Shown here: positions 1-64,000 of the stretch, piece after piece
Layout of the letters: each line of letters opens with the position of its first letter
Numbering within the stretch: position 1 is the stretch's first letter
Source of the DNA: Ulota crispa
Lineage: Eukaryota; Streptophyta; Bryopsida; Orthotrichales; Orthotrichaceae
Direction: 5' to 3'
Length of the DNA stretch: 64,000 bases
NCBI GenBank assembly: GCA_963920765.1
Contig: OY987242.1
Span: 11,186,789-11,250,788, forward strand
The notes under the pieces: generated by a model
The model's input: the letters and a program-made list of their open reading frames with translations, nothing else
Database searches by the model: none
Told to the model about the DNA's origin: nothing
Program-made: the position numbers and the translations under genes

Positions 1-1160
1 AGGATTTTTTTTTCTGGAAATAGTATTAAAGTAAAAATAGATTTAGCAAAGAAATGAATTGAGCTTTGAAACCCCTAATGTCATTACTAAAAGACCTCAC
101 GTGAAATACTATAATAAACAATGTGAAAAAATAGTATGAATGTCAACATGTTTAAATTTTGATATTTCTATCATAATTTTTTTGTTGTTCATGATAGGCC
201 TCAAATTTTGATCGTGAATTTGAATGAAATAGAATTTGTGACATTCAAATAAGAATTTTTAGTTTAATAAGCAAGCTTTTTAAAAATCTGACTTGTGTAT
301 TTGTTTTATAATTGTTCTCGCAAGTTTTGTTTAACACATCAAATTTTGATAGGGTTTATAATTTGGACTTTTTATTTGGCATCTATTATAGATCTTCAGT
401 CGAATGCGTATGGTTAATTGTATAATATTATTGAAATTTTAATTAGAAGTAGTGGAAGATAATGCTTTTTAATGCATCTACAAAATTGATTGGAAAAAAC
501 CCTTTTGTAAATTAGTTTTGAGCTTACTGAAAGTAGTAACGGTAGTACAAAAAGCGTCAATTTCTATTCAAATGTTTCTCAAAAACACACAATGTTTTAT
601 TTATTTATTTTTCTTTCATCCTAATGCCTAGATCTAAACGGCCTTTGGACAACAATAACAACTCTGTATAAAATAACAATAGATATAAACTTATATTTGT
701 CACAAACACAATACAAGTCAAGATTTAAAGAATAATCACAACAAAAATAAGTGATCACCAATTGAGCCAACAAAGACTACATTAGTTTATGATCAAACAA
801 AATGCATGGTTATACTATGTAATTTATAGGTTTCTCTTGTGACACTTGTTATTTGTATAGTAGTCAAGTTTACAAAAATGCCTCTGTTTTTGGTTTAATT
901 CTTAAACAAACATATGAAAGTATTTTAGACTTGATGCTAAGTAATAGGTCAAACTTTATTAGAAACAATAAAATGATAAATAACATCAATAAATCATTTA
1001 TAAAGGACATCATAATGTCATATTCCACGGACTATAAATTATAAACTCAATGCAAACATCATGGATATTCATGATTATCAAAACATATTTGAATATCTTG
1101 TGCACATGTTTTAAAACCAAACTCTTTGAACATGAATAATCTTCATAATGAGGAGGTCTA
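1..1160. other. AT-rich intergenic DNA, no gene seen
   Basis: This stretch is AT-rich, with homopolymer runs and stops in all frames. Only short chance reading frames occur. I see no repeat pair, RNA gene or recognisable protein in it. Confidence 0.6.
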
Positions 1161-1205
1161 CACATGCATCGTACATGCACCGTACATGCACCGTACATGC
1201 ACTGT
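1161..1205. repeat. Short tandem repeat, 11-bp unit
   Basis: About four imperfect copies of GTACATGCACC stand head to tail. The unit is partly palindromic (GTACATGCAC). No function is evident. Confidence 0.8.
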
Positions 1206-1410
1206 ATTTATAGAAGTTACAAAATGAAAAAGCTCCTAATGGATATTTTGATTTGGTGGCACAAATTTTATCATTGAAATTTAATTTGTCCAAATTGTTT
1301 AAAATGACAGTAGTATCTTTAGAACAAAATTGCGAAACAAAATTGCAAAGCAAAAAATATATAAGCCTATATTATTAAACAAAGATGTATGTATCATTGT
1401 CATATTGCAA

Positions 1411-2006
1411 TTAACCCTTAAACGTTGGGCTGGTTACCACGAGTAGCCTAGTTATAGGAACTTCTATATTACTTTTAGTGGTGTTATTAGTGTGGCAAGT
1501 GCCCATTTTGTGCAAAAATGAATAGTACATGCTGACCTTAGGAAAATTGCAAGAATAGTAGTATGGGACCTAAGACTATGATTGTGAATCTTCTCACAAT
1601 TTGGATTACCTAAAAATAAGAATGTATTTGATGATGTTGTTTTTTGCCTTCCATGATAAGCCATATGTTTATGATCACTTCCAGAAAAAATTAGAAGAAA
1701 AGCAAATTTTTCTATCATACATACTATTTTTTCGAAGCCAAAGGACTAAAAACGTCCTCCTTGGCGTTTAACCCTTGGACGTCACAAAAGCCCTTTGCGG
1801 CCGTATGTATGGCCGTATATATAGATGTATTTGAGCTGCTCTGAGGACTTTCCAAATTTTTTTATGCACCCACCATCACACAACCCTTCAATATGTATGG
1901 TTGTAACACTTAATTTCTAACTGATTCAAACTTCTGAATATTGGTAGCAACCGTATTTGGTACTGTAGCTCTAAAGCCCAAGGGCCCTTAAGGGGTTAAG
2001 GGTTAA
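1411..2006. mobile_element. TTAA-flanked MITE, family C, split by a nested element
   Basis: The left end reads TTAA-CCCTTAAACG. The right end, read on the other strand from 2006, is TTAA-CCC-TTAAACGCC once the nested element at 1772-1999 is set aside. Without that insert the element is about 364 bp. A second copy in opposite orientation lies at 46673-47050, and both share the inner end motif AGGAGGACGTTTTT. TTAA target duplication plus CCC-starting inverted ends is the hallmark of piggyBac-type elements. No transposase is encoded, so it would be non-autonomous. Confidence 0.8.
1768..1999. mobile_element. TTAA-flanked MITE, family D, nested in family C
   Basis: It begins TTAA-CCCTTGGACG and ends CTTAAGGGG-TTAA. 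It sits exactly in the internal TTAA of the family C terminal repeat (CCC-TTAA-ACG), and a TTAA now stands on both sides. The inverted ends are short and imperfect and the length is about 230 bp. No coding capacity is seen. Confidence 0.75.
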
Positions 2007-2530
2007 TTAACTAATTTTAAAGTTTCTTTTGTTGTCCTTATTTTTCTTATTTATATCATTATTATAACGATATTTATTATGTTCATTATACTATCAAATT
2101 GAATAGGTAGATATATCATGATTCAATTTAACTATTTATTTAAATAAACTTAGATTCAAAAGAAGTATAAGGGGCTTTTTTGATTCCATAATACAGCCCA
2201 TTGTTGGATATGGAAAGTAAGAAATAAATCTAAATCAAGATATAATCTTCATAGAAACAGAATGAAATCATTTTACAATCACTCATCAATCATTACAATT
2301 GTATGTCACTTTAATAGCTACAAAATGCTCAAGTAAACGTGTTTGCATTTAAACTGTTGATGTATTACCAAGTGTATACTAAATGACAACATCTTGTTGC
2401 ATTGTAAAACCATATTTCACATCATACAAGTTCTTGCCCAAAACTTATTCCAACTCATGTCAAAAGTTTAAAAATTTACTAAAAATGATGCACCTTTTAG
2501 CTTGTACTAAATGGTACATTTGGTGGAGAC

Positions 2531-3486
2531 TTAACCCGTAAAGGACCAAGTGGCTGTTCAACAGCCACTTGAGAACTCAAGTAGGACCATATGAAGTCAA
2601 CTTTTATTGAATGTTCTCAAAATTGTCATGCAAGGTGCAAATATGTATCTTGTAAGTGGAGATGTAAATTTTTTCCCAATCGGATGCCCGGTTCAAAAAC
2701 TATGTTACCCAAAAGAATTTGGGCAACTTGGGCAACTTGGACATCTTTGGAGAATCTTATGCTAAAACTCTCATCAACTTTTGAAATTTGGCAAGTATGT
2801 AACTAAAAAAATATGGTGTACAATTGTCAAAGAAAACAAAAAAAAATGAGCTCTCACATCACATTTTGAAGGGAGTCAAACTTTGTTACCTACGTTCGGG
2901 CAGTTTCAAGAAAAAAAAATTCCTTTAACTTCAAGCCCTATTATCTTTCAATCTGTAAATCCAAAGCTCTTGAAACTTTTTTTCACACATTCCAAATGTT
3001 TATCTCCAACTTTCCATTGTTCAGATTTCAAATAAAAAACTTCCACAATGCACAAGAAGTCATAAAAGAATGACGAGTGTATTGCCAATTCACTAAACCT
3101 CCTTGCATTGGAGGGTGATTTAGAATAAGCTAGACTCTATATTTGCATCTGAAAACTTTCATGAGTGAACCTAACATCACATACTTGTGAATGGTCAAAA
3201 AGCTCAAATTTGTGTAGTTTTTAAATTTTACTCTAGGAAGGCTCAAAGCCTGTTGACCTTGTTTTGCAGGAATGAAAAAAAGTTGATTTTCTTACTTCAA
3301 ATGTTATAATCTTACAATCCGCGCGGTCAAATGGGCTGAAATTTTTTGCACACGTTAATTTATTGGTTTTACAAACTTTTGTACGGTTGAAATTGAGAAC
3401 AACAAAAAAAGATTTTGTGCAATGCACTAAAAGTTGGCAGTTTTTGAGATTTTTCTCAAAAAACACCCTTGGTCCTTTAGGGCATA
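2531..3486. mobile_element. TTAA-flanked MITE, family A (about 950 bp)
   Basis: The left end is TTAA-CCCGTAAAGGACCAAG. The right end is CTTGGTCCTTTAGGG (to 3482), followed by a decayed target copy, CATA. The first 590 bp match the copy at 20758-21360 closely. The general TIR (CCCCTAAAGGAC) is shared with the copies at 9334-10274 and 25949-26880. No protein is encoded. Its right end borders, and supplies the stop codon for, the protamine-like reading frame on the minus strand. Confidence 0.8.
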
Positions 3487-4514
3487 AATTGCATAAGAAA
3501 AGCTGATTGTTGCATCCAATAAGAGAAGAAAATGGTCATTGAAATAATCATTGCATCTCTAAGGGGAAATCTATTGATTGGATTTGGCGGACAAGGATTT
3601 ACTGGACAAACTTTTGGACAAATACCCATATGACTAATTTTAGAGGTGGCTTGACTTCTTGGGCATGGAAGACAATGTGTTCTTCTACGACGTCTTTTTT
3701 GTCGTATTGGACGGGGTCGTCCATGATGTCCGTGACTTCCGCTTTTGCTTCGGCTACGACTTTTGCTTCGGCTTCCACTTTTACTTCTACTACGACTTCT
3801 TCTTCTTCTTTTGTGTACACTCAATGCATCTCTGTAATCAATTAAATCAAATTATAAAAATGATAGCTTCTTACACCCAAAATCCAAAATACAAAAGACA
3901 AGAAGTTCTACTATTTACATGATTTGCAAATTATAAATTTTGATTGAATATCGATTGGCACTTGCTAAGCTACACATTCACCATTGAAATTTTATTAAGA
4001 TTTTTATATGTTACATAGAATGCAAAGTAAAAAGTTCAAAAAAAATCTTCAAATTATATCTATATGATAATATCACAAAAAGTGAAAATGTGATATTATA
4101 AAGGTCAATGTGATTGTATCTATAATATAACAAAGATTGAAGATGTGATATTATAGAATTGAAAATGTGACATTACAAAGGTCATTGTGATTTTAGTAGT
4201 ATGATGATATGATGTTTAATATAATAAATAAGACGCTTTAATGAGCACCTTGCACATTCAGGTACAATTTGATATCGAGATCCTTGCTTTCGTAAGCAAC
4301 GAGTCTTCATAAGGCTACTAATTGCACGTTTAATAGATTTTGGATGTTTGGAACCATCAATACCCCTTTTCTTGTAAATATTCATAACTTTACGTTCAAT
4401 TTGACGACGAGTTGCCCCTGGCCTCCGTTTGAGGCAAGCCATGGCTGTTTTTACCATACATTTATACAAAGGCCATCGTTGCCGCCTTCTACGACGTTGC
4501 TTTTTTCGACCCAT
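3477..4514 (-). CDS. Linker-histone-derived protamine-like protein (H15 domain plus Arg/Ser/Cys tail)
   Basis: Two-exon model on the minus strand: exon 1 4514-4249, intron 4248-3832, exon 2 3831-3477, about 206 aa. Exon 1 starts MGRKKQ with a run of five Arg, then a winged-helix H15-like region at about residues 14-84 (WPLYKCMVKTAM, RRPGATRRQIERKV, KSIKRAISSLMK, SRYQI). This is the pattern of a histone H1 globular domain, but with Arg and Cys where H1 has Lys and Ala. The acceptor GATTACAG at 3839-3832 joins in frame to a tail of Arg/Ser/Lys repeats (RRRRSRSRSKSGS), a basic QKRRRRRTHC patch and a CPKVCPVNPCPPNP cysteine/proline stretch. The composition resembles sperm protamines, and H1-derived protamines are known from liverworts. 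The expected role is packing DNA in sperm nuclei, with cysteines for disulfide links. The donor (AAG|GTGCTC) is weak. The last codons and stop fall at the edge of a MITE. The alternative is an intronless 110-aa H15 protein. Confidence 0.68.
3832..4248 (-). other. Proposed intron of the protamine-like gene
   Basis: This 417-bp AT-rich stretch separates the H15 exon from the Arg/Ser exon. It ends in a good acceptor (ATTGATTACAG) and starts with a weaker GTGCTC donor. It contains an imperfect 31-bp direct repeat at about 4083-4115 and 4162-4193 (AATGTGATATTATAAAGGTC type). Splicing here keeps the reading frame, with the junction inside an Arg codon. Confidence 0.55.
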
Positions 4515-5950
4515 TGTTTACAAGTTTCTTTAAACTTTCTTATAATTAACTTGCCAAGTATAAACAATCTCCTTCCATTTCTAAACCCCTTTACTTTTTT
4601 GATAAATTCATGAAGTTTGCAAAATAATAATACTTGTTTGTGATTTAAAATTTTCACATATCAAATATGATTGATAATGTGGATTCTAGATCCACAATAT
4701 TACATTGTACAATTCAAAATGAGGTCAATGTCTTCAATTTCAGGATTGGAATTCTTTCATCTTTATACAACGTTGCTGAAAGCCACATTTTTGAATGTTG
4801 GTATATCATTGAATAAATCTGTAAATTACTATTTATCTATCAAACTTATTGTGATACATATTTTCTAGTAAAATCATGTTAATATAGAGTGCACTAATCG
4901 TCTTTATACATTTCAAATGCTAATCGTAATTTCAATGTCTTAGTGTTACTCTAATAGAGTACAACTACATTAAATAATTCCCATACAATTTTGAAAAAGT
5001 TTGATTTTTTTGGAGTGACTATTGATCATTGATCACAACGTTTCCATAAATAAGATGGCTTTTCACAATTGAAAGGTTTTAAATGGAGAAGTACAGTATT
5101 AGAACAATTTGGAAAGTAAAATTTTCATAGTGTACACTGCATCCATTATTTATATACCCAATTACTTTGATCAAAATATGAAGCCAAGTTTATTATCAAA
5201 CTTGGAAATTATTCATATTTATTTCTTGTGAATTCTAAGATGAAATTTAGTGAACATAATTGAAAGTCGTTAGACTACAAATAAATAAAAATAGACAGAA
5301 TATTGAGGAAACTCGTGAATGTAGACTTGCTCCAAAAGACATCCAATATTTTAAAACTTTTGTTGCAAATTTTGGGCAAAGTATGTCTGATTGGGTGAAA
5401 TTGTAAGAGTTGTAAGAAAATCATTTCAATGGATTGATATATTAAAACATCATAATATTTGGAGTTTCAAAACTGTATGGGCATTGATGTATTTGATTGC
5501 CAAAGTTCTAGTTGTTTGCATCAAAACTTTTTAATATGTATTTTGAAAGCTAGAGAAAACCATTTGTTGCAAGAAACACTTGGTAATTCTTTTGGTCCTT
5601 GGGCTTCTATGCAAAGGTGGAAATCACGGCACATATTTTTTTGGAGTGAACATTGGAGATTGGTTAATTTGGGAATGCTTGGAAATGCTAGCAACCTGCA
5701 ACATGATTTTCTCCCTACCCACGTGGAGGGTTATTGAAAAAACTTTGATTTGACAATTTGATAAAATATTTTATCAACTTCATTAATCCCTTAAGTCTTT
5801 CACATGCCCACCAAGTTCCAATAAGGTGGAAGCATCCGTTGCCACCAACGCTCCATACCCAATCAATAGGGTGTGCTATTTCAACCATGAGCAAGTATAG
5901 GTGCTTTGGAATGCGTTTTTCTCTCTTTTCTAAGGTTGAGGCCACCTAAG
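4515..5950. other. Upstream of the protamine-like gene, then AT-rich DNA
   Basis: On the minus strand a TTTATAC box-like sequence lies about 45 bp before the protamine-like ATG, which may mark a very short leader. Farther out is AT-rich DNA with only chance reading frames. The 92-codon frame at 5459-5737 matches no family I know and has no gene-like context. Confidence 0.4.
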
Positions 5951-7028
5951 TCATGTCACATGTCCAAAATTGAGGTAGGAAGTAATCAGCTGAAAATAGT
6001 TTAGCTATTGTATAAATTGCATGAGTTTAGACATTGACCATGGGTCCGGAATACTTTTTGACTCCCAGCAATTTCAGTTTTACAAATAAAATTATGAGAA
6101 ATTTGCAAAGAAATTTGCAATCCCAATGTTTCTTACCTTCCTACCTCAAACTCAATTTGAGTAAGAATCGCTTAAGTTATTGGATATGGGTGCGTCCACC
6201 TTAGGAGACCATAAACAAGCAACAACGCCACAAGAGGTTCTCGCAGGATACAGACGTAACCCTAAATAAGCAATGATCTCCCGAGAGAGACGTTGCCACC
6301 GTTCTTCACTTCTCCACGTATTTTCTTTTACGAGTATGCCCACGACATCTGGGCAGTTTTGTGCTTCGATTGATGGGCCCCGTGAGGGGCAGTCCAAAAA
6401 ATCTGATATGCCGGTGAGTGAACCCAGCGCACGGTATTCTTTAGTAAAAGGCGAAAGACTAGTCCGCTCTGTTCTGAGCACCCGGCCGCATAATTTTCAA
6501 GCTTACGCATGCTGGGTCTTGTACAGACAAGATGAAACTCTTTGCAGCAATGCCTATGGGCTAAGTAGAGGCCACGGCAAGCGACCTAAACGTGGTACCT
6601 TAAACTGCCGCCAAGGAGAGTGACCTCTGTTATGTGGCAGCTCGCTCTGATGTGCACATAAGCTTACTTCTCTCAAGGACGAATCTCTATCAGTCACTAC
6701 TTGCTCACTCCATCCCCTTGAGAATACGTAGAGCACTGCAATAGTTTGTGTCACTTGCAAGCCGAAGCAACAATCAAACCGACTTAGCATCCAGAACTTC
6801 AGAATCCCCTAAAGACCTTCTACAGCCTATATTATGGGTAGTGACATGATCGATCCGGTAGCATCACCATCTGCTATTTTGTCCGAACAAGTATTCAATA
6901 CATCGAAGCACAGAATTGAGAGCGAACTCCCATACTTCCATGCTGCATCAGAATTGGCCATAGTGATTTTCAGCGTTTTCCGCCTTTGGACACCGGACTT
7001 GCTAGAAGCTTGCCGAAACAATGTTTCT
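5951..7028. other. Single-copy-looking, GC-richer stretch without a recognised gene
   Basis: From about 6150 the base composition becomes balanced and non-repetitive, unlike the surrounding AT-rich DNA. Frames up to 116 codons occur on both strands but none matches a family I recognise. A short inverted repeat (TTGAGGTAGGAAG near 5974, CTTCCTACCTCAA near 6137) marks its left side. It could be an untranslated transcript, a decayed gene or promoter DNA. Confidence 0.35.
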
Positions 7029-7386
7029 TACTCCCTCCGTCCCAGAATGATCTTCCTGTTACACAAAATGTTATAGATTAAGCTTAAAAAGAACCATTTT
7101 TCAAATTGTTTTTGGCCTATGAATAGAGTTTGATGTCCTCTTATTGTTCTGAAATTTTGAGTTTCAATTAGTTTTCAAAATGTGGTTTCAAAGTGCTTGA
7201 AAATTGAATTTTTGAGACATTTTTGAAGAGCACCAGAAGCCACTCACTTGATGGCAAGGAATTGGTCAGCATGCTCATACTTTTGGACTATGTGCAAGTG
7301 TCGTTAGCTCCCTTCTTCCTACAACACGAAAATCATTTTGAGACACTAAAAGTCAACATGAAGATCATTTTGGGACAGAGGGAATA
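7029..7386. mobile_element. Stowaway-like MITE (Tc1/mariner type)
   Basis: TA at 7029-7030, then CTCCCTCCGTCCCAGAATGA. The other end, on the opposite strand, reads ATTCCCTCTGTCCCAAAATG next to TA at 7385-7386. TA target duplication with a CTCCCTCCGTCCC-type inverted end is the classic Stowaway signature. The size is about 354 bp, with no coding capacity. Confidence 0.85.
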
Positions 7387-7649
7387 TTATATTGCATGTT
7401 GTCCAACACTTCCATGCATGGTTCGGTAACTCCGCTCAGGAATTACATTGTCATTTCCACAGTGTCTCCAAGTTAGATTTTAATTCCCAACTCCGATGCA
7501 GCATTCGAAAGACCTTAGTAGATTCTTATTGGGTCACTTGTACGGCGTTTTCATGCTCACCAACTAATCTCTTGTTGAGTTAAGTTGTATTAGCATTAAT
7601 CCTAGTGCACTACATCATTATTGTATCCAGTTTCGGATTTCATGTTGGA

Positions 7650-7808
7650 TGAGGGCCGCGCGAACGCGAGCCCCCGCTGCCACAAATTATGACGTGTATG
7701 CCTCCCGTGGGAAGATACTAGAGTTGCCCGGCCCGAAAGTGCAATGGGGCAGACTCCTCTAGGCCATCCACCTTTCGGATCACGGATCGACCCCGCCCAG
7801 GTAAGTGA
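7650..7808 (-). ncRNA. U1: U1 spliceosomal snRNA
   Basis: Read on the minus strand, the 5' end is UC-ACUUACCUGG, the stretch that pairs with 5' splice sites. GGCGGGGUCGAUCCG and the stem-loop arms characteristic of U1 follow. The Sm-binding site AUAAUUUGUGG is present, and the terminal stem-loop is GCUCGCGUUCGCGCGGCC, as in plant U1. The length of about 159 nt fits plant U1 (about 160). The first two bases differ from the usual AU, so the exact 5' end is uncertain. An upstream element in the right place suggests a real gene rather than a dead copy. Confidence 0.92.
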
Positions 7809-7837
7809 AGCCTGTGTCGCAACGAACACTACTTGAA

Positions 7838-7876
7838 CAAATAAGTCGACCTGCCCCTCACCCAACGATATGGGAC
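7838..7876 (-). promoter_or_regulatory. snRNA promoter: upstream sequence element and TATA-like box
   Basis: On the minus strand GTCCCATATCG (7876-7866) matches the plant snRNA upstream sequence element RTCCCACATCG at 10 of 11 positions. A weak CTTATTTG box lies at 7845-7838, about 30 bp before the U1 start. The gap between the two is about 20 bp. In flowering plants Pol II snRNA genes have a longer gap (about 33-35 bp) and Pol III ones about 23-25 bp, so this spacing is unusual for U1 unless the true TATA element lies elsewhere. Confidence 0.65.
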
Positions 7877-7962
7877 ATCTCGCTTCACATCCTGTGCATG
7901 AGCGATTGGCTGACTGCTGTGCCCTGAGATTTTTCAGAAAACATCAATTTCATTACATTGAT

Positions 7963-8362
7963 TAAGGTAGTCGCTCTAAAACCGTCAATTTAAGGGCTGT
8001 TCTGGATTTTCATGGGCTTTTCAAGACATGAAGATTTTCTGTCTAATTTTCCATCAAAGAGAAATGGATGCTAAATGTAACCTAATATTTTTCATATTTT
8101 TTGAAGCATTATTGAATTGTTGATGAGTTTTCAAAGGTTTTTGTAGTAGGCACCTATCTGTGATCCTAGGTCTCCCATAAAGCGTCCCCTTGCAACTTGT
8201 AAAGAGATCAAGTGAATAAAGGAGTATGATTGGCTCTTGTTATAAAATACACCTTTTCTTTTAAGACTAAGAAGGGTCCATTCAAGAACCATCTCATATT
8301 CATTCTTGGACAGGCTATGGATCGCTTCAAATGTGAGGGTTGCAATTAGAGCAGACTACCTT
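7963..8362. mobile_element. MITE with TAAGGTAGT ends, copy 1
   Basis: Its ends are TAAGGTAGTCGCTCTA and, on the other strand, TAAGGTAGTCTGCTCTA. A related copy with the same ends is at 11446-11775. About 400 bp long, with no reading frame of note. Confidence 0.65.
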
Positions 8363-8429
8363 AGTTCAGATTGCTGAATTCACCAACATTGCTCTACAAA
8401 CTATTACTATGACAAGTTATTTTAAGGGA

Positions 8430-8741
8430 AAAATTCATGGATACCCCTGAAGTTTGCAATATTTTCATAGATATCCTTGTTTTTTCAGAATTTCATAAAT
8501 ACCCTTGGATCAAAAAAATTAGGCATTTGTTTTCTTCTGCATGTCATTTCCCTTCTTCCTTTGTGTGCATGTTGTTTCTTTTTTGTTTCATTATATTCCT
8601 TTCTTCAACATTGGTCATGAAGAAAGTTCAAGCACAACAAATAAATGCTTAAATTTTTTGGTCCAATGGTATTTGTGAAATTTCTGAAAAAGTAAGGATA
8701 TCTATGAAAATATTGTAAACTTCAAGGGTATCCAATGGAGT
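8430..8741. mobile_element. Hairpin (foldback) MITE, copy 1
   Basis: A long inverted repeat. The left arm starts ATTCATGGATACCCCTGAAG and the right arm ends in its imperfect reverse complement (CTTCAAGGGTATCCAATGGA). A second copy at 22043-22353 folds over nearly its whole length. No protein is encoded. Confidence 0.8.
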
Positions 8742-8866
8742 TTTTTTTTGCTGGCAAAATTTTGCCAACTCTAACAGGTTTCACAAATGAGGGAAGTTCC
8801 CTAAAAAAAAATCCCAATGCGAGGAGGACAACAGTCACTTAGAAAAAACCTTGGTATCCATGAAAT
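8742..8866. repeat. Dispersed repeat, copy 1
   Basis: About 120 bp containing GGCAAAATTTTGCCAACT and GAGGACAACAGTCACTTAG. It is repeated, with drift, at 33794-33905. It directly abuts the hairpin element on its left. The family is not recognised. Confidence 0.65.
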
Positions 8867-9077
8867 TTTCCCTTGTTTCAATTGGCGCAAGAGTGCAAGA
8901 CTATTTCATATTAATATGAGTGAATTTTGTTCAATTAATGCAAAAATATGGCATACCTCCTGTTCTTATTATCCAAGGAAGTTTTTGGTCACAACTTTTC
9001 ACCACCTCTCAATGTTACGTGCTTGCACTATCTTGTTGAAGTTTTGACCACTTAAGTCACATTATTTTATGTAGTAC

Positions 9078-9312
9078 TCAACCCTTGAACGTTCCTTGGG
9101 CACAATAAATACATAGCCATATAATTGGCATTTACTACCATCAAGGAGTTTTAATTTGGGATTTCAAATAGTTCACTAGGATTGCATTGATCTATCTTCC
9201 AAATTTTTTGCATATTTGAAATATAATAAACTTTTTAATCCATTCCAAGTACAAGAAGCATACCTTGTATTGTATTGATCACACCAACACTCTCAAACAA
9301 TTAAGGGCTCAA
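9078..9312. mobile_element. TTAA-class MITE, family B, with TCAA duplication
   Basis: The left end is TCAA-CCCTTGAACG and the right end is TTAAGGGC-TCAA. The interior (ATTGGCATTTACTACC, GCATTGATCTAT) matches copies at about 19879-20090 and 25283-25526. The four-base TCAA on both sides supports a 4-bp target duplication, rather than TA with an extra matching base. Confidence 0.75.
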
Positions 9313-9333
9313 TTGAACCCACTTTGTACTAGA

Positions 9334-10274
9334 TTAACCCCTAAAGGACTGAGCCTTTTTTTCAAGTTAAGTCACTGATAACTGTCACTTATGGGGGAAT
9401 GAGTAGAAAAGTAGGAAATTAAAAAAAAAAAAAAATCCAGCCATAGGATCTTGCTCTAGACTGCCAAAGGAACTTGTGGGAAAAAACAAAGTCAATTTAG
9501 ATTGAGAGGAGTGAGATATTTACATTTAAAGTGCAAAAAAAAAGTTTTTTCCTTGCTGCCCAGAAATTTCAAAAGTCTTTGACCACTCTTATATCAAAAA
9601 AATTACTCTACGCAAAGTTGAGGTTTATTTTTCCCATGTAGGAGATCAAGTTAGTTATATGTGAGGGAATTTTCAAATCAATTGGAACTATACAACCCTT
9701 GAGAAAAAAATAGTAAGTAAAAAGAAGCAGAGAATGAGTCAAATCACTAAATTGTTAAGAATTTAATTATTAAAATGAAAAATGCAAATCCCAACAGTTA
9801 TAATGTTGTAATAAACAATCTACTTCCTTAGGTTTATATTTTTTCCAAAATAATGAAAATTGAGTAAAATAAAGAACTTCAAAGTTTATTTTAGAGTAGA
9901 GAATCCATAACTACCCGCAAACAAAAACTCCTCATGACTTTCATCTCATTGATTGAAATCAAATGATTCAAAGCTTCTTACATATAAAAAAATATAAAGA
10001 ACTAATTTCAAAAAACAAAATTCAAAAAATGTAATTTTTAAAGAAATTTTTGGGCTACCCCAACGGGCAATCCTCCCCAAATTTTCATAAAATCATGCAT
10101 AATTTCTTTGTCAAATGTCGAAATGAAGAAAAAACTAGATGCCCACATAGATCTTTGAACTCCCCACCTACAATAAAAGTTTCAAACAATTGCACAAAAT
10201 AGTTTAACCATAGGTACATGCCCAAAATCCATTTGTCCCCCCCCCGAGTGGACAAACAGTCCTTTAGGGGTTAA
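9334..10274. mobile_element. TTAA-flanked MITE, family A (941 bp)
   Basis: Ends are TTAA-CCCCTAAAGGACTG and CAGTCCTTTAGGGG-TTAA, a 14-bp perfect inverted end with intact TTAA on both sides. The interior resembles the copy at 25949-26880 (for example TAGGTACATGCCCAAAATCC before the right end). Nothing is encoded. Confidence 0.88.
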
Positions 10275-11445
10275 CCTAAACTATCATGAGCTACTTTAAT
10301 AGTATATAATGCAAATTCATTTAATTCTTGAATTTAAGCAAGTTAGCATTCTTAGCCATGAACGGCCCTTGTGAGTTGAGCTACCAGACCGTATTTTTTG
10401 AAAATACCCTCGCAATCAAACTACTGCACAACGCATTTTGCCAAATTGGTATACGGTGGACATATGGCCACAAAGGGCATTTGGGACGTTTAAAAGTTGA
10501 TGTGAGGGTACGGTAATCGAAATAATTTGTGTACTATACATGGAAATTTGTGAAAAGTGCAATGGTTGTGAACTTTTGCCAAATCGATCAAATCAAGGCT
10601 CAAATTATGAGACTGAGTCAATCTTGAGTAAAAAAATTTAGGTTCGATACAACTTCTATTTGTCCATGTCACTGAAGATGCGGTGAACTATGAATGCTAA
10701 TGCCACACAAATATAGACTAACTTGATTTATTGTTTAAATCATACAAATAATATAGGAGTACAAGTGTCATTGTGGTATTCTTGAAAATAATACAAATAT
10801 TATTAAAATTATAGAATCTACTCTAAGTATGATTTTGTTTTTGATGATAGAAATCATATTTATTTTAAAATCTAAAAGAACAAAAAAATTACAAAAATTG
10901 AATATATTATCTCATTCTTAGTTTTTAAATTTAATGCACTAAAGTAGTTGAAACTTGAATGTATAATCTATAAAAAACCAAAAGCAATTTATTTTTATTT
11001 GGCTTTGTCAAAGTGTTATGCCAGTCAAGTTTCATAGAACGTAAACTTTTGTGTTCTTTACTTTGAAAATTTTGATAGTGAAAAAACCCATTCCATTTGA
11101 AGGCATGCCATAAAAAATAGCATAATGATCTTAATTCTAAGGGTTGGATAAGTAACATATTTTTGATACACGTGCTTCTTGTTGTTAAACAAGATTCAAA
11201 ATTGACCATTCTAGTTAGATGTGATTGAAGTACTAAACATTTCCAACCATATCGTTTGACAAATGGGATAAATCAAACCTGATTAAGATGTTGACTGAAT
11301 GGAATTGCAACATCTCTAAACAGAATAATGTATAATAAGACAAGCAAAACAAAACCATCTCAAAAAAATAAAATAAAATAAAATCATATGCGAGAATGCA
11401 ATAATCTACAAGGAACAGTATGGTGAACAATTGATAAGTTGCATC
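10275..11445. other. AT-rich intergenic DNA, no gene seen
   Basis: Only short chance reading frames occur. The segment 10330-10520 is a little GC-richer, but shows no family signature. Confidence 0.5.
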
Positions 11446-11775
11446 TAAGGTAGTGCGCTAGTAAACCGTTCATCGAAGGGCTGAAACTGAATTTTGGGGA
11501 GGTGAAATTTTTTGAAATAATTTTCAGTAAATTTTCCTTGAAAGACAAGAGGAATTGGCATTTATCCCAAGTGTTTTCATATTTTATGGAGATTTGTGGA
11601 ATTAGTTATGAAATTTTGAAGTGGAAAGGTCATAGGTGCTCTAAAACCACCCACCTTTGAAATATTCGTCTCATGTACATTGTTGAAAGGTTATGAATAA
11701 GACATGTGTCGGTAGAGTATATTTGGGGAGGTGAGCAGTTTTAGAGCATGAGCGGAATATGAGCAGACTACCTTA
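11446..11775. mobile_element. MITE with TAAGGTAGT ends, copy 2
   Basis: It begins TAAGGTAGTGCGCTAG and ends GAGCAGACTACCTTA, matching the ends of the element at 7963-8362. About 330 bp, non-coding. Confidence 0.65.
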
Positions 11776-12079
11776 CTATTAGAATTTGAATTGTATCATT
11801 TGCATTCAAAGAGCCCTGCCGTAGTATAAGTAATAAATTTTGCAATGCAAATTCAATTTCATTGTACTATCTTATTAACTCCTCCACCTGTGTCAAAATC
11901 CGATGTAAAGTAGAATTAAAATCTGAAAAAAAGTTTTGTACCATTTGTTACTGAAAACTTGATTTTGGAGGTGTCAATTAAAAAAATTCAATTTTATATC
12001 AATTTTGTTTGAGAACTACCATTTGGCACCATACAAGTCATGATACAAACTTTTGTATCTCTTAGAATTTGGCCATATT

Positions 12080-12343
12080 AACCCCATATTAGGTAAACTA
12101 GGAAAAATGGTACATTTTGGGACTTTTGAAGGTTGTAGGTGATCACCTACAATCGAGCTCAGCGTTTTTTTTTGTACATGTGTCCTCACCTAAGAGGAGG
12201 AATTTGCAAGGGATAAAATCTTAGTGACTCACACTAAATATGATACCTTCAAATATGATTTTGGATGACTTCTCTGGATCTAATCATCTAAGTGACGTAT
12301 AAATTGAGACCCCCATTTTCCCAATTTACCTAATATGGTGTTT
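12080..12343 (+). mobile_element. MITE with ACACCATATT ends, copy 1
   Basis: The ends are ACCCCATATTAGGTAAACT and, on the other strand, ACACCATATTAGGTAAATTG. The interior includes GGTGATCACCTAC and GAGCTCAGCG, shared with copies at 13552-13819 (opposite orientation) and 14400-14589. Three copies lie within 2.5 kb. Non-coding. Confidence 0.75.
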
Positions 12344-13551
12344 ATTCATTAGCATTGCAAAAAATTGATCTTCATGTACTTTGAAGATGATAAGAGTGTA
12401 AAAAAATGCATATGACACTATTGAAACTTGTGTGAGAAGTGTCTTTGTTAATAAATTATACGGATCAATATTTCATGGTTTTATATTGACTAATTTGATT
12501 GATCAAATTTTAAAATAATAAAAGAGTAAAAATAGGGTCAAATTTTACATGAGTAGAATCAATAAAAAAAAGAATTCAAATATTAGTTGGAACATACATA
12601 AAACTCAACAAATGAAGCTTTTTGTCTGATATTTCCAACAATATATTAAAACATAAGGTTTTAATTTGGGCATTTTCTTACACCTTTAGATGTCGTAGAT
12701 TTATGATAGCGTTTGTTGTTGTATTGTCCTAAATTGCAATTTATGACATATTTGCAATTAAGATATAAATTTTGGAAAAAAAACAAAAAAACTTATAACT
12801 CTATAAGATGATAATTGTAATTAAACTCTAAAATATGTTTTACACTGGGAGAGTTAAATGACTACAAGAGATTTTTAGAAACTATGTTTCTTTATCCAAT
12901 ATTCTACCTTAATATTCCATGATTGTTCAGGGTATAGTAGTGTACTTCAAGGATAGGCTTAAAAAAACAAAACCAATAAAATAAAACAAAAAATGAAAAA
13001 CGCCATATTTAAAGGAATCCTTTTAGTTTCCAAAATAAAATTTCATGGCAAGGAAGGGAATCTCAGGGAACATTTGAAAATATTTGAAAAATATTTTATT
13101 TGTTGAAACTTGATTTCTGAAATTAAAAAAGCATCTGGCAACGAAGTGTTGACTATATTTTTGAAGTATTGGTTTATAACACTTGATGGCTCTCCAAACA
13201 AAGATCTAGAATTCAAATTTTGTCATACACTTATACTCAATATCAATTTACGCTTTATTCATACAGAACTCTTCATGTAATATACAACAAACAAACGTTA
13301 CGATTTTAATATTATTAGATAAATTGAATTCAAAAGTTTGAATTACTCCCACATAGTCCTTGAAATTGTAGTTTTCCTTTTGGCCTTTTTCATTTTGGTT
13401 TTTTTGGTTTTTCTCATGTGAAAATGTCAAATCTTGTTAAACTGCTTTGTGACCCATTTTTGAATTTTGAATAACTGAAACAAAGTTTAGAAGTTTGTTA
13501 ATGTATGAGTGTCACTTTTACTTGTATTGTATGCTTGATGAAAATATTGTT
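12344..13551. other. AT-rich intergenic DNA, no gene seen
   Basis: No reading frame longer than about 60 codons and no recognisable repeat beyond poly-A/T runs. Confidence 0.5.
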
Positions 13552-13819
13552 ACACCACATTTGTTAATTTGAGAAAACCAGGTGTCCCACTTTGTACTCC
13601 ACCTTAAACCCAAAAAGTTACCTTAAATCAGATTCAAAGGTATCAAATTTAGTGTGAGCCACTAAGATCTTTTCCCTTGCAAATTCCTCCTCTTGGATGA
13701 GGACACGTGTACAAAAAAAAATGCTGAGCTCAGTTTTTGGTGATCACCTAAGACCTTCACCTCAAAATTTGAAAGTCCCAAAATGTACCGTTTTTCCCCA
13801 AATTAACAAATATGGTGTT
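13552..13819 (-). mobile_element. MITE with ACACCATATT ends, copy 2, inverted
   Basis: Ends are ACACCACATTTGTTAATTTG and AAATTAACAAATATGGTGT. The body is the reverse complement of the copy at 12080-12343, with AATTCCTCCTCTTGG and GATGAGGACACGTGTAC in matching places. Confidence 0.75.
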
Positions 13820-14399
13820 GTAGTGTGTCTTCTGTTTTTCTAATACGTGCTTAAAGAGGTTGTAAATAATTATATGGTACACAAGTGAATCAGCGGAATC
13901 TATTGAACTTAAGAGGAGTCAAGGGTACAAAATACATGAATAGGATTGACCGAGTTTGCTTGATTGGACAGAGATAGAACAATTCATTCTAGCAATATCC
14001 ACGACCCTAACTACTTTACATTTTTTATTTTACAAAATGTGTTTCAGTTTCCCAACACATGCTCCATTCTATCGACTTGGAAGATTCATTCAGACTACTC
14101 TCACAATGTGCAACTATCGTAATCTAAACATGCTTACTTAAGGGCTAATTAGGCTAGGATTTGAGGTTGTAAAAACCTGAAGGCTTTAGAACCAACATTC
14201 AAATCCACATGGCCTCAAAAATGGTCTCAGCACTCATTACCAAAAGGGTAGAACGGGGGCATTTTCTCTCATGACGAAAGTATGGCCCAAGGCCAAAAAT
14301 TTGAGATAAGAATCATAAACCTTGGAAAATTTAGAAGGGAAAGAAATGAAGAAAGAGGTGAGGAATGAAGTAGGAAAAGAAGAAGAAAGTGAGAAAGAA

Positions 14400-14589
14400 A
14401 CACCATAGGGTAAATTTGGAAAAAGGCTACATTTTGGGATTTTTGGAGGTTGTACATGATCATGTAAAACTGAGCTCAGTGGCTCAGATTGAATCCGATA
14501 CCTTCGAATTTGGTTTTGAAAGACTTCTATGGATCTAGGTGACGTACAAATTGGGACCCCATTTTCCCAATTTACCTAATATGGTGTTT
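14400..14589 (+). mobile_element. MITE with ACACCATATT ends, copy 3, shorter
   Basis: It starts ACACCATAGGGTAAATTTGG and ends CCAATTTACCTAATATGGTG. It lacks about 75 bp of the middle compared with copy 1. Its right arm (CGTACAAATTGGGACCCC) is almost identical to copy 1. Confidence 0.75.
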
Positions 14590-16549
14590 AGAATGAAGAA
14601 AGAGACTATGTAGGCCCATGGGGATTTCAATTCCTAACTAGGACTCCAAAGCTACAAGTTGGCTTTCTATTATCAACGCGCCCAATTCTTGGAATTGCGA
14701 TCATGTGAAATATCGTCTTTTTGATCATTATCATATTTTCAAAATTTTGCTCTCGTTTCCGGGGTTGATTTAAAAACTACTACCAAAGACAAAAATACGA
14801 TCGGAACCCCCCTCCCCTCCATCCCACTATTTACTCAGCAATCACACTACTTTAGTGGTCATTTACTTTATTGTTGCAATGTTGGTAACTTATATACAAA
14901 AAAATAATGAATAAACAATCATAAACAAATCCAACTTTTTTAACTTCTTGTGACAAACCTCCACATATAATCAAATGTTTAAGAAGGTGGTTCATTTTAC
15001 ATGCAAGTAAGGCAATATAGATTGAAAGGCAACCTAACGAGAGTATTCGGTGTAATATAAAGCTGCCCTAAGACGAAAACTCTGAATACATGAACAACAT
15101 TCTCTGAATACTTGAAGAAATCGTTTTGCAGAAGCTGACAACCACGGCTGGCAAGCTGTAAATCTGGTGAGAATTCCAATTTCCAATGCACAATCACTGC
15201 AAACAGGAACAAGCTCCCCCTGTATCTGGGTCATCAAGACTTGCTACAAGTTTAAAAATTTGAGCGTAACGACATTTGAGATGTTTCTGAGAGTACGTGG
15301 TCACAATGAAGCACACTAATGAGGGCGACGAGGATGCCCAACCAGGACCAACAAAATTATCTATTTGTATGGTTTAGAGATTGCTCAGCCTCAGCATGAA
15401 TGTACTCCTGCTCTGACCAACCCAGTCATCGTGCTCGCATCCTACAAGCCACGAAGTCCTTCTAAGGTAACTCAGCTTCATCTGTCTGCTTGCTGTGGGT
15501 AAAATCAGGGACAGAATTGACACAACTTATACAAAATTATGGACAGTGTAATTTCAGTTTTTGTAAATGTACAAGGGTGGTGTCCTCATGTTTTTTCTTG
15601 GGAGTCTCTGCACCAGAACTGTCTTGTAAGGGGGGGAATCACGTAAAGGATCCCACAGGTCGATCGAACGCAGGGTGGACATTGTCAAACACCGCCAAAA
15701 CTATGATTGTAACGTAACATCAAAAAAAAATCTCGGTTCTTGGTTACGAGCTAGAGTGCAGCTTTCGAGATACTGACGGTCCCATTTCGTTGGCGACGAC
15801 ATCCTGCGTGATTGTAGTCGGTGTCGCCACTTTGATGTATTTTACGCTGCTCCTGTAAGCCAACTCGCAACAATTAGTGTCAATCCCTTGTCATCAATAC
15901 CGAAAGTGCATTCCAGAGAAAATCTCTCATAAACTTGTAACATGATTAAAAAATAGTCAATTCAAAGCTCTTCTACCGTTGACCCTGCCGGACCGAAGAT
16001 TCACAGTTTATATATGACCAATTTGATTGATCAATCATATTTTGAAAACCATAACTTCAATGTAACCAAATTGATTTCACTAAATTAGTGAATGACATTA
16101 CATATGTTGATCGAGAAATTGAACAAAATTAGAAAACACGATGTCTTAATGACTTACTTAAAACCTCTAGTAACACGTAAAAACCAATTTCAGCCTCTTT
16201 TTGCTAGAGGTTAACCTCGACATGATCGAAAACATCCAAGCCGTGAGATCTCCTGTTTCTTTTCTCGCTTTTATGGAGATTATGTACGAGGACGTTCTTT
16301 TATCCCTTTTTGTTTATATTTAACAAACATGATATAATATTTCTCACTGGTGATACAAAAATTGGCTTCCTTTGAATACTTGACAATATGTTAAGTAGAA
16401 TAGCTCATTTACAAACCATGAATCCGGGGGTAATGCCGAGGCATTGAAACGCATAGAGATACTCATAGCCGGCAACTGCATCAAGTGATTACAGAATGTT
16501 TGGATTCAAAGGACAATGATAACGAGCAAGGGAATTCAAGCAGAAGCAC
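14590..16549. other. Gap before the serine-rich gene; possible 3' untranslated region
   Basis: From about 15000 the base composition becomes more balanced and no repeats are seen, which suggests transcribed DNA. It may be part of the 3' region of the minus-strand serine-rich gene. The longest frames (71 and 67 codons at 14997-15237, minus) overlap each other and match nothing I recognise. Confidence 0.35.
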
Positions 16550-17194
16550 TTACTCGCTGAGCATTGGCGAAGCAGGATCGTCAACGTCAGGAGAGTCGGT
16601 CTCTTCAGCCTGAGCAGCAACCACCACCATCCTCAGCCTGCTGGGTCGCGCAGCAGCCCCAGTTCTGGAAAGGCATCCACCTGGTGGAACAGCGACACCG
16701 TTAGCCCAGGGCGTAACCGTGCCGGAGTTTTCGTTGGCAGTGAGGCTGGTGGAGCTGGAAGCCGTGGAAGTGGACGTCGGATGAACTTGGCGACCGTCCC
16801 AGTGCTTCTGAGTGACCCTGTGCAAGCGGCACCGAAACGAGCCTGCATGTTTGGTGGGAGCACATAAGCACGTCGTCTTGATGGGCGAGGAGGACGTCTT
16901 CTTCGGCACGAGCTGGCTGGCCGACGTGAGGGCGCTGCTGTCGGAAGAGAATGCTCGTTTACCTCTCGCCGGTGCGTTGGTGGAAGCGGAGCTTGATTCT
17001 TGATCCGAAGACGTGGAGTTCAGCGTTCTGGATATCAGGACTCCCTTCAGTAACTTGGACGCATGCATTTTGGTGCTCCACATCGCGGTCGACTTTGCGT
17101 ACAACCCTGAACAGACGGTGGCGTCGGAGTGTGTCTCCAGGCTTTGCAACTCGGATGCCGTCATGTCGGGAAACCGGAGTATGTTGTGATTCAA
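16550..17194 (-). CDS. Plant serine-rich protein with CLC-x-PT-x(2)-GSFRCRLHR motif
   Basis: A single open frame of 214 aa, rich in Ser, Thr and Ala. Residues 109-126 read CLCAPTKHAGSFRCRLHR, the hallmark of a small plant family annotated as serine-rich protein-like (Arabidopsis At5g25280 type, from memory). Its function is unknown. The Cys/His spacing could bind metal, which is inference. A Ser-rich segment (59-105) precedes the motif and a basic/Pro region with an acidic end (EETDSPDVDD) follows. No signal peptide or membrane segment is seen. The stop codon lies inside GA-GTAAGTGC, a near-perfect splice donor, so a short extra 3' exon is possible. An acceptor candidate at 16478-16476 would change the last few residues. 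The ATG at 17194 is the first in this frame; a longer first exon cannot be excluded. Confidence 0.78.
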   Translation of the reverse strand: MNHNILRFPDMTASELQSLETHSDATVCSGLYAKSTAMWSTKMHASKLLKGVLISRTLNSTSSDQESSSASTNAPARGKRAFSSDSSALTSASQLVPKKTSSSPIKTTCLCAPTKHAGSFRCRLHRVTQKHWDGRQVHPTSTSTASSSTSLTANENSGTVTPWANGVAVPPGGCLSRTGAAARPSRLRMVVVAAQAEETDSPDVDDPASPMLSE

Positions 17195-18269
17195 AACGTG
17201 TCGCGTGAAATAATCCCTTCAGATGTGCGAGATCACAGTGCGCTCATTATGCCTCGGTAGGTTGCCTGCTCAGTTGCTTCAGGAAAATAGTGAAGGCAAC
17301 TGCAAAGAATAAGCATTCCAGAGGAAACAAATCAGTGCCATAGTGTACAGGCATCGAAAATATATACGAAATAAATAGACGCAAGCGTTCGTACGGATAT
17401 AAGTGATAACGGAAAGCCAGTAGAAGGATGTTAGCCTTTGATTCTGAGTTAGCTCTTACAAAATAGTTAGAACACTCGCCGCTTCACAAGCAGAGCACAA
17501 CATATATTATAAGAACGTAAAGAACGGGTGCTTAAGACGACGTGCACGAATTTAGATAACTTCAAAGTAGTTCACGATATTTTTCTTTGAACAGCAGATC
17601 TTCTGAATGTAACGAGGATATTGAGACAACGTAAATCTCATGGGTTCAGTACGAGTATTGTTAAGAGAGTGTGATACCCTAGGGTGACAACGTGTTCAAC
17701 GATAAGCAGTTAGAGAGTCGTGTGATACATCACATGTGTGACTGCGACATTTCCTTACATTCAATGTCAAGAAACCAAGTTATCATGACTTCTGCGTGGA
17801 GTTCACTGTCATGCCGAACCTATGATACGGCTCCAAGGCCACACAAAGAGCAACTAAGCGATTCTTTTGACATAATTATCCTAATTACAAGACGAGATGG
17901 CCAATCAATAGCACAAAGAACGCAAGACTCAGGTACGAGTGCTCCGAGCTGCACGATCGAGGACGTTTAAACTTGGATAGCACGCCTATGATCGAACATA
18001 GAAACCTCCTACCTATGATCGAACGCCTGAAAATAACCGCACCGACAGATGAAGCTCTAAAAAAAGATCCGATCACACCTAATCAGACTCTCTTTATCAG
18101 ACGCAACCCTCGGCATTGTCAACCACTACGCCGACATCCGTTCTTGTTTAAAGTTTTAACCACGATCAGGCAAATGCAGGAACCCCCGGTTTAGGACGTA
18201 CGTGAGCGAAGGTTTCGAGGTGCTAGGAACTTCTACAAAAAAAAAACTGCATAATTATAAACATACAGA
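17195..18269. other. Upstream region of the serine-rich gene
   Basis: Balanced base composition with no repeats, and chance frames up to 92 codons that match nothing known. It probably holds leader and promoter DNA of the minus-strand gene. I could not place a TATA box with confidence. Confidence 0.35.
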
Positions 18270-18533
18270 GCCGACATCGATGATCCATAAAGAACCAGAC
18301 ATTAAACAATTCACGACTTCCTCATTATCGTAAAATAGTTCCCTCTACCATGAATAAATTAAAGATCCGCTACTTACGAACATGCTCATCCTCACTCACG
18401 TCATTCGATCGTCCTCTACCACGGACAAGCCGACATTGATGATCCATAAAGAACCAGACATTAAACAATTCACGACTTCCTCATTAACGTAAAATAGTTC
18501 CCTCTACCGTGAATAGATTAAAGATCCGCTTCT
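18270..18533. repeat. Direct duplication of about 105 bp, period 159 bp
   Basis: 18270-18374 and 18429-18533 are near-identical (both contain GATCCATAAAGAACCAGAC and ATTCACGACTTCCTCATTA), with only a few substitutions. They are separated by 54 bp of unrelated sequence. The close match points to a recent local duplication in the upstream region of the serine-rich gene. Confidence 0.9.
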
Positions 18534-18559
18534 CATCCTCACCCCCGTAATCATTCGTC

Positions 18560-19330
18560 CTTTACAAACCAGTCGTGCTAACCAAAACATGCAAAAAAAT
18601 AAAGAAACGGATGCAAGAATCGGCGCAACATGGAAACGCACATCAACACCAGTGCCGAAAGAGTGCGCACCTCCGTGACGAATGCCCTGGGTGCCGGCGA
18701 TGGCTTCGGCGGGCGCCAGGCACTCCAATTGGCAGCGAGGTTGGCAAGAAAAAAGAAGAGAGGAAGGAGGAAAGAGGCGAGGGCGGAACTGGTGGAGAAG
18801 GCGGAAGGCTAACTGTCAGGCAGCGGGGCATGTGCATGGCAGAGGAGCTGGGAATTGTGGGAATTGCGAGAGCGAGGGACAGGGGAAGGGCCAGGGGCAT
18901 GGAATGGAAAGTGATGAGCAGGAGCGGTGAGCGTGAGGAGTCATGCACCCCTTCGCATTTCCTCTGGCGAGGCTCTGTCGTCTTTCTCGTTCGTTCGTTC
19001 GTTCTCCCCCTCTTGCCTGCCCGCCTGGCCTGGCTGGCTGGTTGGCGGGCGCGCGGGCGGGAGGGTGGGCGTCGCGGTCCCTGTCCTGCCACTCAGACGC
19101 ACAGACAGACAGACAAACATACTTGGCGCCACTGCCACATAGACCTCCTCTTGTAATGGCAGTTATCAGTTGCACTTGCTTGCTTTGCCGTCTTTGCTCT
19201 TTTCGTTCTCTTCCCCACGTAAGGTCGGAGAACCCCGATGCGAGCTTGTTCCTCACGGAGCGAGCGTCAGCCCATGGGCGGGAGCGTGAGCCCAAGAAAG
19301 CGACAGTGAGCTACAAACCAACGCTCTACA
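18560..19330. promoter_or_regulatory. GC-rich, CpG-rich upstream segment
   Basis: An abrupt GC-rich block with purine tracts (GGAAGGAGGAAAGAGG), a (CGTT)n run near 18985-19003 and an (ACAG)n run near 19098-19112. Long frames exist in several phases of both strands (up to 193 codons), as expected from GC-rich low complexity rather than coding. It is a likely promoter or leader, perhaps of the serine-rich gene. Confidence 0.4.
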
Positions 19331-19653
19331 GTGGTGCCTCCATAGGATTAACTTATGTAACAAAAATGTTTGCCTAACATGACTATTCCTGTCCCAAATA
19401 GACGTGGAACACGTGTTCTTTGCTTGAGTAAGAAAAAATGTTTCCATAAGAAAAAAACACCTCTTGCTTTAATGTCCAAGGGTTGCTTTATAAACAAAGC
19501 GTGCCTACGTAAGAGAAATCTGCCTTTACCAAGGAGGAAGTCTTGAAGGATGGCTTTCCTATTCCGCATGGTGAGTTTTGCTACGGTGAATGCTATATTA
19601 AGATGAAAAGAAATTCTGTCCGGATGCCTTCATGTTAACCAAGCACTACTGTA

Positions 19654-19878
19654 TAAGGTAGGTTCACCCAATTCCAATCATGCCACTAATGGTGCGCAAA
19701 TGTACTCAGTAGTTGTCATTAATTTCCTGAAATCTAAGCGCTCCATAGACACCTTATCTTATGTGTCACAGAAGATCAAGTATCTATGGGGCACCTAGAT
19801 CTCAGGATTAAAATGACAGCAATGGGTACATTTGCATAGCATTAGTTGCATGGTACAAATTGGGTCTATCTACCATAG
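19654..19878. mobile_element. Hairpin MITE with TAAGGTAGGTTCACCC end, copy 1
   Basis: Left arm TAAGGTAGGTTCACCCAATT, right arm AAATTGGGTCTATCTACC. Most of the 225 bp folds back on itself (CCATAGACACCTTATC against GATCAAGTATCTATGG). It adjoins, and may have removed, the left end of the family B element to its right. Confidence 0.75.
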
Positions 19879-20090
19879 GGTATAGTATATATGCTGACGT
19901 ATAATTGTCATTTGCTACCAATAAGAAATTTTAATTTGGGATCTCAAGTAGCTCACTAGAATCGCATTGATCTATTCTCCAACTTCTTTGTTGGTCTCAA
20001 ATGTAGTAGAGGTGTGGATTCATTCCAAATACTAGAAAATACCATGTATTGTATTAGTTGCAAAGGGCCTTTTGGTTGTTTAAGGGTTAA
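19879..20090. mobile_element. TTAA-class MITE, family B, left end missing
   Basis: The interior matches the other family B copies (ATTTGCTACCAATAAG, CGCATTGATCTATTC) and the right end is TGTTTAAGGG-TTAA. The left terminal repeat is absent where the hairpin element begins. Confidence 0.75.
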
Positions 20091-20184
20091 ATGCCAGATT
20101 TGCAATTGGCAGATTCAATATTAACCAATAATTTTTGTCCTTCAAAAAATTCTCCAAACCTGAGAGGCCATGTAGAGATTTACT

Positions 20185-20419
20185 ACTCATCTACAGCCCC
20201 AAAAAAAACAATGATTTTGATCATGCAACTAATGCTGCTCAAATGTACATATAGTTGTCATTTCAATCTTGAAATCTAGGCCCCCCATAGATATCTTATC
20301 TTCTATGACACATAAGATAAGACATCTATGGGACACCTAGATTTCAGGATTAAAATGACAACAATAGGCACATTTGCGTGGCATTAGTTGCATGGTAGGA
20401 ATTGGGTTTGTCTACCTTA
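20185..20419. mobile_element. Hairpin MITE, copy 2
   Basis: It matches copy 1 at 19654-19878: ATCATGCAACTAATGC in the left arm and GCATTAGTTGCATGG in the right arm, ending GTCTACCTTA. The outer left arm is degraded. The centre (ATCTTATCTTCTATGACACA) forms the loop. Confidence 0.72.
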
Positions 20420-20757
20420 ACACATCTGCATAAAAATGGAGAAATGCTAAGCAACATGCAGGGATCCATGAGTCTTAAGTTGTGAGCCTAGATTTGTTGT
20501 CAAAAGATTAAGTTTCACCTATAATTGTGTACATAGGACCTTATAATTGTGGATTTAAACTTTGAACCCTTGATAAACTTGTTGTCTTTTTTAGTTTTCT
20601 TTTTTAATTTTGAGCTCAAAATTGGTTCCCACTCACAATAATCTAAACTAATTGCTTGTGGCTCACAATTTTCTGCTCACAAAGTAGCCTTGTCCCATTA
20701 AAAAAATAGTTGCATACTTGATGCTCAACATTCTTTGCACATTGTTCACCCTCTGCA

Positions 20758-21360
20758 TTAACCCCCAAAGGACCAGTGTCTGTTCAATAGAAACTTGAGA
20801 ACTCAAGTAGGGTCATATAAAGTCAATTTCTATTGAACATTCTCAAAATTGTTACACAAGGAGTACACAAATATCTTCCCAGTGGAAATGTGATTTTTTC
20901 CCTAATCAAATGCCTAAATCAAATGCGCAAATCAAAAGTTACGCTTCCTAAAAGAATTTGGGCAACTCAAGCAATTTGGACATCTTTTCAGGATTTTATG
21001 CTAAAACTCTCATCAACTTTTGAGATTTAGTATGTATGTAAATAATAAAATAAGATATACAATTGTTAAAAAAAAACAATTTGAGCTCTCAAACCATATT
21101 CTAAAAGGAGTCAAACTTTTTTAATTATGTCCAAGCTATTTCAAGAAAATTTACTTTCTTCTAACTTCAAGCCCTATTTTATTATCTTGCAATTTATGAA
21201 TTCTGAGTTTTTGAAACTTTTTCCACATATTTCAAATATTTTTCTCTAACTTTTCACCATTCAGATTTCAAATAAAAGACTTCCTCATTGCACAAGAAAT
21301 CATGAAAAAATGACTAGTGTATTACCAATTCATTTAACCTCCTTGCATTGCAAGATGATG
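20758..21360. mobile_element. TTAA-flanked MITE, family A, right end lost
   Basis: Starts TTAA-CCCCCAAAGGACCAG and follows the 2531-3486 copy (GAGAACTCAAGTAGG, CAGATTTCAAATAAAAGACT) to about 21360, where the match stops. About 350 bp of the right part, including the terminal repeat, are missing. Confidence 0.75.
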
Positions 21361-22042
21361 CACCAAAATTTGCTGAGTTTTAAAAGAAAACAAATTGCAA
21401 ATGATCATGCAAAAAAAATTCTATGTACATAGAATTCCAACCGCGATGTTTGAATCTCTAAAAGACCAGGTGGCATTTTTCTGGCAACAAAACAATAATT
21501 GTGGTCATGCAATTTATTACAAATGGAATTCTTCATATTTTTCTTCAAACTTTTCACATAACATACAATGGTTAAAGAGTAGCTTTAAGATAGCCGCAAC
21601 AGTTTTTGTAACTTTTGACTACATAATTAAAATTTATTGTATGACATATAATTTTAATTGCTTGGTGGGCAACAAAAGCAACTTAAAAAAATCATTTTCT
21701 AAAGAATAAAAAATTTCAACTTGATTTCTTAGATTTATATTCACCTCAAAAGCTTGAAATCATTGCATTTATCTTAAAAAAGAAAGGTATGAAGAGTTTC
21801 ATTTTCTAGGCAATTACAAAAATCTCTACTCAAAAATGAAATTTGAAGTCTTTTAATTAATAAATAAATAAAATTGAATGTAAATTATTCATTAAAACTT
21901 TACAAACATTGACATTGGAATTTTTCAATTTTGTAACTAAATTGTTAACAATTTAATATTTTAAAACATACTCCACCTCTTTTTTTTGTATATTTTAATA
22001 AAAAATAGTGGTATCTAAAACAATAAAATGTTGTACTTTTTA
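21361..22042. other. AT-rich intergenic DNA, no gene seen
   Basis: A 104-codon frame at 21395-21709 is AT-driven and matches nothing known. No repeats are recognised. Confidence 0.45.
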
Positions 22043-22353
22043 GGGAAAATTTCATGGATACCTCTGAAGTTTGCAATCATTTCACAAACATCCTTGCTTT
22101 TTCATGAATTTCATAGATACCCTTGGACCGAATTTTCAAGTGATTTTTTTTGTTGTGCATGCCACTTTCCTTGTTCCTTGTGCACTTGCGTAATAAGAAA
22201 GAAGTAATGTGTGCACAAAGGAAGAAGAGAAGTGACATGCACAACAAAAAAACACTTGAGAATTTTGGCCCAAGGGTATTTGTGATAATTCTGAAAAATC
22301 ACAGGTATCTATGAAATTATTGCAAACTTCAAGGGTATCCATGAAATTTTCTC
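22043..22353. mobile_element. Hairpin (foldback) MITE, copy 2
   Basis: The left arm (TTTCATGGATACCTCTGAAG) and right arm (CTTCAAGGGTATCCATGAAA) are almost perfect complements. Pairing continues to the centre (TTGTTGTGCATGCCACTT against AAGTGACATGCACAACAA). Transcription would give a hairpin of about 140 bp of stem. Confidence 0.85.
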
Positions 22354-22534
22354 TATTTTTTATATAAAATTTTGGTGAATTAGTGAAGTTGTGACCAAAA
22401 ATGTTCAAATCAACAAAAAAATGTTGATATTTTGTTGTTTTGGTCATGTTTTTAGTAGAATTTAAAATCTACTAATTTTAAATCACTCCAAATTTTGAAC
22501 AGTGAAGAAAAAAATAGTCAATGTACAATGGAAA

Positions 22535-22795
22535 TTTTGAAAGATTTTGAAAGATTTTGAAGGTTTCTTATATTTTCTAAATTTTAAAATATTTAGATGA
22601 AGTCCAAAGAGATTTTTAAAAGATTTCAAAAACAACCCAAAATTATTTAAAAACTTTCTTTTATATAAATTATTTTGAAGTATTTTCAATGAAATTTGAA
22701 AAGATTCTAAATTTTTTTTGAAGATTCCAAAAATATTTCAAAAAATTCTAAAAGATTCCAAAAGATTCCAAAAAAGATTTTAAAAGTTTCTAAAA
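22535..22795. repeat. Degenerate tandem repeat of AAAGATTTTG type
   Basis: Imperfect 10-12 bp units (GAAAGATTTT, AAAAGATTCC) recur at 22537-22562 and 22685-22790, with AT-rich filler between them. Simple low-complexity DNA. Confidence 0.7.
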
Positions 22796-25282
22796 TTTAT
22801 GTTAATTTAGTCAATAGTGTTTAAAACAACAAAACATAGGTGGTTTTATTATAATCTTGTTAAATTAGTCAAATAGTGTGTGCAAGTGCCCAAAACAACA
22901 AGAAATTATTGCTTTTTTGTTGTTTTGGATAGAGTTTTCTACTAGTGACTAATTATATAACAACATAAACTTATCTTTAAGCATTAATTGAGAATGAACA
23001 AGCTCCTCACTTATAACACCTTGACAAAGTTTAATTTCAATTTCTTAACACATGCTTTTGGCTATCTTATATTTTGCATATAAGTACCTCACATGCAAAG
23101 AACCTTTTTTCCAAGCTATAATCTTAGCGGTTATAAATGCGTCAATCAAAAAAAGATGTTGATACAAGGAAACATATCAAACCCTTGATTTTTTTTGTTG
23201 TTATTGCCACAAAGAAGGAGACATGTATATTCTTGTTGCCTATGGTGTTAAAACACAATCTCTAGGAGGCAAAAATTGCAAAGTAGGTGTACTTTTGCAT
23301 TCAATTTTAAGCATAGAAATTCAAATCTTGACTAATTTTTTGGTGTAATTGTCCTACATAAATTGTATACAACATTTACAATTGGAGACTTTAATTTTAA
23401 TTTTCTAAAAATGCAGACAATAAGTATTTATATTTTTGAGATCTTTCCCAAAAAAATTTATTCACAACTTTAGGAAGAACTTTATCCCTTGCCAAGATAT
23501 TTTAAGCCTATTAATATTTTGTTCATTTCAAATATCCTGCACAAATTTAAAATTTAGTTTCAAGAAGTTAATGATATTCTTTGGAGTACTTTCATTTGGT
23601 AAGAAATTAGAAGATTTTTTCAATAAAGCATCTAAGCTAAATTTTCAAATCATTCTATGATTCTAAAAACCAATGAATCATGATTACTATTATGAAACTT
23701 CAAACTGCAAAATTATAGTTATTTAAAAAGTTACTATTATCTTTATTTTGCAGTACAAATTATAGTTCAATTTTTTGAAGTGATATGTGCTAATTGAAAA
23801 AAATATCATTTCAAATTACAAACTAACTTCAATTCAATGAAATGACAATAAAGTTAAACAAACTTCACTGAAAAGGTAGATGAATAAAAGGCCAACATTC
23901 TTTATGTTGAAAAGATAAGTAGTGTCAATTTTAGAAATTCCTAATTGAGAATGTAATTGAGAATGTGTAAGCATATTGGATCAAGTTCAACCGTTTAAAA
24001 GGTTTTGAGTGTTTATGATGTGGAACTGATAAGAGAGGAGTATGTGATGAAACTGAGGTGTTGGCTAAATTTGAGGAATATTCTTCACAATGTACATATG
24101 AGATTTTAAATGCATCTATGATTATTAGCCACACTTAAAATTTCAGTACTAGCTTTGTGCCTGAGAGGTGACTATGACATGTTTTATTTTTAACATGTTA
24201 AATGTTGGGCAGCTATACTTGAAATGAAAATTGGTTCGAATGAAATTGGCGAAGTGGCTTGAGCTTGTTAGAATTCTTTATATTGAACAAGTCAATTGCT
24301 CCAATTTTTTCAAAGTCTCTGTAACTATAGAACGCATTGTAAGAAAATGTAATGTTCATGGAGGTTTGCAAATATTAATTACAAAGACAAAATTTTAAAA
24401 TTTCATATCTTCTTTACAAAAGCTTGTAATGTGTCATAAACATATTATGAAAGGATTGAGCTTTTGCATATGCTATAAGCAAATTTTCATTTTATTTTTT
24501 GAAGCTCAAATTTAATGGATAATTTCATCTCCATTTTTTTCAGTCAAATGAACTTAGCACTTGAAGAATTAGGCCCATATCTACCTCTCTTTTTTACTTC
24601 ATTTTGATGTAACTAGAGCTTCTTGGGGTTAGGAATTTGCCTAGCTTTCACAAGATTGTCATTCTATAATCTATATAAACATAAACATAAGAATGATGAA
24701 TAAACGTATCTCCAAATTGCTTTTTACTTTTGATGAGTTTCCATGCAAGAAAGTTTACATGTGCATATATACAATATTGTTAGCTAAATAGAAAGTTGAT
24801 ATTTTTGCCATTTGAAGAACTTTTCCATAATTTGTCAATAATTAATATGAGCATTTAAAAAATCATAACTTTGTATTCATGACAAAATGATTTCTATGTA
24901 TTCTTAAGTGTTTCCTAAATTCAATAGAGAAATTTTCATCACCTCAAAATGATGCAAAATTAAATCAGTAAAATCAATCTGCAAAGGAGTAGAGTTATTT
25001 TAGAAATTTTGCCTTTTGCCTTAACAAAATTGTGCCAATTAGTATTAGAAATGATAAAAAAATTAGTGATGTTTAAAAAAAAACTTTGGCAAACAAATCA
25101 ATAGATGTTATTAATTTCAAAAATTCAAATCTCCACACTTTTGTTTGTCAAAATTGGAGAAACGTTTACAATAGTACTTTTACAATATTTTGGAGAATTA
25201 CTAAAGCAATATCTAAAATTGCTAAAGCAACACCTTTGTAAGCACACAATAAAATTCTCAATCCAAGTGGTCCATCATTCCT
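22796..25282. other. AT-rich intergenic DNA, no gene seen
   Basis: About 2.5 kb with only chance frames of up to 74 codons. I recognise no repeat pair or RNA gene. Confidence 0.5.
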
Positions 25283-25526
25283 TTAACCTTTAACGACCAA
25301 GTAACCATAGTACATAGTATGTACATTGTTGTATAATTGGCATTTGCTACCAAAAAAAAGTTTTAAATTGGGATCTTGACTACCTCACTAGAACAACATT
25401 GATCTATATTCTAATTTCTTTGTTGATCTCAAATGTAATAAAGACATGGATGCACTCCAATTACAAAAAGAATACATTGTTGTATTGTTCTGCTTACTAT
25501 GGGTTGCTTGGTCTTTTGGGGGTTAA
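25283..25526. mobile_element. TTAA-flanked MITE, family B (244 bp)
   Basis: Left end TTAA-CCTTTAACGACCAAG, right end CTTGGTCTTTTGGGGG-TTAA. The interior is shared with 9078-9312 and 19879-20090 (ATTTGCTACC, CATTGATCTATATTC). Confidence 0.82.
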
Positions 25527-25867
25527 TCATGACAATATCACCTCCTTGAAATAAGGAAGAACAAATAACTTTTTCATTGAGCCTTTATTGCATCATTGCA
25601 ATTTTTTGATGTATTCTTATATTGTGGAATTCAAAAGCCCTAAATTTTCAATTTCAAATTCAAGCACCTCCAATTTTTTGGATGTAGCTTTAGAATGATA
25701 AAGGTGAATCAAATCTTTTAGCCCAAATCATAAAAACCATCATTGAATTTTCACATTTCATGCTCAAATCACACCTTGGGGTGTCGCTTTAGTAGTTTTG
25801 GGTGTTGCCTTTAGTAATTCCCTATCCTCTAATGCCTCATACTTAACAACTCTCAAGCTTTATAATT

Positions 25868-27465
25868 TGAAATTTCAAACTAGGAATTGATATTTGTACC
25901 ACACCCTTTTTACTATTCTACTACATCTACTATGTATGGCCAATATTTGTGACCCTAAAGGACCATGGCCTTTATTTTGTCAAAAAACACTCAAAATTGC
26001 CACTTCTATGGCAAAAGGTAAAAAAGTTTGAAGATTGGTTTTTTTGCATATCTAACCGTAGGATCTTGTACTAGACTTGTATAGGAATGTGCCAATCAAA
26101 ATTTAAAAACTTTGACTGCATAGATTGCAAGATATTTGCGTTTAAAGTGTAAAAAACAAGCTTTTTTGCACCTTGCATGACTAGATTATTTGACTTTGAA
26201 CCTTTTTGACTTAAAATTTTTGCACCATAGAGTTTTGAGGTTTATTTTTTTTGTAGTGGGGAATTGAGTTGAGAATCTTTGGAAAAATTCCAAAACAAAA
26301 AATACTTAATTTTCATTCTTAAAAAAAACATTAAATAGACAAAGGTTTGAGATTGACCAAAATCTTACATTGTTAATAACCTTGTAATGGAATCAAATCA
26401 CAATAATCCCAATGGTGAGATTGTTCTAGCAAGCAATCTTCACCCTTTCCAATAGTAATTTTTGCAAAAATGTTAAATTTACATTCAAAAAATGAAGTTT
26501 ATAAGTTATTTTTTTAGAGCAAAGCCACACCTACCCGCAAACAAAAACTCCTTATAACTTTCATCTCATCTATCAAAATTGAATGATTCAAAGCTCCCCA
26601 CGTCTATATAAGTCTAAAGAACCTACATCAGATTTTTGTTTGAAAAAAATGAAATTTTTAAAGAAGTTTTTGGCTGCCTAGGGAGCAACATTTTCTAGAT
26701 TTTCATGCATAACTTCTTCAATAAATGTCGGAATGAAGAAAAAATTACATTCCCACGTAGATCTTTGAATTCCTCACCTTCTATAAAAGTTTCCAAAAAT
26801 CACACAAAGTAGTTTAGCCATAGGTACATGCCCAAAATCCCATTTGTCCCCTAAAGGGACACTGGTCCTTTAGGGGTTATAATAGGTGTGAACCACAAGT
26901 AGAACATCACTAATTTGACAATATAGATTGACATAGAATTTGCAATTTCAGCTTTAGATCCCGCTTATAGTATTGATGCAATGATCTAAATTTAACTAAT
27001 TGTAATTTAGATTTTTATATTATTAATAGTTTGTTGCTCCATTTAGCAAAGCTTAATGAACAATGGTGATTCCATCTAGCGTAGGTTAAGATTTGCATTA
27101 AAATGTCCCATTTAGTGTAGGTTAAGGTCTAAGTAAATTCCATTTATAACTTTTTCACTTTTACTTTTGTCCAAATTTTACTTTGTTAAACTTGTCCTCT
27201 ACTCTGTTTTTAAGTGAACATCAAATAAAAAAGGATTCATCAAACCAACACACACCATTTTTATATTTAATGATATAGACTAAGAGTAAGATTTGGAGTT
27301 GAAAAATAGAGTTGAAGTTGCAACTTCTTTGTCAAGTTATATCTACCTATGGTCCACTCTCCACACCTACTATAATATCATAAATATTGGGCATACATAT
27401 ATAAAATAAGTGGGGTAGAATAGTAAAAAGTGTGTGGTATAGATATCAAATCCCTTTCAAATTTC
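25868..27465. mobile_element. Large inverted-repeat element interrupted by a family A MITE
   Basis: Left arm 25868-25948 and right arm about 27372-27465 are inverted copies (ACCACACCCTTTTTACTATT against AATAGTAAAAAGTGTGTGGT). A 932-bp family A element lies directly after the left arm. Without it the element would be about 670 bp. It has no coding frame, and its outer ends are not sharply defined. Confidence 0.55.
25949..26880. mobile_element. TTAA-class MITE, family A, inside another element
   Basis: Its ends are CCCTAAAGGACCA and TGGTCCTTTAGGGG. The flanks are GTGA and TTAT, decayed from the expected TTAA. The interior matches 9334-10274. An internal TTTGTCCCCTAAAGGGAC palindrome-like stretch precedes the right end. 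Confidence 0.8.
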
Positions 27466-27639
27466 ACCACTATATTGAAACAGCTGAAATAGCTGCAAGG
27501 AACTTTGAAGTTTTCCAAGGAATATTCAAAAGAACTTTCTAGCTGCTGCTTGCATTGACACGTCATCACTCACCAGGAATGTTGGAACAGCTCCCTTCAA
27601 ATACTTCCCTCGATAAGCTAAATAGTTTTCATGGAAAAC

Positions 27640-28050
27640 GTTTTAGAGTTTGTGATTTATATACAGCATTTATTTACAGCATTGGCATGAACGGAAGAAC
27701 GTCGAGGGCGAGTCGGAGCGGGGACTCGCTTCGAGAGAGTTCCAGAATGTCGTAGTTCGAAGGGACGAGATGATTGAGTGTGAGCATCGTTGCTCACGGT
27801 TTAGGGTTTGGAGCTTTCACTAATCTCAATCTAGGCGCGGGGGATTTGTACCGCCGGTGAGGACGCGTTGACTGAGACGACGACGACGCAGCAATCTTCG
27901 CCGTCGCCGTGGCCATGGCGGGTCCACCTTTTTTTGGTGCCATGGTGGGATTAAAGTGACGGCATTAGTAATTCGGGTTTGCAGCAGACGGGAAGGGAGG
28001 GGAGGACGAGTTGAGAGATCGTTGCGGAGCTAGTTTAGTTTGTTAGAGAG
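27640..28050 (+). promoter_or_regulatory. Promoter and leader of the histone deacetylase gene
   Basis: The sequence turns GC-rich at about 27690. A telo-box-like GGTTTAGGGTTTGG lies near 27799 and a CG-rich leader runs up to the ATG. No clear TATA box is seen. A small upstream frame at 27555-27755 is probably chance. Confidence 0.5.
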
Positions 28051-31000
28051 ATGGAGCTGGGCGGGAATTCGCTCGTTGCGGGGCCGGAGGCGCGCAAGCG
28101 GCGAGTATCGTATTTTTATGATCCCGATGTCGGGAATTACTACTACGGGCAGGGGCATCCCATGAAGCCGCAGCGGATTCGGATGGCGCACTCGCTGCTG
28201 GCGCAGTACGACATTCTTTCTCGGGTGGACGTGGTGCGGCCGCAACCGGCGAGAGATCGCGATCTTTGCCAGTTCCACGCCGACGACTACGTAACGTTCC
28301 TGAAGGAGGTGACGCCGGAGACGCAGTTCGAGTACCACTCGCGGCAGCTCAAGCGCTTCAATGTGGGCGAGGATTGCCCTGTCTTCGACGGGCTGTACAA
28401 TTTCTGCCAGACCTCCGCCGGCGGCTCCGTCGGCGGTGCTATGAAGCTCAATCAGGGCCTTAGCGACATTGCCATCAACTGGGCGGGCGGCTTGCATCAT
28501 GCCAAGAAGTGCGAGGCGTCTGGATTTTGCTACGTTAACGACATCGTGCTCGCTATTCTGGAGCTTCTTATTCATCACAAGGTACCCCCTTTTTTATGAA
28601 TGAGTTTTAGGCGAGTGTCTTTAATAATCTATGAAAAATCACTGCCGCAATAGCAATTGTTCAGTTGGTGTCCGTTGTCTTTTGAGCTTGTATTGCTCGC
28701 CTTTTAAGGTGCTTACAGCATTTTCTTTTCTTTGGAAAGCAAGAGAAGTAACTCACTAGAAGTTTTTGTTTCCGTCCGTAGCTTACATCCTCATTTGTAT
28801 TCTTAGGTTATGTTAATACTTCTATTGCTGATGTTTCTGATGGCTTCAGACGCTTATCATATTCTCTTCGAGTTGGAAAATTAAAGAATATACTCATTAG
28901 AAATTATAGTTTACATCCTCAGTTTGTATCTTCGGCTTATGTCGGCAGTTTATATTCTTAGCTTATGTTCTGTTCCTGACCTTCTTTATATCATATTACG
29001 TGACGTCTGGATCTTCTTCTTTTTCAAGAGTAGGAGAAGAACCTCAGTAGAAATTCTTGTGTCACTCCTGTTGTTCTTTAGTTCAAAACCTAATTTTTCC
29101 ACGTTAGTTGCGTTTTGCAAAGTTGGGGAAGTATTCGAAGTGAGATAGTTCCAAACAATCTTTTGTGCTTTATTGAGAAGAAAACATTGATCTGAAGTCG
29201 ACCTGTGGCATGCAGCGAGTACTGTACATTGACATTGACATACACCATGGGGATGGTGTGGAGGAAGCATTTTGGACGACTGATCGAGTGATGACAGCCT
29301 CTTTCCACAAGTTTGGTGACTACTTTCCTGGGACAGGGGATGCTCGCGACATCGGTTATGGGAAGGGGAAGTATTATTCATTGAATGTGCCCTTGGATGC
29401 CGGGATTGACGATGAGAGCTATCAGTCGCTCTTCAAGCCCATCATGGCTAAAGTGATGGAGATTTACCAACCAGAAGCCGTGGTTCTGCAGTGTGGGGCT
29501 GATTCTTTGTCTGGGGATCGCCTTGGCTGTTTCAATTTGTCCGTGAAAGGCCATGCCGAGTGTGTTCGGTACATGCGGTCTTTCAACGTGCCGTTGCTGC
29601 TTGTGGGTGGTGGCGGATACACGATTCGCAATGTGGCTCGCTGTTGGTGCTATGAGGTTAGACTCCTCTTACCTTCATCATTGAGTGACAGACGCTCGTA
29701 ATTTGTTTGTTTGCAAAATCTGTGACCTTATAGTTTGCAAGCTCTGGAACCAAATATCAGAATAGTGACCTGGTTGTGACTGTGAAGCCATTGTATTGCT
29801 ACAGTATTCAAGGTAGTCTTAAACTGTGCAATAGGTTGCTTTAGGTATTTGTTAATGTGCTAACGTTCCTAAAGGACACTAGCTTTGTCCTGAAAGCATG
29901 TAACGATTTTCCAAATAGCGTAAGCTTTCAAATCTAACAAATTTTCCTTATTTTAATTATTATGTCAAGCGTTGCATTACAGACGGCTGTGGCAGCAGGA
30001 GAAGAACTTGATGACAAGTTGCCCTTCCACGAATATTATGAATACTTTGGCCCTGATTATAATCTACACGTTGCACCCAGTAATATGGAAAATCGGAACT
30101 CACAAAGGGATCTTGATAATTTGAGGTTGGCTTTCCAACCTTGCTACTCAGTGTACTGAGAATTGATCGCTTATGGTTGTTGGAAGTGGTGCAATCACAA
30201 ACATTGTTACTGCTGTTTTTTTCCTGTCAAGTTTGAAGTTTGTTCCAAATCTAATTAGGGGTTCGTGTGCAGGACAAAAGTGTTGGAGAATTTGTCAAAA
30301 CTGCAGCATGTTCCAAGTGTGCAATTTTCAGAAAGGCCACCGGATAATGAACTTCATGAAAATGTATGTGTTTTGCTATTTGATCGATTCGGTTCTTTGT
30401 GTTTAATGGGCTTTGTTGGAACATCCAGAACTTTTGTAGACCTTCTTACCTTTGAATGAATTCACTCTCAAGCTGTTCTTGAATATAGGAGGAGGAAGAA
30501 TTAGATGTTCGTGAAAAGAGTCGCACATGGGATGGTGAATTGTCTGATTCTGACTCGGAGGAGCACGACATACCTCATCGCCACCAGGGAGTAATTGCTA
30601 GTGAAGCGGCATTTGCAAGGTCAGCACCTCTGCATCCAATTGCCATGTTTTATTTTCTTCTTTAGACCTGTCTAGTTGATTACAAGTGGTAGGAGGATCA
30701 ACTTGTAACAGTGTTTTTCTACTGGTAATACAATCTGTAAGAGGACCACTCAAAGTCTTTTATTGGAGGGAGTGCTACAGAGTGGTTCATTCAAGAGGTT
30801 GTGTTGTCAGTAGGATAAACACTGCTGTGTAACATTGTTTCCAAAATTATCAAGGAGAAGAGAGATGAAACTACAATCTTTATTGATGTAGTTTTTTCTT
30901 CTCAAGCTTCTTACTTTTACGAAGATTTCTGTTTGAAGTGGATGTTGTCATCTTTTCTGATGAGACACCTTTGATATTCTAAAATACAAGATGTGAAGGT

Positions 31001-31647
31001 CTGCTTTTGTGATTTCCCATGCATGAAAGTGATGATTTGATATTCTCTGTATGCAGGAGACCCCGACCACTGGGTCCAGTTAGGGAAAACTTTGAGATAG
31101 AGGCTGGTGAAGCAATGTCTTCGGTCAGTAACATCCTCATCTTCTTAGATCTGACATGAGCATTCACAAATTGATTTCCATATCTTGTGACCCTTTCACT
31201 TTTTCATATCCTTGATGTTCCTTTAATCTATTATGTTCACGTTTCTCCATACAGGATGATGAGATTGATATGGATGACGAGGCCGGAAAGGGTATCGAGA
31301 CAGAAGATGCTGCTGAGGAGGTAATGATGTCATGCTTTGCTTGGCGGCAGTTGGATCATAAGAAAAATTCTAATAGAACTTTTAAATTGGAAAAATCTGT
31401 CATATTACCCTTGTACTTTTTTTAGGGCATGTAGTCACAAACTTCTACACCAATTTCGATAAGTTGGTGTGCATATTAGAGTTATAGTTTGATTTTCTTT
31501 GAAGTTGTATTTGTGTTGTTTCTGTGGAAGGTAATAAGCCATGCAATTTTCCAGGTACAACAAGCAGAAATGGATGTGGATGCATCAGAGTTTCATGGAA
31601 CTGAAATCATGTCAAGAGCATCTAGCTACGAAAATGGAGATAGTTGA
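28051..31647 (+). CDS. HDA19-like: Class I (RPD3-type) histone deacetylase, HDA19-like
   Basis: Eight exons: 28051-28581, 29216-29656, 29983-30125, 30273-30363, 30489-30619, 31057-31123, 31255-31320 and 31555-31647. All introns are GT-AG in this model and the total is 520 aa. The enzyme removes acetyl groups from histone lysines in nuclear corepressor complexes. Seen: [20 protein letters not shown] near the N-terminus, GLHH catalytic histidines at 149-150, DIDIHHGDG with zinc ligands Asp185 and His187, CGADSLSGD with zinc ligand Asp273, and [14 protein letters not shown] with Tyr312. The core ends with [21 protein letters not shown] and NLSKLQH, closest by eye to Arabidopsis HDA19 (501 aa). 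The acidic, Ser-rich C-terminal tail (exons 5-8) is variable in this family. All active-site residues are present, so it should be active. A telo-box lies upstream. Very sure of the family, less of the tail exon borders. Confidence 0.96.
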
Positions 31648-33793
31648 AGCATCTCAACTATTTAAAGCACACAATGCCACCAGCAACCACAGCAAACCAT
31701 GTTACAAGGGAGTAGCCTTTCAACAGCTACGACTACACAAGTGTTGCACCTCTAACTGTTCTCTCAAATTGGCAGGAGAGAACTTGATCTCCCAGAAGCA
31801 GGCAGAGTTCCAGAGTCAAAGCTCAATGTACAGGTTGATCCTGCACTTATATTTCCAGGAAATCCTGCCCTATTGCCCACTATAATCCTAGTTGGCCCTT
31901 GATTTTCAGGAGTTTTTGACAAGTTGTTTATTTCAAACTGAATAGGTTCCAGGTGGAGACTATCTATGAGACCTGTTGGACATTGTACCTGTAATGATCT
32001 TGCAGGATATTTTGATCTCTCAAACCGCCCAACTGTTTTAAAAGGGGTACTTCAGACACCCATGAGATTTTGTAAATTCACATTTTTTGTGGAGTTGTAA
32101 GCATTAGCTTGGCGTGATTTATGCTTGGGGTTTAGGCATCCCTCTTCTGTATACTGTAACGTGGTGTTGTTTCTCTTGTCATGTTTTGACTTGAGGCCAA
32201 TTTTTAGATTGCCGTGAGTCATGAGTTCATTTTTGTGGAAGGAATTTACGTATATATATGATTATGAATGCTCATCAATATTCTTGTTTCAAGATTCATG
32301 TGTACATTCAGTAGATTTCACAAGCACCTGTCATTTAAATATTAACTCTATTGGATTAATTAATGTTAGAAGCTTAATGCTGTACTTATGTAGTAGGGTT
32401 TCCATTATTTGAATGGATTTTTAATTTTAATTTGAGGATAAAGTTTGGCGCAAAAGATAGAAGAAATCTATTTGTTAGTACGGAAGTAATTATTATTTTA
32501 TATATGTTTGGGATATGTGATTCATGAATCAATAACTTATAAGGCCTTAAATATTATGTGTACTCATTACTCAATATTAAAGGAATGTTGGTTTTGGAGA
32601 TGCTCATTTGTATATAGTCTACGTAACTTAGAGGGAACATTTTTAGTGGACCTTCTGCTTTAAATTACCTTTTGTCCATTATGATTTGTTTGTAAATTAT
32701 ATGAATTTGATTGATAGTTTGTCCTTTATCTGTGTGGTTCATTTTTGGTTTACTACAAAACAAATTGCATTTTGCTTGCCTTAAATTGTTGATTTAATGT
32801 TACATCATTCTAAATGCAGCAAAAATGTATTTTGTAGCACATATGTAATTGTTGGATGACAAAGATGTAGCAAATGAAAACTTATGGTAATTTTCATTTT
32901 TTGGAAAACAATAGAATACACATTGTCAATTGAAAATGCTCAATTTTCTTTGATTGGTTTATAGTTTTCTAACACAAAAAACAACCAATTTTTTTTGCCA
33001 TAATGAAGTGTAGAGATGTGGTCATTTCTAAGTCATGATACTATCAAAGATTTCTCATAATTGGAATGTCTCTTGATAATTACCAATTACAAGGTTGATA
33101 TTATATGTCTATTTGTAGTAATAATCCATTTATAATCCTGTAGCCAAATCCTCAATTCAATTTAGATCAAGATTTGAGTTGCCTTGTGGTTAGGTATTTG
33201 TTATTGGTTTATCAACTTGTTACAAGTACAAGTCTTCCTATGTAAAACCTAAATACATTATGAGCATAATTTTTTATTTTTAGTGATAAAGTATTTCCTC
33301 TAATATTGCTCTAGCCACTCTCTTGGCACATGTCAAACATGACATCATTTTGATAATTGTCTTCATTTAGTGTCAAAACAATTGTTGTTAATGTATGGTT
33401 TAGCACAACATAGTATCTAAGGAGATAACTCCTATTCATCCTAATGAATTTTGAATTTGCAATGGTTTCTGTTGATAAGTTGTTTACCACATGGACCACA
33501 ACTTGACATAGAGCTATGAGCAATAAATGGAAACCCTTGATCCTATTGACTTCAAACAAAATTTGGCAAACAATGGAAAGAGCTTGGCAACAGCTAGAAA
33601 AATAGTTGACAACAAAAAATATATGATTTTTTTTTTTGTTTAATTTCATTATTATTACCAATACTCTTTTGTAAACAACAAACAAAACTAAGCAAGTGTT
33701 TACAATTTTACCCTCCTAAGTTAAAAATTCAAACCATTGATTTCACAAAATGTCCACAAAAAGTTGTAAGTGACAAATGGATAGTGTCTAGAG
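31648..33793. other. 3' region of HDAC gene, then AT-rich DNA
   Basis: The first 500 bp or so are probably 3' untranslated sequence of the deacetylase gene; the poly-A site is not resolved. The rest is AT-rich with only chance frames. The 124-codon minus frame at 33311-33685 matches nothing known. Confidence 0.4.
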
Positions 33794-33905
33794 TTTTTTT
33801 TCCTAGCAAAATTTTGCCAACTTTGACAAGTTTTGGCAAATGTAATTACTTCCCTTCAAAAAAAATTCAATGCATGGAGGACAACAGTCACTTAGAAAAA
33901 ATGCT
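33794..33905. repeat. Dispersed repeat, copy 2
   Basis: Matches 8742-8866: AGCAAAATTTTGCCAACTTT and GGAGGACAACAGTCACTTAG are shared. The ends are not defined. Confidence 0.62.
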
Positions 33906-36900
33906 GGTAGTGTCAACATATGGTGAACATTGTTCATCTTGATATCCCTATTACAATAGGTAGAGCAATTTGTTTGAAGGGTTTTTCCTTGTAACAAAAT
34001 GAGTTGTTAGGCATATACAATATTTACAACAAAACAATAAACATCTTCTAATGGCAATGTAAAGTAGCATGATAGCTTGATAGTATCAAAAGAAAATCAT
34101 TAGCTATGTAGCTTAGCACGTATTTGCTCTTGTAACCTAGATTTAGATGCTAATTGCTTAAATATTATATTTTTATATATGCATGTTCTAAACAAACATT
34201 TTGTAGCCTCTTTGTATAAGAGTATTTTCATTGTTTGAAGAATACAAATTTTACAAATTAAAATAAACTTTGATTTTATTTGAAACTTAATTTGTAGTCA
34301 TCTATGTTCCAATTATTGATCTTGATGTTTTGTGATTTAGTAGGAATGATCCCCAAATGATTTGATTTGGATTTGAAGGAAGTTGCATTGCGTGTACTAA
34401 AATAAGCTCCAAACAACATGAAAAATATATATATCCTCAAAGACCTAATTAGGAGGTATTGTGGTTAAAGAAAAGGGAGCACCAATAAAATAATGCACCT
34501 TCATGAATCTTCCGCCAATCCTACCTTTAAAGAATACATTCCTCACTAATCTTTGATGTTTAGTCATGGTAACTTAACTACAAATACCAAACTAAGAAAT
34601 TCAAATATAGAATTTGAGAACACCATATTTGACATATCTTAGGGCATCATCAACTTGGAAACAGGGTTTTAGACTAGAATTAGTGGTTCTGCGCCGCTTC
34701 TTGTCCAAATTCTTTGTAGTCTTGTCAACGGGCCAAATCTTTCCACTCCTATCACATGTCCAAGCACTATAATAAGTTAGTTGCAAGCTCTTGCAAGCTG
34801 TTACAAAGAAGCTACAAGCTAGAGCAGACAACATGTCACATGCACACATATTAGGGGAAATATAAGAACACCAAGAAATGAGCAAGTTTGGAATGGGAGG
34901 ACATTGTTTTGATAGGACCTTGTCTTGGTTATGCATGCCGTGGTTGAGCTAAAGCCCTAAAAGTTCATTTTCTCATACAATTGGCCCCTACCAACAAAAA
35001 TGAAGTTACAATTCCATCCACCATCTTGGGTTGATGATGCTCTTACAAGGTTGGAAACACTAAAGGAAAAAAAGGCTCACAAAGAAGAAATTATTTAATG
35101 ATGTAAAAAAGATCCATTCCCACTCTTCCTTAGTTGCTCCTTCAAGGACTTTTAAATAGTTGGAAAAAAGAATTGCATAATCCCATGCTAGTAAGGCCCT
35201 ACAACTAGAGTTCCAACAAAAAATATATATGCAAAGCATGAATAAGAGCAAGAGAGAAGTAAGCAGGAACAAGAAATAAAGCTAGCAAAAGAGCTAGTTT
35301 AGAAGCTAGAATAGGAACTAAGTTTAGGAATTGCAATAGAAAGCAAAGAAGAGAGCCAAGTTACATTGAAGTTTGGACTTTAGAACTATTTATTGTCAAG
35401 TAGCCTCTACATTGTCACAAAAGCAAGATTGTTCATGAGGTCAACATTGGAGGAATGAGAACCTCAATATCAAAGCTTCAAAGGCTCATAATTCTCATGA
35501 CGGGAAGGACTTGATTATTGCAAGATGTTTACACAACAACCAATGTTACAACTACAACTTGAGTAAAACTTTGGGTTAATGGATAGCACATGACATGTCA
35601 AGGGAAAAACCAAAAAAGAACATTCATGCTTGCATTATAACTACGTGCAAGTTTGTCATGTTTTAATGACAAGGAGAGAGGCTCAACAAATGGGATTCCA
35701 ATCATTAAAAAGAATCTCAAAATCCACTCCTCCCCTTGGCTATTTAGAATAACTACAGTAGAAGGGATCCTCAATGATGTGATTGATAATCCTAGATTTT
35801 AGGCCTACTTTTGAAAACCTATGACACAGCTAAAATGTGTTGGCAACTTCACAAGTAATTTGAAGAATGTGAGGCTCTGTTGTTGCACAAAGCTAAGTCT
35901 ACTTCCATGCTTTGGTGATTATGCATCTCCAAGAAACAACTTATCCTTCATTTCTGTGCTTCTTTGAAGGATTAACAACCAAAATCCATCATCATGTGTC
36001 AAATTTTGGAAGCAATATGTCCACCAATGTTTATTTCCCACAAATCAAGGTTTAGCTAGCTACTTAAAAATTGGCAAAGGGTTGCCCGATTGTGCTATTT
36101 GGGTTGTTTGATTACCGACAAAATTTAACTTTGTTACTAATATCCCAAATAGAGAATTTACAATCTTCATTTGATGATCAATAAGATCCAACAAAAACTA
36201 AGCCACTTCAATAGAAATCATAGTGAGATGTTTCTTTGAATGCTTTTAGATGCACTTACCTTGCTAAAGCCAAACTATCTATGCAATGAGATAGCCTAAT
36301 TATATTTTGTGACCAGATTGTACAATACTAGAAAGAAAGAGTACAAAAGTCCATCTCATGGTATTCATAAAAGTTGGTATAACAAAGAATATAATTGGTA
36401 TTTTATCCTCAGATTTTTTGCATGTGATCCTTGTGCAATCATGATCAAGCATAGCAAATTTCAGTTACTAAAAACCAAAATCCTATTTTTGGTCAATTAT
36501 TTTGTGTCAAAATCATGGTTTTATAAGAAAGTAGATAAAAAACATTGATGATGAATTTTGAGATTTGATTGCATGGATATGTAGGAGAAATCCATATGCA
36601 CATCTTTGTTTCAAACAAAGATTTCCAAAAAGTTTCAAAACTCCTTTTGTAGGGATTTTAATGCTAGGTTGAGCATAACCAGATTTAGTAAAATATATTT
36701 TTTTTTATGGAAACTAGTTTTGTTATTTGACTCATACATTGTGATTAAGTTTGTACCTTTAAACATGATGATATGTTATTTTGCCAAAAACTAATTTATT
36801 TATAGTACAAACATCTTTGAATCCCATAAGAGGGACTTGTATACTCTTTCTTTAGGTACTGTAAAACCATGCAAAACCAACCATACAGAGTAAGTAAATA

Positions 36901-36990
36901 AATAGAAAGCCCATTCTGATAAAGCTCACAACCACAGAAAAATTCTGCAATCAACAAAACTCACAGGAAGCACAAATCAAAACATGGGTT
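33906..36990. other. AT-rich intergenic DNA, no gene seen
   Basis: Three kilobases with scattered frames of up to 111 codons, none recognisable. Composition between 34600 and 36200 is somewhat less AT-rich and could hold decayed gene or transposon remnants, but no motif supports a call. Confidence 0.4.
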
Positions 36991-37399
36991 AACCCTTCAG
37001 GGAAGCCATGTATAGAAGACAAAAAAGTCCACTCTAGAATGTACACCAAGGATATATTCTAACCACAAACTGTACATGGCCATGCTATAGCAAGTCACCT
37101 TCACAAACAAAGCTAAGGACCATTAACATTGGCACAAGGAAACCAAGCCGCAATAAGTTACAAGCAAATCTTCAAGAACGGGAAAACTAGTACAGAAAAT
37201 TTGCCATGGATTGTAAGGTCATTGCTGCATTAGCAGATTGCAAGGTAGTCTATCAAGCGCATACCTTCCAACAGCGCTCTAAGCTACTACAAAAGTGAAG
37301 GCATTTCTAAAAGTCTATTGTACTTCAGTAGGTAACGAACTGTAAACCTGGAGTACCGATCCTGTACTTGTAAGCAAGGCTAAACTCCTCCGGAGTTCC

Positions 37400-40731
<3,332 letters not shown>

Positions 40732-40781
40732 GGCTGATCAACAATCAACAGCCTCAAACCCTAAATTGACCCCCGACAAAA

Positions 40782-41004
40782 CTGCAATTAGAAATCATCC
40801 ATCAGCTTATTGTGAAAAGATAAAATATCGCTAAAATCGAAGACATGACGGAAAAGGCCGATCAGACGCAACGCGGCCAAAACCCTAAACCGCCGAACTC
40901 TTCCCAGGACCTCGATACGGCATGAAATGCCACGAATCAGATGTTGAAATGCGGGGAAATGAACAGAGAAGAGGGTGGATTTTAGCGATGGCGAGAATAC
41001 TTAC
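40782..41004 (-). other. Probable leader intron of eIF4A-III
   Basis: On the minus strand a CT-GTAAGTATT donor (41004) and a TTCTAATTGCAG acceptor (40782) bound a 223-bp segment 50 bp before the ATG. Removing it leaves a short leader containing TTTAGGGTTTGAGG, a telo-box. Further telo-box copies (AAACCCTAAACC, AAACCCTAG) lie at about 40880 and 41040, as often found in promoters of translation and RNA genes. Confidence 0.6.
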
Positions 41005-41059
41005 AGAAAAATGCGGGATTGTACAGACGGAAGGACAGAAGAAACCCTAGATTAGTTCG

Positions 41060-42590
41060 ATTGAGCCCTTCTCGCGCTGTCGACGACGTTCTCCGCAAGT
41101 CTCAGAAGTGCGGTTTGACCCTACTTGTCTACGATGTCTACCCGGTGACTATATATCGTCCTTGATACCCGGCACACCAACTATAAATAGGGGTATACAG
41201 GTGTGTATACCCGCTCCACATACCCTGGTGTGACCTGGCCTTCGTTTTTTATTAATTAATTAATGTCAAAATCGAATTTCTGTAAAAGATTAAGAAACAA
41301 AAAGTGAAATTTGTGAAAAATGAGTAAGAGCTATATGTAAACTGACGTCACTAATACGGATATACTGATCAAATGGGTTTGGCCGGTTATCAAAAACAAA
41401 TAAACGAACCATTATTTTGAACCAATAACAATACAAGCAAAACACATCACATAGTCCACTTCCATTCATGCATATTACTAGTAAACAACATTATCATGAT
41501 GAAATTGTATCAACATTTGTAATTCTTTTAAATTTGAAAAGACATAATATTTTATCCATAATGAATATATGATAATTGATGAAATAATTACATGACTACA
41601 AAATTGAAACCATCTTAAATCTCTCTATATAAATGAAAATAAACTACTTTGGGTGATGAAATGTTCTGTAAGGTTTTGGAATAATTCTTAGAACGATTAC
41701 AAGTTAATCATGAAAATTTAATTATTACTTGAGTAGATCAAAAAAATTACAAAATCAATACTAATCAACGATTGAATAGACAGCTATCCTTTTGCATTGA
41801 AAATAAAGCGTGGTATTTAGGCTCTTCAAACGATTTTAAAATCAAAAGTTATCCAAATTCCCCAACTTGTAAGTGAACATATAAAAAACTATCATAAATT
41901 GACAATTCAATATTCAAAAAACATTTCTACGTTGAAATCATATAGAAGCATTTCAACTTTGAAGAAAATAAAATAATGTTAGTAACACCCAAATGTAGCA
42001 AATAGCACAATATTTATTGCATAGATTGATTTTGTACATTGTTTAGATTTTCTAAATTTCCAAGATTGCTTTCAATTGTAAAAAAAGTTTCAAATTTCAA
42101 TATCAAATGTAGTAAATCTTTATATATGATAGATTACAGGTTCAATCAGTTAGAGTCAAGCATGACTGGGATAAGGTTGGACATGATTGGGATCGGAAAG
42201 TTATAAATGGAATAAAGTAAAATCACATGTGGCTTCACTAAACGTTAACAAGTTAGTGGTAGTTGTATCAAAATTGGCAATTGCACCACAACTTTCTCTT
42301 AACCAAAAGAGGACACAAGAATAGGGGGACACGGGAATAGGGGAGCATGGAAATAAGGGATGGAAGGCATAATTTCGTGAATATGACAGGTAATATACTA
42401 GTAGTATAATATATATTGCATAGATTGATGTTATACGTTGTTTAGATTCTTTAAGTTTTCAAGATTGCCTTCCTAAACAATCGTGAAAAAAGTTAAGAGT
42501 CTCAATATTTACAACTCGGATGCATATGGGAAAGTTAAATTTACCTTTTTTTTAGTGCTTGTAAATTAGTGTGAAAAGGTGAGAAATTAG
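41060..42590. other. Promoter of eIF4A-III, then AT-rich DNA with a direct repeat
   Basis: 41060-41240 is the likely eIF4A-III promoter. Beyond it is AT-rich DNA. Segments 42003-42105 and 42403-42507 are diverged direct repeats (ATTGCATAGATTGAT and TTGTTTAGATT in both), about 400 bp apart. No coding frame of note is seen. Confidence 0.5.
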
Positions 42591-43784
42591 TGTGAGAAAA
42601 ACCAGTAGAGTGCACTGTTGTATGGGGAGAGAGATGAAGTGGTCGGGCTATGGCGATGGCGATGGCTTTCCCAAACCGCGTATACTGAGTTGGTCGCCTC
42701 TTGATCTTCCCTGTTCTTCCGTTCCCGCTCTTCGCTTCACTCTCAATTTCATTCAACGCAATTCAGCTGTGGAGAAGATTTTTTGCGCTGGCATATTTGG
42801 TGGCATGTCGTGCAAGATCTGGAGCCAATCGGACCTGTGGCTGCTGCGTGCCTCGTTGGATGACAGGTGAGCACTGTGGCTTGCACAATGTAGTCGGTGT
42901 TCTTTCGATTTCCGTGTGCTGCAGCATGTACTTTAGTGGCACTAGTTCCGATCATACTTTCGGAGAGCAACGGTTTTAGATTCGAAGATATTCTGCTGCT
43001 CAGTGACATGGTCAAGTGCATGTGCTCTTTTCTATACTGTGGATTTAGGGTTAGGGTTTGTAGGTTTAATGTTTCCGCTGAACTTTTTTCCCCTCCGAGA
43101 TCTTGTCAATAATGTAGAGCATTCCTTGGGTGCAATATCTTGCGACTAACGCTCATTATATCCGAGATTCAGGTCGGATAAATTGGGATTATAGCATTGT
43201 ATGTATAATCGTTTGGACGCGAAAGTGATTTTGTCGCGATCATGTAAGCAAAGTACGCTCTCAAATAATCTTAATAAAGCTGCATTGGCAGAGATGGTTG
43301 TATTCAAGAATGCTGACAGAGATTTGATGCAATTACTCTCATCAGGGGAATTACGACGAATCGATCGATCTTCAGCGAGGCTTACGGGGAAATGCATTTA
43401 ATCGAGGGACGATGATCTGGTAACGTCTTTTCCAACGTTTTGTAGATTTTTGTACAATAAATTGATGGTTTATCAAGTAAGCAGTCATAAACCTGAGCAA
43501 CGTAGCTGTTCTAAACTGACCCGGCTTCTCAAACCACATCCGTAATTTTACTCAGTTTCATTCTGAAACCAATGGAAAGTGCATTGGTTTTGAATGCATT
43601 ATCTCGTGTAAGGCGGTAGGAATGTGAGAATAAGCATAGTTTAGTGCATGATTTTAATAGAGACAAGAGATTCTTATTTGTTTGATTTAAGGAACTTTTG
43701 GCGAAGAGCATGAAGTTTGACGGACACGTAACGACTTCTTTTCAGTTCACGAGTTTGCGGAGCCTTAAGTTGTGCTTACAGTCA

Positions 43785-43901
43785 ATGCATCCTTCATCAG
43801 ATTATGATTTTGAGCTGCATCATTCATCAGATTATAATTTTGAGCTGCATCCTTCATCAGATTATGATTTTGAGCTCCTGGATGTTAGCAGAAGGATTTG
43901 A
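43785..43901 (+). CDS. Upstream ORF of 38 aa with three decapeptide repeats
   Basis: It starts ATG at 43785 and stops TGA at 43899-43901, 39 bp before the main ATG. It encodes HPSSDYDFEL, HHSSDYNFEL and HPSSDYDFEL in tandem and ends LDVSRRI. Its TGA overlaps another ATG (TGATG) that opens an out-of-frame ORF running past the main start to 44131. Such an arrangement would usually reduce translation of the main frame. Whether the peptide is made is unknown. Confidence 0.45.
   Translation: MHPSSDYDFELHHSSDYNFELHPSSDYDFELLDVSRRI
43787..43876 (+). repeat. Three tandem 30-bp units
   Basis: Three copies of a 30-bp unit (CCTTCATCAG-ATTATGATTT-TGAGCTGCAT). They differ at only a few positions, and the unit length is a multiple of three. 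Confidence 0.92.
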
Positions 43902-43940
43902 TGCGCCTTTTTTTACGAATTGCTCATGTGGTGAGGAAGG

Positions 43941-45302
43941 ATGGAAACCGTCGAAACCACAGACGTGAAGCCCAGCCATGCGGAGGCTTTTGCGTCTCTT
44001 TTGGAACCAGGCAATGGCGATCCAGGGTACATTGCCATGCGCCGGCTGCTCCTCTACAGAAAAGCTCTGGCGAACAAGCTCGCTCGCCAAAAATGGGAAC
44101 TCAACGGGAAGGGGTACGTTGCATATCATGACTACATGCGTCACCTGAAAACGCTCCAGAGCGCCCAAAGCTCTCAACCAGCAAGCCCAACGAGTACACA
44201 AGGGGCATTGGACAGTGGACCTTGGGCAGCGTACGAACGGGGAAGCTGGAGCTCCAGTCGAAGTATGGCAATGAGCGAGTCTGGAGCTCCAGAGATCCCC
44301 TCGGAGCCCGGGTACTCCTTCGTGGGCATGCATTGCGTGTTCGACGAATGCAAAGCATCAGTGAACATTGTGAAATTCGGGCACATGAGTTCCGAGCTTT
44401 TGGCATTCGGTGCTTCAAACGGTCTGATAACCCTTTGCAGTGTAGCTCATCCTCCGCAAATCCTTCACCGAATGACAGGTCATACAAAAGAGGTGACAGA
44501 TCTTGACTGGTCATCGAATAACCAGTATTTGAGTTCCTCCTCGGTAGATAAAAGCGTCCGAGTATGGGACGTGCAGAAAGGCGAATGCCTTCGGGTAATA
44601 TACAGAACCGCTCCCCAGCTTTGTATTCGATTCCATCCTGTAAACAACAACATTCTTCTTGTAGGAAACGGGAACAAAGAGATAGCGGCGTTCAACTTCA
44701 GCACGGGGCGCATCATTCACAAGCTCACGCTGGAGAGCAACGTCACAGCTCTGGATGTGGACCACTCCGGTCACCTTCTGTTTGCTGGAGATGCGAGGGG
44801 CACGGTGCACAGTGTCACCATCAAGATGCATCACGGCAACTTTGTCATGCGGAGTGAGCATCGATCCAGCTTGAAAGGGCTGCACAAATCGGCCACTACC
44901 ACGATTCAGTTTCGGACGTTCTCCCGGTTGGCCGCTGGACCCGTATTGTTGGCTGCCACGCAGGATGGGCTGCTTCGATTCTTCACTGTGGCTCTTCAAA
45001 TAGAAGGCTACTTGACTCTGAAAGGCTCTCTGCAGCTGCCACCGAGGGCCCGGAACATCCGAGCGTCCTTCTGTCCGCTCCTCTCGCTGCAAAAAGGAGA
45101 GTTCATCGTCTCTGGACATGAAGATTCTAACGTGTATTTCTATGACTTCACACGCCTTAAGCATCCTTGTGTGAACAAGCTCCAGGGACATGCTGTGCCT
45201 GTCGTTGGGGTCGCGTGGAACCACGGAGAAAATCTATTGGCGTCCTCTGACTGTGAAGGTCTGGTTATCGTGTGGAAACGAGCTAAAATGGCTACCAGGT
45301 AA
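43941..45302 (+). CDS. WDR13-like: WD40 repeat protein, WDR13-like
   Basis: An intronless frame of 453 aa. An N-terminal helical region (1-75, with RRLLLYRKALANKLARQKWE) precedes a Ser-rich linker. YSFVGMHCVFDECKASVNIVKF (125-146), which resembles human WDR13 (YAFAGMYHVFDQ), opens the propeller. Other shared stretches are GHTKEVTDLDWS (180-191), RVWDVQKGECLR, FHPVNNNILLVGN, FSTGRIIHKL and, at the C-terminus, NKLQGHAVPVVGVAWN plus LLASSDCEGLVIVWKR. Human WDR13 has VNKLQGHSAPVLDVSFN and LLASSDASGMVIVWRR there. The length is close to WDR13 (485 aa). WDR13 is a nuclear protein of uncertain role linked to chromatin and transcription regulators; in plants the role is unknown. The ATG (AAGGATGG context) is preferred because conservation begins soon after it. 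Confidence 0.85.
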   Translation: METVETTDVKPSHAEAFASLLEPGNGDPGYIAMRRLLLYRKALANKLARQKWELNGKGYVAYHDYMRHLKTLQSAQSSQPASPTSTQGALDSGPWAAYERGSWSSSRSMAMSESGAPEIPSEPGYSFVGMHCVFDECKASVNIVKFGHMSSELLAFGASNGLITLCSVAHPPQILHRMTGHTKEVTDLDWSSNNQYLSSSSVDKSVRVWDVQKGECLRVIYRTAPQLCIRFHPVNNNILLVGNGNKEIAAFNFSTGRIIHKLTLESNVTALDVDHSGHLLFAGDARGTVHSVTIKMHHGNFVMRSEHRSSLKGLHKSATTTIQFRTFSRLAAGPVLLAATQDGLLRFFTVALQIEGYLTLKGSLQLPPRARNIRASFCPLLSLQKGEFIVSGHEDSNVYFYDFTRLKHPCVNKLQGHAVPVVGVAWNHGENLLASSDCEGLVIVWKRAKMATR

Positions 45303-46672
45303 CATCACCGCTTTAGTTCACAAGATGTTTTCTTTTCAACTTGATCTCATGACGAGCAATTTTTGATGATACTCGGAATCTCGCATTATTTAGATGTCCC
45401 TGGGGATTCTTCCTTTTGAAAGAATTTTCTCGGTTGCTGTTAGAGATAGATCCACTCATTGTGGATGTTTCTGATCTTGTATTATTTATGAGCAACTATA
45501 GCTGAATTAGGAGAGGTGAAAGTCTCACTTCTGCTCAAGTTTTACTGCAAGTATATAGAGTACAGCTGAATGCAAAGGAAGCATGCGAGCTAACTATTGG
45601 AAAAATTGGGCAAACTTAAAATACCCAGTTGCAATTTGACCTAAACGTGACCACTAGAGATCATTTTCCTCGGTATGAATATTGGGTATGAGGATGTACA
45701 GTATCTAAGCATTAGTTCTGGCGTTGCTTAACACATACAAAAGTGTTCTAGATTTTCTCTTTAGATTTTTTTACAAGATTATTGAATGAATTATCTAGTC
45801 AGATGTGTATTTGAACACCAACTAGCGTCATTAATTCCTTAATGTCGGTTGTTGTTTGTAAGCAGCATATATCTTGTTCAAAGTCATTTTTCATTCCATT
45901 AGAAGCTCTTACGAAGTAGTGCTGAGCATTGTTGGGTGTCTAAGTCACCTACTCAAAAATGCCAATGTGTGAGGTACTTTTTAAGAAACTAGTTTAGGTA
46001 CCTGTTGTACCAACAGTGGTCCTCTGCTAAAAAGACTCAATGTAAACCACTTGATGCATGTACCCCTCTCTCCCTTGTTGGTCCTCCATTAAAAGGACAA
46101 ACGAGTCATTGAGTATTACATCACAACCCTCTCTCTTTAGAAAGAACGGTTTCATTAAAGCCCTAATTTGGAGGGATTCTTTTATTTGTATAGATTAAAT
46201 CAATCAAAGATCCTAAGAAAGAATCATTATTTATTAAGACAAGTCATTAATTCAACCCAAATGCAACAAATTTGACATTCATAATCCACAATGTTGATGA
46301 CTTCACATCTTTAGCTTATAATACTAAGATTTAGGTGTTGAACATACAAAGGATATTATATGTGAACCCCAAGTTTTGAGTGTTTCTAAAATTGATTTGA
46401 TAAAAATCTATAACAATTGTTTAGGTTATGAATAATTTATAAAATAGGTGTCTAACATCTTAATTTTAAATTCGAACTTCAAAGGAACTATCACCAAAAA
46501 AAATTGTGTACTTGCATCACTTCTTGAGTTTTAATACTAGTTCAACAACTTGAATATTTTCAAAGTATGAGACCTTTGCTTATGAAGATGGATGGGGGCA
46601 TTGATCAAGCATTAAGGTTCAAAGAGGGAGCAAGTGACAATGTTATAAATTTTGCTTGGCCTAGAGTTTTTA
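45303..46672. other. 3' region of the WDR13-like gene, then AT-rich DNA
   Basis: The first few hundred bases are probably 3' untranslated sequence. After that I see only AT-rich intergenic DNA with no recognisable feature. Confidence 0.4.
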
Positions 46673-47050
46673 TTAACCCCTAAACGTCTAGGAGGACGTT
46701 TTTCATCCTTTCACTTTGAAAAAGTTTTTGTAGCGTAGAGAGAAATTGTTTTTCATCTAATTTTTTTCTAGAAGTGATCATAAACACGTAGTGCATCATG
46801 GAAGGCAAAAAAAATGTTCATCAAATACACCCATATTTTTAAATACCCCAAGTTGTGAGAAAATTCAAAATCATGATGTTAGGTCCCAAGCTGCCCTTAT
46901 TGCAATTTTCATGGGATCAACGAGCACTTTTGATTTTTGCAAATTTTTGAAGCAACATTATTGGTGCCCATTTGCAAAAACACTATTGAAGACATTGTTG
47001 AAGCTACAATTGGGTAGACCACGGTGACCTAGCAGACGCTTAAGGGTAAC
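46673..47050. mobile_element. TTAA-flanked MITE, family C, copy 2
   Basis: Starts TTAA-CCCCTAAACGTCTAGG and ends CAGACGCTTAAGGG, followed by a decayed target copy. It is the reverse of the copy at 1411-2006. The two share an aligned reading frame (HGRQK, SSNT, CEKI and NH motifs; here 46791-47027 plus, there 1464-1718 minus). Nucleotide similarity alone may explain this. Confidence 0.8.
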
Positions 47051-47370
47051 CTCCACTTGCATCATCTTGCTAACGCTCCCTATGGCGTATTTACTCATAA
47101 ATTTTTTTTCAAGCTCATGATGTGCTTGTTTGTAAATTCCTTAGTTTGGTGCATGTTTGCTAAAATAAATCTATATTTTGTGCTTGAAAAACTTTTTCCA
47201 ACCATATGTTAGTTTTATATCTAGTTCATTTTTGCTACTAATTGCCTTTCTAAGAATTTTAGATGGTATGCAATTTGGGGGTCCAAAGGGAAATTCTCAT
47301 CATCTTGTGAAGTTAATCATGAATGAATTGAGTCCCATAATAGTAATTGTAGGTATCTAAGGCACTTTAC

Positions 47371-47531
47371 AATCACTAGAAGAAAAAAAAAAATAAAGGA
47401 TTGATTCACAATGACTATACATGTCCTAAACAACTATAATGAAATCCTTTTTTTAATCATTGTATAGATGCTTAGTATATCTACAATAATTGTGAATTAA
47501 TCATTTAGGACACCTTTTTCTTCTAGTGATT
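47371..47531. mobile_element. Small hairpin MITE with AATCACTAGAAG ends
   Basis: The 161-bp segment begins AATCACTAGAAGAAAAA and ends TTTTTCTTCTAGTGATT, a perfect 17-bp inverted end. Inner arms also pair (GATTGATTCACAAT with ATTGTGAATTAATC). No coding. Confidence 0.8.
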
Positions 47532-47629
47532 ACGTCACACCTCCCATCTTTGCAAGTCCCATTTCAACATCCATGCAATTACCATCTTAACTCCTACCTC
47601 AACCTAAGATTCCAATTTTGTTGAAATAT

Positions 47630-48335
47630 AAAGAGTAAAAAAGAGTACTTAAGAAAGCTATGTGTTTTGTTTGCAAAAAATGTTAGTAGAACTTGGGATG
47701 AAAGTTGAATAGTAAAAGTTGGGTTTAATAAAATGGTTGACTAAAATCTTGAATGAAATCCCACCTTCTTGGTGACAAAACTTCCTAAAAGCGTTGGCAT
47801 GTAAACAAAATATAAGACGTGAGACTTGAGACATAAGGTAGCAGCATCCATAAGCGTTGCGTCCCCATGCCCATCACCTGACAGTGGCCGGGCTAATCAA
47901 TAAAAAAAAAAATGGTTGTGGGTAGCTGCATGATGGTTATGAGTGATGAAGTGATGGTTGTGGGTGACTAGCATGAAGTTTTGAGTACCCATCTCACTAT
48001 TTAAAAACCAACAAGCCTTGTGATTAGCATCTCTTACACATGATTCCTACAATTTCAATGATTTTGGACTTTAAAAAATCTTTATGAACAAATGCTTGTA
48101 GTTGGAACCTTGAAATTGATGCCAATATTTTTGATTTCCATTTCCTAACTTATGGTATTTTTTTTAAAGCTAGACAATTATTTTACCTACTCCAAAACCC
48201 TTATTTCCACGCTTATGGGTGCACCTACCTTAATATGAGTTGCCAAGTCCCATCTTTCAACTTTTAATCAATATGTCAATGAGGTTTTAGTGAGATGTGA
48301 GATGTAGACATGCAGTGTGAACCGCCCCCACATAA
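47630..48335. repeat. Dispersed repeat, interrupted copy
   Basis: 47630-47860 and 48235-48335 match the left and right parts of the repeat at 57170-57480 (CCACCTTCTTGGTGACAAAAC; CAGTGTGAACCGCCCC against TAGTATGAACTGCCCC). About 370 bp of unrelated DNA sits between the parts, perhaps a later insertion. The family is not recognised. Confidence 0.55.
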
Positions 48336-49023
48336 TACTCAAAAGATAATTTCGTTATTGGTAATGTACTGGAGGATCTTGTTGCCTTCATTTCAGTTAA
48401 ACAAATTATTCAGATAATGTGAGATATGCTAAGTCGTACAGTTACAATACTTTAATATCATTCAGTTCATTTCTCATCCAAATAGCATTGTTTTTCATCC
48501 ACACGAGCATTCCTTTTTACCTACTGCCCAATCACACGTTTGTATGCTCAACTCCCGTGCGTTGAAGTCAATCTGGAGTTGAGCTTTTAGTAGTCTCAAG
48601 TCCGAATCCGTTTTTCTCCAAGAATGCACAAGTTTAAAAACCATCAAAAGATTGAATTTCAAAAATTTTGAATTCCTTTCTAGATGCAGTAACCTAAAAT
48701 TAGTTTATTAGAGTGAAAGGAGATAAAATTGTCCAACAAGAAAATAGGGGCAAATTTCTACCTTTTTTCTTGTTTGTAAATAAATGGAAGGCTTACCACC
48801 TCAATGTTGGTAAAAATTATGGTTTGCACAAAGATGGCTCCATTCCTGATCAGCAATCTTTAAATTGGTTAAATTTTGCAGGATTTCTACCAAAAAATTA
48901 TACCCCTGAAAAGCATATGAACTATACACTGTGGAATTTGTGAATTTCAGCTCTTAAGCATTGTTTTAAGTACTTGAGCTAGAAGTGAAAATCATATTTG
49001 GGATTACTGCTCCTGATTGACAC
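48336..49023. other. Intergenic DNA, no gene seen
   Basis: Only a chance frame (48713-48943). No repeat recognised. Confidence 0.45.
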
Positions 49024-49026
49024 AAT

Positions 49027-49214
49027 AGGGGGTTTCAGATATCTCAAAAAACAATGAACAAATGGTTGTGAACGAGTTTTCGTTCACCAGTGAATATGCC
49101 GTCACAACCTCATGAGGTTGTCATGCCTTGTTCACGGAGTGACTTGGCTAGGTTATTCACCAATTTTATTTGCGTGAACAAAATTGGTAGTGCACGGCAT
49201 ATTTGAAACCCCCT
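49027..49214. mobile_element. MITE family G (AGGGGGTTTC ends), short copy
   Basis: 188 bp, ends AGGGGGTTTCAGATAT and CATATTTGAAACCCCCT, with an AAT duplication on each side (49024-49026, 49215-49217). The interior has GAACAAATGGTTGTGAAC and GTGACTTGGCTAGG, shared with the copy at 49221-49724. Confidence 0.85.
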
Positions 49215-49220
49215 AATATT

Positions 49221-49724
49221 GAGGGGTTTCAAATATCTTGAAAAAACAATAGGGGGCTTCAAACTTAAACTTTTTCAGGTGACTCACATTGCAATTCACC
49301 TTTGTGAATTCACTAGTGAACCGCAAGGTGACTCACCTCTAGACTTCACTCCTAATGTGATTCACGTGAGGAGTGAACTTCAAAAACTCACTTTTGTGGC
49401 TTTGCGGGGCTCATTCACCTGCTTGCTCAAACCCCAAAACTTCTTTTGTAGAAACTTCTGCAAACTCACGGGTGTCTCAGATTTTGCGCGTGCAAGGGAA
49501 CAAAAACAATTCACTAGTGAACAGAGATCCTATGAGGTGAGAAGTTCAAAGGCCAAATTTTATGTTTGAAACCCCCTAATGAACAAATGGTTGTGAACAA
49601 GTTTTTGTTCACCTCAATGAATATGGGTTGTCATGGCTTGTTCACAAAGTGACTTGGCTAGGTTTTTCAAAAATCTTATTCATGTGAACAAAATTATTAG
49701 TGAACAGCATATTTGAGACCCCCT
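49221..49724. mobile_element. MITE family G, copy split by a nested relative
   Basis: Ends GAGGGGTTTCAAATAT and CATATTTGAGACCCCCT, flanked by ATT on both sides (49218-49220, 49725-49727). Its body equals that of 49027-49214 once the element at 49251-49577 is removed. It lies just 3 bp from the preceding copy's target duplication. Confidence 0.82.
49251..49577. mobile_element. MITE family G, nested copy with different interior
   Basis: Ends AGGGGGCTTCAAAC and GTTTGAAACCCCCT, flanked by AAT on both sides (49248-49250, 49578-49580). It splits an AACAATGAAC present intact in the 49027-49214 copy. The 327-bp interior is unlike its host element and holds a chance-looking 116-codon frame. Confidence 0.85.
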
Positions 49725-49758
49725 ATTATGGGCAACCAACTGCCATCCACTACCACTT

Positions 49759-49800
49759 TTAACCCTTCAAGGACCAAGGAGCCCACTTTGGGCTTTTGGG
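49759..49800 (+). repeat. Solo TTAA-class terminal repeat
   Basis: TTAA-CCCTTCAAGGACCAAGG resembles the left ends of the TTAA MITE families (compare families A and D). No matching right end is found nearby, so this is probably the stub of a deleted element next to the family G element that follows. Confidence 0.5.
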
Positions 49801-49829
49801 ATATTTGTGCAAGCATTTTTCAAGTAAAT

Positions 49830-50440
49830 AGGGGGTTTTGGATATGTTGCTCACCACCAATTTCATTCATGTGAATGAAATTGGTGAATAAGTTAGTCAA
49901 GCCACCGTTCATATCCTCGCGTTCACGCATTCAAATATCCAAATTGTAGTGAGCTACTGACCACCCTTTCAACTTTGTCCACAATCACCAATCCCATAAG
50001 CTAATCTGGATCCCTTGAACTCCACCATTGTCACTTCTAATCTAAAACCCTTTGACTCCACAATTGTCCGCTTCTAATTAGGATATCTTTAGCTCCACCA
50101 TTGTAGCTTCTTGCGCATTGCGATTCGTTGAATGACCTTGACCTAGCAATCAACTCTGCATCCAAGCTGTTTAGAGGCGTGGAGCCAGAGCCAAAGGTGA
50201 GGAGCAAGATCCAAGAGGCGGGCATCAACACAAACAAGCATGGGAGCGACAAGAACACAAGCGGAGCTAGCGGGAGAGGCGAGGAGGGAGAGGCTTCACG
50301 TCGTTCATGGGTGAACGAGCCATGAGGACCTCTTGGAGGTCCTCATGGGTGGTTCACTTTTGTGACTTCATGTTCACCAGTGAACAAAAACTAGTTCACA
50401 ACCATTCATTCACCATTTTTTGAGATATCTAAAACCTACT
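49830..50440. mobile_element. MITE family G, long copy carrying unrelated inner DNA
   Basis: Ends AGGGGGTTTTGGATAT and ATATCTAAAACCTACT, with AAT on both sides (49827-49829, 50441-50443). Both arms match family G in reverse orientation (GAATGAAATTGGTGAATAA; TTCACCAGTGAACAAAAAC). Between about 49925 and 50335 lies GC-richer DNA absent from the other copies, with a 65-codon frame at 50128-50325 (DLAINSASKLFRGVEPEPK). That piece looks like captured host DNA. Confidence 0.8.
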
Positions 50441-50443
50441 AAT

Positions 50444-52477
50444 ATAAAAGATAAGATTGTGAAAATAAGGATGTACATGCTCATATTGAAAAGATTGCAT
50501 ACCTCCCAAAAAAGTGGAATTGAATAATTTTTAGCAAAATATGGTACCAAATGTGATTTAGATGTCAACACAGGTATCCTCAAAAAAATTTAGAAACAAA
50601 AGGATTGAGGAAGGGTGTTGCCCAAATAGAGTTCAAAAGCACTTTACAATGGCTTGGTCAATGGGCAAAATTTGCACTCAACTCTACTTGACTATGTAAT
50701 AACTTCTATTTTACTTTTTATTTTAAAAAAAATTACTTTAGCAAGTACTCCACATGATGTTCTAAATTTACACCATATAGATTTTGTAAATGAAATTTAT
50801 TTCTATAAGAATCTCTGCAATGAAGTTTTCCTATTGTAATGACAATTTGAACAAAGCAACTCTTGCTTCCAATTTTTTTCATTATGCTTTAAGCATTGGG
50901 TGATCATGAAATTGAGACCTATAGCTAACTTCATGCTCTACAATAAAATTAACTTGCACAAGAAATTCATAAAGTGAAAAATATCATTTTGAATGACCAA
51001 AAAAAAATTGACACCTAATAGAAGCTTTAAAAAAAGTTTTACCCCTACTTTGAGTGTTACAATCTAATAAAACATGCCCTCACAAAGTTTGAATTTTTGA
51101 AAGGATGTACATAAGTAAGTGAAATCTTACGGTTAATCAATTTTAAAAAGTTTAAAATTTTAATTTAGTAATCATGGTCAGAGCCATTTGACCATGTAAA
51201 CACGAAAGAACTTTAGGGGTTAACAAGTTAAACATAAACGGAAGAGTTTTTTGGGTTAATGAATAGGAAAACCGGCTATGGGCTATCATTACAAAGTCAA
51301 CTGGTTGAAATGGCAAAATAAACCAGTGGAAATTTGAAACTGCCTGATAAAAATCGACCAGGTCTTCCAAAAGCCGGAAACACATTATGCATGCACTTTG
51401 AAAAATAGGTTGCACACAAGCAGAGTATCATCTTAGAGGTCAATTTCGATATTCTCCAAGCAATTCGTTACAACAACAATGAGTATATGAAACACATGTG
51501 GACTCGCAAATCAGTGACATTCAGTACAAATCAAAGAGCAGTATTCACAGAAAATTGACCAGCTAGTATTGTCCAATCGTTATGCCAAGAGGGTACTGGA
51601 GCAGTCCGAAACAAAAAAAAAAACTGACATAGGAACCCGAGTAAAACAAACTCACCAGCATTTCAGTTCAAGCAGCAAGCATAACCTCACGGTAAAATAA
51701 GTAACTACCCTTCCCCAATTGAAATTTTACATACTATCTACTAGCAACGAATCAGGCAGTTCATTACCATATTCACAGTCACTAGAAAATTGAGCAGCAA
51801 AATGTACGAAAGTGCACTTCAATTTGCCAATGCATTGAAATAGAAATATATAAAAAAATCATTCCGGTAACTTGCTACGGTAAGCAGCGACCGCAGTGAC
51901 GACGATGGGGTATTCTCTCCTTCAGTCCCCCAAGTCAAACCATCATGAACGTCTCTCATTACTCGGCAGTCCCCACTCGTGTTGTTGCTCCTTAAGCCCT
52001 ACTTCCACCTTATGTCCAAAATTTTCTTACAAAAGTACCTCCCTTGACATACTTCTATACACCCCCCAAAACGCCCCATTTTTGGACATCAGACAGGTTT
52101 CTCCCACCCCAGGGGACTTCAGCAGCTCCTGCACTTCACAGGCGTAGTACTCGCAGAGCAGAACGAGCAATACAATGAGAAACCAGGGTCACTTTTTATG
52201 TTCTTCAAAGCAGGAGCTTCGCAACTCCAATAAGCCAGTTCAGTACCTGTGAGCAAATTCGTGCACAATGCTACTTGAACAACCGTCAAGCCCTGGTCCA
52301 TGAATTAGCAACTCGGTTTGCAAGGAAGGGTTCTTCTGGTTGCAATAGGATCGGTGTTGAGAATGTTGGTTTTGAAAGTGTGACAGTTGCTAAGGAGGGG
52401 CGCTTCTTCATCCAGTGGCATGAGTTTCCAGCCCTTGAGATGGCTGCAAGTGGCTCCGGCAGGACTTCTCCCATCCA
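50444..52477. other. AT-rich DNA, then 3' region of the NAL1-type gene
   Basis: 50444-51150 has nothing recognisable. CTTTAGGGG-TTAA at 51211-51223 is a lone TTAA-class right end. From about 51420 the composition is more balanced, probably 3' untranslated sequence or downstream DNA of the minus-strand NAL1-type gene. The frame at 52275-53162 plus is a shadow of that gene. Confidence 0.4.
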
Positions 52478-54430
52478 TCAAGGCTTGGGTGGAAGCAATG
52501 GCGACCTCTCCAACGGACGAGCCCGCTTGGATCCGCAATGGAAAGCGTCGTCCAAAAACGAAGGTTTCGAAACCCGGCACCCATACGTTGCATCCACAAT
52601 CAACGGCAAAGCCCCGAGTGTCCTCGAATGCTTCACTTCCCTGATGCTGTGCTCAACGCCAGACAATGGACTGGACAGTGAAAGCTCGAACGGGTCGTCC
52701 ACTTTGATAACAGGAGTGGCTCTTCGGCGTTGCACTGCCTGCGTGTGCCAGCTTCCATCCAGAGCAGTTCGTAAGGGGACCAGGCTGGTATTGCTCGCTT
52801 TTGCCTTGGAGGGAGCTTCAGAAGGAGCTGGAGACAAAAGCTCCTTGAGTGTGTCCGAGGAGGAGCACGACTTGTCCACGGGGATTGTGAAATGCTGGTC
52901 GAATCGAAAGGAGCCGCTCTCCATGTACTGGATGTGCCGGCCAGGCAATGCCGTGCTCAGCATGGAGCGGATGGTCAAGCGTGGCGGTGACGAGTTACGC
53001 GAGGTCGCCAGGCATTGCCGCTGGACTTCCAGGGCTTCCTCCATGGCCTCGTTTGTCGTGACGATGCTGAGCTCCAGGGAGTCCAGGAGGCGGCTCAGAT
53101 CCACCCCACTCGTCCAATTCTCCGGCTCCTTCCAGTTGCACAGCTTCAAACGACCGCGGTGAATGGTGCCGCCCCAGACGACGCCAATCGGTCGCGGCTT
53201 CTCGCCCGCCGCCTCGTCTCCGATGACCATGATCAAGCTCCCACTGTCGCCCTCCGACTCGAAGTCTTGGTTGTTGTCGCTCACGATGAGGAAGTCGATC
53301 AGGAAGCAGTGCCCTTTGTCGTTGTTGTACTCCACGGAGTAGGCCAGAATACTGCCTTCGGTCACACCTGAGCTTCGACCCACTTTGATCACGTGCTTGC
53401 CAATCAAGTTCTGCAGTGGCGCCTGCAGGTCCACGGGCATCACCTCCCCGACCTCGCCCACACCTTTGACGAGCGGCGTCACAAAGTTGCGGACGTCGAA
53501 GTTGCTGTCGAAGGGGACGAATGCGCCATCCGCACGGACGAATGTCTCGGGGTTCATGCTCGCGAACACGCCGTACCAGAGATCCTCCCGAATGAACGTG
53601 GTGGTGCGCTCCACGGCGCCGAGGTAGAGCCCAGGGCCCATGTGCGGGGGAAGCGGATGGAAGAGCTTCTGCACAGGATGGTCAAGATCGACGGCCACGT
53701 GGCGATTTGTCAGGAATCCGACTTGGCAGAGCCCGGTGTGGCTACGCACGATAGCCCCGAGCGTGCCGTAAAGATCATAGCAAGCCACTTGGGAGCCGGA
53801 CCCGATGATCGCGTCGCGGCCTTGAAGGCCTTCCACGAGCTCTGTATACACGGGCTCGGATTGCTTCTGCGAGCTCAAGTGGGAAAACTCCATGACGTCG
53901 ACATCGCACCAGACGCCGCCCGGGCCCTCGAGGAGCTGCGGGAGCTCCTGATTCTCGTGCAGCCAGTGCCGGTGCACCTTGCGCGCCACGAAGACGATGA
54001 TCGCAGGGATGTTGGTCTGCAAGCCCCCGCGCAGGCGGAACCCCAGGGCCGTGCCGAGGCTGCAGCACCGGAGATTCTTGCTGTGGAAGGCGCGAATGGT
54101 GAGCAGGTCCAGCAGGGTGGAGGCCTGGTGCCCTTGCGGTCGCCTGCAAGGACACGACATCTCCTTCTGCAGGCTTCGGAAGTACGACGCCCGTTCTTCC
54201 GCCAAGTCGTTCAGTACTAGCGGTGTTCGCCACCCGAACTGGCCCGCATTATTATTGTTGTTGATACGCTCGCTGTGCACACCCGAGAACGCTCCCGACT
54301 CCTTGGTCAGGTCGGACTCCTTGGTGTGATCCGATACCTGCTGCTGCTGCTGCTGCTGCTTCGTTGTTGTTGTTTGCCCACCCGACCCGTCGCCGCTCGC
54401 TGCACACTCACACTCACACTTGTTGTCCAT
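52478..54430 (-). CDS. NAL1-like: NARROW LEAF 1-type trypsin-like serine protease
   Basis: An intronless coding frame of 650 aa. In rice, NAL1 (582 aa) is a nuclear trypsin-fold protease that acts on regulators such as TOPLESS-type corepressors and shapes leaf width, veins and yield. Seen: a low-complexity N-terminus (1-65) with a Gln run at 25-31 and an Asn run at 57-61, then the conserved block STLLDLLTIRAFHSKNLRCC and ALGFRLRGGL. The catalytic triad matches: His244 (LTNRHVAVD), Asp301 (RADGAFVPF) and Ser396 (EGDSGSLI), equivalent to rice His233, Asp291 and Ser385. The core continues to WTSGVDLSRLLDSLEL. The tail from 470 is Ser/Pro-rich, with DDAFHCGSKRARPLE near the end. All catalytic residues are present. 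The ATG gives an MDNKCECEC start. Conservation begins near residue 66, so a later start cannot be excluded, but none is needed. Confidence 0.93.
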   Translation of the reverse strand: MDNKCECECAASGDGSGGQTTTTKQQQQQQQVSDHTKESDLTKESGAFSGVHSERINNNNNAGQFGWRTPLVLNDLAEERASYFRSLQKEMSCPCRRPQGHQASTLLDLLTIRAFHSKNLRCCSLGTALGFRLRGGLQTNIPAIIVFVARKVHRHWLHENQELPQLLEGPGGVWCDVDVMEFSHLSSQKQSEPVYTELVEGLQGRDAIIGSGSQVACYDLYGTLGAIVRSHTGLCQVGFLTNRHVAVDLDHPVQKLFHPLPPHMGPGLYLGAVERTTTFIREDLWYGVFASMNPETFVRADGAFVPFDSNFDVRNFVTPLVKGVGEVGEVMPVDLQAPLQNLIGKHVIKVGRSSGVTEGSILAYSVEYNNDKGHCFLIDFLIVSDNNQDFESEGDSGSLIMVIGDEAAGEKPRPIGVVWGGTIHRGRLKLCNWKEPENWTSGVDLSRLLDSLELSIVTTNEAMEEALEVQRQCLATSRNSSPPRLTIRSMLSTALPGRHIQYMESGSFRFDQHFTIPVDKSCSSSDTLKELLSPAPSEAPSKAKASNTSLVPLRTALDGSWHTQAVQRRRATPVIKVDDPFELSLSSPLSGVEHSIREVKHSRTLGALPLIVDATYGCRVSKPSFLDDAFHCGSKRARPLERSPLLPPKP

Positions 54431-54495
54431 GGCTCATAATGCACCGGGGCGGAGCAAGAAGTGCTAGTTGTCGTCTTCGGCACACGCAATTGACC

Positions 54496-55981
54496 CTGCA
54501 ATTCATCTTGAAACGCTCCCCATTTCTACCTCGTTCACCGAGGCAAGCTCCCAGTTGCGATCATGATCCAGCACAATACGTACATTCCAGGTTCTAAACA
54601 TTCTCATAATGACGAAGGGTTCGCTGATCTTCAAACCGAAAAACCAGAAACCCACGCCACCCTGCCCCACTGTTGCAAATGCGCCCTGGAAAACACGCCA
54701 TAGCACAGATGAGCGCGATGATTTCAACCAATCTGGTTCTTGCAAACCTCCACTGTCAAAGAGTCTAGATCATATAACGGTAAAATACAAGCAAATTACG
54801 CTCCACTCTAAGCACATGCTCAATTCGACCAGAGCGAGGGAGGAGTGGGTTTCACTTCATTCAAAAACCGCTGTAACATCGAACTCCCACTGATTGTCAG
54901 AAATTTAAAGATGTGGGAGGAAGCCCGAAATAACCACCACCGCTAATGTGATGAGGAAAACAGCAACGAAGACATGAACAAAGTAAACAACAACCAGACC
55001 GTGCGGGAAACGGACTAAGGATGATTTTTTTCGAAATACATCCACCTATGACTATTGACGTCTGGTAAACTCAAGATCGTGGCATATACCGAGCTGGTTG
55101 CCCCTGTTCCATAATTGACATGCCAACTAGATGACACAAGAGAGGATCTAGCAGCAAACGTACAACTGATCACAAAAATCTGGAGACGGCGTGACTTGCA
55201 AACCAGAGAGTCACATGCCTCACTGGCTCCACATGGGTCCTCCCCATGGCAAACACCAAAACGTAATATAAAAGTCTGGCTTCATAACGATGGCACCGAC
55301 AGGTGTTTAGATGTATCTCAAGGCCGTCAGACTGATATCGATCCACCGACCAGATGGACTAAACCCTCCACCTCATCCAGCAGATGGTTACCAATCTGGC
55401 AGCCTAGCGATACTCTACATAGAACTTAGCTTCCGCACTCTTCTGAGACTCTCCTTATCGAGGTAGAACCGAACCTGCTCGCACATTGGCCAAACAAAGC
55501 GAAACCCTAATTATGCTCCGGACTCGATACTCGCTAGTGACAACAAAGATCCCTTCCAAGCCTGTTTACAGCGCTACAACTGTCTCCATGACCGATGACA
55601 ATCAAACCCCAAAAACACAAACGGCCAAACAGTACTCGCACTCTAAAGCTAACGACGACCACAAACCATGTCCACGTCGACTCTCGCTAGCACCAGCAAC
55701 CCCCGCAGGACACTCGCAATTCCACTCGAGAACACAGAGCTGGTACTCACAGAGGAACCACCTAACCCCACCATCTTGACTACTCCCGACCTCATCAAGG
55801 AACACGAAACCAACGAGCACGAAAGTTCGAAATGTGCTCAAAATGTGTTCAAAATGTGTTCAAAATGTGCTCGAAATGTTTGCCATCCGAAACTCGGAAA
55901 GAGAAACGGAGCAAGAAACGGCTTCAAAGGACGAAGCCAGCAAACAACAGAGCAAGAGGAGCTCACAAGAACGATACGTAC
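54496..55981 (-). other. Probable leader intron of the NAL1-type gene
   Basis: On the minus strand a consensus donor GTCAG|GTACGTATC lies at 55982/55981 and an acceptor GAATTGCAG|GGTC at 54496/54495, 65 bp before the ATG. The 1486 bp between have no frame I recognise. Long first introns in leaders are common in plant regulatory genes. The inference rests on splice consensus only. Confidence 0.5.
55829..55880. repeat. Tandem 12-bp repeat
   Basis: Four imperfect units of AAATGTGTTCAA in the inferred leader intron of the NAL1-type gene. In one plus-strand frame it reads as Cys-Ser-Lys-Cys-type repeats (CSKC), but no gene supports that frame. Confidence 0.85.
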
Positions 55982-56319
55982 CTGACGAAGAGTCCAAATC
56001 GGGCACTAGAGGAATCGCCACAGCAGCAGCAGCGGTGGCAGGGAAGCAAAATTAAGCGGGGGGGTACATACGGCAGCCTTGGAAAAGGAACAATGGAGGA
56101 GATGCGGCACCAGCAGAACAGCAGAGAGCCATTACCGAGGCAGCGGCTGTGGCGCTTTGATCTTCGAAACCCGTGCCCCAGCAACAACAAACCCACAGCA
56201 TCAGAGCAGGCATCAGCAGGTCCATCGCCAAGCGGACAACCGGCTTGAGCTTGGGGCCAGGGCCAGGGCCGGGTCGGGCCGGGCGCGGGGTGGGGGAGGA
56301 TCGCGGGCAGATCTGCCCG

Positions 56320-56470
56320 GTCCGCACGATTTGAGCCACCCTCCTCGCCCTGCTATTTATTTGACACTTTGATACTTTCGAAGTTTTGATTCATCGGGCA
56401 CGCTCTTTTTCGCCGCTCCCGTGGCTGAACAGGAGGTCGCCCCGCTCTTTGGACGCCACGTATATAAGTT
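56320..56470 (-). promoter_or_regulatory. Probable promoter of the NAL1-type gene
   Basis: Two TATA-like boxes on the minus strand: CTTATATACG at about 56467-56458 and CAAATAAATAG at about 56363-56353. A GC-rich leader (56000-56340) lies downstream of both. The first is the better match to a TATA box and also reads as TATATAAG on the plus strand, so direction is uncertain. Confidence 0.45.
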
Positions 56471-58280
56471 CTTTGTATCGGGAACATGGGGAACATGCCG
56501 GTAGATATCTCCTGATTTTGCACTTTCTGTGGTGGAGTGCTTAACATTCACCTCGGTAGGGGCTGTTCACACTACGACCCACGTCCCAATTTCTACGGCT
56601 GTCCTTCCATGCGGAATAGTGGTAATCGGTTGAAATGCTATGTGACGAGAGTTTGCCCAATTGGTGCTCATGAAAGTGGTTTTAACATCAAGTACGTGAT
56701 TAATGTATGACCATAATGTATTGGTCATTTTTGAGTTTCAAGTTACTTTTTTCTTGTGTTTATAGTACATAGTGCATTCAAATTACCTTAACAAATAGGT
56801 TGTCTTATTCACAAAAATTATTTCATGACTCATTACTTGGTCACTTGGAGGCGCATGCAACTCTCTAAATATTAGGATTTCTCATGGTTTACAACTTAGA
56901 TGTTGCTAGTTTATTTTTTTGCAACTTTATTGTTGTTGTCAAGTCTTTAAAATTTGTTCATTGCAATAAATATTGATGAAAAGTATTGCAATACCAATAA
57001 ATGTTTATATAGTGTAAAAGGCCCGAGAGATTAATGTGGGGCAACTTAAATGCACTATTTAGTTTACCAATTAATAGGGAGGGCTTGGTCCTTCTTTTCT
57101 AAGACCACCCCCACCCCCCTCACATGGAAGGATGCCCTAAACTCCATTGCAAAGTTAAAACCCAACTTGGGTGGGTTATTAAAGGCACAAAGAAGAAAGC
57201 TATGAATGTTTTATGCAAATATATTGATGGGACTTGGGTTAAGATTAGGGTTTAGCAAAATGGCACACCCAAACCTTAAGTGAAGTTCCACCTTCTTTTG
57301 CGGCAAAACTTCCAAAAAGTGATGCCATGTAAGCAGTTGGGACATGCCACTTGGAGCGTAGTGTGAAGCACTGAGTCCCAACTTTTGACTCTATACCAAT
57401 CAAATTCTCAGATTTTGGTGGGACTTGGGACGTAGGACATAGTATGAACTGCCCCGTAGGGTGAATGTCCATGCTTGTCCAAAATTCAAAAACCCAAAAA
57501 CAACAAACAAGTTTCCAAGGTAAGATTGTTTTGCTATGTTTACTATTTTTTTACTCCAAAATCACATACAAGTTCACCCTCAACCATTGAAAATTGCCAA
57601 AGATCACAAAGTGGCTTACAATGATCAAGTAAGATTTGTTCTTATCCGTAATAAACACTTGTTTCCTAACTCTTTATAAGAAGCATTCATTAAATAGTTG
57701 TATAGTTTTTTTTATTTTTTATAAAAAGTCTTTCATTGACAAAACTACAATAGCTCCTGTGAATGAAGATAGCAAGATCATAGGTTCATGGCAAGATATA
57801 TCTTTTTGATGTATTTAACAATTTCAATTTCCTTGCTCTAAGTTTAAAATTTAGCCATGTAAATGGTACATTGAATTTGTACTCAACCAATGGAATAAAG
57901 CATACTCCAAAATTGAGTATGGGTAAAAAAAAATTTGATGTTTTTTTCAAAGCTTCTCCTATTGCACCATGCTATTGGCCCGGTTATTTTCTATTCTTAT
58001 ATTGTATTTTTTTAAATACCTTAATTTCAATATTACATTGCAATTTTGATTTTGGAGCTACTGTTGGCATAATTATAGTAACTTACGACATTGAAAATTA
58101 TTTTGTGCCACAATGCTCCGCACTGCATCATAAACATGCAATGGAATTTTCAAAACTTTGTAGCTAGTTTCTGTATTTCATATAACCTTCTTCAATTTTC
58201 CTTTAAATTGAACTACAAGACTCAATACATGTGTAAATGTGTACACACAAACACGCATGCATACATACTTTCATTAATTA
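56471..58280. other. AT-rich DNA containing a dispersed repeat copy
   Basis: About 57170-57480 holds the uninterrupted copy of the repeat also seen at 47630-48335. Outside it I see only AT-rich DNA and chance frames, the longest being 98 codons at 57871-58167. Confidence 0.5.
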
Positions 58281-58289
58281 ATTATTTAA

Positions 58290-58313
58290 TGTATATATGT
58301 ATATATGTATATA

Positions 58314-58370
<57 letters not shown>

Positions 58371-58420
58371 GTATATGTATATATGTATATATGTATATAT
58401 GTATATATGTATATATGCTT
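58290..58420. repeat. Microsatellite (TA)n with GTATATAT interruptions
   Basis: About 130 bp of alternating TA with regular TG steps (GTATATAT units). It can form cruciforms, and its length is likely variable. Confidence 0.97.
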
Positions 58421-59446
58421 GTATGTGTGTAATTGATTTTATTTCAATGAAAATTTGACATTAACTCCATAGTCATGGATTGGTTTTGATTTTTAGTATA
58501 TGCATTTTATGGGTGAATTGGAAAACTATATCAATAAGAGGTCAAGATTGGAACCTATTATTGCTCTAAAACTAACTTGCTCTAAAAGAGCTTTCAATGG
58601 TGCTATGTGTAATTTTGTAAGGTATCTTTGGTAGCATTGCCTATAGAAATAACAAGGACAACTTCCCTTCAATAGACATACTGATTTGGATTATTAACAA
58701 CTTTATAGGTTTGGGCAAGTAGTGACAAAGACAACATACACCTAGTGAATACTTGATTTAGGCATACCAACAATTTTCTAATTCTTGAGCATGCCACAAT
58801 CATCAGAGAGGTTATAAGTTCATTGCCTCTACAAACTATACAAAAAAAAATTCAAATCAAATGTTTGTTTTACTTCTAAAGGCAACACTAACACTGTAGG
58901 AAAAAGATCACAAGAAAATGGGATTTCAAGAGTACTTGGAACTCTATCACAAGTTTAAAAAATTGTCTCCAAAAAAAGTTGTCATTGATAATGTTCTATT
59001 GTATGTGTTTTTAGCTAGCTACAAATGACAACGCGGACATCAACAAAAGTAATCAACTCAGATATTGAAGAATTTTTAGTTTATAAAATTGCTATCACAC
59101 ACTAGAATTATTACATTCATTTCTATTTCAGTGTGCACGATATAATAGCCAACAAAAGAGACATTGGAAGAGACGTCATAGGTTTGACTAGATTTGGTGG
59201 ATAGATATTCAAGAGTTCCAATCACGCATGATACTTTAGCCCTTTAGTTGAAATGAAGTCCTTACCAAGATACTCATGCATGAAATTCCTTGTGAAAGTG
59301 TGTTCTTTGTGAGTCTGAAGAGATAAAAAGATTCAAATATTGAGTCAAAAATTAGGCTCTTTAAAGTTGATTTGGACTTTATTGTGCGTATGAGGATGAA
59401 AGAGCAAAAAAAAAAGGATTGACAAAAAAGAATCAAAATGGAAATA

Positions 59447-59507
<61 letters not shown>

Positions 59508-60383
59508 ATACTTGAAAATCAATAGGAGTTTTGCCATATGTCATCAAACGTCATGTTTAGTTCTTGTATAGGAGTTGGTTGATAAGAGTTGTTGAGTGAA
59601 TTTAGAACCAATTTTTTAACAAAGTCAATATCACTAAAATATATATATATATGTTTACAATGACTCATTTTAAATGTTGTTTAATCATTGCTTAGTCAAT
59701 GTTTAGTCATTGTGAACATGGTACTTCTTTTAATGCATTGGATGTGAGTGGTGTTCAATATTAATAAATTGAGGTCCATGATGAAGCAAAAAGAGGACTT
59801 AAATGCAAAATATCAGTAAACCATAGAAGAATAAGAAGTTGACAAGGATACAAAATATGGAACTTTTCAACTCATGAGACAAAATGCTTGACAATTCAAA
59901 ATATTATCTTCAAATAATTTCATACTTATGTGAAAAAATAGTCATTTGTAAGATTTTTTTTAAATGAAAATTAATGTTAAATTTTGTGTTTTTGGTATAA
60001 TTCTTGCATAGTATGTAGAAGTATGTATAATTGATTTCCTTCAATAACACAAAAAAAGAAGCACAATTATTATATGCTACCTTGATATTTCACTATCATG
60101 TGCTATTATTGCACCCTTTCTATTTCAACACTTTTGTATTGAGTTATTTATTTTAAACATGTTATTGTTTGCAAATTGTAAAGTAAGATAAGCATCATTT
60201 TCAGTTTTATAAATCAATCTTTGTAAAGTATCTATTTTAGATGTGTTATCTTTATCTGAACAATTCTTTATACACAATCACACTTGCTATAGTTGAAAAA
60301 ACTAATGTACTTATTATCCATTTGAGAAATCATTTAGATGTTTTTGAACATTTTATGGAATTTCAAAATAATATGATTAGTGC
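58421..60383. other. AT-rich intergenic DNA, no gene seen
   Basis: Only chance reading frames. It contains a pure (TA)n run, listed separately, and a shorter one at 59639-59652. Confidence 0.5.
59449..59504. repeat. Microsatellite (TA)28
   Basis: 56 bp of uninterrupted TA repeats. Confidence 0.97.
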
Positions 60384-61044
60384 TTAACCCTTGAGCTCCC
60401 CTGCGTAATTGCTGAAAAGTGGCCATGGTGAATTGTGGTTTGAGGAAGTTGCCGCCCCGGCTGCAGTACTGGGATCCAAGGAACTTGACCATTGAAATGG
60501 CACAAGAGCTTGATAACCAGCCTCTCCACAAAATTTGGGCCAAATCCACCGTATGTAGTGAAAGATTACAAAGGTCAAACAACCATTGAAAATGGTCGGG
60601 GATCCCCGTTTTTTAGGTGCTTTTGAACTTTAGGGATCTGTCCAGACCAGTGGAAGTCAAATCAAGCCGCCAAATTTTGGTAGGGGGTGGAGTTCAAAAT
60701 GTTCTTTGAGCTTGCAAATTGGAGCCTTTTTGGAGAACAAATGGGTAATCCGTGAGCTGTAGAAGTTGGGAACCAATACTGCAATGGGAAGGGCTTACCA
60801 AGAGTTTGGTAGTGAATCTGTCATTGGAAAATGGCTTTTTCATGTACTAGTCTAGAATGCGCTACTCCCCACCTCTAAATCTTGAACCCCTGAGTACATC
60901 CATCCACACCATGCCATCATTGACGTACCCTCTGGTCCCCATGTACAATTCCCTCGCAAGTACCTCCAAGATCCCAGTACGGCTTTTCCCTATATTTCAA
61001 TTCTAGGCGCCCTAGTTTGGGGCACTAGGGCGCTCAAGGGTTAA
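60384..61044. mobile_element. TTAA-flanked MITE, family E (661 bp)
   Basis: Left end TTAA-CCCTTGAGCTCCCC, right end CTAGGGCGCTCAAGGG-TTAA: a 9-bp perfect inverted end (CCCTTGAGC) with further partial match and intact TTAA on both sides. The interior is GC-richer than its surroundings. It carries no protein I recognise; the 82-codon minus frame at 60334-60582 crosses the left boundary. Confidence 0.85.
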
Positions 61045-62874
61045 GCAAAAGGGTGTTGTAGAAAATAGTAAATTGGTGTGATTGAAAATTTAACGTTCTA
61101 TCAATCAATTTTTTGCTTTTCCAATTTATGTATAAATCTATGTGATTTTTTAATATTTGAAAACATATACACAATTTGTATATTTTACCATCTTTAAATG
61201 TAAGATGTGAGATTCCAATACAATAATATAATATTTTGAAGATAATCACGTCTAGTAGTTGTGACAATTTTTAAGCATTTACTTGCTTCTATGGAAATGT
61301 TAATATATGTTGTCATTAAGTTAAAGCTCAATCATTTCCAAATTGGAATACTTGTATTGAAGATGTTTGATAATTTTATTTGCTACTACTAGAATGCTAG
61401 CCATGCTCATTTTGATCATTGCCAATCTAGAATGTGCAACTAGATGAAATTAAAATCATTTAAAATTGCAAAAGGTGGTGTGTTCATGATGCAAAAGTAT
61501 GCATCCTTCTTTTGTATTTTCCATCTATATATTCAAGTATACTAAAGCCTAGTATTGTCATGAAAAAACTATTTTGCTTGTCACCACAGTTTTTGCTATT
61601 GCCATTCCAACTAGTAATTTATTCTAATGCCACCACATGCCACCTACACCTGTTGTTGTTGTCACCACAACTTGTCACCTACCACAATGCACTTATCTCA
61701 ACCACTAGTGCGCTTATTATAACATTTGTCACTGTCACAACTTAACTAAAGGCAACTGTGAGAGACATTGGATGTTTTATTACAATTGCATTATTTGAAA
61801 ACTAGCTTACTTTTTGAACTTAGGCAATTAAAATAGTAGGGCTTGCTAAGGTGCTAGAAGCGTCAACCTTCATGAAATAAAAACGTTAAACAAAGAGTGT
61901 TGTAGCATATGGTAGCACTAACAACAATTGTAGATTATGATGGCAATAACAATGGAATAACAATGGGTTTAAATGTCATGTGATGAATTGTGGGGGCAAG
62001 ATGTGATAATCTTAGCAAAGGAGTTGTGGCTATTTGAACTAGTAGTAACAAAATTTGTGGTGACAATAACAATATCTTGAAAAGAAGTGGGCCTTGTCAA
62101 AATCATATTGATTTATTAATGCTATATTGTGTAGTAATTCAACAATCCTAATTGACCAAATGAAAAATACAAAGAGAATTGCTCATAAATACTACTAGTT
62201 GAATTCTCCAATATTTCATCATTGTCTCTATTTTTTTTTCTTCTGGAAATGGTACTTCAAATCTGCAAAGTTAATCAATATCTTAAGCTCTAACATGTCT
62301 ATCTCATTAAAATACAAAAACACTTATAATACAAAATAAATTCTTAGAATAATACTTCGAAGTACCAAGATGCTCAGAGCTTAAAACTCTGATATTTCTT
62401 GTAAATTTCTTTTAAGATTTAAATAACAGCAAATGAATCGAGAAATTTATAAGATTTAAAAAATGATTGATTTTCTATCTAAAACATATTTTTATTAGAA
62501 TTTTAGGAACTACAAAATAAGGAAAACTATGTTTACCACAGATTGCAAGCAATTTGAAGTAAGAAGGATAAAATTGACTTAGGACCTATATATTACAATG
62601 ACAATAACAAGTTGCTAACAATGTACATCTATTTACTAAATAAAGCCACCAAAATTGAATTATTAACATTCAATAAAAAGCACAAGTCCCTAAAGTTCAA
62701 AGATATATAAAGCTTGCTGTTCCAACAATCAATTGAAACTTTTGAAAAAATCCTTTAAGATAATAAAGTAAAAATTAGAGTTTTTCTTGGATTTCATTTA
62801 GTCTTAGACAAAGTGCAAAAAACACAAATGACAAGTATTCTATCAATATTTGGGGTGTTGTAAAAATGTTGCTC
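61045..62874. other. AT-rich intergenic DNA, no gene seen
   Basis: About 1.8 kb with only chance frames. No repeat recognised. Confidence 0.5.
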
Positions 62875-63527
62875 TTAACCCCTCACTGCCCATGGTATTT
62901 TTGAGTATCTCAAAATTTGCTTGAAAGTGAGCAAAATGGAGGCATTTTGATCAATCTAATTAATTTTCTTTGAAGAGCAACCATACAAATCCAAAGTAGA
63001 CATGTTATAGATCACATAGGAAAAGAAATCGCAACAATATCACTTATGGATTGAAAGATTATAATGTTTGAATATGAGGGTGTTAACACTGCAAAAGTGA
63101 TTTGAAGTCTTTCAATCCTCTTTTTGCATCTCAAACCTAAAACTTAGGGTACCAAAAAAATATAAGTATGTAAAGTATAACATGCGTAACCCCAATCCGA
63201 TTACAGTTTCTCAAAATCTATTCTACAACTATTTTAATTGAATTTTTAATGTGATTTTTTCTCCAAGTTCTAGTGTACTTGAAGCTCATTTCCAAGAGCC
63301 TTCAACACTAGAAAGTGAAGATTTGCAATGGACACCCTTGCACAATATCAAGAATAGACAAATCACTTTATTTCATTTTCAAAATCAGACTCCTAATGTT
63401 GAAACTAGACTTCAATAAGAATTTAAAAATAATAATCATCTCTAAAAAAATCTTGAAAAAAGGTCAGGCGTCTTTGTGAAAAAAATTTGAGGGGCCGATT
63501 TGGGCCCCTTGGGCGGTGAGGGGTTAA
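62875..63527. mobile_element. TTAA-flanked MITE, family F (653 bp)
   Basis: Left end TTAA-CCCCTCACTGCCCATGG, right end TTGGGCGGTGAGGGG-TTAA. The inverted ends match at 13 of 14 positions, with intact TTAA on both sides. The length is close to family E but the end sequence differs. Non-coding. Confidence 0.88.
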
Positions 63528-64000
63528 GGCAAGTAGTAAAAAGAATTGCAAACCCATGATACCAATGCAACATAAGTTACCTAAACAAACAAATGCAATG
63601 CAGTTCCAGAAAGGTAATTTCGTGCCACTCTCTCAATCCAAGGCAATGATTGGAAAAATTGGATATATCACTACAAAGGGTGCTGCTTACTGCACATATG
63701 ATGTGGGACCAGGGTGGAAAAGCTTAGCTTTTCTTACAAACAAGGGTAAAAGTAATAATTCACTTTCTATTTTGGTGTTATTCATTTGTGTCCTCCTCCA
63801 AGGTCCAAAATAAAATTGGAGTTTCTTCATCCAAATATAACTCAACTCCTAAATTCAATCTCCTTGAGTTCTTGTAGGTAAATATCTAAACTCTCACATT
63901 TTCAAGCCGGTGAAATAATAGAGCTATTCCACCCTAGCCCCACATCAATGTATGTGCAGTAAGTTGAGCTAGCTAAGCCCCTTTCAAAACTAACCAGTTA
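63528..64000. other. AT-rich DNA to the window end, no gene seen
   Basis: A chance 85-codon frame at 63556-63813. Nothing recognised. Confidence 0.5.

Follow-up and report, generated by a model that had tools for sequence, protein, structure and literature searches.

The locus examined here, in a 64,000-nucleotide stretch of the Ulota crispa genome (contig OY987242.1, positions 11,186,789 to 11,250,788; hereafter the window), raises the question of whether a moss gene that joins a linker-histone fold to an arginine-rich tail encodes a protamine-like protein of the sperm nucleus. Linker histone H1 is regarded as a repeated source of protamines, both in animals and in plants, where one liverwort is the known case. 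The sperm chromatin of Marchantia is said to consist of protamines without histones (PMC9402228), and mosses are counted among the plants with protamine-packed sperm (PMC9668745).

The window gene (L013) lies on the minus strand and is made of two exons, 4514-4249 and 3831-3477, whose join of 621 nt forms a single ATG-to-stop frame for a protein of 206 aa with a pI of about 12 (12.0). Exon 1 (4249 to 4514) contains the start codon, an N-terminal arginine run, and the entire H15 winged-helix domain, and it ends five residues beyond the last predicted strand of this domain. Exon 2 (3477 to 3831) encodes an Arg/Ser/Cys tail and the stop codon; RS/KS repeats are followed by a His/Gly piece, an RRRRR run, a Cys/Pro-rich stretch (3591 to 3674, from the first to the last of the five cysteines of the exon), and an unexplained hydrophobic C-terminus (3480 to 3557). 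About 110 nt past the stop codon, a single AATAAA hexamer on the same strand (3359 to 3364) is a possible poly(A) signal. Between the exons we propose a phase-2 GT..AG intron of 417 nt (3832 to 4248). By a scoring matrix that approximates a plant one, its acceptor is good, exceeding 98% of the AGs on the minus strand, and its donor (AAG/GTGCTC) must be graded weak, with a score of 1.2 that exceeds 92% of the GTs. Among frame-compatible pairs (donors from 4300-4183, acceptors from 3960-3791), the pair 4248/3831 has the highest summed score (5.0, against -3.9 for the next), a lead of 8.9, and splicing at this pair likely joins the two exons. We found no internal donor scoring above 0.3 for a second splice within exon 2 that would remove the hydrophobic end. 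The window also holds genes for the U5 and U1 spliceosomal RNAs, 1.2 kb apart on the minus strand (6375 to 6487 and 7649 to 7808) and both above the Rfam gathering threshold, and plus-strand exons at 28039 to 29698 that presumably belong to a class I histone deacetylase.

Exon 1 encodes a genuine linker-histone H15 domain. Taken alone, it matched the Pfam Linker_histone profile (PF00538) with 25.1 bits over residues 15-74 (4293 to 4472), above the gathering cut-off of 22.4, and the spliced 206-aa protein scored 22.6 bits, barely above the same cut-off. Against an HMM of the genome's own H15 domains (ten stretches besides this one), exon 1 reached 32.5 bits, whereas the best of 2000 composition-preserving shuffles reached only 7.4; a chance match caused by the abundance of Lys and Arg was therefore rejected. 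A structure model of exon 1 (mean pLDDT 79.7, with ten-residue blocks of the domain at 80-90) has the three helices and the beta hairpin of a winged helix (H15-30, H36-49, H58-69, E74-77, and E80-83), and its Foldseek matches include the H1 globular domains 8yti_V and 1uss at E-values of 0.6-0.73; no H1 chain was among the 50 matches listed by VIA-align. Less favorably, the top PDB sequence matches of exon 1 were designed helical proteins (E-values of 1.4e-7 to 0.001), and chains of H1.0 and H5 ranked after them (0.011-0.34). In the alignments shown, the designed-protein matches consist of single stretches that are weak (i-Evalue of at least 2.8) and are summed over repeats, and we take them to be probable composition noise.

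The composition of the predicted protein departs from that of ordinary H1. It contains 38 Arg (18.4%), 20 Lys, 23 Ser, and 9 Cys, and its R/(R+K) ratio is 0.66. The ordinary H1 proteins L002 and L003, both measured without their first exon, have ratios of 0.12 and 0.10 and no cysteine. At this ratio the tail is not the Lys/Ala/Pro C-terminal tail typical of ordinary plant H1; given the inferred splice, the protein is an H15 core followed by an arginine-rich tail. Nor is it a classic protamine, short, overwhelmingly arginine, and devoid of a globular domain, in view of its length, its arginine content, and its H15 domain. The reading frame of exon 2 could be examined in an 18-nt tandem repeat that encodes SKSGSR/SKSRSR/SKSGSH (3742 to 3806; array 3742-3798/3806). 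In the RS frame, pairwise comparison of the three units gave 10 synonymous and 4 nonsynonymous differences, whereas either of the two other frames gave 2 and 12; these are low counts from a single array. Because this synonymous bias favors the RS frame, the acidic alternative frame of exon 2 was rejected as the coding one. A search of the genome for a paralog of exon 2 returned only exon 2 itself at E-values up to 10, and its low complexity may hide one. These results bear out the preliminary description, made from the letters of the window: the coordinates, the minus-strand frame, and the in-frame join were as it gave them, the H1-like winged helix that it placed at residues 14-84 agrees with the modeled elements, and its proposed descent from a linker histone agrees with the scores of both H15 profiles. 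Its remarks on the replacement of lysine by arginine, on the protamine-like composition of the Arg/Ser/Cys tail, and on the meaningless acidic frame hold as well.

To place the gene among its relatives, we searched the whole genome, which amounts to 275 Mb and includes 11 chromosome-size contigs of 41.4 to 6.3 Mb and a twelfth of 18.6 kb. The PF00538 profile matched 16 places, 13 of them above the cut-off. Three are ordinary H1 genes with Lys/Ala/Pro tails (L002-L004). An H15 domain with an arginine-rich tail was found above the cut-off in five others (L005, L006, L008, L010, and L014), and a protein search added a sixth, L040; R/(R+K) ranges from 0.50 to 0.65 in these six intact relatives. 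A similar gene with a His/Arg-rich tail (L015/L042, C1:37477834-37478208, plus strand), below the cut-off, is interrupted by one in-frame TAA inside H15, for which a recent pseudogene and an assembly error are candidate readings. With the window gene, the set thus comprises eight genes, seven intact and one interrupted. In all three ordinary H1 copies, a CAG resembling a splice acceptor lies where helix 1 of H15 begins, a position through which the frame of the window gene and of the six intact relatives is open from the ATG. Two further matches, L016 and L017, fall below the cut-off. Another pair, L007 (C10:5943251-5943442, minus strand) and L009 (C6:12621786-12621962, plus strand), combines H15 with a Lys/Arg-rich N-terminus and a long Ser-rich tail and is distinct from both ordinary H1 and the Arg-tail genes. 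L011 (C1:41113227-41113334, plus strand) and L012 (C1:41129237-41129344, minus strand) share an identical 48-aa frame with a partial H15 match; their opposite orientation, 16 kb apart, suggests an inverted duplication.

Some observations concern the genome at large. Plant-type telomeric TTTAGGG arrays lie at the end of 3 of the 11 contig-end stretches examined (L019, L022, and L023), six read N at both ends, and two (L026 and L028) are without an array. The Lhca3 protein is identical to PDB chain 8htu_3 at 185 of 203 positions; we take this chain and the next three Lhca3 matches to be from Physcomitrium patens, which favors a moss over a liverwort, although the PDB may contain no antenna protein from liverworts. 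At L070 (C3:10256974-10257336, plus strand), an ORF of 494 aa has a light-harvesting-like domain, which matches PDB antenna proteins and continues in frame into a second part that is presumably CcsA, normally plastid encoded; possibly, a plastid gene has been transferred to the nucleus and placed after an LHC leader.

Within the Arg-tail set, the similarity of the window gene to the other members is low. As a query against the genome, exon 1 found only itself at E-values up to 0.001. Conversely, L005 and L008 found exon 1 at E-values of 1.03 and 2.1, respectively, and the window gene was not among the matches of L014 and L010 up to 10. Given this weak pairwise similarity, we assign it to the set by the H15 profile and the layout that it has in common with the others. 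A phylogenetic tree, from which we left out L011 and L012 (same 48-aa frame, 36-residue match), L015/L042 (in-frame stop), and L016 and L017 (below the cut-off), recovered two groups, PLa (L006, L008, L014, and L040; support 70/90) and PLb (L005 and L010; support 62/27). The window gene joined neither with support, PLb being nearest by path, and its branch of 2.14 is the longest in the tree (median of end branches 0.33), in a protein of odd composition. The preliminary description had also placed the gene between H1 and a classic protamine, which is fair as a statement about composition; since its position in the tree is unsupported, the gene need not be an evolutionary intermediate.

Identity of the window H15 domain is 16-27% to those of PLa and 26% and 32% to those of PLb (L005 and L010). 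Like the window gene, PLa genes have an H15 domain without an internal intron and an arginine-rich tail. However, one open frame covers both parts in PLa, whereas the window gene has its tail on an exon of its own. PLa tails are moreover of the Arg/His type and, to our eye, probably nearer to classic protamines than the window tail. In three of these four genes (L006, L014, and L040), the acidic linker that connects H15 to the tail is followed by a VPSRRRR/VPARRRR junction (VPSRSHR in L008), absent from the window gene; this junction is a possible processing site, which would free a protamine. PLb proteins begin with MGNKP, resembling the MGRKK of the window protein, but their tails share one frame with H15 and have no RS repeats.

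Control by the plant male-germ-line factor DUO1 would support, though not define, a protamine-like sperm protein. The consensus of DUO1 is given as RRCSGTT, and the protamine-like gene MpPRM of Marchantia is stated to depend on MpDUO1 (PMC6290024). We searched 1 kb upstream in 13 regions, namely those of the eight genes of the Arg-tail set, the three ordinary H1 genes, L007, and L009; the regions of L002-L004 are poor controls, since they precede the H15 exon and are not known promoters. Matches, in the form of doubled sites, were confined to L010 and L014, for a background of 0.36 matches per kb of window. The six other Arg-tail genes, including the window gene, had no site, nor had L007 and L009, and the window gene had none in 3 kb. 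For the narrower form AACSGTT, the eight upstream regions of 500 bp contained 4 sites, each of them in L010 or L014, against 0.15 expected from the 9 sites in 237,622 bases of the window and other loci; this form was chosen after the sites had been seen, which makes its computed probability too favorable. The DUO1-type sites thus support a putative male-germ-line role for L010 and L014 and are uninformative about the window gene.

We consider it somewhat probable that the product of the window gene is a protamine-like sperm nuclear basic protein that evolved from linker histone H1. We infer its sperm function purely from resemblance, and its low similarity to the other genes in pairwise comparison slightly lowered our confidence; the presence in the genome of a whole set of H15 genes with arginine-rich tails makes a sperm protein a more natural reading. 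The most likely mechanism, by analogy with H1-derived sperm proteins, would have the gene expressed in antheridia and its product condensing DNA. The winged helix would bind nucleosomal or linker DNA, and the arginine-rich N-terminus and the RS/KS tail would bind along the DNA and neutralize its charge. Phosphorylation of serines before loading may regulate that loading, and the cysteines could cross-link the packed chromatin and lock it through disulfides. Together with the six other intact Arg-tail proteins, the window protein would help to take the place of histones during condensation of the sperm nucleus.

Three other explanations were weighed. The gene may be a former sperm gene of this protamine-like set that is now decaying and has lost its tail, or whose end is read from noncoding DNA. 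We regard this as unlikely, yet kept it in play because the branch is very long and no close paralog accompanies it. The odd composition, the weak donor, the in-frame TAA in the related L015/L042, and a hydrophobic C-terminus with no counterpart, by eye, in the six intact relatives all point the same way. On the other hand, 206 codons are open across two exons, the H15 domain still exceeds the Pfam cut-off and is well folded in the model, the RS repeats retain a synonymous bias, and fast evolution is usual among sperm basic proteins. The RS/KS dipeptide repeats, which are genuine, and the hydrophobic end could instead indicate a nuclear H15-RS protein working outside sperm, for example an RS protein associated with splicing or chromatin, or a tether at the envelope with its end at the membrane. 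We hold this to be quite improbable: the best 19-residue mean hydropathy of that end is 1.1, below the usual mark of 1.6 for a membrane helix, and a Pfam scan of the whole protein revealed no RNA-binding domain above cut-off, the only other row being CoV_nucleocap (9.5 bits, E-value 0.64, cut-off 30), taken as chance. Both the RRRRR runs with the nine cysteines and the genomic context of H15 domains with arginine-rich tails fit a protamine-like tail better.

It is very doubtful that the two exons belong to different transcripts, exon 1 forming a tailless H15 gene. If the intron is kept, the frame of exon 1 does continue for another 22 residues before the stop at 4184-4182 that ends a product of 110 aa, and this reading would also account for the weak donor. 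However, the frame of exon 2 contains no ATG upstream of the acceptor as far back as the previous stop, exon 2 requires a phase-2 donor, the splice pair 4248/3831 widely outscores its competitors, and a basic tail follows H15 in all six intact relatives. A bolder conjecture, to which we give little credence, is that regulated splicing at the weak donor chooses between the tailless 110-aa product and the protamine-like one during spermiogenesis, in addition to proteolytic cleavage, the tail having been gained or rebuilt separately from the Arg/His tails found in the relatives.

Ordinary H1, the six intact Arg-tail genes, the interrupted copy, and the RS/Cys gene of the window form a graded series within one species. 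With related genomes, such a series lets one test the order in which the H15 intron was lost, lysine gave way to arginine, and cysteines and RS repeats were gained. The Arg-tail H15 genes are candidate genes for the protamines of moss sperm; among the matches listed for the open-licence literature, as titles and beginnings of abstracts, there was no description of moss genes of this type.

H1-derived protamines are already known from Marchantia, and the window gene is a variant. By its title, a 2019 report by D'Ippolito reportedly derives the Marchantia protamines from male-germ-specific H1 histones. Marchantia polymorpha is likewise a nonvascular land plant, its germ-line H1/protamine proteins are also arginine rich and encoded by several genes, and H1 descent, by that title, would be shared; L010 and L014 further carry DUO1-type sites upstream, as expected of genes that depend on DUO1. 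A tail on an exon of its own, RS repeats, nine cysteines, and an odd hydrophobic end are features that probably set the Ulota window gene apart. Animal PL-I proteins are sperm proteins of H1-like type that combine a winged helix with basic tails, some of them with cysteine, and a cysteine-containing PL-I was reportedly described by Zhang in 1999. In general terms, they share with the window protein an H15 core and protamine-like tails, and since they belong to a different kingdom, any likeness beyond H15 would be convergence.
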